From: Spirosoma pollinicola | GTDB taxonomy: Bacteria > Bacteroidota > Bacteroidia > Cytophagales > Spirosomataceae | Direction: 5' to 3' | DNA: 64,000 nucleotides | NCBI RefSeq assembly: GCF_002831565.1 | Contig: NZ_CP025096.1 | Span: 372,001 to 436,000, forward strand | Shown here: piece by piece, positions 1 to 64,000 of the stretch | How the letters are laid out: the number at the start of each line of letters is the position of its first letter | Numbering within the stretch: the first letter of the stretch is position 1 | The notes under the pieces: model-generated | What the model saw: the letters and a program-made list of their open reading frames with translations, nothing else | Databases searched by the model: none | Told to the model about the DNA's origin: nothing | Translations under genes and position numbers: made by a program

Positions 1-1
1 C

Positions 2-1867
2 GAGCCTTACACCGTGACGGGCGTAGCGAAAAAATGCCCACAAAATTCGTCTATTAAGTTCGATGTGCTTATGCCGCTGGTGATCGGGGCTGAAGAGATG
101 GCCAATAATGAGAATTGGTTCAGTGTCTTCATGAACACGTTCGTACTGGTCAGCCCCGGAGCAAACCTGAAGGCGGTGGAGGCTAAAATGAATCAGGTCT
201 ACGTAGCCGATGCACGGGAGAGTATTAAATCAGTTACCAAAAAGTTCGGCATCATGGGCAAAACGGTGTACATGCTTCAACCGTTTACCGACATGCACCT
301 GAGTAAAGAACTACCGGCCAGCAACGGACTTGTTGACGAAAGCAACCCTACCTTTTCGTATATTTTATCGGGCATTGCGCTCTTCATTCTTCTGATTGCC
401 TGTATCAACTTTATCAATCTGACCGTGGCCCGCTCCCTGAAACGAGCCAAGGAAATAGGTGTCAGAAAAGTAGTTGGCGGGGCCAGAACGCAACTGATCA
501 TCCAGTTTTTAGGCGAATCGTTCCTGTTGTGTTTTGCGGCCTTTCTGTTTGCTATCGTCCTGATTGAACTGGCCTTACCAACGTTCAATCAACTGGCAGA
601 CAAATCTCTTGCGCTCTCGTATCTGTTTGACGCTAAACTGGTTGCGGGCTACTTCGCCCTGTTTATTATCACAAGCCTGTTATCGGGATTTTACCCCGCC
701 CTCATTTTATCGGGCTACAGTCCGGTTCAAACACTGTATAGTCGATTTAATCTTTCCGGGAAAAACTACTTGCAGAAATCACTCGTAGTACTCCAGTTTA
801 CGCTGGCTTCTTTTCTGATCATTGCCTCCCTGACCATCTACTCTCAATTCAATTTTCTGACCAGTAAAGAATTAGGCTACGACGATAAAAATCTGGTAGT
901 GATCGACAAGTCGAACATGAAACGAAGCGAAGCCAAACTACTAAAAGAAGAATTGATCAAGAGTCAGAGCATCATTGACGTCGCACCCAAGAATGGCGGC
1001 TTTTGGGGTACAACGGCTAAAATTAACGGGGAAACGCAAGTGAACTTTACCTACGAAACAGTCAACGAAAACTATCTACCGCTCTTTGACATACCGATTG
1101 TGAAAGGGCGAAATTTTTCAGCATCGTTCCCCTCCGATTCGTCGCATTCGATACTGGTCAACGAAACGTTCGTTAAAGAAGCAGGCTGGAAAAAGCCTAT
1201 TGGTCAAGTCGTTGACTTCTGGTTCAAGAATGAAAAGTACACCGTCGTCGGCGTCGTGAAAGATCATCATTATCAGTCGTTGAGCGAGAAAATAAAGCCG
1301 CAACTATTTACCATGAGACAAAGCAATGACTATGGTAAGGCGTTTATTAAAATCAAACCGGGTACAGAAACGGCCAGTCTTCGGCACATCCAGAAAGTCT
1401 TTAAACGGCTATTTCCCCTTAACCCCTATTCGTATAAGTTTCTGGATCAGGAAAACCTGAAACGGTACGAGTCGGAGGCCAAATGGAAGCAGATGATGCT
1501 CTACGGAGCCATCCTTACCATCTTTATTTCCTGCATCGGCCTGTTCGGGTTAGCCACCCTTTCGGCCGAGCGACGCACGAAGGAAATCGGCATTCGGAAA
1601 GTACTGGGTGCTTCGGTTGGCAGCGTTGTTCAGTTGCTGTCGACCGACTTCCTGAAGCTGGTTTCGCTCTCGTTCATCTTCGCCTTCCCGGCCGCCTGGT
1701 ATGCTATGCAGGAATGGCTTAGCAACTATCCTTACCGCATCAGTATTGGCCCCTGGATGTTCATCGCCACCGCACTTATTGCGATTTCAATTGCCTTTCT
1801 AACCGTTAGCGGGCAGTCGTTACGGGCCGCCATGATTGATCCGGTGAAGAGTTTAAAAGCGGAGTAA
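2..1867 (+). CDS. Duplicated FtsX/MacB-like ABC permease, 5' end outside window
   Basis: Inner-membrane permease of the duplicated MacB_PCD/FtsX type. The frame is open from base 2, so about 621 C-terminal residues are visible and the start lies upstream. Seen in order: the tail of a periplasmic MacB_PCD domain, a first FtsX block beginning near visible residue 117 (FILLIACINFINL), a TM near 255-285 (SLVVLQFTLASFLIIASLTI), a second periplasmic domain and a second FtsX block with the family signature RRTKEIGIRKVLGAS, ending in DPVKSLKAE. Whether it carries a prefix domain or a PadR gene upstream cannot be known. The next permease starts 76 nt after the stop, and a palindrome fills that gap, so the two may be co-transcribed. 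The substrate is unknown; MacB relatives export peptides, lipids or antibiotics. The family call is firm. Confidence 0.93.
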   Translation, partial: EPYTVTGVAKKCPQNSSIKFDVLMPLVIGAEEMANNENWFSVFMNTFVLVSPGANLKAVEAKMNQVYVADARESIKSVTKKFGIMGKTVYMLQPFTDMHLSKELPASNGLVDESNPTFSYILSGIALFILLIACINFINLTVARSLKRAKEIGVRKVVGGARTQLIIQFLGESFLLCFAAFLFAIVLIELALPTFNQLADKSLALSYLFDAKLVAGYFALFIITSLLSGFYPALILSGYSPVQTLYSRFNLSGKNYLQKSLVVLQFTLASFLIIASLTIYSQFNFLTSKELGYDDKNLVVIDKSNMKRSEAKLLKEELIKSQSIIDVAPKNGGFWGTTAKINGETQVNFTYETVNENYLPLFDIPIVKGRNFSASFPSDSSHSILVNETFVKEAGWKKPIGQVVDFWFKNEKYTVVGVVKDHHYQSLSEKIKPQLFTMRQSNDYGKAFIKIKPGTETASLRHIQKVFKRLFPLNPYSYKFLDQENLKRYESEAKWKQMMLYGAILTIFISCIGLFGLATLSAERRTKEIGIRKVLGASVGSVVQLLSTDFLKLVSLSFIFAFPAAWYAMQEWLSNYPYRISIGPWMFIATALIAISIAFLTVSGQSLRAAMIDPVKSLKAE

Positions 1868-1868
1868 G

Positions 1869-1943
1869 TGTAGTGCCGGCCGACTCGGTCGGGTGAATAG
1901 CCTATTGTTAATCTCACAGCCGACCGAAACGGTGGGCACTACA
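1869..1943. repeat. REP-like palindrome filling a stop-to-start gap
   Basis: Inverted repeat with 24-nt arms at 1869-1892 and 1920-1943. The outer part TGTAGTGCC pairs perfectly with GGCACTACA and the inner part carries CGGTCGG/CCGACCG. The right arm ends on the base before the ATG at 1944. The same core (GTAG..CCGACCG..CGGTCGG..CTAC) recurs at 10465-10515 and 46294-46360, so this is a dispersed family. It would form a stem directly upstream of the start codon of the second permease. Confidence 0.85.
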
Positions 1944-4607
1944 ATGAAAAACACACCACCCCGCCGAGCCGACAGGTTTCTCGAATGGTTCTGTGCCCCG
2001 CACTTACTGGAGGAGGTACAGGGCGATTTATATGAGCGGTTTTTGCGCGATGTACGGGATGTGGGTAGCCAACGTGCCAGCCAGCGTTACTGGGTCAACG
2101 TGTTGCGCTTTATTCGCCCATTTGCCCTGAAACGAGAACCCAGTGAATTTGTTTCATCTCCCATTCTACGTCCTGTCATGCTACGAAACTACCTCAAAAC
2201 CTCGCTCCGCAACCTGACTAAACACAAAGTCAGCACGCTCATTAACCTGTTCGGGCTTACACTGGGTATAACGGCCTGTCTGGTTATTTACCTCATTACG
2301 AACTACGAACTGAGCTACGATACATTCCACCCCGATAGCGGCCGGATTTACCGGCTGGTAGGCGAGTCGCAATACGGTAAGTCGGGGGAGAAGCATCCCG
2401 TAGGGTTCATTCCCAATGCTGTTCCCGGAGCCATTCGACAGGAGATTAGCGGGCTGGAAACGGTGGCAGCGTTTCACAATATCTCGTCTGATGTGCTCAT
2501 CCCAACGGGACAAGAGAAACCGAAGCGATTTCAAAGCAGCAGACATGATGAAATCGTGGTGGTAGACCCGCAGTATTTCGACATTTTCAAGTACGAATGG
2601 CTGATAGGCAACCCTAAGAACGCCCTCAATGAACCCTTCAAGGTGGTACTCTCCGAGCAGAAAGCCCGTACTTATTTCGGGGATATTCCGCTCAATAGTA
2701 TGGTGGGGAAAGAGATCATTTATGAAGATTCGGTGCAGGTGAGTGTGGCGGGTATCGTGAGAGCGTGGAAGCAGCCAAGTGATTTTGTGTTCACCGACTT
2801 TATCTCATTTGCCACCATCCGGGCCAGTCAACTCAAAAAAAGCATCGACCTCGATCAGTGGAATGATATCTGGTCGGCCTCACAGGCATTTGTAAAACTT
2901 CCCGAAGGTGCGGCACCTGCTCAGTTCACAAGCCAGTTTCAGCGGTTTGGAAAACTCCATTTCCCGAAAAGTATGGAGTTAAAATTTACGCCCGCCCTGC
3001 AACCCCTGGCCGACCTCCACTTCAACGATGATTATGACGACAACTACTCCCGTAAAGCGCATTTACCCACGCTCTATGGCCTGATGGCGATTGCCGCGTT
3101 TATTTTGCTGATCGCTGCAATCAATTTCATTAATCTGGCCACGGCACAGTCGGCACAACGGGCTAAGGAAACCGGTATTCGTAAAGTAATGGGCAGTAGC
3201 CGGGCTAATCTGGTGTTCCAGTTTCTGAGCGAAACCGCCACGCTAACGCTTGTTGCCGTTCTCATTTCTTTGCTACTTGTTGGCCCCATACTCAGCGCGT
3301 TTCAATCGCTGACACCAGAAGGACTCACAATCAATTTGTTCAGTTGGCAAACGTTGGGATTTCTGCTTTTTGTTACCATAACCACCTCACTATTAGCCGG
3401 ATTTTACCCTTCCTGGATGCTCTCTTCGTACGTACCAGCCTTAACGTTAAAGGGCCAGACGACCAGCAAAGGCGGGGAGAAAGGATACTTACGAAAGGGT
3501 TTGATTGTGTTTCAGTTTACCATATCGTTGGTGTTCATAATCGGCACGCTCATGGTGAGTCGACAGCTTAACTTTATGCGCAACAAGGACCTGGGTTTTA
3601 GGGCAAACGCTATCGTTTCGATCCGGCCGGGCCGCGATGAAAAAGGGCCGGTACTGGCTCAGAAAATAAGGCAGTTAGCGGGTGTCGAGCGAGTTACGAT
3701 GGAGTGGTTTCCGCCTATGGGACAGGCCTTCATGGTGACTAAACTAACTTATCGGGGGCCGAAAAAGGCTATAGACATGGACGTTTCGGCCAAAGTAGGC
3801 GACGAGAATTTTATTCCCCTCTATCAACTGAAGCTTCTGGCTGGCCGGAATTACCTAAAAAGCGACTCTCTCCGCGAGATGGTCATCAACGAGACGTATG
3901 CCAAAGCCCTAGGCTTCAAAAAACCAGCCGATGCCCTGAATCAGTTGATTAGTTTTCAGGACAAAACCGTCCCGGTTGTTGGTGTGGTAGCCGATTTTCA
4001 TGAGCAGTCGTTCCACGAGAAGATCGGCCCGGTATTCATCGCCAACATGCCGCAGGCTCGAAACATAGGTGTAAAACTGGCTACCAAGGGCAAACAGCTC
4101 AGCGACCTGACAACCACGCTTGCCCGTCTGGAACAAGCCTGGAAAACCGTTTACCCCGACCGCAAATTTGAGTATTCATTCCTGGATGACTCCATTGCTA
4201 AACTCTACGAAAAGGAGCAAAAAACCGGTCAGCTTGTCAACATGGCTACGGCTATTGCCATTCTGATTTCATGCATGGGTCTGTTCGGGCTGGCTACGTT
4301 TACCGCACAGCAGCGCACTAAAGAGATTGGCGTCCGTAAAGTGCTGGGGGCATCGGTAGCGAGTATCGTCACGCTACTTACTAAAGATTTCCTGAAGCTG
4401 GTTTTTGTCGCCCTGTTATTAGCATCTCCCCTTGCCTGGTGGGCTATGAGCCAATGGCTTAAGGATTTCGCCTACAAAGTCGACCTCGATTGGTGGGTCT
4501 TCGCGTTGGCGGGTGCTCTGGCTGTCGTCATTGCCATGCTGACCGTCGGCTTTCAAAGTGTTAAAGCGGCCCTGATGAATCCGGTGAATTCGTTGCGGAG
4601 TGAGTAG
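1944..4607 (+). CDS. Permease-prefix-domain duplicated FtsX-like ABC permease
   Basis: Permease of 887 aa. The ATG at 1944 was chosen because it starts the prefix domain (MKNTPPRRADRF); an upstream in-frame start at 1893 would lie inside the preceding palindrome. The cytoplasmic prefix, residues 1 to about 65, carries the family motif EWFCAPHLLEEVQGDL. After a linker, Met79 opens the permease proper (MLRNYLKTSLRNL), followed by TM1, periplasmic domain 1, three TMs (FILLIAAINFINLATAQS and following), a central TM, periplasmic domain 2 and the C-terminal FtsX block (QQRTKEIGVRKVLGAS). No PadR gene precedes it; the upstream gene is another permease. No ATPase gene is adjacent, so its energy source is unclear. 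Transported substrate unknown. Confidence 0.93.
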   Translation: MKNTPPRRADRFLEWFCAPHLLEEVQGDLYERFLRDVRDVGSQRASQRYWVNVLRFIRPFALKREPSEFVSSPILRPVMLRNYLKTSLRNLTKHKVSTLINLFGLTLGITACLVIYLITNYELSYDTFHPDSGRIYRLVGESQYGKSGEKHPVGFIPNAVPGAIRQEISGLETVAAFHNISSDVLIPTGQEKPKRFQSSRHDEIVVVDPQYFDIFKYEWLIGNPKNALNEPFKVVLSEQKARTYFGDIPLNSMVGKEIIYEDSVQVSVAGIVRAWKQPSDFVFTDFISFATIRASQLKKSIDLDQWNDIWSASQAFVKLPEGAAPAQFTSQFQRFGKLHFPKSMELKFTPALQPLADLHFNDDYDDNYSRKAHLPTLYGLMAIAAFILLIAAINFINLATAQSAQRAKETGIRKVMGSSRANLVFQFLSETATLTLVAVLISLLLVGPILSAFQSLTPEGLTINLFSWQTLGFLLFVTITTSLLAGFYPSWMLSSYVPALTLKGQTTSKGGEKGYLRKGLIVFQFTISLVFIIGTLMVSRQLNFMRNKDLGFRANAIVSIRPGRDEKGPVLAQKIRQLAGVERVTMEWFPPMGQAFMVTKLTYRGPKKAIDMDVSAKVGDENFIPLYQLKLLAGRNYLKSDSLREMVINETYAKALGFKKPADALNQLISFQDKTVPVVGVVADFHEQSFHEKIGPVFIANMPQARNIGVKLATKGKQLSDLTTTLARLEQAWKTVYPDRKFEYSFLDDSIAKLYEKEQKTGQLVNMATAIAILISCMGLFGLATFTAQQRTKEIGVRKVLGASVASIVTLLTKDFLKLVFVALLLASPLAWWAMSQWLKDFAYKVDLDWWVFALAGALAVVIAMLTVGFQSVKAALMNPVNSLRSE

Positions 4608-4640
4608 GGATTACCGCCTTTTACCACCCCCAACCGAAAC

Positions 4641-4787
4641 GACCACCCCCAACCCCCTCCTAAAACAGGAGGGGGCTATGCCGAAGGGTAGCCTGTTCTT
4701 GCTCCCATCTATACCAGGATAAGACAACGCTAAGGGTATCCTTGTTTAAGCCCCCTCCTTTTTTCAAGGAGGGGGTTGGGGGTGGTC
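4641..4787. repeat. 147-bp foldback element with nested G/C-run hairpins
   Basis: Perfect 20-bp terminal inverted repeats at 4641-4660 and 4768-4787 (GACCACCCCCAACCCCCTCC and its complement). Each arm also forms a small hairpin with an adjacent GGAGGGGGC or GCCCCCTCC. The interior (4677-4749) has no coding potential. It looks like a non-autonomous, MITE-like or REP-doublet element inserted between the permease ending at 4607 and the dyad pair at 4802. No target-site duplication could be recognised by eye. Confidence 0.8.
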
Positions 4788-4801
4788 AATCCGGTTACCC
4801 C

Positions 4802-4838
4802 TGTCCCATACCGTACAGATTTTGTCCGAATCTGGACA
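4802..4838 (+). promoter_or_regulatory. Paired dyads upstream of PadR gene (module 1)
   Basis: Two dyad elements: a degenerate one at 4802-4817 (TGTCCCATACCGTACA) and a near-perfect one at 4823-4838 (TGTCCGAATCTGGACA), 5 nt apart. The second ends 74 nt before the TTTG box at 4912. The same pair, spacing and distance occur before all five PadR genes in the window. Probably a binding site for two dimers on one DNA face (21-bp period); the bound protein is not known, and PadR itself is one candidate. Confidence 0.8.
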
Positions 4839-4871
4839 ACCCAATATCAGTTCTTCCTCAAAAAGTCCCTT

Positions 4872-4897
4872 AAAAGCCCTCTCAGTGGGCTTTTTTT
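4872..4897 (+). terminator. Terminator-like hairpin between dyads and PadR promoter
   Basis: AAAAGCCC pairs with GGGCTTTT around a 7-nt loop and is followed by a T run. It lies inside the 73-nt spacer between the paired dyads and the PadR promoter, so it either ends transcription arriving from upstream or insulates the PadR promoter. Confidence 0.75.
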
Positions 4898-4911
4898 GTT
4901 ATGGCAAGGCA

Positions 4912-4939
4912 TTTGCTCAGCAAAAATAGAACTAATGAA
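4912..4939 (+). promoter_or_regulatory. Conserved PadR-module promoter
   Basis: TTTG at 4912-4915, 17 nt, then TAATGAA at 4933-4939. The ATG of the PadR gene follows 5 nt later, which implies a leaderless or nearly leaderless mRNA. The same two boxes with the same 17-nt spacing precede all five PadR genes. Confidence 0.7.
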
Positions 4940-4944
4940 CCGCT

Positions 4945-5283
4945 ATGAAACGGACCTACCTGGGCGAGTTTGAAGAGATCGTACTACTCACCGTTGCTGT
5001 ACTGGAGGGGCAGGCGTATGGGGTTGCCCTCACCCACGAGATCATTGAACAAACCGGTCGCTCGGTGCGGCTGAACCAGATCCACGCGGCCTTGCAACGG
5101 CTGGAAGATAAGGGCATGGTGAAATCCGAAATGGGCGAACCTACCGCCGAGCGCGGTGGCCGCCGGAAACGGCTGTTTACGGTGACTGCCTATGGTCGGC
5201 GGACGTTGCAGGAAATTCAGGAGGTTCGCGTTAGTCTGTGGAGCCGCCTGGTCAACCCGTTTAAACCCGTAACCAGCGTATGA
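4945..5283 (+). CDS. PadR family transcriptional regulator (module 1)
   Basis: Winged-helix DNA-binding protein of 112 aa, the usual length of short PadR proteins. Residues 1-20 (KRTYLGEFEEIVLLTVAVL) open the fold. The recognition region and wing run through about residues 38-80, including the block TAERGGRRKRLFTVTAYGRR that is nearly identical in the other four PadR proteins here. The C-terminal helix after residue 85 would be the dimerisation helix. The stop codon overlaps the permease ATG by 4 nt (ATGA), so the two are translationally coupled. PadR proteins usually repress their own operon and are relieved by small molecules; autoregulation here is inference. Confidence 0.93.
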   Translation: MKRTYLGEFEEIVLLTVAVLEGQAYGVALTHEIIEQTGRSVRLNQIHAALQRLEDKGMVKSEMGEPTAERGGRRKRLFTVTAYGRRTLQEIQEVRVSLWSRLVNPFKPVTSV

Positions 5284-7937
5284 TAAAGCCCCGAAACGTA
5301 GGACCGCCCCGTCTGGCTGACCGCTTACTGACGTGGTTCGTGGCACCGCACCTGCTCGAATCGCTGCAAGGCGACCTGCACGAAGAGTTTGCGTATCAGG
5401 TACAGCGCGTTGGCGAACGACGTGCCAAGTGGCGATACTGGCGGGATGTACTGGGATTCTTCAATCCATCTACTATCAAACGAAAACCGGCAAGTAACCC
5501 AATTCAGCGTGCCGAATTCACTCACTACTCACCATCAAATTACCGGACTACGTCTTCACTCAATCCTGCTATGATCCGCAACTATTTCAGAACCGCCTGG
5601 CGCAATCTGGTCAAGAACAAATTTTACTCCTTCATCAACATTTCAGGTCTAACCGTCGGGCTGGCGGTTGGCATTTTGATTCTTTTATGGGTGCAGGATG
5701 AGTTGAGCTTCGACCGGTTTCATGCCCAATCGTCGTCTATATACCGACTCGAAAACTGGGCGGGTACTGGCAGCAGTCGGCAAATCTGGACAACTACCGT
5801 CGCACCCATTGCGGGCTTCGCCAAGCGGGAAACCCCGGAGGTAAAAGAGGCCGTTCGGCTAACGGAGAACTACGCCTATACGCTGTTTAAATACAAGGAG
5901 AAGACCATCAGCGAAGAGAAAACGTTCTTTACCGACCCTACCCTATTCTCGGTATTTGACTTCAACCTGATCCGGGGCAACCCGGCGAAACCCTTTACCG
6001 ATAACAACTCAATTGTTATTACTGAAACGACGGCTAAACGGTATTTCGGCGACGAAAATCCGATTGGCAAAGTACTGGCGGCTAACGATAACACCGCGTT
6101 CACGGTCAGTGGTGTTATTCTGGATTTCCCAAAAAATTCGTCTATTCAGGGCGATATGTTTTTACCACTCTCCCTGTTCTTCAAGAATATATACGCAGAC
6201 AACAGGGATGGAAAAAACATGGACAACGATTTTTCGCAGTTCAGGTATTCTACTTATTTGCTAGTTCAGCCAAACACATCGATTGCAAGTCTGGCGACTA
6301 AACTGCGCACGATTCACCTCCGCAATAAACCCGACGATACTGACCTTACCTATCTGTTACAGGCCCTGCCCGCTATGCACCTGTACAAAGCCGACGGCAC
6401 GGAAGGAGGCATCGAAACAGTCAGGATGTTCTCCATTATTGCGTTGCTGATTTTAGCGATTGCCTGTATCAATTATGTAAACCTGTCTACTGCCCGCTCT
6501 CTGCTGCGCTCCAAAGAAGTGAGTATGCGTAAAATTGTGGGAGCCGCCCGGAGTCAATTGTTCGTACAGTTTCTAGTCGAAACCACGCTCCTCTTTTCGC
6601 TGGCAGCCGTGCTGGCCCTTAGTCTGCTCTATGGTTTACTGCCCTTTTATAATGAACTGGCGGGCAAAGAACTCGTTCTGAATGTCAGCGACTACCACAT
6701 CTGGCAGATTATCGGACTGACTATCATCGGTACGCTGGCCGCGTCGAGTATCTACCCGGCGGTGCTGCTGTCGTCGTTTGAGCCCCTGAAAGCACTGAAA
6801 GGCAAAGTGTCGGCCCGGTTAAGTGAAGCCTCGTTTCGGAAACTGTTGGTCGTGGTCCAGTTTGCCGTTTCGGTCATTCTTATTGCGGGGACGTTTATTA
6901 TCAACAACCAGCTGCAATACATCCGCTCCAAGGAACTAGGGTATGACAAAACGCATGTGTTCGCTTTTTTTATGCGGGACATGAACAAGCATTACGACGC
7001 GGTGAAAGCCGACCTCTTAAGTCAGCCGGGTATAACGGCCGTTACCCGCGCCAATGCCAATATTGTCCAGTTGGGTGGCCAGACCGGTGACAATGACTGG
7101 GATGGAAAAGCACAGGGCGAAACCATGATGATGCACACTGTAGCTATCGACAAAGACTTTATTCCGTTCTTCGATATGAAGCTACAACAGGGTGCCAACT
7201 TTAGCGGAGCCGTTGCCGACTCGCTGCATTTTATCCTGAACGAAACGGCGGTTAAAGCCGCCCGACTCGATAATCCGATTGGCAAGCGGTTCCGGCTCTG
7301 GAAGCATAACGGCACCATTATCGGTGTAGTAAAGGACTTTCATTTTGCGTCAATGAAGCAAAAAATAGAGCCTTCCATATTTTTTTACGAACCCCAGTAC
7401 TCGGGGGCAATCTATATCAAGACAACCGGAAAGGAGGCTGAAAACGCCATAGCCTCGGCAAAAAAGTCCTGGAAACACTACAATGCCGACTTCCCGTTTG
7501 AGTACTCATTTCTGGACGATGTATTCAATAACCTCTACAAATCCGAGCAGCAAACCGGGCTTCTGTTCACGATCTTTTCGTCCATTGCCATCCTCATTTC
7601 GTGCTTAGGCCTGTTCGGGTTAGCGGCTTATACGGCACAGGTTCGCACCCGCGAAATTGGCGTTCGTAAAGTATTGGGGGCTAGTGTTACCAGCGTCATT
7701 CAGTTACTGGCAAAAGACTTTATCCAATTGGTTATAATCGCTATTGTCATTGCCGTTCCGCTTGCCTGGTGGGCTATGAGTCTATGGCTTGAGGGCTTTG
7801 CGTATCGAATCGACATTGAGTGGTGGATGTTTGCCATTGCCGGTCTATTGGCGCTGGCCATTGCCTTGCTGACCGTCAGTTTCCAAAGCATCAAAGCCGC
7901 TTTGATGAACCCGGTGAAATCGTTACGGAGTGAGTAA
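5280..7937 (+). CDS. Permease-prefix-domain duplicated FtsX-like ABC permease (module 1)
   Basis: Protein of 885 aa translated from an ATG that overlaps the PadR stop. The prefix domain spans roughly residues 1-70 (TWFVAPHLLESLQGDL near its start). Met98 begins the permease body (MIRNYFRTAWRNLVKNK), TM1 lies near 117-140, periplasmic domain 1 runs to about 380, then the first FtsX block, a central TM (FRKLLVVVQFAVSVILIAG), periplasmic domain 2 and a final FtsX block ending in MNPVKSLRSE. It pairs with the PadR gene as a two-gene operon under the dyad-pair promoter. There is no ATPase nearby. Substrate unknown; a stress-responsive exporter or envelope mechanotransmission role is possible by analogy with MacB, but unproven. 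Confidence 0.94.
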   Translation: MIKPRNVGPPRLADRLLTWFVAPHLLESLQGDLHEEFAYQVQRVGERRAKWRYWRDVLGFFNPSTIKRKPASNPIQRAEFTHYSPSNYRTTSSLNPAMIRNYFRTAWRNLVKNKFYSFINISGLTVGLAVGILILLWVQDELSFDRFHAQSSSIYRLENWAGTGSSRQIWTTTVAPIAGFAKRETPEVKEAVRLTENYAYTLFKYKEKTISEEKTFFTDPTLFSVFDFNLIRGNPAKPFTDNNSIVITETTAKRYFGDENPIGKVLAANDNTAFTVSGVILDFPKNSSIQGDMFLPLSLFFKNIYADNRDGKNMDNDFSQFRYSTYLLVQPNTSIASLATKLRTIHLRNKPDDTDLTYLLQALPAMHLYKADGTEGGIETVRMFSIIALLILAIACINYVNLSTARSLLRSKEVSMRKIVGAARSQLFVQFLVETTLLFSLAAVLALSLLYGLLPFYNELAGKELVLNVSDYHIWQIIGLTIIGTLAASSIYPAVLLSSFEPLKALKGKVSARLSEASFRKLLVVVQFAVSVILIAGTFIINNQLQYIRSKELGYDKTHVFAFFMRDMNKHYDAVKADLLSQPGITAVTRANANIVQLGGQTGDNDWDGKAQGETMMMHTVAIDKDFIPFFDMKLQQGANFSGAVADSLHFILNETAVKAARLDNPIGKRFRLWKHNGTIIGVVKDFHFASMKQKIEPSIFFYEPQYSGAIYIKTTGKEAENAIASAKKSWKHYNADFPFEYSFLDDVFNNLYKSEQQTGLLFTIFSSIAILISCLGLFGLAAYTAQVRTREIGVRKVLGASVTSVIQLLAKDFIQLVIIAIVIAVPLAWWAMSLWLEGFAYRIDIEWWMFAIAGLLALAIALLTVSFQSIKAALMNPVKSLRSE

Positions 7938-7997
7938 AGTGAATAAATACAAATGCTCCTTAACAAATATTAACGGTCTGTCTATAAATAACTTACG

Positions 7998-8005
7998 TAT
8001 CTTTC
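7998..8005 (+). promoter_or_regulatory. Candidate Bacteroidota -7 box
   Basis: TATCTTTC at 7998-8005, 25 nt before the ATG at 8031, resembles the Bacteroidota -7 consensus TANNTTTG. A clear -33 TTTG was not found, so the call is tentative. It would give the prefixless permease its own promoter, unlike the PadR modules. Confidence 0.4.
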
Positions 8006-8030
8006 TGACCGACTAAGCTACGGATAGACC

Positions 8031-10439
8031 ATGTTACGAAACTACCTTAAAATTGCGATCAGAAATCTGCTCCGGCGCAAATTCTATGCCCTGCTTAACA
8101 TCATTGGTCTAGCCGTTGGTATGACGTTCACGCTGCTTATTGGCAGCTACGTCTGGAGCGAATTACAGGTAAATAACGAATTACGAAATGCAACGAATCA
8201 ATACATCATCCGCAGTAAATGGAAACAGCCCGGTTTAGGTTATGAAGATGTAACGGTGGCCCCGCTGGGAAAAACGCTGAAAGAAAAATACCCCGACTTA
8301 GTCGCTAACTATTACCGGTTCGACGTACTTACTACCGCCATATCCAACGGGAACAAGCATTTTGTCAGGGAGGTAGCCCAAGCAGGTGATTCAACTATGA
8401 TTTCCATGTTTGGGTTTACCATGCTGTATGGCGATGCCCGAACAGCCCTCAAGGCGCCAAATTCAGTGGTGATTACGGAAGAAAACGCCATCAAGTATTT
8501 TGGTAAAACGGATGTACTCGGGCAAGTCCTTACTCTGAGCAATTACACTGGCAGTAAGCAGGAATTTGTGGTAACGGGCGTATTGAAAAGTCTGCCCAAA
8601 AACTCGGTTACCTACCTGTGGGATTTGCCGGTAAACGTCTTCATCCCTTTCAATAGTTTGCAGGGCCGCACGGATGCGGATGGCTGGATGACCTGGAATA
8701 TAGCCAACTACATCGAGTTAAAAGAAGGCATAAACCAGGAAGATATACAGCAGCCAATGGAGCAGATTCTGGCCACCTACGCTCCCAAAACCGTTCGTAA
8801 AAATCTACAGCCCTACCTCACACCACTTAAAGATTACTACCGCGATTTTAACAAGGGCATTGTCCGGAAAACGATCTATACGCTATCAGGAATAGCCTTG
8901 TTTATCCTATTGATGGCTATCGTCAATTTCGTCAACAGCGCGGTGGCCAACTCAAGCTCACGCATTAAGGAGATTGGCATACGAAAATCATTGGGTGGGC
9001 AAAAACAGCAATTAATCGTCCAGTTTTTGGCTGAGTCGACCATAATAGCGATGCTGTCGATGACCGTATCGCTGCTTTTTTACGAGTTATTCCGGTCTTC
9101 ATTCGGCGATATAGTCGGCAAGAAAATCGACTCACTTTGGACGGTATCACCTTATTTCCCAGTTGTACTTAGCTTGTCGACGCTCCTGATTGGACTGTTG
9201 GCCGGACTCTATCCCGCACTTATCCTATCTTCTTTACCGTCGGTCGATTCCTTAAAAGGTAAATTGAAATCAGTAAAAGAGGGGATCGTCTTCAGGCGGT
9301 TCCTGATAACGACTCAGTTTTCCATTGCGCTGCTTGTGGGTTGCGGAGCTGTGATTGTCTCCCAACAGGTTACCTATTTATTTGACAAAGACTTAGGCTA
9401 CAATAAAGAGTCGATTGTACTGCTATCCCTACCCCGTGACTGGACACCACAGGGCGTGGCCAGCATAGAAGCCGTTCGGAACGAATTGGCCCGATTGCCC
9501 GTGGTAAAAGACATAAGTATTTCCTCATCGAGCCTCAAAGGCGGTCCGGCCTACGACCTGCACCTGTATCCGGTTGAAAAAGATTCTACCGAAGCCATGT
9601 CGACATCCATCCTCCAAACCGACGAAAATTTTGTTCGAACATACCAGATACCACTGCTTGCCGGTCGGTTTTATACGTCTTCAGCGCGGGCAGAGCAGGA
9701 AAACAAACTCGTGCTTAATGAGTCAGCCGTGAAGGCATTGGGTTACCACAACCCGGAAGCGGCTCTTGGACGACAGGTCTATATCCAGGGTTACCGAAGT
9801 CCCATAACCATCATTGGCGTGACGCAGGATTTTAGCTTTCGCTCGATGAAGGAAAAGATTATGCCTGCGGCCATCGGCCATATCAACGGAGCCGGTTATC
9901 TGTTCGCTTACTTTTCGGTTAAACTTAGCTCCGGCGATTTACCCGGCTCTTTGGCCAGTATCGAGAAGAGATTCCACGAACTGCTCCCTGACGCGCCTTT
10001 CGAGTATTCGTTTACCGACGAAGCATTGCAGCAATTGTATCAAGCCGAAATTCAACTAAAAAAAGCGTCACAGACAGCTACCCTACTGGCGCTACTTATT
10101 GTTATGTTGGGTATTCTGGCGATGGTTTCGCTGAGCTTAGTTCGGCGAATGAAGGAAATGGGCATTCGCAAAGTACTGGGCGCGGGTGTGCCAGGGATTG
10201 TCCTGTTGTTTATGAAGGAGTTTATCCTGGCATGGTTAATCGCGATGCTGGTAGCGTACCCCGTAGCCTATCTGCTTATGGAGAATTGGTTGCAAACTTT
10301 CGCCTATCACATCGACGTCAGCATGTTCTCATTTGGTTTCATTAGTTTGTTCTTTCTACTACTCATTGGCCTGATCGTCAGTTTCCAGAGCATCAAAGTG
10401 GCCCTAATGAACCCAGTAAAGAGTTTGCGTAATGAATAG
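8031..10439 (+). CDS. Prefixless duplicated FtsX-like ABC permease
   Basis: Permease of 802 aa that starts directly at MLRNYLKIAIRNLLRRK, the point where prefixed copies have an internal Met. It therefore lacks the cytoplasmic prefix domain, and no PadR gene or dyad pair precedes it. TM1 is near residues 18-42, the first FtsX block near 285-400 (IALFILLMAIVNFVNSAVANS), and the second near 675-802 (RMKEMGIRKVLGAGV). It is more diverged than its neighbours: the second FtsX block reads VRRMKEMG where most copies have AEQRTKEIG. Its 93-nt upstream gap supports an independent transcription unit. Substrate unknown. Confidence 0.93.
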   Translation: MLRNYLKIAIRNLLRRKFYALLNIIGLAVGMTFTLLIGSYVWSELQVNNELRNATNQYIIRSKWKQPGLGYEDVTVAPLGKTLKEKYPDLVANYYRFDVLTTAISNGNKHFVREVAQAGDSTMISMFGFTMLYGDARTALKAPNSVVITEENAIKYFGKTDVLGQVLTLSNYTGSKQEFVVTGVLKSLPKNSVTYLWDLPVNVFIPFNSLQGRTDADGWMTWNIANYIELKEGINQEDIQQPMEQILATYAPKTVRKNLQPYLTPLKDYYRDFNKGIVRKTIYTLSGIALFILLMAIVNFVNSAVANSSSRIKEIGIRKSLGGQKQQLIVQFLAESTIIAMLSMTVSLLFYELFRSSFGDIVGKKIDSLWTVSPYFPVVLSLSTLLIGLLAGLYPALILSSLPSVDSLKGKLKSVKEGIVFRRFLITTQFSIALLVGCGAVIVSQQVTYLFDKDLGYNKESIVLLSLPRDWTPQGVASIEAVRNELARLPVVKDISISSSSLKGGPAYDLHLYPVEKDSTEAMSTSILQTDENFVRTYQIPLLAGRFYTSSARAEQENKLVLNESAVKALGYHNPEAALGRQVYIQGYRSPITIIGVTQDFSFRSMKEKIMPAAIGHINGAGYLFAYFSVKLSSGDLPGSLASIEKRFHELLPDAPFEYSFTDEALQQLYQAEIQLKKASQTATLLALLIVMLGILAMVSLSLVRRMKEMGIRKVLGAGVPGIVLLFMKEFILAWLIAMLVAYPVAYLLMENWLQTFAYHIDVSMFSFGFISLFFLLLIGLIVSFQSIKVALMNPVKSLRNE

Positions 10440-10464
10440 TAAAATGGTGGAGTGAGTGAAATAA

Positions 10465-10515
10465 GTGGAGTGAGTGTAGTACCGACCGGGACGGTCGGTA
10501 CTACACTCACTCCAC
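10465..10515. repeat. REP-like perfect hairpin between convergent genes
   Basis: Perfect 24-bp arms at 10465-10488 and 10492-10515 around a 3-nt loop. The core GTAGTACCGACCG/CGGTCGGTACTAC matches the palindrome family at 1869 and 46294. It sits between the 3' ends of the convergent permease and DoxX genes and could act as a bidirectional terminator, although it has no T run. Confidence 0.85.
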
Positions 10516-10529
10516 CAATCACCACTCCA

Positions 10530-10892
10530 CTACTCCACCGACGCAGGCAAAAAAATCGTTTTGTCGCGCAGGAAAGCGGCAATCCAGATTAGAACAAGAG
10601 GAAGAAATGCGTTAAGGGGCGAACCGTGAGTCATTTCGGTGGCGAGTGCCCCGGCAAAGTAGCAGGAAAGCAAAATGAAACCCAGTTTCATGGTTTTAGG
10701 GTAGATGAACAGAGCAGCAAAGCCGATTTCCATCAAGCCCAGACTAATTGCTTTGTCCCCTGCCCCCACTTTCGTGAGTGTGTCAACTACCTCTTTCGAC
10801 TGGGTCAACTTCATTACTCCACTGAGAATGGCCATACCAGACGCCAAAACGGTCATAACGATTGTGAGGATACGCATTATTTTTGGATTCAT
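10530..10892 (-). CDS. DoxX-like small integral membrane protein
   Basis: Protein of 120 aa with about four hydrophobic segments (residues 6-26, 46-63, 68-86 and 95-110), typical of the DoxX-like family. The family is linked to redox and quinone stress, but no precise role is known for this member. It is transcribed divergently from a HxlR-type regulator, with tandem 18-bp repeats in the 153-nt gap. Regulation by that HxlR protein is therefore the likely arrangement, often seen for DoxX genes. Residues 14-32 hold the family's usual start (VMTVLASGMAILSGVMKLT). The function is inferred from family and context only. Confidence 0.85.
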   Translation of the reverse strand: MNPKIMRILTIVMTVLASGMAILSGVMKLTQSKEVVDTLTKVGAGDKAISLGLMEIGFAALFIYPKTMKLGFILLSCYFAGALATEMTHGSPLNAFLPLVLIWIAAFLRDKTIFLPASVE

Positions 10893-10971
10893 GATAAGTA
10901 CAATTAACAGTAACCTTCAGTTATTACAGATTAAAAAGCAAACCTACCAAAACCAGCTATCTTTTTGTAAG

Positions 10972-11007
10972 CACTATACCAAAGGATACCACTATACTTT
11001 AGGATAC
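10972..11007. promoter_or_regulatory. Tandem 18-bp repeats, candidate HxlR operator
   Basis: CACTATACCAAAGGATAC (10972-10989) is followed immediately by CACTATACTTTAGGATAC (10990-11007), 15 of 18 bases identical. Each unit is an imperfect dyad. They lie in the divergent DoxX/HxlR gap, 38 nt before the HxlR start, the expected place for an autoregulatory operator. Confidence 0.6.
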
Positions 11008-11045
11008 TTCATGGCCTTATGAAACTAGCCTGTTACCTTTAATTC

Positions 11046-11450
11046 ATGAGCACTATTCCTGAGGCAACTCCTTCACCTGTCAACGGCTTAAGACCCGCCC
11101 ATTCCGCAGCAGACTGTACACAGAGCTCACAAGCGGTTCAGGACGCCCTCTATGTTCTGAGTGGCAAGTGGAAACTACCCATAATCGTTGCGATGAGCGG
11201 TGGGCCAAAGCGCTTCGGCGAGTTGCAGCGGCTAGTTTCGGGAATTACAGCCAAAGTCCTCAGCAAAGAATTGAAAGAACTGGAAATGAACGAGTTTGCT
11301 GTTCGGCGTGTCTACGCGACAATGCCTGTCACGGTCGAATATGAACTGACCGAATACAGCCAGTCCCTGAACAGCATTATCGAAGCCTTACGCGATTGGG
11401 GCATCCAGCACCGGGCCAGGATTCTTAGAAAAGATAAGCTGGACATGTAA
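11046..11450 (+). CDS. HxlR family winged-helix regulator
   Basis: DNA-binding regulator of 134 aa. The HxlR domain covers about residues 24-120, with a Cys at 24 in the position of the conserved N-terminal cysteine, LSGKWKLPIIVAMSGGPKRF forming the first helices, and KVLSKELKELEMNEFAVRRV forming the recognition and wing region. HxlR proteins usually sense electrophiles, aldehydes or redox state through cysteine and act as dimers. It is divergent from the DoxX gene, its likely target. The stop codon lies only 7 nt before the dyad pair that belongs to the next PadR module, so this pair of genes appears to have been fitted between two permease modules. Confidence 0.92.
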   Translation: MSTIPEATPSPVNGLRPAHSAADCTQSSQAVQDALYVLSGKWKLPIIVAMSGGPKRFGELQRLVSGITAKVLSKELKELEMNEFAVRRVYATMPVTVEYELTEYSQSLNSIIEALRDWGIQHRARILRKDKLDM

Positions 11451-11457
11451 CCCACCC

Positions 11458-11494
11458 TGTCCAGATACGTACGAGACTTGTCCGTTTCTGGACA
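11458..11494 (+). promoter_or_regulatory. Paired dyads upstream of PadR gene (module 2)
   Basis: TGTCCAGATACGTACG (11458-11473, right half degenerate) and TGTCCGTTTCTGGACA (11479-11494), 5 nt apart. The second ends 74 nt before the TTTG box at 11568, the same geometry as in the other modules. Confidence 0.8.
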
Positions 11495-11516
11495 TTATTA
11501 CTACGAGTCACAGTTT

Positions 11517-11553
11517 AAAAAGTGCCATTCCAAATCGGGGTGGCACTTTTTTT
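11517..11553 (+). terminator. Terminator-like hairpin inside PadR upstream spacer
   Basis: AAAAAGTGCCA and TGGCACTTTTTTT form a strong stem with a T run. Unusually, it is downstream of the dyad pair and upstream of the PadR promoter. It could terminate HxlR transcripts. Confidence 0.85.
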
Positions 11554-11567
11554 AGTTTGGCCGTTCA

Positions 11568-11595
11568 TTTGTTATACATATACACAACTAATGAT
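11568..11595 (+). promoter_or_regulatory. Conserved PadR-module promoter (module 2)
   Basis: TTTG at 11568-11571, 17 nt, TAATGAT at 11589-11595. The PadR ATG begins 6 bases after the end of the second box, suggesting a leaderless transcript. Confidence 0.7.
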
Positions 11596-11600
11596 CGGCC

Positions 11601-11945
11601 ATGAAGGGAACCTACTTAGGCGAATTTGAAGAAGTGGTATTACTGGCGGTAGCGATCCGGTCGGGAGATGCGTATGGAGCAGCCGTAGTTACAGAAATCG
11701 AGCAGCAGATGAACCGCTCGGTCAACCTGGGTGCTGTACATTCCGCCTTGAACCGGCTCGCCGAAAAGGGACTGGTGACGTCAGAATTAGGTGGCGTAAC
11801 AACCGAACGCGGTGGCCGGCGAAAGCGACTTTACTCCGTTACAACGGCTGGTCGACGGGCATTGCAGGAGGTGCGGCAGGTGCGCAATCAGATGTGGGAG
11901 GCCATAGTAACGAATAATGTAGAATGGATAGTGAATAATGGGTAA
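11601..11945 (+). CDS. PadR family transcriptional regulator (module 2)
   Basis: Winged-helix protein of 114 aa; the first residues KGTYLGEFEEVVLLAVAI and the wing segment TERGGRRKRLYSVTTAGRR match the sister PadR proteins. The gene ends 46 nt before the permease ATG instead of overlapping it. The last codons (11914-11926) are complementary over 13 nt to the stretch that includes the permease start codon (11981-11993), so translation of this gene may open the permease start. Likely regulator of its own two-gene operon; the ligand is unknown. Confidence 0.92.
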   Translation: MKGTYLGEFEEVVLLAVAIRSGDAYGAAVVTEIEQQMNRSVNLGAVHSALNRLAEKGLVTSELGGVTTERGGRRKRLYSVTTAGRRALQEVRQVRNQMWEAIVTNNVEWIVNNG

Positions 11946-11993
11946 TGAATAATCAATAACTCCGCAATTAATACATTCTACATTCTACATTAT
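11914..11993 (+). repeat. AATG/CATT inverted repeat that covers a start codon
   Basis: The 13-nt left arm at 11914-11926, inside the end of the PadR gene, pairs perfectly with 11981-11993, which contains the first two bases of the permease ATG at 11992. It is built from the ATAATG/CATTAT-type units that recur before 27615 and 44039 and near 54960 and 56272. Confidence 0.65.
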
Positions 11994-14634
11994 GTCTCCG
12001 CCCCGCTTCGCCACGCGCCTATTACACTGGTTCTGCGCTCCCCACCGGATCGATGAACTGGAAGACGATCTGGATGAGTTATTTCAGCAACGCATCGAAC
12101 AAATTGGCTTGCGACAGGCTCGCTGGCGCTATATAAAGGACGTCTTGAGCCTAATGCGACCCAGCCTAATGCGGCCCAACCTGATGAAACGACAACCAAC
12201 TAGTGAATACAGTCAACCTTTTTTTGTAAGCCCTGTTATGATCCGCAACTACGTCAAAATCGCCTGGCGAAACATTGTTCGCAACAAAGCCTTTTCGGGC
12301 ATTAACCTGGCAGGTCTTGCCCTGGGTATGATGAGTAGTTTGCTCATCTTACTTTGGGTGCAGGACGAACGTAAAGTGGATAGCTTTCATGCCAACGGGA
12401 AGCATCTATACCAGATATATGAACGGCAGCACTTCGATGGAAAAGTGTACGCCAGCTATTTTACCCAGGGGCCACTGGCCGACGAACTGAAGCGGTCCTT
12501 TCCCGAAATACAGTATGCCAGTAGCCTGGAGTGGCCATACAGCACCACTTTTGAAGCAGGGGATAAAATCAATAAGTTATATGGAACATTCGCCGGAGCC
12601 GATTTTTTCAAGATGTTCAGCTATCCCTTTTTGCAGGGAACGCCCGCTACAGCCCTGAACCGACCGGGCAGTATTGCCATCTCCCGCAAGATGGCCGAAC
12701 AGTTTTTTGGTAGTCCCGAAAAAGCCATTGGCAAATCCATCCGGTACGAAAACAAGGAAGATTTACAGGTAACCGGCGTTTTTGAAAACTTACCCGCCAA
12801 CTCGTCGGTACAGTTCGATTACCTGCGTCCGTGGAGTGATTTACTTAAAGATAACGAATGGGCAAAAACCTGGACCAGCACGGACCCCGTCACCTACGTG
12901 CAGCTTCGCCCCGACGGTGCTGGTCAACCAGTTGACGCGGCTCGTGTGGAAGCGAAGATCAAGGATTTTATGTATAGATACCTACCCAAAACCAAAGGTT
13001 TTCTGGTCGAATTGGGTTTACAGCCCTACCCGGAAAAGTACCTCCATTCTACCTTTAAAGATGGGTATCTGGACGGAGGTCGTATTGAGTATGTACGTTT
13101 ATTCAGCATCGTGGCCATTTTTATTCTGCTCATTGCCTGCATCAATTTCATGAACCTCAGCACGGCACGTTCGGCTAAACGGGCAAAGGAAGTAGGTGTG
13201 CGAAAAGTGGTTGGTGCAGCCCGCTCGGCGCTGATGGGACAGTTTGTGGGCGAGGCCATGTTGCTAACGGTCCTGGCTATGGGTATGGCTGTGGTACTGG
13301 TAGTGGTTTTGCTGCCAGCGTTTAACACCCTGACGGGTAAAATGCTGATCCTGCCGATCAATGACCCACTTTTTTGGGCTAGTTTGCTGGGTCTGCTTCT
13401 GCTGACAGGCTTTGTTGCCGGTAGTTATCCGGCCCTGTTTCTGTCCTCGCTCAACCCGATTCGGGTGTTGAAAGGGAGTGGTCCGTCATCACGGCTCCGG
13501 TTTAGTTCGGGAGCCACCTTTTTCCGGCAGGGGTTGGTGGTGTTTCAATTTGGTTTATCGATTCTGCTCATTGTTGGCACAATTGTCATTTACCGGCAGA
13601 TGAACTACGTACAGACGGCGAATCTGGGCTTCAACCGCGAGAATCTGGTTTACATACCCATCGAAGGTGATCTGACACAGAAATTCGACCTTTTCAAAGA
13701 AGAAGCGGGCAAGTTGACCGGTGTTTCGACCATATCCCGAATGCGGGAATCTCCAACCGGCATTGGACACCATGTAGATGACATTAGCTGGTCGGGGAAA
13801 GACCCGAATTTGAGAACGGCTTTTGCCAATACGGCCGTTGGGTATGACTTTGTCAAGACGCTGAATCTTCAGCTAAAGGAAGGACGGGATTTTTCAAAAG
13901 AGTATGGCACAGACTCCCTCGGGTTTATGATTAACGAAACGGCCCTGGCTAAAATCGGGTATCAAAACCCGATTGGCAAGCCGCTGGACTGGGGTGGAAT
14001 TCATGGCAGAATCATCGGTGTCGTGAACGATTTTCATTTCAATTCCATGCGTCAGGCCATTGAGCCTTTGATCATTCGCCTAGACCCCAAACCAAAATGG
14101 GGGACTATCCTGATCCGTGCCGAAGCGGGCAAAACGAAAGAAGTCATTACAGGTCTGGAGAAACTTTGTAAGGAGTTAAACCCCAAAACACCCTTCTCGT
14201 ACCAGTTCTCCGATCAGGAATATGAAAACCTTTATCGGAGCGAACAGGTCGTCAGTCAGTTGGCCAACTACTTCGCACTGCTGGCCATTTTCATCTCCTG
14301 CCTGGGTCTATTTGGTCTGGCAACATTCACAGCCGAGCAGCGTACCAAAGAAATCGGGGTTCGAAAAGTGCTGGGGGCTTCAGTTGCCAGCGTCGTCACT
14401 TTGCTATCGACCGACTTCCTGAAACTGGTGCTGATTGCCATTCTCATTGCGTCTCCCCTGGCATGGTGGGCTATGAATCAATGGCTTCTGAGATTCGTTT
14501 ACAAGGTCGATATCGAGTGGTGGATATTCGCACTGGCGGGGTTGCTGGCCATCGGCATTGCTTTATTGACGGTCAGCTTCCAGAGCATCAAAGCCGCCCT
14601 GATGAACCCGGTAAAGAGTTTGCGCTCCGAGTAA
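11992..14634 (+). CDS. Permease-prefix-domain duplicated FtsX-like ABC permease (module 2)
   Basis: Protein of 880 aa. The prefix domain (1 to about 60) has the variant HWFCAPHRIDELEDDL, where the usual QGDL is EDDL. A 15-bp unit repeated about three times (12148-12192) gives an in-frame LMRPSLMRPNLM repeat in the linker. Met83 starts the permease body (MIRNYVKIAWRNIVRNK). Two MacB_PCD/FtsX halves follow, with FILLIACINFMNLSTARS near 375-395 and EQRTKEIGVRKVLGAS near 785-800. It is the partner of the PadR gene just upstream. No ATPase is adjacent. Substrate unknown. Confidence 0.94.
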   Translation: MSPPRFATRLLHWFCAPHRIDELEDDLDELFQQRIEQIGLRQARWRYIKDVLSLMRPSLMRPNLMKRQPTSEYSQPFFVSPVMIRNYVKIAWRNIVRNKAFSGINLAGLALGMMSSLLILLWVQDERKVDSFHANGKHLYQIYERQHFDGKVYASYFTQGPLADELKRSFPEIQYASSLEWPYSTTFEAGDKINKLYGTFAGADFFKMFSYPFLQGTPATALNRPGSIAISRKMAEQFFGSPEKAIGKSIRYENKEDLQVTGVFENLPANSSVQFDYLRPWSDLLKDNEWAKTWTSTDPVTYVQLRPDGAGQPVDAARVEAKIKDFMYRYLPKTKGFLVELGLQPYPEKYLHSTFKDGYLDGGRIEYVRLFSIVAIFILLIACINFMNLSTARSAKRAKEVGVRKVVGAARSALMGQFVGEAMLLTVLAMGMAVVLVVVLLPAFNTLTGKMLILPINDPLFWASLLGLLLLTGFVAGSYPALFLSSLNPIRVLKGSGPSSRLRFSSGATFFRQGLVVFQFGLSILLIVGTIVIYRQMNYVQTANLGFNRENLVYIPIEGDLTQKFDLFKEEAGKLTGVSTISRMRESPTGIGHHVDDISWSGKDPNLRTAFANTAVGYDFVKTLNLQLKEGRDFSKEYGTDSLGFMINETALAKIGYQNPIGKPLDWGGIHGRIIGVVNDFHFNSMRQAIEPLIIRLDPKPKWGTILIRAEAGKTKEVITGLEKLCKELNPKTPFSYQFSDQEYENLYRSEQVVSQLANYFALLAIFISCLGLFGLATFTAEQRTKEIGVRKVLGASVASVVTLLSTDFLKLVLIAILIASPLAWWAMNQWLLRFVYKVDIEWWIFALAGLLAIGIALLTVSFQSIKAALMNPVKSLRSE

Positions 14635-14700
14635 TATAGCGGCTACTAAATGCTGAGGCCTATTCGTAAAACGAGGTTGCCCGTTCTCGCAAATTCATAA

Positions 14701-14754
14701 ACCCGGTGGTTGTTTCTGCGTTTTTCAACAAAAGTCAGAAATCAGCCACCGGGT
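14701..14754 (+). terminator. Hairpin downstream of permease
   Basis: ACCCGGTGG (14701-14709) pairs with CCACCGGGT (14746-14754) around a long loop with its own partial pairing. It lies between the convergent permease and lipoprotein genes. There is no clean T run, so terminator function is tentative. Confidence 0.5.
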
Positions 14755-14854
14755 ATTTTCTTGTAGATACTGACGCGTATTGGGGCAATGCCAGCATATC
14801 AACATAGCCACAGTATATTTCAGGACAGCGTGATTCGACTACCACACGGCTGTT

Positions 14855-16453
14855 TTACTGAATCTTAGCCAGCCACAGCGACGCATTGATATGCAAGGCC
14901 GGGTGAGACGTAAATCCGGATGGAGAATCGCCCGACCAGCCATTGAACAGGCTATCGTTCGTATCTCCGGTACCATCGTCGGCGGGGGAGCTATCGCCCA
15001 CAAAAACAACCCGTCCGGTACCATAGGTCGATAGCAGTGCCATCACGCCGGTTGTCCCGTTCAGGGTGCTGCTCGTCCGCCAGAAAAGGCCCTGAACATT
15101 CGTGTTATTGGTCGGATATAGCGTAGCCGTCGAGCCATTGTAGAAGGCCAGTTTAGAGGCCGTTCCGGCCAAACCACCAAGTACTTTCTGGGCATTGGTA
15201 TTCGTGCCGGTATATACCTTGGTAGTTGGCTGATCGCTGATGTCGACATAATCTATTACGAAACCAAATGGCTTGTTGTTGTTGATGCCGTTGTTGGACA
15301 TCAGGTCATTCCAAACGCGGGGCGAGTCGAAGCCATCGCCATCACGGTCTGATGGATTATACCCGTTGGCATCGGTACCGGCGGTGGTCGCAGCCGTGTG
15401 ATCGGCAATCATCATCAGACCACCACCATTGGAAACGAAATTCATGATCGCCGTTTTTTCCGCTGCTGTAAATAGCCGATTGGGCTCCACAACTACAAAA
15501 ACGGCATAATTACTCAAATCCTGCGCATTGGTCGAATTGCCATAGGTTATGACAGAGCCGCTTGGCAATGTTTCGACCCGATTTCCGCGCTTCACCAGTT
15601 CTACGGCCCACGACGAAATACCGCCTTTCCAATAGGTTTCGGGCGTGGTTGAGGTAATGCCGGTGTAAGAAGGTGTTGGCACTCGCTGCGCTTTGGTTTC
15701 TACCGTTGTACCGCCAGTATACATAGGTACGCTTTCGGTACCATCGGCGTCGATCTGCCAATCGGCACTACCTGCATTTTCCAGATGGCTGGCATCGAAC
15801 AGGAAGACTTTGCCAGTCGGTGGTGGTGGTGTGCCGCCCGAATAATCGTTAATGAGAATATCGTCGATGTTGATTCGATTCGTTGAGCCCGACACTTTAC
15901 GAATCTCCAGCCGAACGCTTCCCGTTACATTGAGGGTAAAGGTTTGGGTTTGAATTGTCGACGTTGTTGTGGTAGCAACTCCCGTTTGAGTCCAGCTACT
16001 ACCCGCATTGGTCGAGTACCATAAACTCCATTGGCTGGCGGCATCGGTGCCATAGGTGCCGTGTTTAATGCTAACCGTGCTGATGCCGGTTGTGACATCG
16101 AACAGCATAGTAATCTTACCCGTATTTCGAATTCGTGCCGACCAGGCACCTGCCTTCAAATCGCCACTGAGGTTACCAATCACTGCATCGTACAAGTTCC
16201 AGGATTTAGTTTGAAGCGTAACATTGTCGCCACTGGATGAGCCAGCGGGCGAAACATCGTAGGCTGTTTTAGGATTTGTTGATCCTACCTCAAACCCTTC
16301 AGACAAGCTGACCGCTTGCAGTCGGGCTGAACGAATCAAATCGCTGGTGTCAACCGTTGGTGTTAGTTCGCTGAACGAATGGCATCCAACCAGCATTGAC
16401 CCCGCTATCAGGCAGGAAACATAAATGGTTCTCGTTTTACTAAAGTTGGTCAT
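14855..16453 (-). CDS. Exported lipoprotein with GATase-like/DUF4350-like C-terminal half
   Basis: Protein of 532 aa with a lipoprotein signal: a hydrophobic stretch at residues 10-23 followed by the lipobox LVGC, Cys24. Residues 45-205 look like a beta-sandwich of the kind found in exported Bacteroidota proteins (SLWYSTNAGSSWTQTG, then RINIDDILINDY), followed by a short GGTPPPPTG linker. Residues 213-532 start VFLFDASH and contain FVVVEPNRLFTAAEKTAIMNFVSNGG and GRVVFVGDSS, the pattern of a class I glutamine-amidotransferase-like Rossmann fold such as DUF4350; no catalytic Cys is evident. It probably sits on the outer-membrane or periplasmic face. It is a passenger gene on the opposite strand of the permease array. 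Function unknown. Confidence 0.8.
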   Translation of the reverse strand: MTNFSKTRTIYVSCLIAGSMLVGCHSFSELTPTVDTSDLIRSARLQAVSLSEGFEVGSTNPKTAYDVSPAGSSSGDNVTLQTKSWNLYDAVIGNLSGDLKAGAWSARIRNTGKITMLFDVTTGISTVSIKHGTYGTDAASQWSLWYSTNAGSSWTQTGVATTTTSTIQTQTFTLNVTGSVRLEIRKVSGSTNRINIDDILINDYSGGTPPPPTGKVFLFDASHLENAGSADWQIDADGTESVPMYTGGTTVETKAQRVPTPSYTGITSTTPETYWKGGISSWAVELVKRGNRVETLPSGSVITYGNSTNAQDLSNYAVFVVVEPNRLFTAAEKTAIMNFVSNGGGLMMIADHTAATTAGTDANGYNPSDRDGDGFDSPRVWNDLMSNNGINNNKPFGFVIDYVDISDQPTTKVYTGTNTNAQKVLGGLAGTASKLAFYNGSTATLYPTNNTNVQGLFWRTSSTLNGTTGVMALLSTYGTGRVVFVGDSSPADDGTGDTNDSLFNGWSGDSPSGFTSHPALHINASLWLAKIQ

Positions 16454-16682
16454 AAAACAGAAGAGTTAACAAAACAGAAGAGATACATACAAATAACTTA
16501 ATTTAACCAACATACAAACTACAAAAAGTTATTACTATTCTGTTATGTTATACCGGATACTTATTCTAAAACAAAGGCTACATATAGTAAGCAGGAGATT
16601 CGCCGATGTTGTGCGTAGGTGAAGCAACGGAACAGGATTTCCTGCGTCTTTCTGGCATCTATGTCCTCAACCGCTGGAAAGC

Positions 16683-19040
16683 ATGTTCCGAAACTATCTC
16701 AAAATCGCCTGGCGTAACATTGCCAAAAGTAAAACCTTCTCCTTTATCAATGTGCTGGGCCTTGCCCTTGGCATGACCAGCAGCCTGCTCATTTTACTCT
16801 GGGTGCAGGACGAACGCAGTATCGACCAGTTTCACACCAACGGCCCGAACATCTATGCAGTATTGGAGAACCAGCAATGGACAGGCAATGATATCAGTAC
16901 TACGCCATCTACACCTGGTCCGCTGGCCTTCGCGCTTAAAGCTGACGTTCCGGAAGTAGTACTTAGCGTTAAGGTTACTTGGCAGGAGGAACACCTGCTC
17001 TCGGTTGGCGAGAAAGCTTACAAGGAGAAAGGTCGGTATTCGAGCCCCGATTTATTTCAGGTTTTTTCGTTTCCATTCGTGCATGGCGACCCAAAAACAG
17101 CCATTGCGGAGCCAACGTCTATCGTTATCTCCGAAAAAGCGGCTCAAAAGCTTTTCGGTCGAACCGATGTCCTTGGGCGGATGGTTCGGGTCGATAACAA
17201 AGAGGATCATAAAGTAACGGGGGTGGTGAAGGACATCCCCGAAACATCCTCCCTTAAGTTTGACTTTGTCTTACCCGAAGCCCCGTATGAGAAGGAAAAT
17301 AATTGGCTCGAAAAATGGGATAACAACGGTATTCGTACCTATGTGATGCTGAGCCCCGGCGCTAATGTAGACGCTGTTAATGCCAAAATCCTGAACTTCA
17401 TCAAGAAGCACGACAAGAACGTGACGACCATCACGACGTTCATGTTCCCTTATGAGAAAGCGTATCTACAATCGAAATTCACGAATGGTAAACCCGATGG
17501 CGGGCGGATCGAATACGTTCGGATTTTCACCATTGTCGCTCTATTCCTGCTCATCATTGCCTGTATCAACTTCATGAATCTGGCTACGGCCCGCTCGGCC
17601 AAACGGGCAAAGGAAGTCGGTATCCGGAAGGTTGTTGGGGCCGAAGGTTCATATCTGGTGGGTCAATTCGTTGGCGAAGCGATACTAACGGCCCTCTTTT
17701 CCCTGCTCGTTGCCATTATTCTGGTTCAGGTACTGCTTCCAAGCTTCAATACGCTGACGGAGAAACATATAGACATTCAGTATACGAATCCTTTTTACTG
17801 GCTCACCCTTCTTGGGCTGGCGCTAATAACCGGGCTTGTGTCGGGCAGTTATCCTGCCCTGTTCTTGTCGTCCCTTCAACCGGTTAAGGTTTTAAAAGGC
17901 ACACTTCGGTTTAACACGGGGGCCGTACTGTTTCGACAGGGGCTAGTCGTTTTTCAATTTGCTCTTTCCCTGCTCCTGATTATCGGGACGCTGATCGCTG
18001 GTCGCCAGATTGACTATATACGCACGAAAAACCTGGGACTTGACCGGGAGAATGTGGTTTATATGGATCTGGAAGGTGATTTACAAAAACGGTTTGATGC
18101 TTTCCGGGAAGAACTGATACATGCCCCCGGCATTCAGTCGGTATCGTCGGCGGGCAATGACCCCATGCAAATTGGCAGTTCAACTACCGGCGTCGAATGG
18201 ACAGGAAAGCCCGAAGGTGACAAGACACTGTTTACACAGTTGCCCATCAGCTATGACTTCGTAAAGACCATGAAAATTAAGCTGCTCGACGGCCGCGAGT
18301 TTTCAAAGGGTACGATAACGGATAGCACCAATTACATTGTCAATGAAGAAGCAGCCCGACGTATGGGTATGAAACAGGCCGTGGGTCAGGATTTAAAATT
18401 CTGGAATAAGTCAGGGAAGATCGTCGGCCTGATCAGGAACTTCCACCTGAACTCCCTGCGTGTTGCCATTGAGCCCCTCATTTTGCGGTTAGACTCGACG
18501 AACAACACCCTGCTGGTGCGTACAACCCCCGGCCAGACAGAAAAGGCGCTCAAGAGTATGGAACGACTGGCCAAACAATTTAACCCAGCCTATCCATTCG
18601 ATTATAAATTTGCCGACGAAAGTTTCAAGGAGCAGTACAAAAGCGAAACGCTGATTGGTACACTGGCCAACGCCTTCGCCATTATCGCCATATTTATCGC
18701 CTGCCTGGGTTTGTTTGGCCTGGCCATGTTTACGGCCGAGCAACGCACGAAAGAAATTGGGGTTCGCAAAGTGCTTGGAGCCTCGGTGCCCAACATCGTC
18801 GCCCTTCTCTCGAAGGATTTTTTAAAGCTGGTGATGATTGCCATTCTCATTGCGTCTCCCCTGGCGTGGTGGGCCATGCATCAGTGGCTCAAAGACTTCG
18901 CCTATCGAATCGACATCAGCTGGTGGGTCTTCGCATTGGCGGGCATCATGGCCATCGCCATCGCTCAACTCACCGTAAGTTTCCAGAGTATCAAAGCCGC
19001 CCTGATGAATCCCGTGAAAAGTCTGCGAAGCGCGGAGTAA
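16683..19040 (+). CDS. Prefixless duplicated FtsX-like ABC permease
   Basis: Permease of 785 aa beginning MFRNYLKIAWRNIAKSKTF, so it has no prefix domain. It also lacks a PadR partner and the dyad-pair promoter, like the copy at 8031. TM1 is near residues 20-42; the first FtsX block starts near 282 (LLIIACINFMNLATARSAKRAKEVG is read across it), the central TM near 420-445, and the second FtsX block near 680 (EQRTKEIGVRKVLGAS). The C-terminus is MNPVKSLRSAE. It is closest in sequence to the copy at 11992, sharing the start of the body, the ARSAKRAKEVG block and the FNTL segment, which suggests a fairly recent duplication with loss or absence of the prefix. Substrate unknown. Confidence 0.93.
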   Translation: MFRNYLKIAWRNIAKSKTFSFINVLGLALGMTSSLLILLWVQDERSIDQFHTNGPNIYAVLENQQWTGNDISTTPSTPGPLAFALKADVPEVVLSVKVTWQEEHLLSVGEKAYKEKGRYSSPDLFQVFSFPFVHGDPKTAIAEPTSIVISEKAAQKLFGRTDVLGRMVRVDNKEDHKVTGVVKDIPETSSLKFDFVLPEAPYEKENNWLEKWDNNGIRTYVMLSPGANVDAVNAKILNFIKKHDKNVTTITTFMFPYEKAYLQSKFTNGKPDGGRIEYVRIFTIVALFLLIIACINFMNLATARSAKRAKEVGIRKVVGAEGSYLVGQFVGEAILTALFSLLVAIILVQVLLPSFNTLTEKHIDIQYTNPFYWLTLLGLALITGLVSGSYPALFLSSLQPVKVLKGTLRFNTGAVLFRQGLVVFQFALSLLLIIGTLIAGRQIDYIRTKNLGLDRENVVYMDLEGDLQKRFDAFREELIHAPGIQSVSSAGNDPMQIGSSTTGVEWTGKPEGDKTLFTQLPISYDFVKTMKIKLLDGREFSKGTITDSTNYIVNEEAARRMGMKQAVGQDLKFWNKSGKIVGLIRNFHLNSLRVAIEPLILRLDSTNNTLLVRTTPGQTEKALKSMERLAKQFNPAYPFDYKFADESFKEQYKSETLIGTLANAFAIIAIFIACLGLFGLAMFTAEQRTKEIGVRKVLGASVPNIVALLSKDFLKLVMIAILIASPLAWWAMHQWLKDFAYRIDISWWVFALAGIMAIAIAQLTVSFQSIKAALMNPVKSLRSAE

Positions 19041-19062
19041 TAGTCTTGTCGATATGGTTAAA

Positions 19063-19093
19063 ACAAGGCAGCCCGAACGTCGGGCTGCCTTGT
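19063..19093 (+). terminator. Perfect 14-bp hairpin after permease
   Basis: Arms 19063-19076 and 19080-19093 with a 3-nt loop (core GGCAGCCCGA/TCGGGCTGCC). It follows the permease stop by about 22 nt. Its right arm overlaps the first three bases of the dyad pair of the next PadR module. Confidence 0.75.
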
Positions 19094-19128
19094 CCGTTTT
19101 ACGGACAAACCGTGTCCAGAAACGGACA
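19091..19128 (+). promoter_or_regulatory. Paired dyads upstream of PadR gene (module 3)
   Basis: TGTCCGTTTTACGGACA (19091-19107, 17 nt, perfect half-sites) and TGTCCAGAAACGGACA (19113-19128), 5 nt apart. The second ends 74 nt before the TTTG box at 19202. This is the best-preserved pair of the five. Confidence 0.85.
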
Positions 19129-19201
19129 CTTCACTCACCGTCTATAAGTCATTTATGGCGATTCCAGTCAACCAACAGTAATTTTATGAGTTGGCATCGC
19201 A

Positions 19202-19229
19202 TTTGATCGACATTATCGTAGCAAATAAC
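19202..19229 (+). promoter_or_regulatory. Conserved PadR-module promoter (module 3)
   Basis: TTTG at 19202-19205, 17 nt, AAATAAC at 19223-19229; ATG at 19237. No strong hairpin is visible in this module's spacer (19129-19201), unlike modules 1, 2 and 4. Confidence 0.7.
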
Positions 19230-19236
19230 TTTTGGT

Positions 19237-19575
19237 ATGAAACGGGCCTTTTTAGGAGAGTTTGAAGAGATTGTGCTACTCACCGTTGCGGTACTGGACG
19301 AGGGAGCGTATGGCGTAAACGTTACGCAGGAGATCGAACAGAAAACGGGGCGGACTGTCGGTTTCAGCACGGTTCACACGACGCTGCAACGGCTGGCTGA
19401 GAAAGGTTTTTTAAGCTCTCACATGGGTGGTGCAACAGCCGAACGCGGTGGCCGACGAAAGCGATTCTTTACCGTTACGGTCGCCGGTCGACGAGCCTTG
19501 CAGGATGTCAAACAAGTGCGGGAAGAGTTATGGAATGCCCTCCCACCCCAAACGCTGCAACTCATGGGCGGGTAA
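19237..19575 (+). CDS. PadR family transcriptional regulator (module 3)
   Basis: Winged-helix regulator of 112 aa (KRAFLGEFEEIVLLTVAVL at the N-terminus, AERGGRRKRFFTVTVAGRR in the wing). It precedes the permease by 99 nt; that gap holds ATTCATT-type repeats and a GTAGAT/ATCTAC pair next to the permease ATG. Its sequence is closest to the module 1 PadR. It is probably an autorepressor of its operon, by analogy with PadR-exporter pairs. Confidence 0.93.
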   Translation: MKRAFLGEFEEIVLLTVAVLDEGAYGVNVTQEIEQKTGRTVGFSTVHTTLQRLAEKGFLSSHMGGATAERGGRRKRFFTVTVAGRRALQDVKQVREELWNALPPQTLQLMGG

Positions 19576-19674
19576 ACCAATGGTAAATGTACAATAGTCT
19601 GTAGATCAGCCGTTCCACTTCCATTATCTGTTTTACGTTTTTCACTACTCATTGTCTATTATTCATTATCTACG

Positions 19675-22353
19675 ATGAAACCACCCCGCTGGGCAACCAA
19701 ACTCCTGAGTTGGTGGGGCCACCCCGATACGCTCGAAGAAGTGCAGGGCGACTTGCTCGAACTGTATAACTACTGGGTAGAAACCGTGGGCGAACGACGC
19801 GCCAACTGGCGATATGCATTGAGTGCTCTGAAATTGCTACGGCCATTGGCTAGCCTGAAAAGAAAGGAGCAGTATACCTCCCCTTATTCATTTAGTATAA
19901 CCATGATCCTCAACTATATCAAAATAGCCCGGCGTCAACTATGGCGTAATCGACTTTTTACGGCGCTCAATGTTGTCGGCCTATCCATCGGATTAAGCGC
20001 TTGCTGGGTCATCTACCGCATTGTTTCCTTCGATTTCAGCTTCGATACCCAAAACCCCAATCGGGACCGAATTGTACGAGTGGTCAGTCGGTTTGTGTTT
20101 GACGGAAAGGAACAGGGAAATCCGGGCTCCCCCCTTCCCATGGCTAATGCCGTTCGAAAGGAACTCAGTGGTGTCGACCGGGCTATTCCAATATGGGAAG
20201 AAGGGATTGAACACGTTCAGATTCCGCAGCTAACGGGTAAACCGGTACAGTTTACGGATGTAAAAAATGTAATCGCTACCGATTCCAACTACTTCCGGAT
20301 GGTACCGTACCAATGGCTGGCTGGCAATGCCCGCCGGGCACTCTCCCGGCCTAATCAGGTCGTTATTACCCAAAGCCGGGCGGCTCAGTATTTCCCCGGA
20401 TTATTACCCCAGCAACTCATAAATAAGACTATAACTTACTGGGATTCAGTCAATGTGCAAATTGCCGGTGTTGTGGCCGATCTGCCGTACGCATCTGATT
20501 TTACGGGCCAGGAATTTCTATCGATTCCGACAATCAAAAAAGAAATCGGGAAAAATGAGTGGGGAAATACAAATTCCGATGTCCAGCTTTTTCTGATGCT
20601 TTCGGATAAAGCAGACCCAAAGCAACTAGAAAAACAGGTCAACCTGCTGTCCGGTAAATACTCAAACGAGATTCTGAAACAATGGGGTTCCTTTAAACGA
20701 TGGCACCTCCTGCAACCGCTGGCCGATCTCCATTTCGGGATCGACTATCGTGAACGAGCCCGTCGGGCCAACAAAAATGTCTTATACGGCTTAATTGGCC
20801 TGGCAGGATTTATACTGGCGCTGGCGGTTGTTAATTATGTAAATATGGCCTCGGCGCAAGTGCCACAACGAGCCCGCGAGATTGGTATTCGTAAAGTATT
20901 AGGTAGCCGCCGTCGGCCGCTTATCGTTCAGTTTCTAGGTGAAACAGCCGCCATTACGTTATTAGCCTTTGGTCTGGCTTTCGTCTTTTCGAACTTCTTT
21001 TTCACAAAATTCAGCGATTTAATTCCGGAAGGTATCGACCAGCACATCAATTGGCCATGGCTTGTTTTATTTCTGGCTGGCCTCCTGATCAGTGTAACGT
21101 TACTGTCGGGCCTGTATCCGGCCTGGCTTATTACCCGGTTTCAACCGGTAGCTGTCCTGCGAGGCCAAACGGGCTATGCCGTAACGGAAGGGTCCAACCG
21201 GCTAACGCTCCGTAAAAGTTTGATCGTCTTTCAGTTTTTTATTGCGCAACTGTTCATTGTCGGCTCCTTCATCGTCAACCAGCAGTTAAACTACTCATTA
21301 CAGGCCGATCTGGGGTTTGTGCGTGACGCTGTTGTAACGGCCTCTACCCCCTGGAAACCAGACGAAACCAACCGGGCAAACAGGCGTTTTGCGCTCAAGC
21401 AGGAATTACAAAAACTACCCGGCATATCGGCGGTTAGCCTGGGCGATCAACCCGCATCGAGTGGGTATTCGAGCAATGTTCATCAGTACGTCGGTAAAAA
21501 AGGCAAGGTTGAGCTGAATATCTTCCGTAAACATGTAGACACCGATTTTATTCCCTTCTATAAACTTCCGCTACTGGCCGGCCGAAACCTGCAACCGAGT
21601 GATACCGTTCGGGAGTATGTCCTGAACGAAACAGCTGTTAAAGCGTTCGGCTTCGAGCGACCTCAGGATGCCATTGGAGCCATAATCAAAGAGAACGGTG
21701 GCGATGCGAACCGGACAGTGCCCATTGTGGGAGTGGTTCGCGATTTTCACACCCGCTCCTTCAAGGAAAAAATTCAGCCGACAGCCCTGATGACAAATCG
21801 CGAAAACGCCAACACGTTCAATATCAAACTGGCATCGGGTAATCCGGAAAACTGGCAACATACATTAGCCGAAATCAACACAGTCTGGAAGCAATTTTAT
21901 CCGGATGATCCGTTCGACTACAAATTTTACGACCAGACGCTGGAGGAGTTTTACAAGCAGGAGCGGCAACTATCCAGGGTTGTTAATCTGGCAACGGGAA
22001 TCGCTATCCTGATCAGTTGTCTTGGCTTGTTCGGACTGGCAACGCTGATGGCTTATCAACGTACCAAAGAAATTGGCATACGAAAGATTTTAGGAGCGAG
22101 CGTGACAGGCATAGTGGCCTTACTATCAAAAGGCTTCCTGAAACTGGTGATTATTGCCATCCTGATTGCCTCACCTTTAGCCTGGTATGGAATGGACAAA
22201 TGGTTACAGGATTTCGCCTATCGAATTGACATTGAGTGGTGGGTGTTCGTACTGACCGCTTTACTGGCCATTGGCATTGCTTTACTGACAGTTGGTTTCC
22301 AGAGTGTAAAAGCGGCTCTGATGAATCCCGTTAAAACGTTACGGTCGGAGTGA
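19675..22353 (+). CDS. Permease-prefix-domain duplicated FtsX-like ABC permease (module 3)
   Basis: Protein of 892 aa. Its prefix is of a second subtype, SWWGHPDTLEEVQGDL, in place of the WFCAPHLLEE form, and is shared only with the copy at 22451. Met77 opens the body (MILNYIKIARRQLWRNR), with RRQL where others have W/F-RNL. The first FtsX block near 370-490 (FILALAVVNYVNMASAQVPQRARE) and the last block (YQRTKEIGIRKILGAS) are typical. The N-terminal half is diverged and resembles the copy at 1944 (residues around ADLHF). Partner of the upstream PadR gene. Substrate unknown. Confidence 0.93.
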   Translation: MKPPRWATKLLSWWGHPDTLEEVQGDLLELYNYWVETVGERRANWRYALSALKLLRPLASLKRKEQYTSPYSFSITMILNYIKIARRQLWRNRLFTALNVVGLSIGLSACWVIYRIVSFDFSFDTQNPNRDRIVRVVSRFVFDGKEQGNPGSPLPMANAVRKELSGVDRAIPIWEEGIEHVQIPQLTGKPVQFTDVKNVIATDSNYFRMVPYQWLAGNARRALSRPNQVVITQSRAAQYFPGLLPQQLINKTITYWDSVNVQIAGVVADLPYASDFTGQEFLSIPTIKKEIGKNEWGNTNSDVQLFLMLSDKADPKQLEKQVNLLSGKYSNEILKQWGSFKRWHLLQPLADLHFGIDYRERARRANKNVLYGLIGLAGFILALAVVNYVNMASAQVPQRAREIGIRKVLGSRRRPLIVQFLGETAAITLLAFGLAFVFSNFFFTKFSDLIPEGIDQHINWPWLVLFLAGLLISVTLLSGLYPAWLITRFQPVAVLRGQTGYAVTEGSNRLTLRKSLIVFQFFIAQLFIVGSFIVNQQLNYSLQADLGFVRDAVVTASTPWKPDETNRANRRFALKQELQKLPGISAVSLGDQPASSGYSSNVHQYVGKKGKVELNIFRKHVDTDFIPFYKLPLLAGRNLQPSDTVREYVLNETAVKAFGFERPQDAIGAIIKENGGDANRTVPIVGVVRDFHTRSFKEKIQPTALMTNRENANTFNIKLASGNPENWQHTLAEINTVWKQFYPDDPFDYKFYDQTLEEFYKQERQLSRVVNLATGIAILISCLGLFGLATLMAYQRTKEIGIRKILGASVTGIVALLSKGFLKLVIIAILIASPLAWYGMDKWLQDFAYRIDIEWWVFVLTALLAIGIALLTVGFQSVKAALMNPVKTLRSE

Positions 22354-22450
22354 TCATTGGATAATGAACACTGGCCAATGGAACGAACCCTCATTCCCGG
22401 TCAAGCGCCATCAGTAGCCAGTACTCATTGTACATTATTCATTATAAATT

Positions 22451-22675
22451 ATGCAACCACCCCGCTGGGCACAAAAGCTAATCGAAACCTATGGACATCC
22501 CGATACACTCGAAGAAGTGCAGGGCGACCTGCTCGAACTGTATGCCTATTGGGTGGAAACGGTTGGCAAACGACGCGCCAACTGGCGATATACTCAGTGT
22601 GCTGAAATTGTTGCGGCCACTGGCGAAACCGAAAAAACAGCATTATTCAAGACCGGAATACCGGACCACCTATAG
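22451..22675 (+). pseudogene. Detached permease-prefix domain (frameshifted from 22689 permease)
   Basis: The open frame encodes a full prefix domain (QPPRWAQKLIETYGHPDTLE and so on to RRANWRY), almost identical to that at 19675. It then leaves frame where the sister gene reads GCATTG and this copy reads ACTC, an apparent 2-nt loss near 22592. The natural continuation (SVLKLLRPLAKPKKQ) is in another frame and runs into the permease body. Either the gene is broken and the prefix is made as a 74-aa peptide, or the shift is a sequencing error. Both halves are otherwise intact. Confidence 0.75.
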
Positions 22676-22688
22676 CCTAAACCCCGAT

Positions 22689-25103
22689 ATGCTTCGCAAT
22701 TACGTTAAAATCGGATTCAGAAATCTTGTTAAGAACAAGGTCTATTCGGGCATTAACATTGGCGGATTAGCGCTGGGTATAGCCTGCTGCCTGCTCATCA
22801 GCCTTTATGTGTATGACGAATTCAGTTACGACCGGTTCAACGCCAATTACAGGCATATTTACCGGATTGTTGAACGACAGAAACAGCCCGAAGGTATTTT
22901 CGATGTAGCGACTACACCGGGTCCGCTGGCTGCTACCCTTACGAAGGACTTTCCGGAAGTACAGCGTACTACCCGTGTTGGTCGGTGGAACGGGCTACTG
23001 ACGCAGGGCCGCCACCTGATCGAGCCGGAGCATTTTTTGATTGTTGATCCCAGCTTTTTCACCCTGTTCACGTACCCACTCGTGTTGGGCGATACCAGCA
23101 CAGTTTTCCGGGGACCCAACGAAGTGGTTTTTAGTGAAGCTGCCGCCGAACGTTTTTTTGGTCCCGACTGGCGTCAGAAGAATGTGTTGGGGCAATCCAT
23201 TAAACTCAATAATGAACAGGTACTCAAGCTGGTGGGTGTAGCCAAAAATCCGCCCATTCAGTCGAGTATCCAGTTTGATGTGCTGATTCCATTCAAGTGG
23301 CTCGAACGCAACGACGAATGGAGTATGAAATGGAACAGCAACAGCTACCACACCTACGTTCAACTCCGGCCAGATGCAGTCAGGGAAGCGGTCAGCCCAG
23401 TCTTCTTCGGCACCAAAATTCGGGAGCAGCTTAAGCGATACGATTCAAGGAATGAAACGCCACTGCTTTTACAACCCTTATCGGACATTTATCTGTATTC
23501 GAAATTTGCCTTCCAAACCGATTATGGCAAACGCAGCGACATCGCCTACATCCGCATCTTTGTGGCCGTTGGGCTCATTGTGCTGCTTATTGCCGTAGTT
23601 AACTTCATCAATTTAGCAACCGCACGGGCGTCGCAGCGGGCAAAAGAAGTGGGCGTCCGCAAAAGCGTTGGGGCACAGCGGTCAAGTTTAATTGCCCAGT
23701 TTTTAGGAGAAGCCTTCCTGATGACGAGCCTTGCCATGCTGGCGGCTCTGTTTCTGGCCGAACTACTACTGCCCGTATTCAATGACCTGACTACTAAAAC
23801 GCTGAAAATCCCCTATCAGCTTCCGGCCTTCTGGCTCGTATTGATTGGTCTGACTGTCGTAGTCAGTTTATTGACGGGCCTTTATCCTGCGTTCTTCCTT
23901 TCGTCATTCCGGCCTGTCAGCGTATTAAAAACGGGTATCGCTGGTCAATTTGCCAATGCACGAACAGGGCTGAGTCTTCGGCAATCACTAGTGGTGGGCC
24001 AATTTGTTCTATCTATTGCACTGGCCATCAGTACGGTAGTCATCTATCGACAACTAGCTTATTTGCAGAGCACCAAACTGGGATTCGATAAATCACAATT
24101 GCTCTACGTTGGGCTCAAAGGCGATTTGAAACAAAATGCCCAGCGATTCAAGACTGAAGTGGCGCAATTGCCGGGGGTGGAACAGACGTCCGCTGCCACG
24201 AGCAATCTGGTCGACATGAATAATAGTACAACTATTGAATGGGAAGGCCAGATGCCAAAAGATGAATTTTTGATCACTCAGATGAACATAGACGCCGACT
24301 TTATAAAGACAACCGGCATGTCGATAGCAGCGGGGCGGAATTTCTCGGCTCAGATTACGAGCGATACACTAGGCAAACTCGGGGCTTACATGATCAACGA
24401 AACGGCGGCCAAACGTATGGGCTGGACACCCGCTAAAGCACTGGGCAAACGGGTCAAGTTTTGGGGAACGGATGGCTTCATCATCGGTGTCGTGAAAGAC
24501 TTCCATTTCCGTCCCCTGCGCGTTAGTATAGAACCGTTTATTTTCCGGTTTCGGCCCAAGGAGTTTTATTTCACGCTATTGGTTAAAACTAAACCCAATC
24601 TAGTAGCCCACACCCTGACTGATGTAGCCGGCGTATACAAAAAACTAGACCCTAGCACCCCCATCTCTTATGGCTTCGTTGATCAGGATCTTGATAAGCA
24701 GTACCAGTCCGAACAACGTATCGGTCGGGTTATTCTCTACTTTGCCATCCTCACAATTCTGGTTTCCTGCCTCGGCTTATTCGGCCTGACCGCGTTTACG
24801 GCAGAACAGCGCACCAAGGAAATCGGCATTCGGAAGGTATTGGGTGCTTCGGTCACCAGCATTGTGGCCCTGCTATCCAAAGACTTCCTGAGACTGGTGC
24901 TGATTGCCCTCGTCATAGCCTCCCCAATCGCCTGGTACGCCATGAACCAGTGGCTGCAAAGCTTTGCCTATAAAACCGATTTCGAGTGGTGGATGCCCGC
25001 TCTGGCCGGATTGATGGCCGTTTGCATTGCCTTGCTCACCATCAGTTTCCAGAGCATCAAAGCGGCCATTGCCAACCCGGTGAAAAGTTTGCGGAATGAG
25101 TAG
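22689..25103 (+). CDS. Duplicated FtsX-like ABC permease body, separated from its prefix by a frameshift
   Basis: Body of 804 aa from the internal ATG (MLRNYVKIGFRNLVKNK), the start used by the naturally prefixless copies. The frame is open further upstream to 22491 through the tail of the prefix linker. TM1 is near 20-43, FtsX block 1 near 285-400 (IVLLIAVVNFINLATARAS), and FtsX block 2 near 690-804 (EQRTKEIGIRKVLGAS), ending in ANPVKSLRNE. No stop interrupts the body, so a working permease could still be made by internal initiation. It follows the module 3 permease by 97 nt and has no PadR of its own. Substrate unknown. Confidence 0.88.
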   Translation: MLRNYVKIGFRNLVKNKVYSGINIGGLALGIACCLLISLYVYDEFSYDRFNANYRHIYRIVERQKQPEGIFDVATTPGPLAATLTKDFPEVQRTTRVGRWNGLLTQGRHLIEPEHFLIVDPSFFTLFTYPLVLGDTSTVFRGPNEVVFSEAAAERFFGPDWRQKNVLGQSIKLNNEQVLKLVGVAKNPPIQSSIQFDVLIPFKWLERNDEWSMKWNSNSYHTYVQLRPDAVREAVSPVFFGTKIREQLKRYDSRNETPLLLQPLSDIYLYSKFAFQTDYGKRSDIAYIRIFVAVGLIVLLIAVVNFINLATARASQRAKEVGVRKSVGAQRSSLIAQFLGEAFLMTSLAMLAALFLAELLLPVFNDLTTKTLKIPYQLPAFWLVLIGLTVVVSLLTGLYPAFFLSSFRPVSVLKTGIAGQFANARTGLSLRQSLVVGQFVLSIALAISTVVIYRQLAYLQSTKLGFDKSQLLYVGLKGDLKQNAQRFKTEVAQLPGVEQTSAATSNLVDMNNSTTIEWEGQMPKDEFLITQMNIDADFIKTTGMSIAAGRNFSAQITSDTLGKLGAYMINETAAKRMGWTPAKALGKRVKFWGTDGFIIGVVKDFHFRPLRVSIEPFIFRFRPKEFYFTLLVKTKPNLVAHTLTDVAGVYKKLDPSTPISYGFVDQDLDKQYQSEQRIGRVILYFAILTILVSCLGLFGLTAFTAEQRTKEIGIRKVLGASVTSIVALLSKDFLRLVLIALVIASPIAWYAMNQWLQSFAYKTDFEWWMPALAGLMAVCIALLTISFQSIKAAIANPVKSLRNE

Positions 25104-25110
25104 TTTGTTT

Positions 25111-25165
25111 GGCCTAAGCGCTGGCTTGGCCCTAGAAATAACAAAGGCCATGCCAGCGCTTGGCC
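25111..25165 (+). terminator. Hairpin downstream of permease
   Basis: GGCCTAAGCGCTGGC pairs with GCCAGCGCTTGGCC (one bulged T) around a 26-nt loop just after the permease stop. A T run is missing, so this may be a stabilising or transcription-ending hairpin. Confidence 0.6.
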
Positions 25166-25232
25166 CAGACTTACACGCAACTATTTCTTATTCTTGCTGT
25201 CCTTTACCCGTACTCTTTCTTACTACATGTTT

Positions 25233-26966
25233 ATGCGTCATCCTCTCGCTGTCATTTCCTTACTCCTCCTCGTTTCGCCGGTCCTCGCCGACGATCTGGA
25301 CGATTTCATTCGTGACCAGTTACGAAAACGACACGTACCCGGTTTGTCAATCGCCATCATTCAGGATGGCAAGATTGTGAAGGCTATGACGTATGGCTCA
25401 GCGACTAAAAATGGAACGACACCCCTCACAACGGCCACCCTGTTTCAGGCAGGGTCCATCAGTAAATCGGTGGCGGCTGCTGGCGCGTTGTACCTGACAG
25501 AAGCGGGCAAATTATCACTCGACGAAGACGTGAACGTGAAGCTACGTACCTGGAAAGTGCCGGAAAATGAGTTTACGAAAGACAAAAAAGTAACCCTGCG
25601 CGGGTTGCTCAGCCACACAACGGGGCTAACGGTTCATGGCTTTCCTGGCTATGAAGTCGGTAAACCGATACCAACAATCCCGCAAATTCTCAACGGAACA
25701 GCTCCCGCCAATACAGCTCCCGTTCGGGTCGATTTTGTGCCCGGAACCAAATGGCGGTATTCGGGTGGGGGCTACACCGTCATGCAGCAACTCATGCTGG
25801 ACGTGACCGGCAAACCCTTCCCTCAGTTTATGAAGGAAACGGTGTTGGGGCCAATGGGCATGGCTGAAAGCACGTATCAACAACCATTGCCTGCTGACAA
25901 AGCCAAATTGACAGCTACAGGCTATTATGGAGACCGAAGCGAAGTAAAAGGACGTTGGCATATTTACCCCGAAATGGCCGCTGCCGGACTCTGGACGACA
26001 CCGTCTGACCTGGCACGTTTTGCCATCGGCATTCAACAGGCGTTCGCCGGGAAACCGAAGGCCGTCCTGTCGCAGGAAATGACCCGGCAAATGCTCACCG
26101 ATCAAAAAGACAACGACGGGCTGGGCGTTTTTCTGGAGGGCGAAGGCCACACAATGCGTTTTGGTCACAATGGCCGCGATGAGGGTTTCGATGCGCTGCT
26201 CACTGCCGGTGTCGAAACCGGGCAGGGTGTGGCTATTATGATCAACGCCAACGATAACTCCCGAATGATGGGACGGATTGTGGATGCCGTAGCTAAAAAA
26301 TACAACTGGACGGGTTATAAAGTAACGACGGCCATCGAGCGCAAAGCGGTTGCGGTAGAGGCTAAAACGCTGGCGGCTTACGAGGGGCGCTATGAGTTTG
26401 CCAATAACCGAATGATCACGTTCATGGCCGATAAGGGTCGGCTGGTAACGCTCGTGGATGGTTTTGCCGATGAAGAATTTGTCCCCGAAACGCCAACTCG
26501 GTTTGTATCGGTAGATCGTGATGCCTATTTGACAGTTACACCGGATGAAACCGGAAAAATAACCGGGCTGGTATGGAAACACGGTACAGACGAACGAACA
26601 ATACCGCGCATCGGTCCACTTCTGAATATGCTAAAACCCAATAAAGACTCGAACGAAGCCCGTACCCATCAAATTGAGACGGCACTGAAGGCAACAATTC
26701 AGGGCGGTAAAAGCGTAGCCGATGTTCCTGGTATGTCGCCCGGTGCCCGCCGGGACTTTGCCAGTGGCGTGCCGGAGTTGGCAGGTTTCAAATCCATTGT
26801 GTTCATTAGTGATGCCGATGTGACTGGTCGCGGTATAGAGCGACATGATGGCAAAGTAGCGCATGTACTGAACTATAAACTCACTTCGGACAAAGCCTCT
26901 AAATACATACTGGTCTATCTGACATCCGACGGGTTACTGACAGATTATGACGTAGTAGACAAATAG
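25233..26966 (+). CDS. Serine hydrolase, beta-lactamase class C/penicillin-binding fold, exported
   Basis: Protein of 577 aa from the ATG at 25233; the ATG at 25227 is equally possible. Residues 1-19 form a signal peptide (RHPLAVISLLLLVSPVLA). The beta-lactamase-like domain covers about 25-360. It contains the catalytic S-x-x-K (Ser75-Ile-Ser-Lys78, within GSISKS), a Tyr motif RYSGGGY near 175-181 and HNG near 312, which replaces the KTG of true beta-lactamases. The remaining 210 or so residues form an accessory C-terminal domain. Such proteins are usually esterases, D-amino-acid peptidases or cell-wall hydrolases in the periplasm. It is a passenger between two permease modules, with no PadR signal of its own. 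The real substrate is unknown. Confidence 0.9.
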   Translation: MRHPLAVISLLLLVSPVLADDLDDFIRDQLRKRHVPGLSIAIIQDGKIVKAMTYGSATKNGTTPLTTATLFQAGSISKSVAAAGALYLTEAGKLSLDEDVNVKLRTWKVPENEFTKDKKVTLRGLLSHTTGLTVHGFPGYEVGKPIPTIPQILNGTAPANTAPVRVDFVPGTKWRYSGGGYTVMQQLMLDVTGKPFPQFMKETVLGPMGMAESTYQQPLPADKAKLTATGYYGDRSEVKGRWHIYPEMAAAGLWTTPSDLARFAIGIQQAFAGKPKAVLSQEMTRQMLTDQKDNDGLGVFLEGEGHTMRFGHNGRDEGFDALLTAGVETGQGVAIMINANDNSRMMGRIVDAVAKKYNWTGYKVTTAIERKAVAVEAKTLAAYEGRYEFANNRMITFMADKGRLVTLVDGFADEEFVPETPTRFVSVDRDAYLTVTPDETGKITGLVWKHGTDERTIPRIGPLLNMLKPNKDSNEARTHQIETALKATIQGGKSVADVPGMSPGARRDFASGVPELAGFKSIVFISDADVTGRGIERHDGKVAHVLNYKLTSDKASKYILVYLTSDGLLTDYDVVDK

Positions 26967-26987
26967 AGCTAACAGCGGCTAAATTTC

Positions 26988-27024
26988 TGTCCGTTTCTGT
27001 TCGCACAATGTCCGTTTCTGGACA
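26988..27024 (+). promoter_or_regulatory. Paired dyads upstream of PadR gene (module 4)
   Basis: TGTCCGTTTCTGTTCG (26988-27003, right half degenerate) and TGTCCGTTTCTGGACA (27009-27024), 5 nt apart and ending 74 nt before the TTTG box. The second element is identical to the one at 11479. Confidence 0.8.
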
Positions 27025-27044
27025 ATAGGCAGCACTAATCATTC

Positions 27045-27083
27045 ACAAAAGAGCCCTTCCTGAAACAGGAAAGGCTCTTTTGT
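27045..27083 (+). terminator. Terminator-like hairpin inside PadR upstream spacer
   Basis: An 18-bp stem with one mismatch (27045-27062 with 27066-27083; core AAAAGAGCC/GGCTCTTTT) and a 3-nt loop. It lies between the dyads and the PadR promoter, as in modules 1 and 2, and probably ends transcripts from the serine hydrolase. Confidence 0.8.
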
Positions 27084-27097
27084 TCTTTGGCACCGCA

Positions 27098-27125
27098 TTT
27101 GACATACAGAAATAGAGGAAATAAA
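27098..27125 (+). promoter_or_regulatory. Conserved PadR-module promoter (module 4)
   Basis: TTTG at 27098-27101, 17 nt, AAATAAA at 27119-27125. Here the ATG is 29 nt beyond the second box, so this is the one module with a short 5' leader. Confidence 0.65.
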
Positions 27126-27154
27126 ACAAAGCGCAGCATCTTAACCATTGACTC

Positions 27155-27490
27155 ATGCGACGGAGTGATTTAGGCGAGTTTGAAGAGGTCGTTCTACTGG
27201 CTGTGGCGGTATTGACTCCCAAAGCCTATTCGGTCGTGATTGCCGAAGAACTGGAACGGGAAACGGGCCAGACGGTCAGTACTGGTGCCGTACATGCCGC
27301 CCTGCAACGGCTCGAACAAAAAGGCTACCTAAGCTCCGTCCTGGGCGAGGCAACAGCCGAACGGGGTGGCCGCCGGAAACGGATATTTACCATCACGGCC
27401 CTTGGTGGTCGCGTACTGAGCGAAGTGCAGGCAGTACGTGTCCGGTTTTGGGATCGTATCATTCCAAACATCCGGCTAGAGTGGAGTTGA
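27155..27490 (+). CDS. PadR family transcriptional regulator (module 4)
   Basis: Protein of 111 aa with RRSDLGEFEEVVLLAVAVL at the start and AERGGRRKRIFTITALGGR in the wing. It is the most diverged of the five in the middle (EELERETGQTVSTGAVHAAL). It lies 124 nt upstream of the permease ATG; the gap holds AATG/CATT repeats. Likely controls its own operon; the effector is unknown. Confidence 0.92.
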   Translation: MRRSDLGEFEEVVLLAVAVLTPKAYSVVIAEELERETGQTVSTGAVHAALQRLEQKGYLSSVLGEATAERGGRRKRIFTITALGGRVLSEVQAVRVRFWDRIIPNIRLEWS

Positions 27491-27501
27491 CTGTAGGGAG
27501 G

Positions 27502-27614
27502 TGATGGGTAATGGTCAATGGATAATAATTAATGAAAAATGTATCCAACCTGTAAAAACTCCTGCCTTCATTATTCATTACCCATTCCCCATTATTCATT
27601 ATTCATTCCCCATT
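27502..27614 (+). repeat. AATG/CATT inverted and tandem repeat tract before permease start
   Basis: The left part carries ATGGGTAATG and further AATG units. The right part carries CATTACCCAT, a perfect 10-bp complement, and CATTATTCATTATTCATTCC-type tandem units, ending at the ATG at 27615. An in-frame ORF runs through the tract, but its peptide is low complexity and has no family resemblance, so the permease start was set at 27615. Confidence 0.6.
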
Positions 27615-30230
27615 ATGAAACCGCCCCGCTTAGCCGACCACCTGCTTACATGGTTCTGCGCCCCTCACCTGCGGGAAGAGGTGCTGGGCGATTTGCACGA
27701 ACGCTACGCGCTGCGGGTCACTCGCCTGGGAGAAGCAAAAGCCCGACGACGCTACTGGCGCGATGTGCTGGCCTACGTGCGGCCTTCAATAATTAGACGA
27801 CAACCAACCCAGTTCTCAACACCAAAAACAACAACAATGCTACGCAACTACCTCAAAATCGCTCTACGAAATATTGTCAAGAACAAGGCCTATTCAGCTA
27901 TTAACATTGGTGGGCTGGCGGTAGGTATGGCCGTGGCCATGCTGATTGGGCTGTGGATTTACGACGAACTATCCTACGACAAATACCACCAGAATTATAA
28001 CCGTGTGGCTAAAGTCATGCAACGCGGCATATTTGAAGGAGTGTTTGGCGCAGGGGGCTACATGCCTCTTCCACTAGCCAATGAATTACGCACCGATTTT
28101 GCCGACGACTTTACGTACGTTGTCATGTCGTCCTGGACCAGAGAGCATATTCTGGCCTTTGGCGACAAAAAATTCACAAAACAGGGAAACTACCTCAGTC
28201 CGGAAGCGCCCGATATGTTCACATTGAAGATGCTTCGGGGCACGCGGGCGGGCCTGAAGGATCCAGCGTCGATTATGCTGTCGGAGTCCGTTTCTCAGGC
28301 ACTTTTCGGGAGCGACGACCCGATGGGAAAAATCGTAAAGATCGACAACAGACTGAATGTAAAAGTGACGGGCGTATATGAAGACTTGCCCTACAATACC
28401 GAGTTCAGAGACATGAACTTCATTGCTCCCTGGGATCTATATGTATCGTCGGAGGAATGGGTAAAGCGGGCACAGGACAATGTAGAATGGAATAATAATT
28501 CCTGGCAAATACTGACTCAGATTGCGCCAAACGCGACTTTCGACGCTGTTAATGCCAAAATCAAAGGCTTACGGGTAAAGCACGTTCCGGAAACGGCTCC
28601 CTACAAAGCAGAAGTTTTTCTACAACCTATGAGCCGCTGGCACTTATACACCGGCTGGGATAAGCAGGGCAACGTGGAAGGACGCATTCAGTATGTCTGG
28701 CTCTTCGGTATTATTGGCCTGTTCGTCCTCCTGCTGGCCTGCATCAACTTCATGAATCTGAGCACTGCTCGCTCTGAAAAACGGGCCAAAGAAGTAGGTA
28801 TCCGTAAAGCGGTGGGGTCGGTACGCGCCCAACTCATCAGCCAGTTTTTCAGCGAATCGCTGATGGTTGTTGCATTTGCGTTTATCCTGTCTATGCTGGT
28901 GGTCATTCTCGTACTTCCCCTCTTCAATGAAGTGGCCGATAAGCAATTAGGCATCTTATGGACCAACCCTATGTTCTGGCTTTCGGGCATCGGGTTTAGC
29001 CTGTTCACAGGCATCATTGCGGGTAGCTACCCGGCGCTTTACCTGTCTTCGTTTCAGCCGGTAAAAGTCCTGAAAGGCACTTTTCGGGTAGGTCGTTTTG
29101 CCAGTATGCCCCGGAAGGTGCTGGTGGTTATCCAGTTTACAGTTTCGGTTACGCTCATTATTGGGACCATTCTGGTTTTTCGCCAGATTCAGTATGCCAA
29201 AAACCGTCCGATCGGTTATGATCGCAATGGGTTGATTACGATCACCATGAACACACCCGAGTTGCACACTCATTACAATGCTCTGCGGGAAGAGCTATTA
29301 CGAACGGGTGCCGTTATAGACATGTCTACTTCATCGACACCCGCAACGGATTTGAATTCACAAAATGGCGGATTCGAATGGGAAGGAAAAGACCCAAATT
29401 TCAAAGCTCAATTCGGGACTATTGCGGTAACCCACGACTTCGGCAAAACGGTTGGCTGGCAGTTCAAAGAGGGCCGCGATTTTTCCCGAAACTTCACCAC
29501 CGATTCAGCAGCTCTGGTCATGAACGAAACAGCGGCTAAGTACATGGGCTTGAAAACCGGCTCGCCAGTGGGTATGATCGTAAAATGGAATGGCAAACCC
29601 ATGCGGGTATTGGGCGTTATCAAAGACATGGTGATGGGATCGCCGTTTGAACCAGTTGTCCAAACTGTTTTTATGCTGGATTATAACTGGGCGGGTGTTA
29701 TAAACATCAAACTCAATCCGGAACAAAGCGCACCAGAATCACTGGCCAAAATCGAAACTGTTTTTCGAAAATTCAATCCCGGCAGTCCGTTCGATTTCAA
29801 ATTTACCGATCAGCAATATGCCCTAAAATTTGCCACCGAAGAACGGATTGGCAAGCTCGCTTCAATCTTCGCTATGCTCGCCGTCTTTATCAGTTGTCTG
29901 GGCATATTTGGTCTGGCTTCTTTCGTAGCCGAACAGCGCACCAAAGAGATTGGTGTACGAAAAGTGCTGGGAGCCTCAGTCTTTAGTTTGTGGGGCTTAC
30001 TCTCTAAAGATTTTGTGGTGTTGGTTACCATTGCTTTCGGTATTGCCACGCCCCTTGCTTATTACTTCCTGAGCAACTGGCTCCATAAATATGAATACCG
30101 AACCGACATATCCTGGTGGATTTTTGCGGTAACAGGCGCAGGTGCCCTGGGTATTACGCTGCTCACGGTGAGTTATCAAAGTATCAAAGCGGCCCTGATC
30201 AACCCGGTAAAGAGTTTGAGAAGCGAGTAG
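27615..30230 (+). CDS. Permease-prefix-domain duplicated FtsX-like ABC permease (module 4)
   Basis: Protein of 871 aa. The start was chosen at MKPPRLADHLLTWFCAPHLR, matching the other prefix domains. The prefix covers residues 1-60, and Met75 starts the body (MLRNYLKIALRNIVKNK). TM1 is near 95-118 (GMAVAMLIGLWIYDELSYD), FtsX block 1 near 365-480, the central TM near 495-520, FtsX block 2 near 755-871 (EQRTKEIGVRKVLGASVFSL). It is the closest intact relative of the broken minus-strand copy at 30853-32189 (shared GLAVGMAVAMLIGLWIYDEL and SLWGLLSKDF). Forms an operon with the PadR gene upstream. Substrate unknown. Confidence 0.94.
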   Translation: MKPPRLADHLLTWFCAPHLREEVLGDLHERYALRVTRLGEAKARRRYWRDVLAYVRPSIIRRQPTQFSTPKTTTMLRNYLKIALRNIVKNKAYSAINIGGLAVGMAVAMLIGLWIYDELSYDKYHQNYNRVAKVMQRGIFEGVFGAGGYMPLPLANELRTDFADDFTYVVMSSWTREHILAFGDKKFTKQGNYLSPEAPDMFTLKMLRGTRAGLKDPASIMLSESVSQALFGSDDPMGKIVKIDNRLNVKVTGVYEDLPYNTEFRDMNFIAPWDLYVSSEEWVKRAQDNVEWNNNSWQILTQIAPNATFDAVNAKIKGLRVKHVPETAPYKAEVFLQPMSRWHLYTGWDKQGNVEGRIQYVWLFGIIGLFVLLLACINFMNLSTARSEKRAKEVGIRKAVGSVRAQLISQFFSESLMVVAFAFILSMLVVILVLPLFNEVADKQLGILWTNPMFWLSGIGFSLFTGIIAGSYPALYLSSFQPVKVLKGTFRVGRFASMPRKVLVVIQFTVSVTLIIGTILVFRQIQYAKNRPIGYDRNGLITITMNTPELHTHYNALREELLRTGAVIDMSTSSTPATDLNSQNGGFEWEGKDPNFKAQFGTIAVTHDFGKTVGWQFKEGRDFSRNFTTDSAALVMNETAAKYMGLKTGSPVGMIVKWNGKPMRVLGVIKDMVMGSPFEPVVQTVFMLDYNWAGVINIKLNPEQSAPESLAKIETVFRKFNPGSPFDFKFTDQQYALKFATEERIGKLASIFAMLAVFISCLGIFGLASFVAEQRTKEIGVRKVLGASVFSLWGLLSKDFVVLVTIAFGIATPLAYYFLSNWLHKYEYRTDISWWIFAVTGAGALGITLLTVSYQSIKAALINPVKSLRSE

Positions 30231-30285
30231 AGTCGTCCAGATTTAGAATGAAAAGTTGACACATTCAAGTAACAAACTTATCTCA

Positions 30286-30678
30286 TCATTGCCGTTGCCC
30301 ATAGCAGTAACAAAGTCCATCGGGCGCAACGACGAAAAAGACTTTCCACGTTACATTGCCATGTTGTTGCTGGCTAAAGTCGGGCGTTATATTGTCGAAG
30401 CCTGTTGCCATTAGTTCTGTCAACATCGTTTCGACATCATCGACTTCAAAAAAGCAACCGTCCTGCTGCGGGTCGCCCCCGTTTTCGGCTAGGTCAATCT
30501 GAATACCGTCGCGCTCCAGTACCGCCGATTGATGGGGCGTTTCACTTCGTGATACCAGCCGAAAGCCCAGAATGGTTTCGTAAAAAGGTAAAGCCGTTTC
30601 CAGATCGGCAACAGGTAAGTTCATTTGATCCTGCTGGTAAGGCCAGGCGTTTTTCAGCGTTGCTTGGGGTGACTGCAT
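30286..30678 (-). CDS. VOC (glyoxalase/bleomycin-resistance fold) family protein
   Basis: Protein of 130 aa; the start at 30678 is the first ATG, and Met19 (MNLPVADLETALPFYETILG) is an alternative that would trim a short tail. The typical single VOC module is seen: ADLETALPFYETILGFRLV near 24-42, an ERDGIQIDLAENGG strand near 54-67, and the second beta-alpha-beta half from FFEVDDVETMLTELM, ending APDGLCYCYG. The metal ligands of true glyoxalase I are not clearly conserved (the final APDG.xx.Y has Tyr or Cys where Glu is common). It may bind a small hydrophobic ligand or catalyse a metal-dependent step; specific function unknown. It stands alone between two permease copies. Confidence 0.85.
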   Translation of the reverse strand: MQSPQATLKNAWPYQQDQMNLPVADLETALPFYETILGFRLVSRSETPHQSAVLERDGIQIDLAENGGDPQQDGCFFEVDDVETMLTELMATGFDNITPDFSQQQHGNVTWKVFFVVAPDGLCYCYGQRQ

Positions 30679-30800
30679 CTGTCGGGTTGCTTAATGAGCA
30701 CAGGTAAATGTTTCGACACAAGTATACACCGCGCAGGACGTAATCTTTTTATGTCCTTGCTGAGCTTCGAAAAAAGTAAAAGGGTTTTACGAATTAATTT

Positions 30801-30859
30801 CGAATAGGGGAGAACATACGCCATATCTTGGAAATATGGCGTATGTTCTCCCCTATTCG
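30801..30859. repeat. Perfect 26-bp palindrome overlapping the 3' end of the permease pseudogene
   Basis: Arms 30801-30826 and 30834-30859 are exactly complementary, with a 7-nt loop. The right arm includes the last codons and stop of the broken permease. It could act as a bidirectional terminator between pseudogene and VOC gene, but its length and perfection suggest an origin by inverted duplication of the gene end. Confidence 0.85.
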
Positions 30860-32189
30860 CTCCGTAAACTCTTCACTGGGTTCATTAGGGCAGCTTTGAT
30901 ACTCTGGAAGCTAACCGTTAGCAATGTAACGACGAGAACGCCAGCTCCCGATACGGCGAAAATCCACCACGAGGGATCGGTTTGGTATTCGTACTGCTGA
31001 AGCCAGTTTGTCAGGAAGTAGTACGCGATGGGTGTAGCGATGGCAAACGAAATAATGACCAGCACCAGAAAGTCTTTGGAAAGTAGTCCCCACAGATTAA
31101 GTACGCTGGCCCCCAATACTTTGCGGACGCCAATCTCTTTGGTCCGCCGTTCCGCTACGAAAGACGCCAGGCCAAACAAGCCCAGACAGGAAATGAAGAT
31201 AGCCAGCACCGCAAAAAACGAAGCTAACGTGCCAATGCGGGCCTCGACGGCAAATTTTTCGGTGTATTCGGCATCAGCGAACTTGTAGTCGAAAGGGGCT
31301 GTCGGGTTGTATTTCTGGTAGACGACGTCAATTTTAGCCACCGCTTCACTGGTGCTCATGGTCATATACACCCGTCACTTTAACCGCCGTTTGAGCCTCT
31401 ATTTTCATCAGCTTTCCCATCGGATCAGCCATTCCGAACAGAGCGCTGGCGACCGATTTTGACATCATGATGAAATACGGTTCGTTCAGGCCCGCTCTGG
31501 TCCCTTTGATCATTGTTAGCGACAGCCTAGCGGGCGCTTGCGGTTCGATGTAATTGCCCGTTTTCCAGAATTTCTTTTCGCCGAATGACAGAATATGACC
31601 CTCTGTCCAAGAAGACAGTACGATGTGTTTGAAGTCAGACCCGTATGCGTTGCGCAACACATTGGCCAGCGGAATGGGAATAGTTGGGGCCGTACTGACA
31701 GCCCCATTTATGGTCTGATTTTGCATGACCTGCGCAATGCGGTCGTAGTTTTTGTGGTATTTATTGAACGATAGTTCATCATAAATCCACAGCCCGATCA
31801 GCATGGCCACGGCCATGCCTACCGCCAGCCCACCAATGTTAATGAAGGAGTACAGCTTTTGACTTTTCAAATTTCGAAAGGCGATTTTCAAATAATTTTG
31901 TAGCATGTCGGGGTGTAGGAAAAAGGGTTGTTTTAGCCTGTTCATGCCTGGGTTTCCGACGGCACACAAAGGGTGGCAGTACAGATAATACATTGAGCAC
32001 ATAGCGTACTGTAGCCTGCGTCTGGCCTGATCGCTCATACCAGTAGGCATAGAGTTCGTAGAGGTCGCCCTCAACCTCTTCGAGGGTATTTTCGGGGTGG
32101 AACCAGCGGAGTAACCGTTGCGCCCAGCGCGGTTCGTGGTTCGGTACTCCGGTCCTACGGTTCGGTTTATGTTTAGGTTGATTCATCAT
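30853..32189 (-). pseudogene. Broken PadR-linked duplicated permease (frameshift plus about 1.3-kb deletion)
   Basis: Reading down the minus strand: a prefix domain starts at 32189 (the ATG overlaps the PadR stop as ATGA) with RWFHPENTLEEVEGDLYELY. The frame changes in the linker near 31940. The body resumes at Met 31906 (MLQNYLKIAFRNLKSQK), TM1 and most of periplasmic domain 1 follow up to VKVTGVY, and the frame then jumps to TMSTSEAVAKIDVVYQKYNP, which belongs near the end of periplasmic domain 2. The final FtsX block (ERRTKEIGVRKVLGAS) is intact. By comparison with the copy at 27615, about 1.3 kb is missing, including FtsX block 1. The product cannot be a working duplicated permease. The PadR gene and its promoter remain intact. 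Confidence 0.9.
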
Positions 32190-32521
32190 CTGGCGAGTTG
32201 AAGCGTGTTGGGTGGGACCATCTGCCACAATTCCTGCCGTAGTTGCTGAATTTCCTGCAACGCCTTACTGCCCAAGGCCGTTACCTGAAACAGCCACTTA
32301 CGTCGTCCACCCCGCTCGGTGGTGGCTCCGCCCAGTTCTGAGCGAACAAATCCTTTCTCCTCCAGTCGGATCAGCGTGTTATGAACCGTACCAAAGGTCA
32401 CGATTCGACCGGTGTGCTCTTCCAATGCCTGACTCACGGTGACACCGTAGCCCTCGCCATCCAGAATAGCCACCATCAACAATACTACTTCTTCAAATTC
32501 GCCTAAATACGTGCGACGCAT
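32186..32521 (-). CDS. PadR family transcriptional regulator (module 5, minus strand)
   Basis: Protein of 111 aa, RRTYLGEFEEVVLLMVAIL at the start and TERGGRRKWLFQVTALGSK in the wing, where Trp replaces the Arg seen in the others (RRKR becomes RRKW). The start codon lies 8 nt after the second promoter box. The stop overlaps the ATG of the broken permease by 4 nt. An intact regulator with a dead partner either is in early decay or still acts on the other permease modules, whose dyads are the same type. Confidence 0.92.
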   Translation of the reverse strand: MRRTYLGEFEEVVLLMVAILDGEGYGVTVSQALEEHTGRIVTFGTVHNTLIRLEEKGFVRSELGGATTERGGRRKWLFQVTALGSKALQEIQQLRQELWQMVPPNTLQLAR

Positions 32522-32529
32522 TGCTTCAT

Positions 32530-32557
32530 TTGATTAGTCTCTATTTTATCGTACAAA
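32530..32557 (-). promoter_or_regulatory. Conserved PadR-module promoter (module 5)
   Basis: On the minus strand, TTTG at 32557-32554, 17 nt, TAATCAA at 32536-32530; ATG at 32521. Same spacing as in the four plus-strand modules. Confidence 0.7.
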
Positions 32558-32630
32558 TCTGAGACCAATGTCAAAAAGGTTCAGATAGGGCATTCAGGCC
32601 ATTATTCTGAAAAAATCAACCTGTTTATTC

Positions 32631-32667
32631 TGTCTGTAAATGGACAGCATGTGTCCCGCAATGGACA
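32631..32667 (-). promoter_or_regulatory. Paired dyads upstream of PadR gene (module 5)
   Basis: On the minus strand, TGTCCATTGCGGGACA (32667-32652) and TGTCCATTTACAGACA (32646-32631), 5 nt apart. The proximal one ends 74 nt before the TTTG box. Here the distal dyad is perfect and the proximal one is degenerate, the reverse of modules 1, 2 and 4. Confidence 0.8.
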
Positions 32668-32836
32668 CCGGAATCCAGTACGGTATCATTCAATCTGGCT
32701 GATTTGGCTTTTGTTGTATTCTCTGTTTTGCACAAGAAGCTACGCGATGATAGCAGACTTTTAGCGTATCTATTATTAAGTTTACCCTGACTAATGTACC
32801 AAACCGTCGTTTTTTTGTTGTCATTACCCTGAATTC

Positions 32837-34093
32837 ATGAAAATCAGCTCATTCATAATTATCCCCCTGACCCTAGGTCTATCGTGTGCCATTAATCCGG
32901 CAGTTCGCTCCACCCAGCCATCCGACTTCGACACGCCTGCTACCGTAGTCACGCAGGCCAGGAAAGTGACCACCGGTGCTGACCAGATCTCGGCTTACCT
33001 ACCGTATCTTAAAGGCAAACGCATTGGCATGGTCGTTAACCAGACGTCGATCATTGGCAGCAAACCCAGCGTAGACAGTCTGGTAAGCCTGGGCGTGAAC
33101 ATCGTCTCGATCTTCGGACCTGAGCACGGATTTCGGGGTAATGCCAGCAACGGAGCTAAAGTAGATGATGCGGTTGATGCCAAAACCGGCATTCCGGTTG
33201 TTTCGCTATACGGCAAAAACAAGAAGCCGTCTAAAGAGCAGTTAGTGAACATCGACCTGATGATTTTCGACATTCAGGACGTGGGTTGCCGGTTTTACAC
33301 CTACATTAATACGCTCAACCATGTAATGGAGGCCTGTGCCGAGAACAACAAAGAGCTGATGATTCTGGACCGGCCCAACCCGAACGGCTTTATCGTCGAT
33401 GGCCCTATTCTGGAACCTCATCTGTATTCAGGGATTGGGATGCACCCAATTCCTATTACGCATGGCTGCACCATCGCCGAGTTTGCCCAGATGATTAATG
33501 GCGAAGGCTGGGGAGGAGTCGCCAAAACAAAACCGTGCAAGCTACATATTGTTAAGGTAGCCAATTACAATCACGACATTCCTTATACGTTACCCGTTTT
33601 GCCCTCGCCCAATCTAAACACGCAACAGTCAATTTTACTGTACCCCAGCCTTTGCTGGTTCGAAGGAACGATCATCAGCCAGGGACGGGGCACCTACATG
33701 CCTTTTACCGTTTTGGGGGCACCCGCCCTGAAGGGTCTGTATTCGTTTTCCTTTAAACCAGTAAGTCTTAAAGGTATGAGCGAAACACCCTTACATCAGG
33801 ATGAGGATTGCTACGGTCTTGATCTACGAAAATATGATACCAACCTACTACGCAAAACCAAACAACTCAATCTGCAATGGCTGATGGAATTATACAAAGC
33901 GTATCCCGACAAAGCCCGCTTTTTCGATACGAGTTACAGTAAGCAAATCGGGAATTTCAACTACCGAAGCGGTAACGAAGCTTTAAGAAAACAGATCATT
34001 GCAGGCGTTTCCGAAAAGGAAATCCGACAAAGCTGGGAACCGGGTTTGTCTGCTTATAAGCAGATGCGGAAGAAGTATTTGATTTACCCGTAG
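32837..34093 (+). CDS. DUF1343/NamZ-type exo-beta-N-acetylmuramidase, lipoprotein
   Basis: Protein of 418 aa. A short signal ends at the lipobox LGLSC (Cys17). The DUF1343 family includes NamZ, which removes N-acetylmuramic acid from the non-reducing ends of peptidoglycan fragments. Seen motifs: KRIGMVVNQTS near 62-72, SIFGPEHGFRG near 93-103, DIQDVGCRFYTYI near 144-156 and DRPNPNG near 174-180, all family hallmarks. The C-terminal third carries PSPNLNT and RGTYMPF. It faces the PadR module 5 promoter across a 315-nt gap and is divergent from it. Probably works in the periplasm in cell-wall recycling; substrate inferred from family. Confidence 0.92.
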   Translation: MKISSFIIIPLTLGLSCAINPAVRSTQPSDFDTPATVVTQARKVTTGADQISAYLPYLKGKRIGMVVNQTSIIGSKPSVDSLVSLGVNIVSIFGPEHGFRGNASNGAKVDDAVDAKTGIPVVSLYGKNKKPSKEQLVNIDLMIFDIQDVGCRFYTYINTLNHVMEACAENNKELMILDRPNPNGFIVDGPILEPHLYSGIGMHPIPITHGCTIAEFAQMINGEGWGGVAKTKPCKLHIVKVANYNHDIPYTLPVLPSPNLNTQQSILLYPSLCWFEGTIISQGRGTYMPFTVLGAPALKGLYSFSFKPVSLKGMSETPLHQDEDCYGLDLRKYDTNLLRKTKQLNLQWLMELYKAYPDKARFFDTSYSKQIGNFNYRSGNEALRKQIIAGVSEKEIRQSWEPGLSAYKQMRKKYLIYP

Positions 34094-34272
34094 TCAATCC
34101 ACTGATGGCGAAATCAAATAAGTAACCCAAATAAATATATAATACTAGTTGTTCTCATTTTCACCTTGTAAATCTGCCCCCGCGTTAGATTAACAAGGAT
34201 GGGATAGAAATTCTTTACCCTCTAAAGCCAATTCATCCCTTCCGAAACTAAGACCCCTCTCATTTGCGTTCG

Positions 34273-34280
34273 TATCTTTG
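34273..34280 (+). promoter_or_regulatory. Bacteroidota -7 box for mnmA
   Basis: TATCTTTG at 34273-34280 matches the Bacteroidota -7 consensus TANNTTTG and lies 71 nt before the chosen mnmA ATG, which argues against the earlier in-frame start at 34264. Confidence 0.55.
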
Positions 34281-34350
34281 TGTGTCGTTTCCAACGGAGA
34301 TCGGCATAGGCAAAAACACTAAAATCGCGGGGCTTTGGACCCCGGCAGAT

Positions 34351-35541
34351 ATGAGCAAACACGGACGAATTCTAGTCGCCATGAGTGGCGGTATTGACTC
34401 TTCGCTGGCAGCGGTCATGCTTCACGAAGAGGGTTACGAGGTCATCGGAATGACCATGAAAACCTGGGACTATGCGTCCTCAGGCGGTACTAAAAAAGAA
34501 ACGGGCTGTTGCAGTTTGGACAGTATCAACGACGCCCGCAACATTGCCGTTAGCCTCGGCTTTCCCCATTACATTCTGGACATTCGGGAGGAATTCGGTG
34601 ACGCCGTCATCGACCATTTCACGGGCGAATACCTCGAAGGTCGGACACCTAATCCCTGCGTGATGTGTAACACCCACATCAAATGGGATGCCCTCCTGCG
34701 CCGGGCCGACCGGCTAGATTGTGAGTCCATTGCCACCGGGCACTATGCACATATTCGCGAAGAGGGTGCCGGTACGGCTTCCCGGCGATTTGTTCTTTCC
34801 AAAGGCGTTGATTCCCTAAAAGACCAGTCCTACGTATTGTGGGGCGTATCGCAGGAGAGTTTGAGTCGTACTAAGTTGCCGCTGGGTCATTTGCGCAAAT
34901 CCGAAATTCGCGAAATGGCCAAAGAGCGCGGCTTTATGGAACTGGTTACCAAATCGGAATCCTACGAAATCTGTTTCGTGCCTGACAATGATTACCGGGG
35001 CTTTTTGAAACGGCGTATGCCGGGTCTGGAAGCCGAGGTAGCCGGAGGTAACTTCGTGATGGAAGGCACCGGAAAAGTGATGGGCAAACACCAGGGCTAT
35101 CCGTTCTACACCATCGGCCAACGCAAAGGGCTGGGCATGGCGTTTGGGCAACCGATGTTTGTAACAGAGATCAGGAAAGACACAAATGAAGTAGTATTGG
35201 GCGTCGATAAAGATTTGTTCCGCGATGGCATGATTGTGAGCAAGTTGAATCTGCAAAAATACCCTGCCATTAATGCACCAATGGAAACGGTCACGAAAGT
35301 GCGGTACAAAGACCCCGGCACAGCAGCTACCATTTCGCAGTCGGGCGACAAAATCGAAGTACTCTTCAACGAAGGTGTTTCAGCAATTGCACCCGGTCAG
35401 GCGGCTGTTTTCTATGAAGGCGACGATGTGATTGGGGGCGGATGGATTATGAAAAGCTTTCGTCAGGGCGACGAGTTCACCCGTACGGATAGTAACAAAG
35501 ATACGGCAGTTCACCCGCAACTTGCGGTGAGCAGCTTATAA
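34351..35541 (+). CDS. mnmA: tRNA-specific 2-thiouridylase MnmA
   Basis: Enzyme of 396 aa that thiolates U34 in the wobble position of tRNA-Lys, -Glu and -Gln, using ATP and sulfur passed from a persulfide. The start at 34351 (MSKHGRILVAMSGGIDSSLA) puts the PP-loop SGGIDSS at residues 12-18. The two catalytic cysteines are visible: Cys103 in NPCVMCNTHIKW and Cys208 in SYEICFVPDNDYRGF. HYPFYTIGQRKGLG-like residues (YPFYTIGQRKGLG) precede the central beta domain. The length fits the family. It is a single gene flanked by its own -7 box upstream and a hairpin downstream. Cytoplasmic. Confidence 0.97.
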   Translation: MSKHGRILVAMSGGIDSSLAAVMLHEEGYEVIGMTMKTWDYASSGGTKKETGCCSLDSINDARNIAVSLGFPHYILDIREEFGDAVIDHFTGEYLEGRTPNPCVMCNTHIKWDALLRRADRLDCESIATGHYAHIREEGAGTASRRFVLSKGVDSLKDQSYVLWGVSQESLSRTKLPLGHLRKSEIREMAKERGFMELVTKSESYEICFVPDNDYRGFLKRRMPGLEAEVAGGNFVMEGTGKVMGKHQGYPFYTIGQRKGLGMAFGQPMFVTEIRKDTNEVVLGVDKDLFRDGMIVSKLNLQKYPAINAPMETVTKVRYKDPGTAATISQSGDKIEVLFNEGVSAIAPGQAAVFYEGDDVIGGGWIMKSFRQGDEFTRTDSNKDTAVHPQLAVSSL

Positions 35542-35566
35542 TACCATTAGATTGAGCTCGTTACTA

Positions 35567-35607
35567 CAGCGTGTGCAGAATAACTTTGCGAAGTTCTGTA
35601 CACGCTG
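35567..35607 (+). terminator. Hairpin terminator after mnmA
   Basis: CAGCGTGTGCAGAA pairs with TTCTGTACACGCTG (one G-T) around a 13-nt loop, 26 nt after the stop. A second small hairpin (CTGCTCT/AGAGCAG) follows and ends in TCTTTCT. Confidence 0.6.
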
Positions 35608-35752
35608 CTCTGGTTCAGAGCAGTCTTTCTATAAAAAAATAATAGTGTTTCTTTGTGGCTATAAATTAAGTGATTGGCGGCCCCGTCCGTTGTACAGACC
35701 CGATAATCACTTGAGATTAACTATTTAGTGCAACCTGATTAGGCCCCTTTAC

Positions 35753-36490
35753 ATGAAAAAACTTGTTTTACTTGCGGGATTTGTACTAGCCTGTACCGTC
35801 CAATTAGTTGCCCAAACATCAGTATCCACCGGGGCAGCATCCACGGCAACCGCCCCTATTACACCGCCTAAAGGACACCCTAACTCAAGCGGTGCAGGCT
35901 GGAAGCCACTATTTGCCAGTGACTTGTCTGACGCTGGCTTCCCAAAGGGCATCTGGACGTTCGATGACGGCGGGGTGTTGACGGCTTCAGCCGATGTAGC
36001 CATATGGTCAGCCATACCTTACGACGATTTTGTACTGGATCTGCTCTTCAAGACCGCCGATGGCACGAACAGTGGCGTAGTGGTTCATGCCAGTGACACC
36101 ACTAACTGGATTCCGAACTCGGTGGAGATTCAAATTGCTGACGATTACGCAAAAAAATGGGCCGATTCGCCTGCTAACTGGCAATGTGGCGCATTTTTCG
36201 GTCATCAGGCGGCCATCAAACAACAGGTCGTTAAAAAGCCTGACGAGTGGAATCGCTATACGATTACCTGCCAGGGAAAGCTAATTTATGTCGTGCTGAA
36301 CAATCAATTAGTCAACACCATCGACCTGTCGAAGTTTACCTCAGCCAAAGCCAATCCCGATGGTTCAGAGGTTCCTTCCTGGCTCAACAAAGCACCCGCC
36401 GACTTACCCCTTCGTGGCTATATTGGTTTGCAGGGCAAACACGCAGGAGCCCCGATTTACTTTAGAAATATCAAGATAAAGGCGTTGTAA
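35753..36490 (+). CDS. DUF1080 (3-keto-disaccharide hydrolase-like) exported protein
   Basis: Protein of 245 aa with a signal peptide (KKLVLLAGFVLACTVQLVAQ, residues 2-21) and a Thr/Ala-rich stretch to about residue 40. The DUF1080 beta-jelly-roll follows: GWKPLFASDLSDAGF near 47-61, TNSGVVVHASDTTNWIPNSVEIQIADD, and a closing strand GYIGLQGKHAGAPIYFRNIKIK. The family is a LamG-like fold found in 3-keto-glycoside hydrolases and many sugar-handling proteins of Bacteroidota. It is probably periplasmic. No sugar-utilisation locus surrounds it, so the substrate cannot be guessed. Confidence 0.88.
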   Translation: MKKLVLLAGFVLACTVQLVAQTSVSTGAASTATAPITPPKGHPNSSGAGWKPLFASDLSDAGFPKGIWTFDDGGVLTASADVAIWSAIPYDDFVLDLLFKTADGTNSGVVVHASDTTNWIPNSVEIQIADDYAKKWADSPANWQCGAFFGHQAAIKQQVVKKPDEWNRYTITCQGKLIYVVLNNQLVNTIDLSKFTSAKANPDGSEVPSWLNKAPADLPLRGYIGLQGKHAGAPIYFRNIKIKAL

Positions 36491-36564
36491 GTAGCGCGGA
36501 CATCCTGTCCGCATGGCTGAAACTACGTTAGCTTTCTGCCATGCGGACAGGATGTCCGCGCTAC
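36491..36564. repeat. Palindromic repeat (variant REP) filling a stop-to-start gap
   Basis: Perfect 26-bp arms at 36491-36516 and 36539-36564, starting on the base after the DUF1080 stop codon and ending 8 nt before the next ATG. Each arm contains its own dyad GCGGACATCCTGTCCGC. Related in layout (GTAG...CTAC ends, nested dyads) to the family at 46294 but different in core sequence. Confidence 0.85.
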
Positions 36565-36572
36565 AAAAAAAT

Positions 36573-36800
36573 ATGCAAACCGACCCCCAAACCCGTCATA
36601 GTCGCGCACTACCCGAATTGCGTTTCTCGCTCAATCTGCTCTATATGGGTCGCTTGTTGCTGGGTATGAAATCGACCTCGCTTGCGAATGACGACGGTAT
36701 CGACGCATTCGATGAACGCATTGAAGACGTAACAGACGAGCTGGTCTCTACGGAACTGCTCCACGAAGCGGCCATTTTAGCCGGAGACATTTTATCATAA
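36573..36800 (+). CDS. Small protein of unknown function
   Basis: Protein of 75 aa (start MQTDPQTRHSRALPEL, placed after the palindrome). It is mainly helical: RFSLNLLYMGRLLLGMK is amphipathic or hydrophobic near residues 17-33, followed by an acidic helix DDGIDAFDERIEDVTDELV. No family is recognised. It lies 8 nt after a palindrome and 11 nt before the HAD gene, so it is likely co-transcribed with that gene. Probably a real gene because its codon use resembles the neighbours and the frame fits the gap, but unproven. Confidence 0.55.
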   Translation: MQTDPQTRHSRALPELRFSLNLLYMGRLLLGMKSTSLANDDGIDAFDERIEDVTDELVSTELLHEAAILAGDILS

Positions 36801-36811
36801 ATTCAATTTTC

Positions 36812-37498
36812 ATGCCCACTACATCTACGGCCCAAAACTGGGCCGCTCTGTTCGACATGGACGGTGTCCTGGTCGACAATACCGACTTCCATGTCAATGC
36901 CTGGCTGCAATTTGCCCAACAGCATGATCGCCCGTTGACAAAAGATCAGTACGTTGAAAACATCAACGGACGCGTTTCGGCTGATGCGATGGGATATCTG
37001 TTTCAGCGGCCCATTACCCCCGGTGAATTGATTGTACTGACTGAAGAGAAAGAAGCGATTTACCGCGAATTATATCGGCCGCATCTGCAGCCCGCACCGG
37101 GTCTACTGGATTTCCTGAACGCCTTAAAAGCTCAGTCGGTTAAGTTGGCGGTAGGCACATCGGCCCCGGAAAGTAATGTTCTCTTTACGCTGGATGGACT
37201 TCCCCTTCGCCCCTATTTCGATGCTGTTGTGGATGCCAGCATGATCCATCGCGGCAAACCCGACCCCGAAATTTACCTCACAGCCGCTGAACGCGTTGGG
37301 ATTGAACCAGCCCGGTGTGTGGTGTTCGAAGATGCCTTTGCCGGTATCGAAGCCGGACTTCGGGCAGGCATGAAGGTGGTGGCGCTCGCAACGACCCATA
37401 CACCCGATGAACTGGCAGAGACCGGCGCATCCTTGATTGTCGCTGATTTCACAAAACTGACTCCAGAGGCAGTGCGCGCATTGATTCAACCGGCATAA
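36812..37498 (+). CDS. HAD-superfamily phosphatase, beta-phosphoglucomutase-like
   Basis: Protein of 228 aa with the HAD catalytic layout: LFDMDGVLVD (nucleophile Asp15, acid/base Asp17), motif II GTSAP near 110-114, a Lys in the loop GKPDPEIY near 149-156, and motif IV VVFEDAFAGIEAG near 170-182. The helical cap between about 22 and 90 marks it as HAD subfamily IA, and the sequence fits the beta-phosphoglucomutase/sugar-phosphatase branch. It follows the small unknown gene by 11 nt. Substrate unknown; a hexose-phosphate is the usual guess. Cytoplasmic. Confidence 0.92.
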   Translation: MPTTSTAQNWAALFDMDGVLVDNTDFHVNAWLQFAQQHDRPLTKDQYVENINGRVSADAMGYLFQRPITPGELIVLTEEKEAIYRELYRPHLQPAPGLLDFLNALKAQSVKLAVGTSAPESNVLFTLDGLPLRPYFDAVVDASMIHRGKPDPEIYLTAAERVGIEPARCVVFEDAFAGIEAGLRAGMKVVALATTHTPDELAETGASLIVADFTKLTPEAVRALIQPA

Positions 37499-37523
37499 AG
37501 ACAAAATCTTTATCGTCTCGCCG

Positions 37524-37531
37524 TACCTTTG
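37524..37531 (+). promoter_or_regulatory. Bacteroidota -7 box for agmatine deiminase gene
   Basis: TACCTTTG at 37524-37531 matches TANNTTTG and lies 74 nt before the ATG at 37605. Two copies of TCGTAATTCGTAC sit in the leader. Confidence 0.5.
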
Positions 37532-37604
37532 CGGTAGTAAATCGTAATTCGTACCGCAAAGCCGGACCGTCTATAGATCGTATATCGTAATTCGTACATC
37601 GTTC

Positions 37605-38648
37605 ATGGCATTAATTCCCGCCCGTGAGGGCTTTTTCTTTCCTGCCGAGTGGCATCCGCATGTGGCCACCTGGCTCAGCTGGCCACATACCGAAGCTTCC
37701 TGGACGCGCGAACGGCAGGAGTTGATGTTTCCGGCCTACATTGAGTTTATCAAAGCCATCGCCGAAAGTGAACAGGTGTGCATCAACGCACATAACGACA
37801 TTGTGATGCAGTCGGCTAAGATGCGCCTGTTAGCGGCTGGAGCCGACATGAGCCGCATTACGCTCCTGCCACACCCCACCAATGACTCCTGGTGCCGCGA
37901 CCACGGCCCGGCTTTTCTGATCAATCCGGACAAAAAAGAGCGGATGATCGTAAACTGGGGCTACAACGCATGGGGTGGCAAGTACCCGCCCTACGATCGC
38001 GACGACCTGATTCCGGTAGAAATTGCCCACTACCGTAACCTGAATTACGTAACACCGGGCATCATTATGGAAGGCGGTTCGGTAGAGTTCAATGGCGCCG
38101 GAACCGTGCTGACCAGCCGTGCTTGTTTGCTCAATCAGAACCGAAATTCGCACCTGACACAAGCCAATATCGAACAATACCTGTGCGACTATTACGGCGT
38201 TAAACAGGTGCTGTGGGTTGAAGAAGGGATTGTGGGCGATGATACCGATGGGCATATTGACGATACCGTTCGGTTTGTGAATGAAGATACCGTCATTGCT
38301 GCGTATGAATCAAACAAAAACGACGCGAACTACCCATTCCTACAGGAAATTCATCATGAATTGAAACAAATGCGCTTGCTGAACGGGAAGCAATTGAACA
38401 TCGTCGAGTTACCCATGCCCGACCCGGTCGAAAGTGATGGACTGCGGCTTCCAGCTTCCTATGCCAATTTCCTGATCACTAACGGTGCCGTTATCGTCCC
38501 AACCTTCCGATGCGACAAAGATCAACAGGCGTTGGATATTATCGGCTCGTGCTTTCCAGACCGCAAGATCATCGGCATCGACTCCACCGATATCGTTTGG
38601 GGCCTCGGTAGTTTTCACTGCCTGAGCCAGCAGGAACCAAGTATCTGA
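37605..38648 (+). CDS. Agmatine deiminase family protein
   Basis: Protein of 347 aa of the peptidylarginine/agmatine deiminase fold. It likely converts agmatine to N-carbamoylputrescine and ammonia, a step from arginine to polyamines. Seen: FPAEWHPHVATWLSWPH near the start, NDSWCRDHGPAF with the catalytic Asp99, the His-Asp pair DGHIDD with His217, and the nucleophilic Cys339 in GSFHCLSQQ at the C-terminus. The length matches the family. No carbamoylputrescine amidase gene is next to it, although these are often paired. Cytoplasmic. The alternative is a bacterial PPAD-like protein deiminase, less likely because there is no signal peptide. Confidence 0.92.
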   Translation: MALIPAREGFFFPAEWHPHVATWLSWPHTEASWTRERQELMFPAYIEFIKAIAESEQVCINAHNDIVMQSAKMRLLAAGADMSRITLLPHPTNDSWCRDHGPAFLINPDKKERMIVNWGYNAWGGKYPPYDRDDLIPVEIAHYRNLNYVTPGIIMEGGSVEFNGAGTVLTSRACLLNQNRNSHLTQANIEQYLCDYYGVKQVLWVEEGIVGDDTDGHIDDTVRFVNEDTVIAAYESNKNDANYPFLQEIHHELKQMRLLNGKQLNIVELPMPDPVESDGLRLPASYANFLITNGAVIVPTFRCDKDQQALDIIGSCFPDRKIIGIDSTDIVWGLGSFHCLSQQEPSI

Positions 38649-38650
38649 CC

Positions 38651-38804
38651 GGGATTTTAAGAAGATTAAAAGGATTTTCATGATTACTGCAAAAAAGGCA
38701 GCTCGATTGTTCAACCTACAGCTTCAGTACCAATAGACTTTTCGGGTTTATTCAGATTTTTCTGCAGTAATCAGGAAAATCTGATTAAATCTTCTTAAAA
38801 TCCC
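38651..38804. repeat. Foldback element of 154 bp between two genes
   Basis: Arms of about 45 nt (38651-38695 and about 38757-38804) pair with few mismatches: GGGATTTTAAGAAGATT at one end and its complement at the other. It starts 3 nt after the agmatine deiminase stop and ends 7 nt before the next ATG. The interior is AT-rich and non-coding. Resembles a MITE-like element. Confidence 0.8.
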
Positions 38805-38811
38805 GTTCCAG

Positions 38812-39150
38812 ATGTATAACAATAAAACTTTTCGCTCCGTCACGAACACCACCAATGGCGAGGTGAGCTCTGAAACGATCTTTCATTATCACCAGCAGAA
38901 TAAACTGGTGTGGGCCGAGTATGCAGGCGGAAGCATCGTAAAAGGGTTTCTGATTGCGACTGTACAGGCCGACGATAGCCTGGATATGCGCTACGAACAC
39001 GTCAACACACAGGGCGAGTTGATGACCGGCAGGTGCCTGTCAACACCTGAACTCCTGCCCGATGGACGCCTGCGACTGCACGAAAAATGGCAGTGGACCT
39101 GTGGGGATCAATCTTCAGGCGAGTCTGTCGTTGAGGAGATTTTAATTTGA
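38812..39150 (+). CDS. Small conserved protein, often misnamed 'n-acetylglutamate synthase'
   Basis: Protein of 112 aa (MYNNKTFRSVTNTTNGEVSS). It is a beta-rich, lipocalin-like sheet pattern with repeated short strands (ETIFHYHQQNKLVWAEYAGG, GFLIATVQADDSLDMRYEH, RLRLHEKWQWTCGD). I recognise the family from Bacteroidota and Firmicutes, where it is commonly labelled n-acetylglutamate synthase, but it has no acetyltransferase motif, so that name should not be trusted. Its ATG follows a foldback element by 7 nt. Function unknown. Confidence 0.75.
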   Translation: MYNNKTFRSVTNTTNGEVSSETIFHYHQQNKLVWAEYAGGSIVKGFLIATVQADDSLDMRYEHVNTQGELMTGRCLSTPELLPDGRLRLHEKWQWTCGDQSSGESVVEEILI

Positions 39151-39230
39151 CTTATTACAGCATAACAGGCGTGTTCAGTCAAAAAATCGCTCATCATAGA
39201 GATCATAAAAATCGGCGTTCTATTTACATT

Positions 39231-39935
39231 ATGAGAATCATATTAATTAGTTCAATCCTGGTTCTGACAACTGGCTGTGCCCGACAACCGGTACTTAGAG
39301 CCGAGTTGACACCCCGCACGCTCAAAGCGGTGAACCTGGAAGAAACCGTAAGTCGGCGGGATGAACTGATGATGGCGTATTCCTTAACCAGCTACGACGC
39401 CAACAACAAAGCCGTAGCTGTTGTGAATGGTGGATGGGGTGTTGAACGTGTACAGAAAGATCAGCAACTCGACCTTCAGGCTACTCCTCAATCGGGCGAA
39501 CCCAGTAAGGCAAAATCAATCAATTTGGAACTACCCCGAAACGGGCGAATTGTTGCCTCGCTGGTCCTTATCGAAGTCGATAATTACGACCAGGCGCGGC
39601 AAACGATGGCAAAAATTCAGAAAATACACAACCTGATCGCCCTTCCGGCAGGGCTGCTCCTCACGGCAACCGAGGTGTTAACACCCTTGAAATACGTCTC
39701 GGCAGGATTGGTAGCGTCGGGGGTTGGATTGCAGTTACTGGATAAACTCGACGACGATGATTTGCTTGGACAAAGCAGTGTAGAACTTCGTGAGGCCGAT
39801 GTACGGAAGAAAAAACAGCGATTCGTTCGTGTACCCGCTACGTTTACCGGGCAAAATCTAAAGGACTCATTTGACTACCGGCTTGAGTACGACATCACCC
39901 TCAAGTCGGTGAAAATCCGGCCAGTGCGCCAATAA
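39231..39935 (+). CDS. Lipoprotein of unknown function
   Basis: Protein of 234 aa starting MRIILISSILVLTTGCARQP, with the lipobox LTTGC and Cys16 as lipid site. An upstream in-frame start at 39147 would overlap the preceding gene and bury the signal, so it was rejected. The mature part is a mix of strands and one hydrophobic segment near 140-165 (LIALPAGLLLTATEV, then VSAGLVASGVGLQLL). No family is recognised. It is followed by a PpiC protein 91 nt downstream and is probably located in the outer membrane or periplasm. Confidence 0.75.
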   Translation: MRIILISSILVLTTGCARQPVLRAELTPRTLKAVNLEETVSRRDELMMAYSLTSYDANNKAVAVVNGGWGVERVQKDQQLDLQATPQSGEPSKAKSINLELPRNGRIVASLVLIEVDNYDQARQTMAKIQKIHNLIALPAGLLLTATEVLTPLKYVSAGLVASGVGLQLLDKLDDDDLLGQSSVELREADVRKKKQRFVRVPATFTGQNLKDSFDYRLEYDITLKSVKIRPVRQ

Positions 39936-40026
39936 GGACGCTTGACTAACGTTGCTTATACATATCGAATGTTTTTCCTGCCGTATCTGTTTTACTCCTA
40001 TAATCAATATCACCTTTTCAGACGCT

Positions 40027-42396
40027 ATGCGCCATTTCACAGGCGGATTTTTACTGGCTTTACTTGTTACAGCCTGTAAAACAACCGCACCCGTTGTTCA
40101 GCAAACACCACCAGAACCCGTTATTCTAACGCTGGGCAATAAAGCCTTTACGACCAACGATTTCTTTCAGTCGTTTACCAAAAATCAACTTTCAACTGAT
40201 TCTGCCCAGCGAACCGACGTAAAAAATTATTTTGACCTCTACACGAACCTGAAGTTAAAAGTACTGGCGGCCGAATCTGATGGGCGCGATACAACCGAGG
40301 CTTTTCGGGAGGAGATGAGCACCTACCGGAAACAACTGGCGCAGTCATACCTGACCGACAAAGTGCTGGTAGAGTCGTTGGCGGCAGAGGCATACCAGCG
40401 TATGCAGGAAGAAGTCAATGCTTCGCACATTCTGATTCCTGTTTCGGCATACGCATCCCCTGCCGATACCCTGGCGGCTTATCAAACCATTCTGTCTTTA
40501 CGCAAACAAGCCCAGGCAGGAGACGATTTTGCCAAATTGGCTCGTGAGCATTCGCAGGATGTCAATACAGCTTCAAATGGCGGAAATCTAGGTTATATCT
40601 CTGTTTTTGGTGTCGTTTACCCGCTGGAAACTGCCGCTTTCGCCACGCCAACCGGTAGTATTTCGGCCCCTGTTCGCACACGTTTTGGCTATCATATTAT
40701 TAAAGTCAATAACCGTCGATCAAGCAGGGGGCGGGTTCGCGTAGCGCATATTTTACTAAGAATTAGCCCATCAGCTGATGAAGTTGGCCAGAAAGCAGCA
40801 CAGGAGCGAATCAATTTGGCCTATGATCGGCTACAAAAAGGCGATTCTTTCGAACAGGTTTGTCGACTGTTTTCAGATGATGCCACCTCCAAAGCCAACG
40901 GAGGTGTTTTGCCTATGTTTGAGCCGGGCCGTTGGGTACCTGCCTTTGAGGATGCGGCCTTTTCGCTATCCAAACCCGGCGAATACACCAGGCCCGTTCG
41001 TACCAACTACGGCTGGCACATCATTAAACTCATTGAACGCAAAGGGCTGGATACCTACACCATTCTGGGGCCTTCGCTACGACAGCGCGTAACCACCGAC
41101 AGCCGCGCGGAGGTTCTACGCCAGAGTACGGTGCATCGTTTACAAACGGAGTATGCTGTCAAGACCGACCAATCTCTGCTAGAGGTTGCGCTGACCAAAG
41201 CCGACAGTAGTTTGCTACGTGGTCAATGGCGCGTTGCCGAGCCGCTTGAGCCCAGCCTTCAAAACAAAGCGCTAGTTACCATTGGTCAACAAGTCTACAC
41301 GGTGAATCAGTTTTTTGGGTACGTTCGGCTGCGTCAACAACCCCAGCGGAACCCTGCCTTGTCAACATCGAACGCAACAAATTCAGCAACGTCACCCGCC
41401 GAACGCCAGTCTGGCGGCTCACCAACGGTGGCGATGCGGCAGTTATTCGACCGTTTTGTGGGCGATCAACTGATCGCTACAGAAGAAGCGAATCTGGACA
41501 AAAAATCGCCTGAATTCCGGGCTTTGCTGAATGAAATCCGGGACGGTGTTCTGTTATCGCAGGTAATGGAGCAGAACGTCTGGGAACGCTCCATGGTCGA
41601 CTCTACAGGTCAACAGCAGTACTTTGAGCAGAATAAAGCGAAGTATAGTTTTCCTGAACGCGCCCTGGCCACCATTGTTGTGGCACAGAATGATAGCCTC
41701 CTCAAACAAGCGAATACTATGCTCAGTGGCCGGGCCCCTTACCAGCTTCGACGCTCGGCGGCACCGCTGACGTTTGCCAAAGGGCAGACAGCCCTGACAC
41801 CCGGCCTTCTCGAAACCCTGTTCGATGTACTGGTTGTTATGAGTGCCAATCCTGATTATGTGCTCGAAGTAAGCGGCTCTCACGACCCTACAGAAAGTGA
41901 TTCGGTTTCAGCGGGGCGCATTCGGACGGTGGTCAGTTATTTGCAGAAAAACGGCGTTTCGCTTAGCCGCATTATGGAAAAAGATTTTCAGGGAGCCAGG
42001 CCCGGAGCGGCTAAAGATGCCCAGCGGAATGTAGCTTTTCAGTATTTCAGCAATGCCAAAAATGATATTGCGAAAGTACTCAACAGCAAATTCGCATCGC
42101 CAGCCTCCGACCCGGCAGTGGTTATCACAACGGGTTTGTTTGCTCAGAACGACAATCCTTATCTGGACAGCATCAAGGAGTGGAAAGTTGGAACAAATAG
42201 CCTTCGTCGCGACAAGAAGGCCGTCTCAGTGATCATTGACCGCATTGAACCGGCACGCGCCAAAACGTTTGCCGAAGCACGGGGAACGGTCATCAATGAA
42301 TATCAGGCAACGCTTGAAAAACAATGGCTGGGCCAGCTTCGGCAAACCTACTCGATTAAGGTCAATGAAGAAGAAATTCGGAAGTTGGCGAAATAG
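40027..42396 (+). CDS. PpiC/SurA-like peptidylprolyl isomerase lipoprotein, two PpiC domains
   Basis: Protein of 789 aa. Lipobox LVTAC with Cys17 (MRHFTGGFLLALLVTACKTT). A SurA-like N-terminal helical region spans about 35-120; two parvulin domains follow at about 130-235 (ASHILIP, then NLGYISVFGVVYPLETAAF, then FGYHIIKV) and 240-345 (VAHILLR, then GGVLPMFEPGRWVPAFEDAAF, then YGWHIIKL). The C-terminal 400 residues have no domain I can name, apart from LEVSGSHDPTESDSVSAGR, which is OmpA-like in feel. It acts in the periplasm, folding outer-membrane proteins. It is followed by a second SurA-like gene and MoxR; this order is common in Cytophagales. Confidence 0.88.
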   Translation: MRHFTGGFLLALLVTACKTTAPVVQQTPPEPVILTLGNKAFTTNDFFQSFTKNQLSTDSAQRTDVKNYFDLYTNLKLKVLAAESDGRDTTEAFREEMSTYRKQLAQSYLTDKVLVESLAAEAYQRMQEEVNASHILIPVSAYASPADTLAAYQTILSLRKQAQAGDDFAKLAREHSQDVNTASNGGNLGYISVFGVVYPLETAAFATPTGSISAPVRTRFGYHIIKVNNRRSSRGRVRVAHILLRISPSADEVGQKAAQERINLAYDRLQKGDSFEQVCRLFSDDATSKANGGVLPMFEPGRWVPAFEDAAFSLSKPGEYTRPVRTNYGWHIIKLIERKGLDTYTILGPSLRQRVTTDSRAEVLRQSTVHRLQTEYAVKTDQSLLEVALTKADSSLLRGQWRVAEPLEPSLQNKALVTIGQQVYTVNQFFGYVRLRQQPQRNPALSTSNATNSATSPAERQSGGSPTVAMRQLFDRFVGDQLIATEEANLDKKSPEFRALLNEIRDGVLLSQVMEQNVWERSMVDSTGQQQYFEQNKAKYSFPERALATIVVAQNDSLLKQANTMLSGRAPYQLRRSAAPLTFAKGQTALTPGLLETLFDVLVVMSANPDYVLEVSGSHDPTESDSVSAGRIRTVVSYLQKNGVSLSRIMEKDFQGARPGAAKDAQRNVAFQYFSNAKNDIAKVLNSKFASPASDPAVVITTGLFAQNDNPYLDSIKEWKVGTNSLRRDKKAVSVIIDRIEPARAKTFAEARGTVINEYQATLEKQWLGQLRQTYSIKVNEEEIRKLAK

Positions 42397-42520
42397 AAAT
42401 TAGTGTAGTGGGTGCAGTCAGGTCGTTACCGATTTACTTATTCCACCTACTTCCCTACTTTCCTACCTTCTTATTCCACTTAAAATTTCTTAAAACGCAG
42501 AGCAACAACCATTATCTGCT

Positions 42521-42528
42521 TATCTTTA
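42521..42528 (+). promoter_or_regulatory. Candidate -7 box for second PpiC gene
   Basis: TATCTTTA at 42521-42528 ends only 4 nt before the ATG at 42533. If used, the transcript would be leaderless or nearly so. The preceding 60 nt are pyrimidine-rich (ATTCCACC/ACTTCC units). Confidence 0.45.
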
Positions 42529-42532
42529 AAAC

Positions 42533-43912
42533 ATGAAAAAAGTAATCAGCAGTGCGCTTGTCATTTTGGTTGGCTGGTTTCTGACCGTGCCCACCTTTGG
42601 GCAGGGCCAGGGCATTAGCCTGAATAAAATCATTGCCAAGGTCGACAACTACTATGTGCTTCGGTCTGACCTGGAAGAAGCCTATCAATCATATGTGGGT
42701 CAAAACCAAACCCCACCCCAAAAGTGTCAACTGCTGGAGAGCTTGGTCATCAACAAAATGATGTTGGCCAAAGCCGAAATTGACTCTGTAATGATCGAAG
42801 AGAAGATCGTGGACAGCGAACTTGATTCGCGGATGCAGTACATGATTCAGCAATTCGGTTCCGACAAAAACATTGTGGAAGCCTACGGTAAAAGCCTTGA
42901 AATGCTGAAAAGTGAACTGCGTACGCAGGTGAAAGAGCAAAAGCTTGTTCAGAAGATGCAATCGAAAATTACGTCGGATGTGAAAGTGACCCCACGCGAC
43001 GTTCGTAAATTTTTCGACGGTATTCCGAAAGACAGTTTACCCTATATTCCTGCCGAAGTAGAAATTGGCCAGATCGTTCGCTTTGCCAAACCTACAAAGG
43101 AGCAAAAAGATGTGCTTCGCCAAAAACTGCTCGATCTCAGAACGCGCGTTGAAAAAGGGGAGGATTTTGCCAAACTGGCAAAAGAATTTTCGGAAGACGT
43201 TGGCTCGGGACAGAATGGTGGTGACCTAGGCTTTGCCAAACGTGGCGCCATGGTGGCTCCCTTTGAGGGCGCAGCCCTGAAGCTGAAGCCCAATGAAATG
43301 TCGGACGTTGTTGAATCGGATTTTGGCCTTCACCTGATTCAGCTGCTGGAAACTCGTGGAGCAGAATATCACTCCCGGCACATTCTGTTACGTCCTGATT
43401 ATAACCGGCTGGACGTTTCTGGCCCAACGCATTATTTAGATAGTCTGCGGAATCTGATTAAAATCGACTCGCTCAAGTTCGATAAAGCGGCTAAAGATTA
43501 TTCGGAAGATAAAGGTACAGCCGATGCTGGCGGCCTGCTTCGCGATGCCCAATCGGGCAGCAGCCGGATGGCTATGGACGGATCGATGGAATATGCCATG
43601 TTCCAGATGCTCGATACGATGAAAGTTGGTGAAATTTCGGCTCCATTACCGTATCGTACCGAAGATGGTAAAAGTGCGGTACGATTGTTGTATTTCAAAA
43701 GTAAAATTGCTCCACACACGGCCGATTTCACGAAAGACTTTGAAAAACTGCAAACAATTGTGCTTCAGAATAAAAAGAATCGCGCCATCGACAACTGGTT
43801 CAAGAAGTCCGTTGCTGATGTTTATATCACAGTTGACCCTGAGTTTCATAGCTGTAAAATTTTCGGCACAACCCAGGGCAGTGCGGCAACCCTCAGCGGT
43901 GGGGGCAATTAA
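42533..43912 (+). CDS. SurA-like periplasmic peptidylprolyl isomerase
   Basis: Protein of 459 aa with a signal peptide (KKVISSALVILVGWFLTVPTFGQ, in part) cut near residue 25. The SurA N-terminal domain begins LNKIIAKVDNYYVLRSDLEEAY; two PpiC domains follow: 177-275 (EIGQIVRFAKPT, then GGDLGFAKRGAMVAPFEGAAL, then FGLHLIQL) and 283-390 (SRHILLRPDYN, then GGLLRDAQSG). It is a chaperone and prolyl isomerase for outer-membrane proteins in the periplasm. It precedes the moxR gene by 126 nt that hold AATG/CATT repeats, and it follows the larger PpiC gene by 136 nt. Confidence 0.92.
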   Translation: MKKVISSALVILVGWFLTVPTFGQGQGISLNKIIAKVDNYYVLRSDLEEAYQSYVGQNQTPPQKCQLLESLVINKMMLAKAEIDSVMIEEKIVDSELDSRMQYMIQQFGSDKNIVEAYGKSLEMLKSELRTQVKEQKLVQKMQSKITSDVKVTPRDVRKFFDGIPKDSLPYIPAEVEIGQIVRFAKPTKEQKDVLRQKLLDLRTRVEKGEDFAKLAKEFSEDVGSGQNGGDLGFAKRGAMVAPFEGAALKLKPNEMSDVVESDFGLHLIQLLETRGAEYHSRHILLRPDYNRLDVSGPTHYLDSLRNLIKIDSLKFDKAAKDYSEDKGTADAGGLLRDAQSGSSRMAMDGSMEYAMFQMLDTMKVGEISAPLPYRTEDGKSAVRLLYFKSKIAPHTADFTKDFEKLQTIVLQNKKNRAIDNWFKKSVADVYITVDPEFHSCKIFGTTQGSAATLSGGGN

Positions 43913-44038
43913 TAATAAATGTAGAATGTAAAATGAACAATGTAGAATAGTAAATGACGGCAGACCCCCTCTTTTAACATTCACTTTTCACTCTTCATTC
44001 TTCACTCTTCATTGTTTATCATTCATAATTAGATTCCT
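43913..44038 (+). repeat. AATG/CATT inverted repeat tract before moxR
   Basis: The left part has AATAAATGTAGAATG and AACAATGTAGAATAG units. The right part has CATTCTTCACTCTTCATTG and TTATCATTCATAATT units that can pair with them. It fills the gap from the SurA-like stop to the moxR GTG. No coding potential. Confidence 0.6.
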
Positions 44039-45001
44039 GTGCCCTACTCATCGGATGTCGCGGCTGCCGAAGCCCTTACAGTATCTTATCAGAAGTTAAA
44101 AACTGAAATTTCGAAAGTTGTTATTGGTCAGGATGATACGGTTCGCTTATTGCTGACTGCTATCTTTTGTCAGGGCCACTGTTTGTTGGTAGGGGTGCCG
44201 GGGCTGGCAAAAACATTGCTGATTCAAACCATTGCTGGTGCACTGGATCTTGATTTTAACCGCATACAGTTTACGCCCGATTTGATGCCTTCAGATATTC
44301 TGGGTTCCGAAACACTGGATCAGGAGCGCAATTTCAAATTTATTAAAGGCCCAATTTTCGCCAATATCATTCTGGCCGATGAAATTAACCGGACACCGCC
44401 TAAAACACAGGCGGCCCTGCTCGAAGCGATGCAGGAGTACTCGGTTACGATTGCCGGTCAAAAATACAATCTGGACAGACCTTTCTTTGTTCTGGCTACC
44501 CAAAACCCTATTGAGCAGGAAGGTACCTACCCCCTGCCCGAAGCGCAGTTAGACCGGTTCATGTTCAATATTTACCTGGACTACCCTTCGTACCAATCGG
44601 AGCTGGATATTGTTAGAAGCACTACATCCGACAAAAAATACGATGTGCAACGAGTGATTACGGGCGAAGAAATCCGTGAATTCCAACACTTGGTTCGCCG
44701 GGTGCCGGTTGTCGATAATGTGATTGAATACGCCGTTTCGCTCGTTCATAAAACCCGGCCAAATACGGAAAAAGGGTCGCCGGATGCGAATTTATATTTA
44801 GAGTGGGGAGCAGGTCCCCGGGCATCGCAGGCACTCATTCTGGCTGCCAAATGCAACGCCCTGTTAAACGGAAAATATTCGCCCGATATTGAAGATGTTC
44901 GGGCCGTAGCCATGCCTATTCTTCGGCACCGGGTTGTCCGCAACTTTAAAGCCGAAGCCGAGGGCATATCGGTTGAACAGTTGATTAAGCGCCTGATGTA
45001 A
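44039..45001 (+). CDS. MoxR-family AAA+ ATPase
   Basis: Protein of 320 aa starting at GTG (MPYSSDVAAAEALTVSYQKL); no in-frame ATG lies near the start. Walker A GVPGLAKT is at 52-59, Walker B IILADEINR near 112-120, sensor 1 ATQNPIEQEG near 155-164, and PLPEAQLDRF follows. A C-terminal winged-helix lid ends at about 320. MoxR proteins act as chaperone-like ATPases that mature protein complexes, often with a von Willebrand-factor partner and a DUF58 protein. Neither is adjacent: the next genes downstream are on the opposite strand. Cytoplasmic. Confidence 0.95.
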   Translation: MPYSSDVAAAEALTVSYQKLKTEISKVVIGQDDTVRLLLTAIFCQGHCLLVGVPGLAKTLLIQTIAGALDLDFNRIQFTPDLMPSDILGSETLDQERNFKFIKGPIFANIILADEINRTPPKTQAALLEAMQEYSVTIAGQKYNLDRPFFVLATQNPIEQEGTYPLPEAQLDRFMFNIYLDYPSYQSELDIVRSTTSDKKYDVQRVITGEEIREFQHLVRRVPVVDNVIEYAVSLVHKTRPNTEKGSPDANLYLEWGAGPRASQALILAAKCNALLNGKYSPDIEDVRAVAMPILRHRVVRNFKAEAEGISVEQLIKRLM

Positions 45002-45004
45002 AAA

Positions 45005-45043
45005 GGGGGAGTAAAGGGAAGCAAATGACTCCCTTACTCCCCC
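45005..45043. terminator. Hairpin between convergent genes
   Basis: GGGGGAGTAAAGGGA pairs with TCCCTTACTCCCCC (one bulge). It lies between the 3' ends of moxR and the small minus-strand gene. It may be a bidirectional terminator, although there is no T run. Confidence 0.5.
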
Positions 45044-45051
45044 TCCTCCCT

Positions 45052-45228
45052 TTACTCCTCGTCTTTCCGATTTGTCTTGCCCAGATAATCCTGCCCCTCT
45101 TCGCCCATGCCGGTTGAGTGGTCATCTACTCCCGAAGCGTCCACATCCTCGGTCTGTTCACCGACCAAAAAATCATCTTTCCCGCTGGGTTGATCCACGC
45201 CGGGGTCTGGTTGTTCACGGTTTTCCAT
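45052..45228 (-). CDS. Small acidic hypothetical protein
   Basis: Protein of 58 aa from the ATG at 45228 (MENREQPDPGVDQPSGKDDF). Very acidic, rich in Asp, Glu, Gly and Gln, with no hydrophobic core, so probably disordered. No family recognised. The frame extends upstream only with a non-ATG start. Codon use and the clean fit between the moxR terminator and the ABC ATPase gene support it, but the low complexity lowers confidence. Confidence 0.5.
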   Translation of the reverse strand: MENREQPDPGVDQPSGKDDFLVGEQTEDVDASGVDDHSTGMGEEGQDYLGKTNRKDEE

Positions 45229-45288
45229 AACGTGTTGTTGATTTTGTTTACCATACAACCCAGAACGAACCGGAGGGTTTAATCAATG

Positions 45289-46293
45289 TCAAGGCTTTAA
45301 ATACCAGGCGGACTCCGCGGCAACCCGAATACGCACTTGCTGGCCCACTTGCATATCGCTGCGCGTGGTCAGCAAACGCAGGCACACATAGCGCGAAAGT
45401 TCGACCTCCAGTTCGTAATGACTCCCTTTAAAAAATAAGGCTCGTATAGTGCCGGTTGCCCCTGTTTCGTCAAGGTGAATCTGTTCCGGTCGTAGACAAA
45501 CCAGTTCATTCGGATTGTTCGTGTCGGGCAGGTGCAGCGTGGGCAGGTGTTTGGCTTTTAGAATATTGACCGGACCCGTCATACGGGCAGCATATGCTGT
45601 CGTGGGCCGACGATACACGTCGACCGGTGACCCGATCTGTATCAATTTTCCATCGCGCATAATACCCAGAGAATCAGCAATGGAAAGCGCATCGGTAGCA
45701 TCGTGTGTAACAATAATACAGGAAGTCTGGCCAGACCCACCATTATCCTGACGAACCATGTCAAACAATAAATCGCGAACGATAAGCCGGTTAGGCAGGT
45801 CGAGATGGCTGAATGGCTCGTCTAACAACAAGATAGCGGGTTTATCGGCGATAGCGCGGGCAATGGCTGTCCGTTGCTTTTCGCCCCCCGACACCTGACG
45901 GGGTATCCGATCCTGCACGTCGGTCAGTCGGCAAAGTTTCAGCAACTGATCGACCCGATACTCCCGGTAGCTTTTCTCGAAAAACCGGAGGGCATATTTG
46001 ATATTCTCCCGCACCGACACGTTTGGCATAAGCTGGTATTCCTGATGCACCAGCCGAATATTGGCATGGCCCGGCACCAGCACTTCCGATGGCCCTACTA
46101 CCCGCTCGTTATTGAGTCTTACCTCGCCCGCATCGGCATCAGCCAGGCCTGCCAACAGATTCAACAGGGTACTTTTCCCCGAACCGCTGGCGCCTACGAG
46201 TGCCATGATCCGGCCGGGTTCGAGTGACAATGAAACATGCCGTACCGCCTGAACATCGCGATAGGTTTTGGTGAGTTTTGTTGCTGTGAGCAT
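45289..46293 (-). CDS. PotA/CysA-like ABC transporter ATP-binding protein
   Basis: Protein of 334 aa. Walker A GASGSGKST at 34-42, Q-loop in LVHQEYQLMPNVS near 80-92, signature SGGEKQR near 139-145, Walker B ILLLDEPF near 154-161, switch His in IIVTHD near 196-201. The C-terminal 90 residues are a TOBE-like regulatory domain (NELVCLRPEQIHLDETGATG onwards), as in polyamine, sulfate, iron or molybdate importers. No permease or binding-protein gene is adjacent, so it is an orphan ATPase here. Its ATG abuts a palindrome. It could serve a transporter elsewhere; whether it energises the duplicated permeases is speculation. Confidence 0.92.
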   Translation of the reverse strand: MLTATKLTKTYRDVQAVRHVSLSLEPGRIMALVGASGSGKSTLLNLLAGLADADAGEVRLNNERVVGPSEVLVPGHANIRLVHQEYQLMPNVSVRENIKYALRFFEKSYREYRVDQLLKLCRLTDVQDRIPRQVSGGEKQRTAIARAIADKPAILLLDEPFSHLDLPNRLIVRDLLFDMVRQDNGGSGQTSCIIVTHDATDALSIADSLGIMRDGKLIQIGSPVDVYRRPTTAYAARMTGPVNILKAKHLPTLHLPDTNNPNELVCLRPEQIHLDETGATGTIRALFFKGSHYELEVELSRYVCLRLLTTRSDMQVGQQVRIRVAAESAWYLKP

Positions 46294-46360
46294 GTAGCAC
46301 CGACCGTCCCGGTCGGCCGTTTAATCGTATATATCAGCCGACCGGGACGGTCGGTGCTAC
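46294..46360. repeat. REP-like doublet filling the gapN-ABC intergenic gap
   Basis: Perfect 23-bp arms at 46294-46316 and 46338-46360; each arm holds its own dyad ACCGACCGTCCCGGTCGG. On the minus strand it begins 1 nt after the gapN stop and ends on the base before the ABC ATPase ATG. Same family as 1869-1943 and 10465-10515. Confidence 0.9.
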
Positions 46361-46361
46361 G

Positions 46362-47984
46362 TTAAAAAATGAAATTCGTACTCAGGAATGTTGATTTATG
46401 ATGGCCCACAATGTCATTCAGAATGGCTTTGTTGGCATCAGACTCTTTGGTTGCCACTGCCGACCGGATCGAGAATGAACGAAGTGCGTCTTCGACCGAA
46501 AGCGTGCCTTCGGCAGAATCCTTGCGGCCTGTAAATGGAAACGTATCGGGGCCGCGCTGGCACTGTGCATTAATATTAACACGACTAACCAGGTTTACCA
46601 GTGGGTCGATGAGCTGGGCTATTTTGGCCGAATCTGTACCGAAAATACTTGCCTGCATGCCATGATCGTCGGTAATCAGGTATTCGATAAATTCTTCGAC
46701 ATCATCGTAAACAACTACCGGAATAACCGGCCCAAACTGTTCCTCACGATAGAGTCTCATGCCTTCTTTGACCGGAGACACCACCGCCGGATAAAACAGC
46801 GATGCTACCGTAGCGCCCCCATTTTCGTTAACAATAGACGCGCCCCCCGCTTCGGCATCGGCAATGATATCGGACAGGTATTGCGTCTTGGTGAGTTCAG
46901 GCAGCGGTGTAATCTGCACACCGCTATCCCAGGGCATACCGGGTTTCAGCTTGCTGACTTCGGGGCCAAACCGTTTCAGAAATTCATCAGCAATGGATCG
47001 GTGCGCCCAAATGATTTTGATAGCGGTGCATCGTTGACCATTAAACGACAGCGTACCCAGCAGACACTCTTTCACAGCCACATCGAGGTCTGCATCGGGC
47101 AGAATAATGGCCGCGTTTTTAGCGTCAAGGCTCATGATTGAGCGTAGCCGGTTGAGCTTTGGGTGTTGCCGTTGCAGTTCGTCGGCTACGCGGCTGGAGC
47201 CAATGAGCGTCAGCACATTTACCTTACCCGATTGCATAACCGGTGGAATTACATTGGCACCCCGTCCATACAGTGAGTTAACAACGCCCTTCGGAAAACT
47301 GGTGCGGAAGGCTTCAAGCAGTGGATAGTGCAGCAGAGAGCCATGTTTAGGGGTTTTAAACAAAATGGTATTACCCATTAAAATGGCCGGAATAAGCGTT
47401 GTGTAGGTTTCGTTAAGCGGATAATTAAACGGGCCCATCGCCAGCACAACACCCAGTGGCGACCGACGAATTTGCCCGATAATACCTTCATCAATCCGAA
47501 ACCTTGACGAGTTCCGATCCATTGTTTTAAGGGTATCAATGGTATCGTAGATGTAGGTTACCGTTCGGTCGAACTCCTTTGTCGCATCGGCCAGATTTTT
47601 CCCGATCTCCCACATAATCAGGTTCACAACCAGCTTTTTCTGTTCCAGCATCTTCCCAACGAAGGTATCCATGCACTTTATACGGTCGGCAACGGCCATT
47701 TGCGGCCACTCACCACGACCATTGTCGTAGGCCGCAACAGCAGCCTCTAAAGCTTCCATTGCTTCGGCAGGGCCCGTTACGGGAAAGCTGCCAACCAGTT
47801 TGCGCTGTAGTTTACCGTCTGCATCCGGAAAGCAAACAGGGGAATAAACGTCTGAAACGGCTCCATCCCACTGGCGCATTTCGCCATTGAGCAGGTACTC
47901 GCGCTGGTGAATGGGTTCGATGCGGTAGTCGGCTGGAACCTGGTTCTCTGAGGGAAAAAGCTGTGTAAGTTCTAAGGTAGTCAT
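46362..47984 (-). CDS. Aldehyde dehydrogenase of the GapN type (NADP-dependent GAPDH-like)
   Basis: Protein of 540 aa; start set at 47984 (MTTLELTQLFPSENQVPADY), because the upstream in-frame codons show no similarity to the family. Like GapN, it would oxidise glyceraldehyde 3-phosphate to 3-phosphoglycerate with NADP. Seen: PFNYP with the oxyanion Asn at 187 and the catalytic Cys319 in FNGQRCTAIK. The segment where ALDHs carry ELGGK (catalytic Glu) reads SLDAK at 285-289, so the usual general base is absent at that position. Other family blocks look intact. It is co-directional with the ABC ATPase gene 68 nt downstream. Cytoplasmic. The physiological substrate is inferred. Confidence 0.87.
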   Translation of the reverse strand: MTTLELTQLFPSENQVPADYRIEPIHQREYLLNGEMRQWDGAVSDVYSPVCFPDADGKLQRKLVGSFPVTGPAEAMEALEAAVAAYDNGRGEWPQMAVADRIKCMDTFVGKMLEQKKLVVNLIMWEIGKNLADATKEFDRTVTYIYDTIDTLKTMDRNSSRFRIDEGIIGQIRRSPLGVVLAMGPFNYPLNETYTTLIPAILMGNTILFKTPKHGSLLHYPLLEAFRTSFPKGVVNSLYGRGANVIPPVMQSGKVNVLTLIGSSRVADELQRQHPKLNRLRSIMSLDAKNAAIILPDADLDVAVKECLLGTLSFNGQRCTAIKIIWAHRSIADEFLKRFGPEVSKLKPGMPWDSGVQITPLPELTKTQYLSDIIADAEAGGASIVNENGGATVASLFYPAVVSPVKEGMRLYREEQFGPVIPVVVYDDVEEFIEYLITDDHGMQASIFGTDSAKIAQLIDPLVNLVSRVNINAQCQRGPDTFPFTGRKDSAEGTLSVEDALRSFSIRSAVATKESDANKAILNDIVGHHKSTFLSTNFIF

Positions 47985-48213
47985 TGCAGAGGGACAAATT
48001 AGAAAAGAAACGCTGGCAAACGTCGCCATTCGACCGGCTAAATCCAACCCGACAGAAAACAAAATTGTCTGATTCGCCTAACCAGCCGGTCTATAAATTC
48101 GTCACTTATTATCCCTGTCAGCCGAATAGCGTCTTTCCCATTTAATCAGTTTTATAAGCATTTACGGCGCTTGCGAGTTGAACTCTTGAATATTCACTAA
48201 TTAAACAAACATC

Positions 48214-48381
48214 ATGGGAAACTTACTTTACACCATTGCGGTGATTCTGATCATTATCTGGCTTCTTGGCTTCTTGGGCGTTTTAGGCACAGGCATCGCT
48301 TCCAGCGGCCTGATTCACGTCTTGTTGGTGATCGCTGTTATTGCTATTATCCTGCGTTTGATACAAGGTCGTGGTGTATGA
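48214..48381 (+). CDS. lmo0937-family small membrane protein
   Basis: Protein of 55 aa (MGNLLYTIAVILIIIWLLGF), too short to show in long-ORF lists. Two hydrophobic helices (residues 3-24 and 34-49) with a Gly-rich turn between, the pattern of the lmo0937 family of small membrane proteins seen in many Bacteroidota. It has a strong terminator 33 nt downstream. Function unknown; homologues are often stress-induced. Confidence 0.85.
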   Translation: MGNLLYTIAVILIIIWLLGFLGVLGTGIASSGLIHVLLVIAVIAIILRLIQGRGV

Positions 48382-48413
48382 GTTATCTGGTAGCTTAACG
48401 AATTAACAGTAAG

Positions 48414-48450
48414 AAAGCCCCTAACAACTGTAAAGTCGTTAGGGGCTTTT
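48414..48450 (+). terminator. Intrinsic terminator after small membrane protein gene
   Basis: AAAGCCCCTAAC pairs with GTTAGGGGCTTT around a short loop and is followed by T residues; a classic rho-independent terminator. Confidence 0.9.
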
Positions 48451-48502
48451 GACGTTATCAGGCAGTCTCTCCTGCTGACAAAACAACGTGTACTTTCTGT
48501 CT

Positions 48503-48901
48503 TTATGGTACGTTTATAAATGCAAGTTTATCATCTAAGCAAACCAGTTTGATATCAAACTTCATTCTATGATTCGGGGCAACTGTCTCAGGATCGTCGA
48601 GCAACCGTTTAAAGGAATGAACGGTAGGGTTATTGCCTGTTTCTCCGGGCAACAGAGTTAGCAGGTTAGCCCAGGTAACCCAATGGATAAAATAATCATG
48701 AACGGGTAAAATGATTGGCTCCATATGCCCAAAAACGGAGTACTCCTTATAAGCATAAGCTAACTTTTGGGCCATGTGGGCCCGGCATCTGAAGCTGAAT
48801 AATTGGTTCTGTTCAGTTGTAAGAATGGATTGTTCTGAGAACCAGTTTGTAATGTCCTTTAGGGAATAGTACACTCCATCTGACGTTATATATCGAATCA
48901 T
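48503..48901 (-). CDS. Hypothetical protein downstream of ECF sigma gene
   Basis: Protein of 132 aa from the ATG at 48901 (MIRYITSDGVYYSLKDITNW); an in-frame TTG at 48949 would add 16 residues. The first third looks like a small mixed alpha/beta domain (YITSDGVYYSLKDITNWFSE), then a helical segment with many His and aromatic residues. No TM segment, so it is not a membrane anti-sigma factor. It lies 62 nt after the ECF sigma gene on the same strand and may be its operon partner. No family recognised. Confidence 0.65.
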   Translation of the reverse strand: MIRYITSDGVYYSLKDITNWFSEQSILTTEQNQLFSFRCRAHMAQKLAYAYKEYSVFGHMEPIILPVHDYFIHWVTWANLLTLLPGETGNNPTVHSFKRLLDDPETVAPNHRMKFDIKLVCLDDKLAFINVP

Positions 48902-48963
48902 ATGCTTTTGGCTTAAAACAGAACATAGAGCGCTGACGCGTAAGCTCAACTTGTAGAGCTTTA

Positions 48964-49506
48964 TTAATTTGCAGCGGCTATGTAGAACTGGCGAACTTTG
49001 TCGCGAGATCGTTTCAGACGCATTTTTACAGCACTTTCTTTCAAGTTAAATTGATTGGCAATCTGTTGAATATCGAGCCCTTGCTGGTATTTCATTCGCA
49101 GCAAGGTCGATTCCTGAGGGGTCATGCTTTCCAATGCCCTGGTGAGATACTGTACCCGTTCTTCATCAGGCTCGTTGGAATCAGTATATTGATTAATCAC
49201 ATTATCTTCCAGCGTAGTCATCAACAACCGATTGGACACCTTGATCTGATCCATACAGTAGTTGAAGGAAATCGAATATAGCCAGGTAGAGAAAGTCGAC
49301 CGTTCCTGGAAGCGATCCAGGCGGGCAAAAGCGCGAATAAAGATATCATGCGTAAAATCTTCCGCTTTTTCGACATCTTTTGTTAGTGAAAGACACCGTT
49401 TATAGACCTTACCGACATAGCGATTATAAAGCGCTTCGAAACATACGTTCGGATTAGTTTTTAAATGCTGACGGATTAATTCTTCATCATTCAGTTGAAC
49501 TTTCAT
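48964..49506 (-). CDS. ECF-type RNA polymerase sigma factor
   Basis: Protein of 180 aa. Region 2 (residues 20-95) contains FEALYNRYVGKVYKRCLSL and the -10-binding helix DFTHDIFIRAFARLDRFQER, then STWLYSISFNYCMDQIK. Region 4 (about 120-175) contains the helix-turn-helix LRMKYQQGLDIQQIANQFNL and ESAVKMRLKRSRDKVRQF. Length and layout match ECF sigma factors. No anti-sigma gene with a TM segment lies next to it, although a hypothetical follows on the same strand. Targets unknown. Confidence 0.93.
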   Translation of the reverse strand: MKVQLNDEELIRQHLKTNPNVCFEALYNRYVGKVYKRCLSLTKDVEKAEDFTHDIFIRAFARLDRFQERSTFSTWLYSISFNYCMDQIKVSNRLLMTTLEDNVINQYTDSNEPDEERVQYLTRALESMTPQESTLLRMKYQQGLDIQQIANQFNLKESAVKMRLKRSRDKVRQFYIAAAN

Positions 49507-50093
49507 GGTATACCGAGTTTATGGGCGTGTAGTGCTGGTTGATTAATATCCCCTGCGTTTTGGTACCACAAAGTTGTCTTCTGTAGGTCTCCCGCCAATA
49601 GACAATTCGATGAAGTGTCGTTTTTGCCCGTTTTTCTGCTGGCAACCTGTTTATTTTGCTGATTTGACTGTGTATTCGTTCAGGAACCTACCCATACTGG
49701 CTAAAGGTCAGTTCCTGAATGACATTGAGTACTTATTGCCCATCCTGTTTCAAAGCAAGTCCTTTCCCAGCCTGATTTTGCTGGATTAAAGCAGGCCACG
49801 AATGAATAGGTCTCATGCTTTTAGACGACTACAAGCCAATACGGCTCATCGAACTCTATTGTTCGTAATTTAACAACGTCAATTCGCAGAAATGGCCAAC
49901 AGAAGGCGCTTGATTCAGGAGCAAACGGGTCCTGACGGGGATGGGATTCAATGAAACAGCTTTAGTGCTGTTTTTCTCTCAGCCACCTGTGGAAGGTAAA
50001 CTGGTACTATTAGTATAAAGGCTGTATAAACAGTAATTGACTTAATTATGCTCTGGCTAAGTATTTTTTAAATTGGCAACAGGTTAGCTTGTC
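49507..50093. other. Non-coding stretch of 587 nt, no convincing gene
   Basis: Short open frames (for example 49574-49789 on the plus strand) have no family likeness and unnatural composition. A weak hairpin (AACAGC/GCTGTT followed by T residues) lies near 49954-49975. Otherwise nothing recognised. The left end should hold the promoter of the ECF sigma gene, but no consensus box is clear. Confidence 0.6.
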
Positions 50094-50423
50094 TTAGGCG
50101 ATGAATTTACCTGTAGTCAGTTCCTGTTGCTGGCGTGTCCAGATCAAATCCCGTTTTATCTCAAACAGTCTGATCACCGTTTCCTCACTTACCAGAAAAT
50201 CCTGCTGGTCTACGAGGCTTTTGTGAGTACCGTTATTTTTAACCTGATCAATAGCCTGACTTTGTAATTTATAATGCTGCTTCCACTCCAGAACATGATG
50301 CCGAAGCATCTCTACCCACGTTGGTTTACTATCAGCTGAGCCGGAAGGAATTGAATCGATGCAGCTCTCTACAGCCTGTTGATAATAGGCTTCAAATAAC
50401 TTATTAAATGTATTACTCTGCAT
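50094..50423 (-). CDS. Hypothetical protein
   Basis: Protein of 109 aa from the ATG at 50423 (MQSNTFNKLFEAYYQQAVES). All-helical prediction by eye: amphipathic helices near 3-20, 36-60 and 78-102, many Gln, Glu and Lys. No signal or TM. No family recognised. It is isolated in AT-rich DNA with a small unknown gene on the other side. Plausibly real on length and composition. Confidence 0.55.
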   Translation of the reverse strand: MQSNTFNKLFEAYYQQAVESCIDSIPSGSADSKPTWVEMLRHHVLEWKQHYKLQSQAIDQVKNNGTHKSLVDQQDFLVSEETVIRLFEIKRDLIWTRQQQELTTGKFIA

Positions 50424-50757
50424 AATCAATTCACTAAAATGCCTTATTATTATACCGTATATGTAATTGACTTCATTAATCTAACTTATGTTTAACAAAT
50501 TTAATTATTATATAACTATTTTTTGATAGATTGATTAAACGGTACGAGTCAATTCATTAAAAAAAGGTTAATTAGTATACTTATTTGCATCAAGCTAATT
50601 AATAGAATGCATATGTAACACAAATTTTAAATAGAATATATAGACTACACCGGTTAGTAAATAACCCCCTTTTTATTACTGTTTATTTTAAATTTGTCAT
50701 TGTAGTAAATAATTAATAGTTAAAAATCAATTTAAGGTAACCAAATTACGATATCCA
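50424..50757. other. AT-rich divergent intergenic region, no gene
   Basis: About 330 nt of strongly AT-rich DNA, with runs such as TTAATTATTATATAACTATT, between two small divergent genes. No ORF, tRNA or clear promoter consensus is seen. The base composition is lower in G+C than the rest of the window. Confidence 0.6.
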
Positions 50758-51036
50758 GTGAAGATTTCAATAGAGAAAACTAAAGACAGGGCTCATCTTG
50801 AAGCACAAAAATATCAGCTTGAGCATAACATGGCCACTAGTAAAAAATTTTTAAGTTTCTTCGAATCCAGACTTCCTGAGGGATATAATAAGCTAAGTAG
50901 TAAGGATTTTAAAACAGATTTGCAAAGCCAGTTTGCTGAATCTGCTTACAGTCATAAGCAACTCATTGCCATGCTGGAAACGTACCATAATGAGGTTATG
51001 AAAGCACTGGCTCTGTATGATAAGCAAAGGAAATAA
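50758..51036 (+). CDS. Small hypothetical protein
   Basis: Protein of 92 aa starting at GTG (MKISIEKTKDRAHLEAQKYQ); an internal ATG at 50830 is an alternative. Charged and helical, with likely coiled-coil character in residues 5-30 and 65-90. No family recognised. It lies 53 nt before the sialidase-fold gene, on the same strand. AT-rich codons differ from its neighbours, so it may be recently acquired. Confidence 0.45.
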   Translation: MKISIEKTKDRAHLEAQKYQLEHNMATSKKFLSFFESRLPEGYNKLSSKDFKTDLQSQFAESAYSHKQLIAMLETYHNEVMKALALYDKQRK

Positions 51037-51089
51037 ATAACCCATTGCCTTATCGTTATTCTTGTAGACATAAATCAGGATTACGAAAA

Positions 51090-53012
51090 ATGAGGCCATT
51101 TATCACCGTAAACATAATAAGGCGAAAAACTGGCCTATATCTGACTATACTGGTAGCTGTTCTTGGCAACTTTATTACACCAATTTATGGCCAGAAACAG
51201 GATAGTCGTTCCATTAAATATGGAGTAATTATTCCCGACGAAACGTACAGCGACCAACCCTACATCGTTAAAACCAACGATGGCGCCTGGCTTTGTGTGC
51301 TAACAACCGGAACTGGGCAGGAAGGGGCTTCTGGTCAGCATATCATTTCTGAACGTAGCCTTGATCAGGGCAAAACCTGGATTGACAAAAGGGAGGTAGA
51401 GCCCGGCAACGGACCCGAGGCCTCTTATGCCGTTCTCTTAAAAGCCCCTTCAGGCAGAATCTTTGTCTTTTATAACCATAATACGGATAATATCAGGGCT
51501 GTAAAAGGAGATAACCCGCCGTATAAGGATGGGGTAGTTAAACGAGTGGATAGCCAGGGGTATTTTGTCTTTAAATACTCGGATGATAACGGCAAAAGTT
51601 GGTCTACAAAACGAACTACCATTCCAATACGGAACTTCAAGATTGATCTGGAGAATCCGTATCAGGGAAAAATTCAATACTTCTGGAATGTGGGAAAAGC
51701 CTTTTCCTACAATGGATCGGCCTATGTACCCATACATAAAGTTGGCGGGTTTGGGGAAGGGTTCTTTACATCAAGTGAAGGAGCTTTAGTAGAAAGTGTA
51801 GATCTGCTCACGGTAAAAGACCCCGATAAGGCGACATGGACTACACTGCCAGATGGCGATGCTGGTTTACGTACCCCCTTCAAAGAAGGTGGTCCTATAG
51901 CCGAAGAACAAAGCGTCTCTATCTTAAGCGATGGTTCTTTCTTTTGTGTCTATCGAACAATAGATGGCCATCCTGCCTATACGTTCAGCCGTGATAGGGG
52001 CCATACCTGGGATCCTCCCCAATACATGCGCTACGCCAATGGTCGGCTCATTAAGCATCCACGAGCGGCTAATTTTGCCTGGAAGTGCGAGAATGGTAAA
52101 TTTCTCTACTGGTTTCATAATCACGGTGGACGATTTATACGGCAGAGTCCCAATCGCCGAAGTATGGCCTATGAGGACAGAAACCCGGTATGGGTTTCAG
52201 GCGGTGTTGAAGCCGATTCGCCAAAGGGTAAAATTATACGGTGGAGCCAACCTGAAATACTACTTTACGATGATGACCCATTAATCCGGATAAGCTACCC
52301 CGATTTAGTTGAAGACAAGGGTGCGTACTATATTACTGAAACCCAGAAAGACATTGCTCGCGTCCATCAACTTGACGAAACACTACTAACGCAACTCTGG
52401 CGCCAGTTTGACTGGGCAGAAAAAACGCAGGTAGGTATTTTATCATACTGGTCAAATAAGGGCGGAAGTTTTCCACAATCGATACCGGCCCCCGTGTTAC
52501 CTGATTTTTATAAACGAGACAATACCAGGCTTGAGCAGCCGGGCATAAGCATACCGAACGGATTTACAATAGACATAGCATTTACATTAAAAAAACTAAC
52601 TGAAGGTCAAGTGCTTATTGATACACGCACACCTGATGGAAAAGGGTGGTATCTACGAACGACAGATAAAAAAACCCTGGAGATTGGTTTAAATGACGGG
52701 CGAATGCAATCGGTCTGGTCCTGTGATGAAGGGTTGCTTAGAATTAATCAGAAGCAGTACGTCAGCATTATTGTTGATGGAGGGCCTAAAATCATTTCTT
52801 TCGTCGTCGATGGTGTCTTTAATGACGGTGGAGATACCCGACAATTCGGATGGGGTCGATTTAACCCTCAGTTGAGATCCGCTGCGGGCGGACCTGATTT
52901 GCAAATTGGTACCAACCTAAATGGATCGATTCAGCAGATTACAGTATATGGCCGAGCCATTAAAATATCGGAGGCCATTGGCAACTACAGTTCGTTTATA
53001 AAGGCTCAATAA
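51090..53012 (+). CDS. Exported BNR/sialidase-fold protein with C-terminal LamG-like domain
   Basis: Protein of 640 aa; start set at 51090 (MRPFITVNIIRRKTGLYLTI), which gives a signal peptide ending near QKQ, residue 35. The six-bladed propeller covers about 40-440 and shows Asp-box-like turns SLDQGKTW, SDDNGKSW and SRDRGHTW. Catalytic Arg-triad residues of true sialidases are not obvious. A beta-sandwich of the concanavalin/LamG type spans about 475-640 (GFTIDIAFTLKKLTEGQVLI to IQQITVYGRAIK). Likely a periplasmic or surface glycan-binding or -cleaving protein. Directly after the stop the same frame stays open to the next gene. Substrate unknown. Confidence 0.85.
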   Translation: MRPFITVNIIRRKTGLYLTILVAVLGNFITPIYGQKQDSRSIKYGVIIPDETYSDQPYIVKTNDGAWLCVLTTGTGQEGASGQHIISERSLDQGKTWIDKREVEPGNGPEASYAVLLKAPSGRIFVFYNHNTDNIRAVKGDNPPYKDGVVKRVDSQGYFVFKYSDDNGKSWSTKRTTIPIRNFKIDLENPYQGKIQYFWNVGKAFSYNGSAYVPIHKVGGFGEGFFTSSEGALVESVDLLTVKDPDKATWTTLPDGDAGLRTPFKEGGPIAEEQSVSILSDGSFFCVYRTIDGHPAYTFSRDRGHTWDPPQYMRYANGRLIKHPRAANFAWKCENGKFLYWFHNHGGRFIRQSPNRRSMAYEDRNPVWVSGGVEADSPKGKIIRWSQPEILLYDDDPLIRISYPDLVEDKGAYYITETQKDIARVHQLDETLLTQLWRQFDWAEKTQVGILSYWSNKGGSFPQSIPAPVLPDFYKRDNTRLEQPGISIPNGFTIDIAFTLKKLTEGQVLIDTRTPDGKGWYLRTTDKKTLEIGLNDGRMQSVWSCDEGLLRINQKQYVSIIVDGGPKIISFVVDGVFNDGGDTRQFGWGRFNPQLRSAAGGPDLQIGTNLNGSIQQITVYGRAIKISEAIGNYSSFIKAQ

Positions 53013-53191
53013 AGTGGGGCAGTCATCCATCAGTTACAGGGCAGTTTAATAGATAGCAGCGAAGCGACCCGTCTAGCCTTGGCTAACCTGGATAAGAAGC
53101 AACTTATTCCCACTGCCCTTTCAACGGTTCGAAGACTGCGAAGCCAACAACTACAGAGCAGCCTCAGAAGGAATGTATCAAGCTTATCCTA

Positions 53192-53605
53192 ATGGATCGA
53201 CACGAGGAATTTATGAACCGATGCCGGGAGCTGGCCGGACAGGCAGCTCAAACGGGCAACACTCCGGTCGGGGCCGTAGTAGTGCGTGATGGTGTTATTA
53301 TTGGTGAAGGACAGGAAGCCACACATCCCGGAAATGATATCACCTGTCACGCTGAGGTAGAGGCCATTCGGGATGCCGTTCGGCGATTGGGTGGGATGAA
53401 GCTGTCGGATTGTATTCTGTACACAACCCACGAGCCGTGCATTCTATGTTCGTATGTGATACGGCACCACCGGTTTGGCCTGATTGTGTTCGAGATCGCT
53501 GTGCCTTCGGTTGGGGGCTTAACGAGTCCCTATCCAATTCTGACCGCTACCGACATTCCGGTTTGGGGACCACCACCATTGGTAATACAGTTAAAAAGAG
53601 GCTAA
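53192..53605 (+). CDS. Nucleoside deaminase (CMP/dCMP/TadA-like zinc deaminase)
   Basis: Protein of 137 aa. The zinc site and catalytic residues are visible: His53 and Glu55 in HAEVEAIRDA, Cys83 and Cys86 in EPCILC. A deaminase for cytidine, cytosine, guanine or tRNA adenosine; after Cys86 it lacks the typical TadA continuation, so a free-nucleoside deaminase is more likely. Length fits. Its ATG overlaps by one base a TAA that ends the open frame after the sialidase-fold gene. Convergent with the next HAD gene. Cytoplasmic. Confidence 0.9.
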   Translation: MDRHEEFMNRCRELAGQAAQTGNTPVGAVVVRDGVIIGEGQEATHPGNDITCHAEVEAIRDAVRRLGGMKLSDCILYTTHEPCILCSYVIRHHRFGLIVFEIAVPSVGGLTSPYPILTATDIPVWGPPPLVIQLKRG

Positions 53606-53670
53606 ATTTTCATTTAAATTGGAGAGGCAAATCTACACAATCCGAACGTGGAAATTAGCTACTAACGAAC

Positions 53671-53726
53671 CAGGAGGAATCTTCGGGTGAGGAGTGACTT
53701 TCTGGCTCACCCGAAGATTCCTCCTG
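53671..53726. repeat. Perfect 20-bp palindrome between convergent genes
   Basis: Arms 53671-53690 and 53707-53726 are exactly complementary (CAGGAGGAATCTTCGGGTGA and its complement), with a 16-nt loop. It sits between the 3' ends of the deaminase and HAD genes and may serve both as a transcription terminator. The right flank TGCGTCGGAATGACA looks like a dispersed-repeat edge. Confidence 0.75.
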
Positions 53727-53767
53727 CGTCGGAATGACAAGCTCGCACCACTTTTTACTCTTTATAC

Positions 53768-54391
53768 CTATTGAGTAAGGGATAACCCCAAAGACATCAA
53801 CTTTTCACAAGTCGATTCATAGCTGGTATGCTCAATGCAGTGCATCCCCAACCGTTGGGCGACCTGAACAAACATCAACCGGTCGTCAATATAGACCACC
53901 TCCTCAGGAGCTGTTTGGCTTATATCCAGCGCCAGCTGGAAGATATCCGTGTCGGGTTTGCGCAGGTGTACGTAGCATGATGATACAAACGCATCGAAAA
54001 ACGTGTCGAGCCCGAACTGGCGAATGCGATGCGCATTGATCTCACGGCCTTCGTTGTTGATGGCCAGCAATTTTAACCCATGCTCCTGTTTCAATTTTTT
54101 CACCAGTTGAATCATCTCCGGAAAGGGTTGGGACTGCTCCATGATAAAGCGGGTAAATTCTAATGCGGAGAAAGTCCGATTTTCATAAAAGACGATTCGT
54201 TGAAGATAGTCTTCAAGGCTCAGTTTGCCCGATTCATAGGTGTCGAATGTCAGATGGTGTCGTTCATTAAGTTGGTCGTAGTCCAGCTTGAAAAGTTGGG
54301 CAGCGCGGTGCCGAGCGCTCCTATCCCAGCCGTTCGTTAAGAGGACACCACCAATATCTAAAAAGAGCGCTTTAATTGGTTGAGACTGCAT
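53768..54391 (-). CDS. HAD-superfamily hydrolase, subfamily IA-like
   Basis: Protein of 207 aa. Motif I is LFLDIGGVLL: the nucleophile Asp12 is present, but the second Asp of DxD is Gly14, as in the YihX-like branch. A small helical cap covers about 20-90. Motif II reads LLAINNEG near 110-117; Lys in LRKPDTDIF near 148-156; motif IV VVYIDDRLMFV near 168-178. Substrate unknown; a sugar phosphate is possible. It is the last gene before a 370-nt gap and tRNA-Leu. Confidence 0.88.
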   Translation of the reverse strand: MQSQPIKALFLDIGGVLLTNGWDRSARHRAAQLFKLDYDQLNERHHLTFDTYESGKLSLEDYLQRIVFYENRTFSALEFTRFIMEQSQPFPEMIQLVKKLKQEHGLKLLAINNEGREINAHRIRQFGLDTFFDAFVSSCYVHLRKPDTDIFQLALDISQTAPEEVVYIDDRLMFVQVAQRLGMHCIEHTSYESTCEKLMSLGLSLTQ

Positions 54392-54765
54392 AACTATGAT
54401 TTTTCAAATGGCCTTTGTTTACTTCTGATCCGTGAGTAAGGCTGTACTATTCGTAACTTTTTCATCATCAGCCAAAAACGGACCGATGCTGGCGGACTAG
54501 CATTCTGTGCCAGTGCGGTTAACAGCGTAAAGATGTGTTTAACGTATCGACCCTAGAAATTCCGGCCTCCATAGACACCTTCATGAAGTGTCCACTGGAT
54601 ATAAACATCAGCCGGGCGGGCTTGTAACAAAATACTGGACAGCGGGCAATTGTCGAAAAGCCATTCAAGCAGATATTAATCTTACGCCTACCACTCTACT
54701 TTGCTTTATTCAGTCTTGATTGAGACTTATATAGAAATTTTTTCGGTAGACTTTCGGCAACAAAG
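54392..54765. other. Intergenic stretch of about 370 nt, no gene
   Basis: No ORF with coding character and no repeat or tRNA is recognised up to the tRNA terminator at 54766. It should contain the promoter of the HAD gene, but no consensus box is clear. Confidence 0.55.
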
Positions 54766-54810
54766 CAAAAACCCCTACAAAATGCTGGTTAATAGGCACT
54801 TGTAGGGGTT
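54766..54810 (-). terminator. Terminator downstream of tRNA-Leu
   Basis: Stem AACCCCTACAA/TTGTAGGGGTT with a 19-nt loop; on the minus strand it ends in a T run, 5 nt beyond the tRNA 3' end. Confidence 0.85.
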
Positions 54811-54815
54811 CATTG

Positions 54816-54899
54816 TACCGGGAGCCGGACTCGAACCGGCATGTCCTTGCAGACAATGGTGTTTGAGACCATCGCGTCTACCGATTCCGCCATCCCGGC
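54816..54899 (-). tRNA. tRNA-Leu(CAA)
   Basis: An 84-nt cloverleaf on the minus strand. The acceptor arm GCCGGGA pairs with TCCCGGT (first pair G-T). The D-arm segment GGCGGAATCGGTAGACGC follows. The anticodon loop is CTCAAAC within ATGGT/ACCAT, giving anticodon CAA for the UUG codon. A long variable arm (TGTC/GACA), a hallmark of tRNA-Leu, and a T-arm GCCGGTTCGAGTCCGGC complete it. No 3' CCA is encoded. Confidence 0.97.
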
Positions 54900-55032
54900 G
54901 ACAGAATCGTCACGCCATTGGCGTGATGCGTTTGTCAAACGTGGGTGCAAAAGTAGTAATTAATGGATAATGTACAATGTCTGATGTATAATTTATTTCA
55001 TTCTTCATTCTTCATGCTTCATTCTTCCCAGC

Positions 55033-56271
55033 CTATTCATACCGTAAAGCTTCGATAGGATCAAGCTTTGAGGCCCGAACGGCGGGGTAAATGCCTGCAA
55101 ATAAACCTACCGTCACGCAAACCACGATTCCTAGTCCCATCCAGGCCCAGGGCACGATGAATCCGCCTTTACCCTGACTAACAATACCTGAAATCAGGTT
55201 ACCGATACCCAGACCCAGCAAGACGCCCCCTACCCCCCCGAGAATGCAGATCACGATGGCCTCTATGAGAAACTGCTCCCGAATACGTTTGGGCGTTGCA
55301 CCAAGTGATTTGCGGATACCAATTTCACGGGTGCGCTCCGTAACTGACACAAGCATGATATTCAGTAAGGCAATGGCTGCCCCCAGCAACGTAATGAACC
55401 CAATGCCGAAGCCGCCAATGCGTAGATAGCCTGTGATATTTGCAGTTTCTTTCGCTAAATCATCGGCGCGTTCGATTTCAAATGAGTCGAGTTGACCGAG
55501 CGGGTCACGCCGAACTAGCCGCATAACACCCCGCGCTTCGCCAACGGCCTCGTCCTGGTCCGATACACTTGGTACAGATGCCGTAATGTCGAATGATATT
55601 TTCTGGGTTCCAGCCAGCGCCCGGGCATTATCAAGCGGAATAAGAATGAGTCGATCATCGCCACCACCCGAAAAACCACCTTTTTTATCCAATACACCAA
55701 TAATTTTATACTGGGTACCTGATACACGTATGACTTGATTGAGTGGGTTTAATTTTTTCTCAAATAATGTATTCGCTACTTCGATGCCAATGATCGCCAC
55801 ATTGGCAGCCTGGTTCAAATCATTCTGTGTAAAATTCCGTCCGCTCCCAATCGTAAAGCCTTTCACCGTCAAAAATGAATCCTCACCACCGATAAGCTGC
55901 ACGTTCGGATTCGTTTTTTTGGATCCGAATTTTGCCTGAGCCGCCTGCGACACAACTGTCGAAACAGAAATAGTTGCGCCATAGGGAAACCGTCGTTTGA
56001 AGTTAACCGCGTCGAAATAATCAATAGGTTCATCCTGCTTTTGCACACGACCGCCCCGCCGGAATGCATCCTGCCGGGCTACAATGCTGAATGTGTTAGC
56101 ACCTAAACCAGCAAAGCTACTGTCGACCGAACTTTGTATGCCTTCGATAGCCGTCAATATACCCACCAGTGACGTAATGCCGATAGCGATAATAAGTGAC
56201 GTCAGGATAGTGCGAAGGCGATTGCTGGCAATGGAGCGCAACCCTTCGCGAATATTTTCTAGTAAGTTCAT
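55033..56271 (-). CDS. MacB-type ABC transporter permease (single FtsX unit)
   Basis: Protein of 412 aa, a conventional MacB_PCD-FtsX permease with four TM segments: TM1 near 20-45 (LRTILTSLIIAIGITSLVGI), a periplasmic domain near 50-275, then FtsX TMs near 282-305 (FGIGFITLLGAAIALLNIML), 333-357 and 372-398. Motif TREIGIRKSLGATPKRI near 312-328. Unlike the array at 1-32.6 kb it is not duplicated and has no prefix. No ATPase or membrane-fusion gene adjoins it. Substrate unknown. It is divergent from the exported protein gene at 56435. Confidence 0.93.
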   Translation of the reverse strand: MNLLENIREGLRSIASNRLRTILTSLIIAIGITSLVGILTAIEGIQSSVDSSFAGLGANTFSIVARQDAFRRGGRVQKQDEPIDYFDAVNFKRRFPYGATISVSTVVSQAAQAKFGSKKTNPNVQLIGGEDSFLTVKGFTIGSGRNFTQNDLNQAANVAIIGIEVANTLFEKKLNPLNQVIRVSGTQYKIIGVLDKKGGFSGGGDDRLILIPLDNARALAGTQKISFDITASVPSVSDQDEAVGEARGVMRLVRRDPLGQLDSFEIERADDLAKETANITGYLRIGGFGIGFITLLGAAIALLNIMLVSVTERTREIGIRKSLGATPKRIREQFLIEAIVICILGGVGGVLLGLGIGNLISGIVSQGKGGFIVPWAWMGLGIVVCVTVGLFAGIYPAVRASKLDPIEALRYE

Positions 56272-56384
56272 CTATCGAATGAGTGAATGAGTGAACGAAT
56301 GAATTAGTGAATATGGTAAGCGCAAGTCATTCATTAATTCACTCATTCGCTCATTCACAATTAATTTCTCGCACAATATTTGCC

Positions 56385-56392
56385 TATCTTTC
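56385..56392 (+). promoter_or_regulatory. Candidate Bacteroidota -7 box
   Basis: TATCTTTC at 56385-56392, 42 nt before the chosen ATG at 56435. The transcript would start near 56398, after the earlier in-frame ATG at 56396, supporting the later start. Confidence 0.5.
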
Positions 56393-56434
56393 GTTATGAC
56401 AAAACTACCACATGCTTTTTTATCGGGGAAACCA

Positions 56435-57697
56435 ATGAAACGCCTGCTGTTGCCGCTTATACTAATTCTCACGCTGACGGGTCAGGTGTGGGCCTCTAAA
56501 ATTCTGATTCCCATGGATGATACCCAAAAGAATCATTTGAAAGCCTATGGTATTGCCTACTGGGTACTCAAAACTCATGATACGGAAATCGACTGGCTGC
56601 TTAATTACCGGGGTGGCTCGTTTATGATGCCCCAAAGCCAGTCGTTTATCAACGAGATGGTTATCCGGGGGGTTAGTTATGAGGTTATCTCGGATGCCCA
56701 ATCGGCGCAAATTATGGCCGAAGTGTCGGCAGCCGATGCCAATATGGACGCTGTAAAATTGCAGAAGCCCCCGAAGGTAGCCGTCTATTCCCCTAAAACA
56801 AAACAACCCTGGGACGATGCCGTGACGATGGTCATGACGTATGCGGAAATTCCCTACGATATTGTTTTTGATGAAGAAGTGATGAATGGTAAGCTGCCCG
56901 AATACGACTGGCTGCACCTGCACCACGAGGATTTTACGGGCCAGTACGGCAAGTTTTTTCATTTCAAAGATCAGCCCTGGTATATTGCCCAGAAGAATGA
57001 AGCCGAAAGTATCACCCGAAAATTCGGCTTCACGAAAGTGCCTCAGCTAAAACTGGCCGTATCTCAGAAAATCCGTGATTTTGTGCTGGGGGGCGGTTAT
57101 CTGTTTGCCATGTGTAACGCTACCGATACCTACGACATTGCGCTGGCTTCTCACAACACGGATATTGTCGATTCCTTCTACGATGGCGACCCTGCCGATC
57201 CCAACGCCAATAACAAGCTTGACTACAGTCAGACACTCGCTTTCCGGAACTTTCAGGTATACACCAACCCCTACCTAATCGAGTTCTCCAATATTGATAA
57301 CCAACCCGAAGAGCGCGGTCTGAGCGAACACAACGATTACTTTACGCTGTTCCAGTTTTCGGCCAAGTACGATCCTATCCCAACAATGCTGACACAAAAC
57401 CATGCCAATGTCATTAAAGGATTTATGGGTCAGACAACAGCGTTCAAGAAGAATTACATCAAGCCTGAGGTAGTTATTCTGGCCGAAAACCGTTCGGCAG
57501 GTGAAGCTCGCTACATTCACGCACCCTATGGCCGGGGCTTCTTCACATTCTATGGCGGGCACGATCCCGAAGATTACCGGCACGAAATCGGCGAGGAACC
57601 GACCGACCTTAACCTTCACCCCAACTCGGCCGGTTATCGTCTGATTCTTAACAATATACTCTTCCCTGCGGCTAAGAAGAAGAAACAAAAGACCTGA
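56435..57697 (+). CDS. Exported conserved Bacteroidota protein, labelled 'asparagine synthetase B'
   Basis: Protein of 420 aa with a signal peptide (KRLLLPLILILTLTGQVWA, residues 2-20). Conserved blocks: SKILIPMDDTQKNHLKAYG, WLLNYRGGSF, LHLHHEDFTGQYG, GFMGQT, FTFYGGHDPEDY and a basic tail AAKKKKQKT. I recognise the family from Cytophagales and Flavobacteria, where databases call it asparagine synthetase B, but it has neither the N-terminal Cys of class II amidotransferases nor an ATP pyrophosphatase loop. The class I amidotransferase-like features (FVLGGGYLFAMCNATD) suggest a non-enzymatic Rossmann-like fold. Likely periplasmic; function unknown. Divergent from the MacB-type permease. Confidence 0.85.
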   Translation: MKRLLLPLILILTLTGQVWASKILIPMDDTQKNHLKAYGIAYWVLKTHDTEIDWLLNYRGGSFMMPQSQSFINEMVIRGVSYEVISDAQSAQIMAEVSAADANMDAVKLQKPPKVAVYSPKTKQPWDDAVTMVMTYAEIPYDIVFDEEVMNGKLPEYDWLHLHHEDFTGQYGKFFHFKDQPWYIAQKNEAESITRKFGFTKVPQLKLAVSQKIRDFVLGGGYLFAMCNATDTYDIALASHNTDIVDSFYDGDPADPNANNKLDYSQTLAFRNFQVYTNPYLIEFSNIDNQPEERGLSEHNDYFTLFQFSAKYDPIPTMLTQNHANVIKGFMGQTTAFKKNYIKPEVVILAENRSAGEARYIHAPYGRGFFTFYGGHDPEDYRHEIGEEPTDLNLHPNSAGYRLILNNILFPAAKKKKQKT

Positions 57698-57725
57698 TAA
57701 ACAGGTAGTTACTTTTGACTATCCA

Positions 57726-60700
57726 TCAAGTACTTGCAGTTTCGTTAGCTTTCGCAGATTTCAGGGTGACTGTACAGGTAGTTCCTTTCTTTTCTTCACT
57801 GGTCAGTTCCAGTTGACCACCGTTGAGTTCAACAAATTGTCGGGCAATGACCAGCCCTAAACCTGTTCCCGGAGCCTCATTCGTGTTGCTTGCCCGAAAG
57901 AAGGGTTGGAAAAGGTTAGATAGCTCGCTCACCGGGATACCTATCCCTTCGTCGATGACCTGAAAGACAACGCTTTCGTCTGAAAAAATAAGGCGCAGGT
58001 GAGGGGATTTAGTGGAGAACTTAAAAGCGTTTGATACTAAATTTATCAGTACATGATTTATTAGTTTAGCATCCACGTAAACCATGCGTTCGGTTCCCTC
58101 GATCGATAACTGAACGCTTCGATTATCGCTCCGATGGCTGAAATGAGTTTCTATAACCTCTTTACTAATCGAAACAATATCGACCCAGTTAGGCACGAAA
58201 TGCACTTTGCCTGACTCAATTTTTCCAATGGTTAATATATCGGTCAGCAGGCTGGTGAAGTGATTAATTTCCTGTTTGATAACACCCAGGTGCTTACTGA
58301 TAGCCCCGCGCGCACTTACGGTGGGTGAATTCAGATACAACTCGATCAACTCGGTACTCGACTGAATCGTTGTTAACGGCGTGCGGAACTCATGTGAGGC
58401 TGTAGAGACAAACTGTGACTTGAGTTGATTCAATTCCTGCTCGCGCCTGAGGGCTTGCTGAAGCACAAATTCCTTTTCTTTCTGGTCCGTTACGTCATTG
58501 GCGATACCTATATGGCGAAGCACCTCCCCTGCTTCATTTCGGATAATAAACGTACGAATCATTAACCAGCGCAACGGCTCGCCTTTTACCTCTGTCCGGT
58601 AATATAATTGCCCTGCTATACCAGCTTTGTACTGCTCAAAAAAGGCCGAAACGGCAGGTCGATCTTCCAGCAGTACGGTTTTCATAAATAAAAATGGCTC
58701 TTTTTGCGCTTGCTGGAATGTTGTATTCAAGACCCGTTCAAAGGCTGGATTGACATAAAGTAATTGAAAGGGTTGAGCCGAATGAACCCAGAACACTTCA
58801 TCAACATTTTCGGCAATTTCCCGAAATCGCTGCTCACTCTCCTGCAGCTGTTGTTCAGCGGCCTGCTGTTCAACTTTGGCCTGAAGTAACTGCACATAAA
58901 GTGCCTGATCTTGTAACTCCTGTTTCTGTTGGAGTACTTCGCTGGTTCGAGCCAGGACTTGGTTTTGCAGAATCAACTGCTGGGCTTCAATACCCTTCAC
59001 ACGCAGGCGATACAGTGCGTAAAGGCCACTGAGCAGCATCAAGGCCATCAAACTTTTAAACCACCATGTCAGCCAAAATGGTGGCGTAATAATTACGGTC
59101 AATGAAGTCCCCACATTATTCCAGACCCCGTCATTATTAGCGGCTTTTACCCTGAAAACATAGGTCCCGGGATCCAGATTGGTATAAGTTGCCGTTCGTT
59201 TTGTGCCAACGTAATTCCATTCCTTATCAAAACCCTCTAACCGATATGCGTATTTATTTTTTTCCGAAACGGTATAATTGAGGGCCGAATATTCAAATGT
59301 AAAAACCGATTGTTTGTACGACAGAGTTATTGACCGTGTTTCACTAATTTGTTTTTGAAGTAATTGATCTTTATCACCAACCGAAATTGACTTATTAAAA
59401 ACTTGAAAATCAGTAATATATACGGGCGGAATGAATGTATTATCGTTCAGGCTGTCTGGGTAAAATGTACTAAATCCATTTACACCGCCAAAAAATAGTT
59501 GCCCGTCGGGCGTCTGATAACTGGAATTATCTCTGAACTCATTGCCCTGCAACCCATCGGAAATCGAAAAATTACGGAATGTCTCTGTTTTGGGATCGAA
59601 CAGGGAAAGGCCATTATTTGTACTCAGCCACAACTTGTTGGTATGATCCTTTTGAATAGCAAAAACAACGTTGCTGGCTAAGCCGTCTTTTTCGGTGTAG
59701 GATTTGAATGTTTGTTTGTGGGCGTCAAAATAATTTAAACCACCACCTACTGTACCAATCCATAAGTTGCCATCGTTTGCACCCAAAATAGACTGGACGT
59801 TGTCATTGGAAATACTTAGTTTATTCTGATTATCATGTTGAAATCGCCTGAATTTTTTCCGGTCACGGTCGAGTAGATTCAGTCCTTTATATGTACCAAC
59901 CCAGATCGCACCTTTTTTATCCTGAAAAACCGTTGTCACTATATCATCACTAATACTTGTTTTATCGTCAAGATTAGTCCGGTAATGAACAAACGAATTA
60001 TTGCTGACATTGTAGAAGTTGAGACCACCTTTCCAGGTTCCTATCCAGAGGTTACCGTCTTTATCCCTGAACATGTTGTTCACATCAGAGATGGACAAAC
60101 TCTGGCTATCATTTACTTTTGGTAAATGATGGGTAAATACGCCTGTTTTTTCATTGAATAAATCGAAGCCCCCGTTATGATAACCGAGTCCCAATATGTC
60201 TGGTGACACACGGATTACGGATATAACATAGTCATTACTCGGCGAATTTTTATTTTTATCGTTATGTATATAATGCGTGAAGTTTTTGGTTTTTCGATCG
60301 AATAAATTCAGCCCTCCTCCATCTGTACCAATCCACACAGCATTGCCTGTAGATGCACCACAGATAGAAAGCACAAGATTGTTACTCAGGCTATTAGCGT
60401 CGTTTGCAATTTGATGGTATGATACAAATTTATCACCAAATTTTGGCACGAAATTTACCCCTCCGGCATAGGTTCCAATCCAGATATTATCGGCATCGTC
60501 TCTGTAAAGACAATAGACTGAATTATTATTCAAAGAAGAATTATCCTCTGGATTATATTTATAAGTAGTAAACTTATGGGAGGCAGGATTATATATGCTT
60601 ATTCCACCGTTTTCTGTGCCAACCCATAGGTTTCCCCCTTTATCCTCCATAATGGAAAGAATATCATTGTGGGCAATAGTGAACGGATTATGGGGGTTAT

Positions 60701-61472
60701 GTTGAAAACTATGAAAGGAATTCGTTGCTCGATTGTATAAAGATAAGCCCCCACCATGTGTTCCTATCCAGATATTTCCGGCACGATCTTTATACAAATC
60801 TTTAACCCAGTCGGATCGAATACTATTTTTCGTAAGCGAATCTTTAAAGTAGCCGGTTACCTGTCTGATCTTACTATTATACCGGTAGAGACCATCATCT
60901 GTCCCGAACCATAAATCAGAGTTGCCATCTTCTATAATCCGATTAATAGTGGCACTAAATTTACTGCGTCGTTTTTTCGTGACCTCCTGATACGATGTAT
61001 AAGAGCCGGTATGTACATTAAATAAAAATAAACCACTTTCTGTCCCTAACCATATTCGACTTTTACTATCCTGAAAAATATCATTAATGTTGTAATTATT
61101 CTGGCCATCCGGATAGTGAATGAATTTGTTTTTTGCCCTATCGAATCGGTCCAGACCATTAGCTGTAGCAATCCAAAAATTCCCTTCTTTATCTTCTAAT
61201 ATATCCTGTACATTGCTATTACAAATGCTACTTTTATTCGTAAGGTCCTGTTTATATTGTGTAAACTTATACCCGTCATATTTATTAAGTCCATCCTCAC
61301 TGCCAAACCACATGAATCCTTTTTTATCTTTCAGAATTGCATAAACATGGCTTTGCGAAAGTCCCTGATTTGTATTTATATGGTTAAACTTGATACTTTG
61401 CGCCTGAATTATGTTTAGTGGTAAACAGATTATGTATATAAAAAATACAGCAGTATTGAATGGGCTTTTCAT
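57726..61472 (-). CDS. Two-component propeller sensor histidine kinase (HTCS-like, no receiver or HTH)
   Basis: Protein of 1248 aa. Signal peptide at residues 1-24. Repeated Reg_prop units (WFGSEDGL, WIGTHGGGLSLYN and so on) form two periplasmic beta-propellers over about 30-690, then a Y_Y_Y domain near 720-795 and a TM near 800-820 (LTWWFKSLMALMLLSGLYAL). A coiled-coil precedes a PAS/PAC region near 890-1010. HisKA follows near 1020-1085 with the phosphorylated His in STASHEFRTPL, then HATPase_c with N box NHVLINLVSNAFKFS, G1 DEGIGIP and G2 GTGLGL. It stops there: the receiver and AraC-type DNA-binding domains of classic hybrid HTCS proteins are absent, so a separate response regulator is needed. 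Signal unknown; HTCS relatives sense glycans. Confidence 0.94.
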   Translation of the reverse strand: MKSPFNTAVFFIYIICLPLNIIQAQSIKFNHINTNQGLSQSHVYAILKDKKGFMWFGSEDGLNKYDGYKFTQYKQDLTNKSSICNSNVQDILEDKEGNFWIATANGLDRFDRAKNKFIHYPDGQNNYNINDIFQDSKSRIWLGTESGLFLFNVHTGSYTSYQEVTKKRRSKFSATINRIIEDGNSDLWFGTDDGLYRYNSKIRQVTGYFKDSLTKNSIRSDWVKDLYKDRAGNIWIGTHGGGLSLYNRATNSFHSFQHNPHNPFTIAHNDILSIMEDKGGNLWVGTENGGISIYNPASHKFTTYKYNPEDNSSLNNNSVYCLYRDDADNIWIGTYAGGVNFVPKFGDKFVSYHQIANDANSLSNNLVLSICGASTGNAVWIGTDGGGLNLFDRKTKNFTHYIHNDKNKNSPSNDYVISVIRVSPDILGLGYHNGGFDLFNEKTGVFTHHLPKVNDSQSLSISDVNNMFRDKDGNLWIGTWKGGLNFYNVSNNSFVHYRTNLDDKTSISDDIVTTVFQDKKGAIWVGTYKGLNLLDRDRKKFRRFQHDNQNKLSISNDNVQSILGANDGNLWIGTVGGGLNYFDAHKQTFKSYTEKDGLASNVVFAIQKDHTNKLWLSTNNGLSLFDPKTETFRNFSISDGLQGNEFRDNSSYQTPDGQLFFGGVNGFSTFYPDSLNDNTFIPPVYITDFQVFNKSISVGDKDQLLQKQISETRSITLSYKQSVFTFEYSALNYTVSEKNKYAYRLEGFDKEWNYVGTKRTATYTNLDPGTYVFRVKAANNDGVWNNVGTSLTVIITPPFWLTWWFKSLMALMLLSGLYALYRLRVKGIEAQQLILQNQVLARTSEVLQQKQELQDQALYVQLLQAKVEQQAAEQQLQESEQRFREIAENVDEVFWVHSAQPFQLLYVNPAFERVLNTTFQQAQKEPFLFMKTVLLEDRPAVSAFFEQYKAGIAGQLYYRTEVKGEPLRWLMIRTFIIRNEAGEVLRHIGIANDVTDQKEKEFVLQQALRREQELNQLKSQFVSTASHEFRTPLTTIQSSTELIELYLNSPTVSARGAISKHLGVIKQEINHFTSLLTDILTIGKIESGKVHFVPNWVDIVSISKEVIETHFSHRSDNRSVQLSIEGTERMVYVDAKLINHVLINLVSNAFKFSTKSPHLRLIFSDESVVFQVIDEGIGIPVSELSNLFQPFFRASNTNEAPGTGLGLVIARQFVELNGGQLELTSEEKKGTTCTVTLKSAKANETAST

Positions 61473-61909
61473 TTAATAAATAGGGTCATAAATAGTGCAG
61501 TTTATACCCACCTTTTAATGACAACCAATTGGTGTAAATTTTTTGATTAGCAATTAGTCGATTTTATTACGTTGAATTTCAAGCCTGTAATTTGTCAAAG
61601 CGAAAACATAAGCGACAACAGACAAACAAGTCACTGAATTGAAGAAAATATAACTAAATAGTTACTATCGATAGGTAGTCAATGACCAGTATAAAGTTAG
61701 AATGTTAGCCCTTTCTCTGCTTATAATTACCGTTTATGATGAATGTAACAAGATTGATTCGATGAAATTAGTATTCGGCCGACAGTAGCTCAATCTTTAT
61801 CCATTCGAATTAAAGTATAATATTATATATATTTTTAAACTTTTTATTAACTTTCACCAAAAAATTTAACTTTTATTTACTATATTCCATTAATAGGCTA
61901 ATTAAATAG
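61473..61909. other. AT-rich intergenic region of 437 nt, no gene
   Basis: No ORF above background and no tRNA or repeat family seen. It holds TATATATTTTTAAACTTTTT-type AT runs. It lies upstream of the kinase gene and downstream of the nuclease gene. The kinase promoter should be here, but no clear -33/-7 pair was identified. Confidence 0.6.
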
Positions 61910-62989
61910 TTAATTAGCAAACCAGTCTGCCACCATTTCGTCACGACTTTTGCTTTCCAGTTTCCGCTCCAGATCGTCAGGAATTTTTGGAAAGAAATCA
62001 ATTCCCGTCAATTGCTCGATCCGATCAACAGGCACCACGAACTGCTGGAGTGATGCGTTCGATGCTGTATTATCCAACAAAAACCCAATCATTCGGATAT
62101 CAGGCTTGTTGCAATACAGAATCACCTTATAAAATTTTTCGGGAACGCTCACTTCATTTGCCTTGCCAATTGTGGGTAGGCCGGGCTTTAGAACAGGGCC
62201 TGTTATAACATAAACGCCCTTGTCTCTTATCGCCCATGTACGTACCAGCTCTTCAAGCTCTTTCCAGATACCCCGGTTAAAATCAGGCGTTTGGGGGGTT
62301 ATATTGCTCATGAAGAACGTTTCCTTCATGATTCGCTGCGAGAACTTGAAATCACCAGCGGGTGCAAGGTGGCCCCGGTCATAACCAGAACGGGTATAAT
62401 CGGACGGAAGGGCCGTGCCATTGCTAACAGCCGGATCGGGCTTAAACTGTTCGTACTTGCGGTCGGCGTCGCCCGTTGTTTCGTAGGCCAGCAACGGGTA
62501 AGCAACCCAGTCGGCATCTTTATATTGATCCCGATACCGGAGTGTGTAGCCTTCCCGCTGGACTATATCGTCGCCCGGTTTAACGGCTGGCAAAATGAAA
62601 TTAACCTGTTTCTCGAAGTCGAACCGCGCATTCCCCGACGATGCTGTTGATGGCGAATTTGTCGGCGCCGGGGCATCCGTTTTTGTATCACTCGCTTCAC
62701 TTTCATCGGATTGAGATCCTTTATCCCGTCGATTATCCGTTGCAACATCCGGTTCATTGGGTTCGGGCGCTTTATAAGGGTTATCTTTCCGAGTATCAGC
62801 CCGCGAACGACCAAGCCCGATCATCTGCCGAAAATCGTTCCAAAAGGCAACTACCGGCTGTGTTCGACCACCATAATGCAGAAACAATCCGATTAGGAAA
62901 AATATAAACAGTAACACGAGCGTATTACCACGTAGCCGAAAGCCCCGGCGAGCATATTTTTTAGTTGAAAAACGAGGTTTGAAGAACAT
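61910..62989 (-). CDS. Membrane-anchored DNA/RNA non-specific endonuclease (NUC1 family)
   Basis: Protein of 359 aa. A single N-terminal TM (TLVLLFIFFLIGLFLHYG, residues 23-40) is followed by a disordered, charged linker to about 120 rich in Asp, Ser and Pro. The nuclease domain covers about 125-345. The beta-beta-alpha-metal motif is present: DRGHLAP with catalytic His207, and the metal-binding Asn region MSNITPQTPDFNRG with Asn229 and Asn238. Cuts DNA and RNA without sequence preference, probably in the periplasm. No immunity protein gene is seen next to it; nutrient scavenging or uptake of DNA is as likely as defence. Confidence 0.94.
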   Translation of the reverse strand: MFFKPRFSTKKYARRGFRLRGNTLVLLFIFFLIGLFLHYGGRTQPVVAFWNDFRQMIGLGRSRADTRKDNPYKAPEPNEPDVATDNRRDKGSQSDESEASDTKTDAPAPTNSPSTASSGNARFDFEKQVNFILPAVKPGDDIVQREGYTLRYRDQYKDADWVAYPLLAYETTGDADRKYEQFKPDPAVSNGTALPSDYTRSGYDRGHLAPAGDFKFSQRIMKETFFMSNITPQTPDFNRGIWKELEELVRTWAIRDKGVYVITGPVLKPGLPTIGKANEVSVPEKFYKVILYCNKPDIRMIGFLLDNTASNASLQQFVVPVDRIEQLTGIDFFPKIPDDLERKLESKSRDEMVADWFAN

Positions 62990-63050
62990 AAGGGTAAAGT
63001 TACACGGTTTTTGTCATGAACCGTAAATCGAAAACTGCTGTTAAAAATCC

Positions 63051-64000
63051 ATGTCATCGTTGAATATTATCGTTATTGGTGGCGGAGCAGCCGGTTTTTT
63101 TGGGGCCATAACAGCCGCCGAAACGTTTCCGGAAGCCACCGTTACCATCCTTGAGAAAACCCGTACTGTACTGAACAAAGTCCGCATTTCGGGTGGAGGA
63201 CGCTGCAACGTTACCCACGCCTGTTTCGATAATCGGCTGCTGGTGAAAAATTACCCGCGTGGCGAGAAGCCGTTGCGCCCCCTGTTATCTGTGTTCGACG
63301 CAACGTCGACCGTTGCCTGGTTCGAAAAACGGGGTGTAAAACTAAAAACAGAAGCCGATGGGCGCATGTTTCCCGGCACCAATACCTCGGCCACGATCAT
63401 GGATTGTCTGTTCCAGGCTGCCCGTAAAGCGGGCGTTGGTATTCGCACCAGTTGTGGCGTTAGTTCGATGATGCACATAGAACAGGGACGCTGGCAACTG
63501 CACTTGCTCGCCGACGAGATTATTGAGGCCGACCGGGTCCTGATTGCGACCGGGGGTTATCCTAAAGTAGACGGGTATGAGTGGCTTCCCGAACAAAGTG
63601 AGCCGCTTATGTCGCCGGTACCTTCGCTATTTACTTTCAATGTTCCCAATAATCCACTACTGCCCCTGGCGGGTGTGGCGGTGCCGGATGCAAAAGTCTC
63701 TATTATTGGTACCAAGCAGGAGCAGCGCGGGCCTGTGCTGATTACCCACTGGGGATTTAGCGGCCCTGCCATTCTGCGTTTATCAGCCTGGGCAGCCCGC
63801 GATCTCGCCAATGTCGACTATCGGTTTACACTGCGCATCAACTGGGTACCAACGCTGAACGAGAACGAATTACGGAATACATTACAGGATTTCCGACAGC
63901 AAAACGGGCGCAAACAGGTCGTATCCCAAAATCCGTTTGGCCTCCCCTCCCGCCTTTGGGAAGCATTTGCTACCGAATCGGGTATTTCGGAAACCCAACG
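63051..64000 (+). CDS. HI0933/BaiN-like NAD(P)/FAD-dependent flavoprotein, 3' end outside window
   Basis: About 316 residues are visible and the frame stays open to the window end. The start is MSSLNIIVIGGGAAGFFGAI, with the FAD-binding GGGAAG near 10-15. ISGGGRCNVTH near 46-56 is the hallmark of the HI0933-like (BaiN/YhiN) family, and TGGYPKVDGYEWL near 167-180 and GPVLITHWGFSGPAIL near 226-241 are typical of its middle part. Family members are flavoproteins of uncertain physiological substrate; BaiN is linked to bile-acid reduction in gut bacteria, which should not be assumed here. It is divergent from the nuclease, with 61 nt between start codons. Confidence 0.93.
   Translation, partial: MSSLNIIVIGGGAAGFFGAITAAETFPEATVTILEKTRTVLNKVRISGGGRCNVTHACFDNRLLVKNYPRGEKPLRPLLSVFDATSTVAWFEKRGVKLKTEADGRMFPGTNTSATIMDCLFQAARKAGVGIRTSCGVSSMMHIEQGRWQLHLLADEIIEADRVLIATGGYPKVDGYEWLPEQSEPLMSPVPSLFTFNVPNNPLLPLAGVAVPDAKVSIIGTKQEQRGPVLITHWGFSGPAILRLSAWAARDLANVDYRFTLRINWVPTLNENELRNTLQDFRQQNGRKQVVSQNPFGLPSRLWEAFATESGISETQ

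Follow-up and report, generated by a model that had tools for sequence, protein, structure and literature searches.

A family of GapN-like aldehyde dehydrogenases without the catalytic glutamate carries an invariant acid two residues further on

How can an aldehyde dehydrogenase (ALDH) release its product when the glutamate that normally activates water is missing? The question is posed by a GapN-like gene in a 64,000-nucleotide stretch of Spirosoma pollinicola DNA (positions 372,001 to 436,000 of contig NZ_CP025096.1; hereafter the window, in whose numbering feature coordinates are given). Papers are cited here by PMC number, in each case from an excerpt of the full text. The minus-strand frame from 47984 to 46362 is open, begins with ATG and comprises 540 codons followed by a stop. 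A Pfam scan of the protein returned a single domain, Aldedh (PF00171; 293.8 bits against a cut-off of 23), and none of the Gp_dh domains of classical phosphorylating GAPDH at E ≤ 0.001; the closest solved relatives by sequence are GapN structures (3prl, 9dla, 2esd and 1euh). Residues 284–290 read M-S-L-D-A-K-N. In HMMER alignments with the GapN chains of 3prl, 9dla and 1euh, and in a MAFFT alignment, the column of the Glu of ELGGK falls on S285 (codon 47132–47130) and that of the first Gly on D287 (codon 47126–47124); the replaced segment, S285-L-D-A-K-N290, lies at 47115..47132 on the minus strand, as do all features below. Translation and alignment to the GapN chains thus confirm the preliminary description of a GapN-like dehydrogenase with SLDAK in place of ELGGK. 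The catalytic Cys319 within NGQRC (47028..47030), aligned with the GapN Cys in SGQRC, and the oxyanion Asn187 within FNYP (47424..47426) are both present, as had also been described.

A sequencing error or local mutation is ruled out by the presence of SLDAKN in all 15 same-genus loci examined, the window gene counted, and a misalignment concealing a Glu at the usual place by the agreement of pairwise, profile and MAFFT alignments. Nor is the loss common to all ALDHs of this genome, since five of the six others found there have ELGG or ETGG. The sixth (L003, G000:C1:3459172-3460419) is the methylmalonate-semialdehyde dehydrogenase of the genome (MMSDH; TIGR01722, 464.1 bits over a cut-off of 448.5). 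It reads LGGAKN at the ELGGK site and is therefore the second Glu-less ALDH of the genome, of a known CoA-dependent kind.

The loss of the Glu, which had been raised as a possible clade feature, is, together with the acid close by, a feature of a whole family in Bacteroidota and Pseudomonadota, the two phyla to which the named loci belong. The gene was present in 29 of the 39 genomes that represented the genus and its order (E ≤ 1e-60), in 42 of 296 genomes sampled from the window's phylum (E ≤ 1e-50), in 14 of 398 sampled from the phylum to which a Burkholderia genome belongs (E ≤ 1e-80), in 10 of 293 genomes from the order of one genome with a match, and on 20 of 72,556 plasmid records (E ≤ 1e-60). 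The phylum searches covered samples of Bacteroidota and Pseudomonadota, and the three or four top candidates of each genome were scored; among the matches listed, the lowest identities were 51–52% in these searches (E ≤ 1e-50 and 1e-80) and 50% on plasmids (E ≤ 1e-60). Our homologue set of 169 rows, from which rows below 45% identity or 400 residues were left out, contained 147 distinct sequences, most of them from Bacteroidota. None of these has Glu at the catalytic position, which is Gly in 98 and Ser in 49, and all 147 fit the pattern [GS]L[DE][AS]K[ND]. Two residues further on (the +2 position), where three GapN chains have Gly, every homologue is acidic (132 Asp and 15 Glu). The Asp of SLDAK thus occupies an invariant acidic position, which goes beyond the preliminary description. 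The idea that the Glu might simply have shifted nearby holds in so far as an acid is found there throughout, and fails in so far as this acid is usually Asp.

Further residues are invariant in all 147 homologues: Asn187, Arg140 (47565..47567; aligned with the GapN Arg of EVVRT), Arg318 (47031..47033; adjoining the catalytic Cys as in GapN), Arg477 (46554..46556; in QRGPD, compare QRGTD and ERGPD in GapN), Glu415 (46740..46742; in EEQFGP) and Glu192 (47409..47411), a family-specific acid that is never Asp and that is Leu in the three GapN chains. Cys319 and Tyr188 are each kept in 146, the exception in both cases being a divergent Hymenobacter plasmid copy, L136. Arg140, Tyr188, Arg318 and Arg477 are the same letters in the three GapN chains, and they align with GapN residues that we take to be the ligands of the phosphate of glyceraldehyde 3-phosphate (G3P). 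Glu415 is presumably the usual coenzyme-binding Glu of ALDHs. An ALDH Glu with this function is numbered Glu399 in the excerpted text of PMC8160307.

We placed the family in a FastTree tree together with the three GapN chains and the six other ALDHs of the window's genome. It formed one clade (support 0.875) on a long stem of 1.69 substitutions per site, and grouped with GapN (support 1.0) against the six other ALDHs. Along this tree the site of residue 285 underwent at least four changes between Gly and Ser and the +2 site at least two between Asp and Glu, without the charge ever being lost. On this sample, the family-wide pattern and the tree indicate that the family spread only after it had lost the Glu and fixed the +2 acid; no intermediate between the family and GapN was seen in the Bacteroidota and Pseudomonadota samples or in the plasmid records.

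Several individual copies deserve mention in their own right. L136, on a Hymenobacter volaticus plasmid (7001-8605; 50% identity), carries Gly instead of the catalytic Cys and His instead of the Tyr that follows the oxyanion Asn, is the next gene after another aldehyde dehydrogenase and, judging from these residues, is possibly an inactive paralogue. In two genomes of the same genus (G003:C1:4815637-4817243 and G016:C1:1937637-1939246) the gene is split into two matches with their junction at about residue 388–391, close to a G run in the window's sequence, and stop codons interrupt one G016 match; these split copies may be due to sequencing error, recent mutation or slippage. A second copy with 53% identity to the window protein is found in another genome of the genus (G014:C1:3734978-3736591).

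An AlphaFold2 model based on an alignment of 50 family members, the window protein counted, has a mean pLDDT of 89.1, and its best PDB match is GapN 3prl (Z 44.6, rmsd 2.3 over 467 residues, 30% identity). GapN also ranks first with Foldseek, and GapN and other ALDHs head the fold-match lists. In the model, one predicted strand (281–285) ends at the motif and another follows (288–294); residues 478–483 and 489–494 have pLDDT values below 50, so that the loop beside R477 is poorly modelled.

The residue that is missing is no minor part of the active site. In hydrolytic aldehyde dehydrogenases, published accounts assign the role of general base to the Glu of ELGGK (PMC8160307, PMC5121451), and an excerpt on the sulfolactaldehyde dehydrogenase RlGabD sets out the GapN mechanism with Glu in this role and reports that the Glu261Ala variant of RlGabD, a related enzyme, retains 1/63,000 of wild-type activity, a cost of nearly five orders of magnitude (PMC10599462). 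For Streptococcus pyogenes GapN the corresponding text names E250, near C284, and an E250A variant (PMC8886048), and the GapN chain of 2esd, an entry titled as a thioacyl-enzyme intermediate, reads ALGGK rather than ELGGK. Enzymes of this kind are crippled when the Glu is removed, so a family that is active needs some other base in its place; without one, the thioacyl enzyme would be stuck, or waiting for another acceptor.

From the conservation pattern, D/E287 and E192 are the candidate bases. We put D/E287 first because of its position and because its change and the loss of the Glu share one short motif, and regard E192 as less likely. In the archaeal enzyme AlDHPyr1147, as excerpted, OE2 of the catalytic Glu253, which sits 3.12–3.32 Å from the Cys sulfur, is hydrogen-bonded to the main-chain N of the +2 residue, Gly255, and the main chain of residues 254–255 adopts two conformations in one of the holo forms (PMC5121451). 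Because of this bond, a +2 side chain should start beside the normal carboxylate site, and the missing Glu side chain would leave room for the +2 acid near the usual place of the carboxylate. Among the options named in the preliminary description, that another residue takes over is the best supported one, given an acid at +2 in 147/147 sequences.

We infer that the enzyme would convert D-glyceraldehyde 3-phosphate and NAD(P)+ directly to 3-phosphoglycerate (3PG), bypassing classical GAPDH and phosphoglycerate kinase (PGK). As in GapN, Cys319 would attack the aldehyde, Asn187 would stabilise the oxyanion, and transfer of hydride to the coenzyme would leave a thioacyl enzyme; Asp287 (Asp or Glu at +2), in place of the usual Glu (here Ser or Gly), would then activate the water that releases 3PG. 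That the family catalyses this hydrolytic reaction we consider probable; that it does so with D/E287 as the base is a proposal for which we see about equal chances either way. Against D/E287 in this role, the invariance of the +2 acid can have structural reasons. Moreover, Asp is shorter than Glu, and replacement of Glu by Asp at the normal position is poorly tolerated.

The most serious competitor keeps the hydrolytic, GapN-like chemistry and assigns the base to the invariant Glu192, acting from the substrate side, alone or together with D287. Strict retention of Glu, as seen at residue 192 in all 147 homologues, is what a normal base shows. Among the residues that surround the substrate, the excerpt on AlDHPyr1147 names Ile160, which follows Asn155 by five positions (PMC5121451); taking Asn155 as the oxyanion Asn, Ile160 is the equivalent of Glu192, which likewise follows Asn187 by five positions and should therefore lie in the substrate pocket. 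Near a phosphorylated substrate, however, Glu192 may bind the C2 hydroxyl or hold arginines, its reach to the water is an assumption, and the invariance of the +2 acid would need a separate reason. On balance we find this assignment possible and clearly less probable than that of D/E287.

That hydrolysis is the outcome at all is favoured by gene context. On the Pseudomonas aeruginosa plasmid pAFM-PA19-3158 (L130), the gene is part of a glycerol-to-pyruvate cluster arranged as glpK-glpR-glpD-pyk-eno-tpiA-[GapN-like gene]-gpmI; the cluster adjoins a site-specific integrase. Two Cupriavidus plasmids carry it among tpiA, gpmA, eno, pyk and ppc, and a third next to pyk, ppc and eno. The order is edd-eda-gntP-gntK-[GapN-like gene] in Acinetobacter, on a 1.02-Mb record that may be a mislabelled chromosome piece and that has acetate kinase and phosphate acetyltransferase genes a few kb upstream on the other strand; [GapN-like gene]-edd-eda-zwf in Variovorax; pyk-[GapN-like gene] in Paraburkholderia sabiae; and glpK-glpD-mannitol dehydrogenase-[GapN-like gene] on one Microvirga plasmid, two further annotated Microvirga records and one Hymenobacter record having no such pathway neighbours. 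Three loci (L161, L162 and L168) adjoin gntP and gntK, and L160 adjoins gntP, gntK and eda. In Sphingobacterium (L060), the gene follows those for altronate dehydratase, UxaC, a PfkB kinase, KDPG aldolase and an MFS transporter, with a LacI regulator beyond one opposite-strand ORF after it; 20 of the 96 loci counted have ORFs of the UxaC cluster and 21 have ORFs of the aldolase cluster (out of 99 chosen, L113, L118 and L165 being left out).

For the Pseudomonadota loci, the pathway neighbours fall into the Entner-Doudoroff, gluconate, glycerol and lower-glycolysis classes. At least one of 15 tested genes lay nearby in 17 of 31 loci (10 of 13 plasmid-record loci and 7 of the 18 others) against 1 of 20 control windows, which were set at fixed positions in eight gene-carrying genomes with no plasmid record among them; the Fisher values (p 0.0002 overall, p 0.014 for the 18 others) apply to non-independent loci and are uncorrected for relatedness. 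None of the 15 genes was found near the remaining 14 of the 31 loci, and 71 of 106 loci of at least 5 kb had no match to the genes tested; both sets contain closely related species, and in the larger L109 and L171 are the same place, so that at least one is counted double. None of the pathway genes tested was found near the Burkholderia copies or in the majority of Bacteroidota loci.

The genes that are absent also bear on the product. Neither pgk nor gapA had a match in the 31 Pseudomonadota loci or the 106 loci of at least 5 kb; the pgk query does find Burkholderia PGK, and for gapA a positive control accompanied the GAPDH HMM search but not the tblastn query. The PGK and GAPDH Pfam models returned nothing on six of six plasmid records and one match each in two of two control genomes. 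These six records were picked for their pathway clusters. Of the 20 plasmid matches, 14 were examined (4 of the 14 without annotated features in the stretch). Three of the six hold tpiA, gpm, eno and pyk without GAPDH or PGK, which fits an enzyme that forms 3PG in one step; the absence of PGK from a plasmid is suggestive and no proof, because the host chromosome can supply it.

In the window itself no pathway neighbours were seen near the gene, and no operon is evident: the next gene on the same strand encodes an ABC-transporter ATPase. Between the two lies a perfect 24-bp inverted repeat with a 19-bp loop (46294-46360), which looks like a small repeat element or a terminator; its exact 24-bp arm is unique in the genome, and a copy with two mismatches is found at 10481-10504. 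Classical GAPDH and PGK are both encoded elsewhere in this genome, which rules out the GapN-like enzyme as the sole GAPDH of the cell and points to a bypass role: in this species the enzyme would exchange ATP for reduced coenzyme.

Transfer of the acyl group, rather than its hydrolysis, had been suggested as another way out of the missing Glu. A G3P dehydrogenase in the ALDH fold that passes the acyl group to CoA or phosphate is disfavoured by neighbours that make G3P and use 3PG and by the lack of pgk and classical GAPDH on all six chosen plasmid records; we regard it as unlikely overall. Within this possibility, most weight goes to release of the thioacyl group to coenzyme A, giving 3-phosphoglyceroyl-CoA, much as MMSDH does with its own substrate. 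MMSDH L003 likewise lacks the Glu, and the 'AKN' after the motif is common to it and the family, which counts against the hydrolytic reading; in addition, phosphate acetyltransferase and acetate kinase near the Acinetobacter copy could serve an acyl-CoA. The window protein, however, scores 145.0 against the TIGR01722 cut-off of 448.5, MMSDH has Gly and no acid at +2, the annotated pathway clusters examined name neither a thioesterase nor a CoA transferase, and we know of no use for 3-phosphoglyceroyl-CoA, so that we consider CoA acylation improbable.

Still less probable, in our view, is that the same chemistry serves another small phosphorylated or sulfonated aldehyde, such as erythrose 4-phosphate or sulfolactaldehyde. 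RlGabD is reported to prefer sulfolactaldehyde 30-fold over G3P (PMC10599462, excerpt), and GapN has been crystallised with erythrose 4-phosphate, according to the title of entry 8qhn; the neighbours of our family, however, are producers of G3P and users of 3PG. A broader suggestion of the preliminary description, that the activity differs from that of GapN, is disfavoured because R140, Y188, R318 and R477 are kept in 146–147 of the 147 sequences.

Very little speaks for a phosphorylating enzyme in the ALDH fold that passes the thioester to phosphate to give 1,3-bisphosphoglycerate. Absence of the water-activating Glu would suit it, and ProA, of the same superfamily, runs a reaction of the reverse type. 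Phosphorylation would, however, call for PGK, and pgk matches are missing from all 106 loci of at least 5 kb and all six plasmid records, though three of these have tpiA, gpm, eno and pyk. EC 1.2.1.12 has been assigned to the GAPDH of the Acinetobacter cluster, by annotation only, in the text available from PMC9162365. A catalytically dead or regulatory paralogue, for which the Gly at position 319 of L136 could be cited, is just as hard to reconcile with Cys in 146/147, Asn in 147/147, phosphate-site residues in 146–147 of 147 and the operon contexts.

If the neighbouring acid replaces the lost Glu, the hydrolytic reading would represent a variation on a textbook enzyme mechanism, and a natural Glu-less family, often located in central-carbon operons, offers a ready-made test of deacylation catalysis in which D287, E192 and S285 are the key positions. 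Were acyl transfer true instead, it would imply an unknown thioester of central metabolism or a second origin of 1,3-bisphosphoglycerate formation. There is also a practical side, since current annotations conflict. Family proteins are labelled NADP-dependent GAPDH in six of the seven annotated plasmid records first examined, and P. aeruginosa PA2323, a candidate member, carries K00131, against the EC 1.2.1.12 of the Acinetobacter cluster (PMC9162365, excerpt). At this step of gluconate, glycerol and uronate catabolism, the correct label decides whether ATP is formed or reduced coenzyme only, a question that concerns Acinetobacter baumannii, Pseudomonas and Sphingobacterium.

Among known systems, several may include members of this family. 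The P. aeruginosa genes PA2320-PA2323 are listed as encoding a gluconate repressor, gluconokinase, a gluconate symporter and GAPDH (NADP+), K00131 (PMC8274868, excerpt), and a review names PA2323 GapN in the part available (PMC5902321). PA2323 thus lies beside gntR-gntK-gntP, like the family loci beside gntP and gntK, and from this gene context we assume that it belongs to the same family. The cluster of the A. baumannii complex has been described with a 'GapD-like' enzyme (PMC9162365, excerpt), and Rhodococcus TadD (PMC3827869, excerpt) was considered as a possible member. Residue names were looked for in the excerpt of PMC11633051 and none were found there, and our search of the open-licence literature returned no report of the missing Glu or of a biochemical assay of the family. 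MMSDH, the CoA-acylating enzyme, shares with the family the loss of the catalytic Glu and differs from it in having Gly at +2 where the family has an acid, as well as in the distance of the window protein from its profile. GapN, the NADP-dependent non-phosphorylating GAPDH of ALDH family 11 (3prl, 1euh/2esd and 9dla), is closer: the predicted fold is the same, and both have the catalytic Cys, the oxyanion Asn and the R/Y/R/R set aligned with the G3P-phosphate site. GapN has the Glu base, whereas the family lacks it and has Asp or Glu where GapN has Gly at +2, Ala (in one case Ser) for the second Gly of ELGGK, and Glu192 for Leu; compared with the GapN chains, the window protein also has an insertion with H274-P before the motif and longer N and C ends. 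We have not filed the family as GapN because the catalytic Glu of ELGGK occurs in none of its 147 members; on our best reading, it is a sister family to GapN with a GapN-like mode of action.
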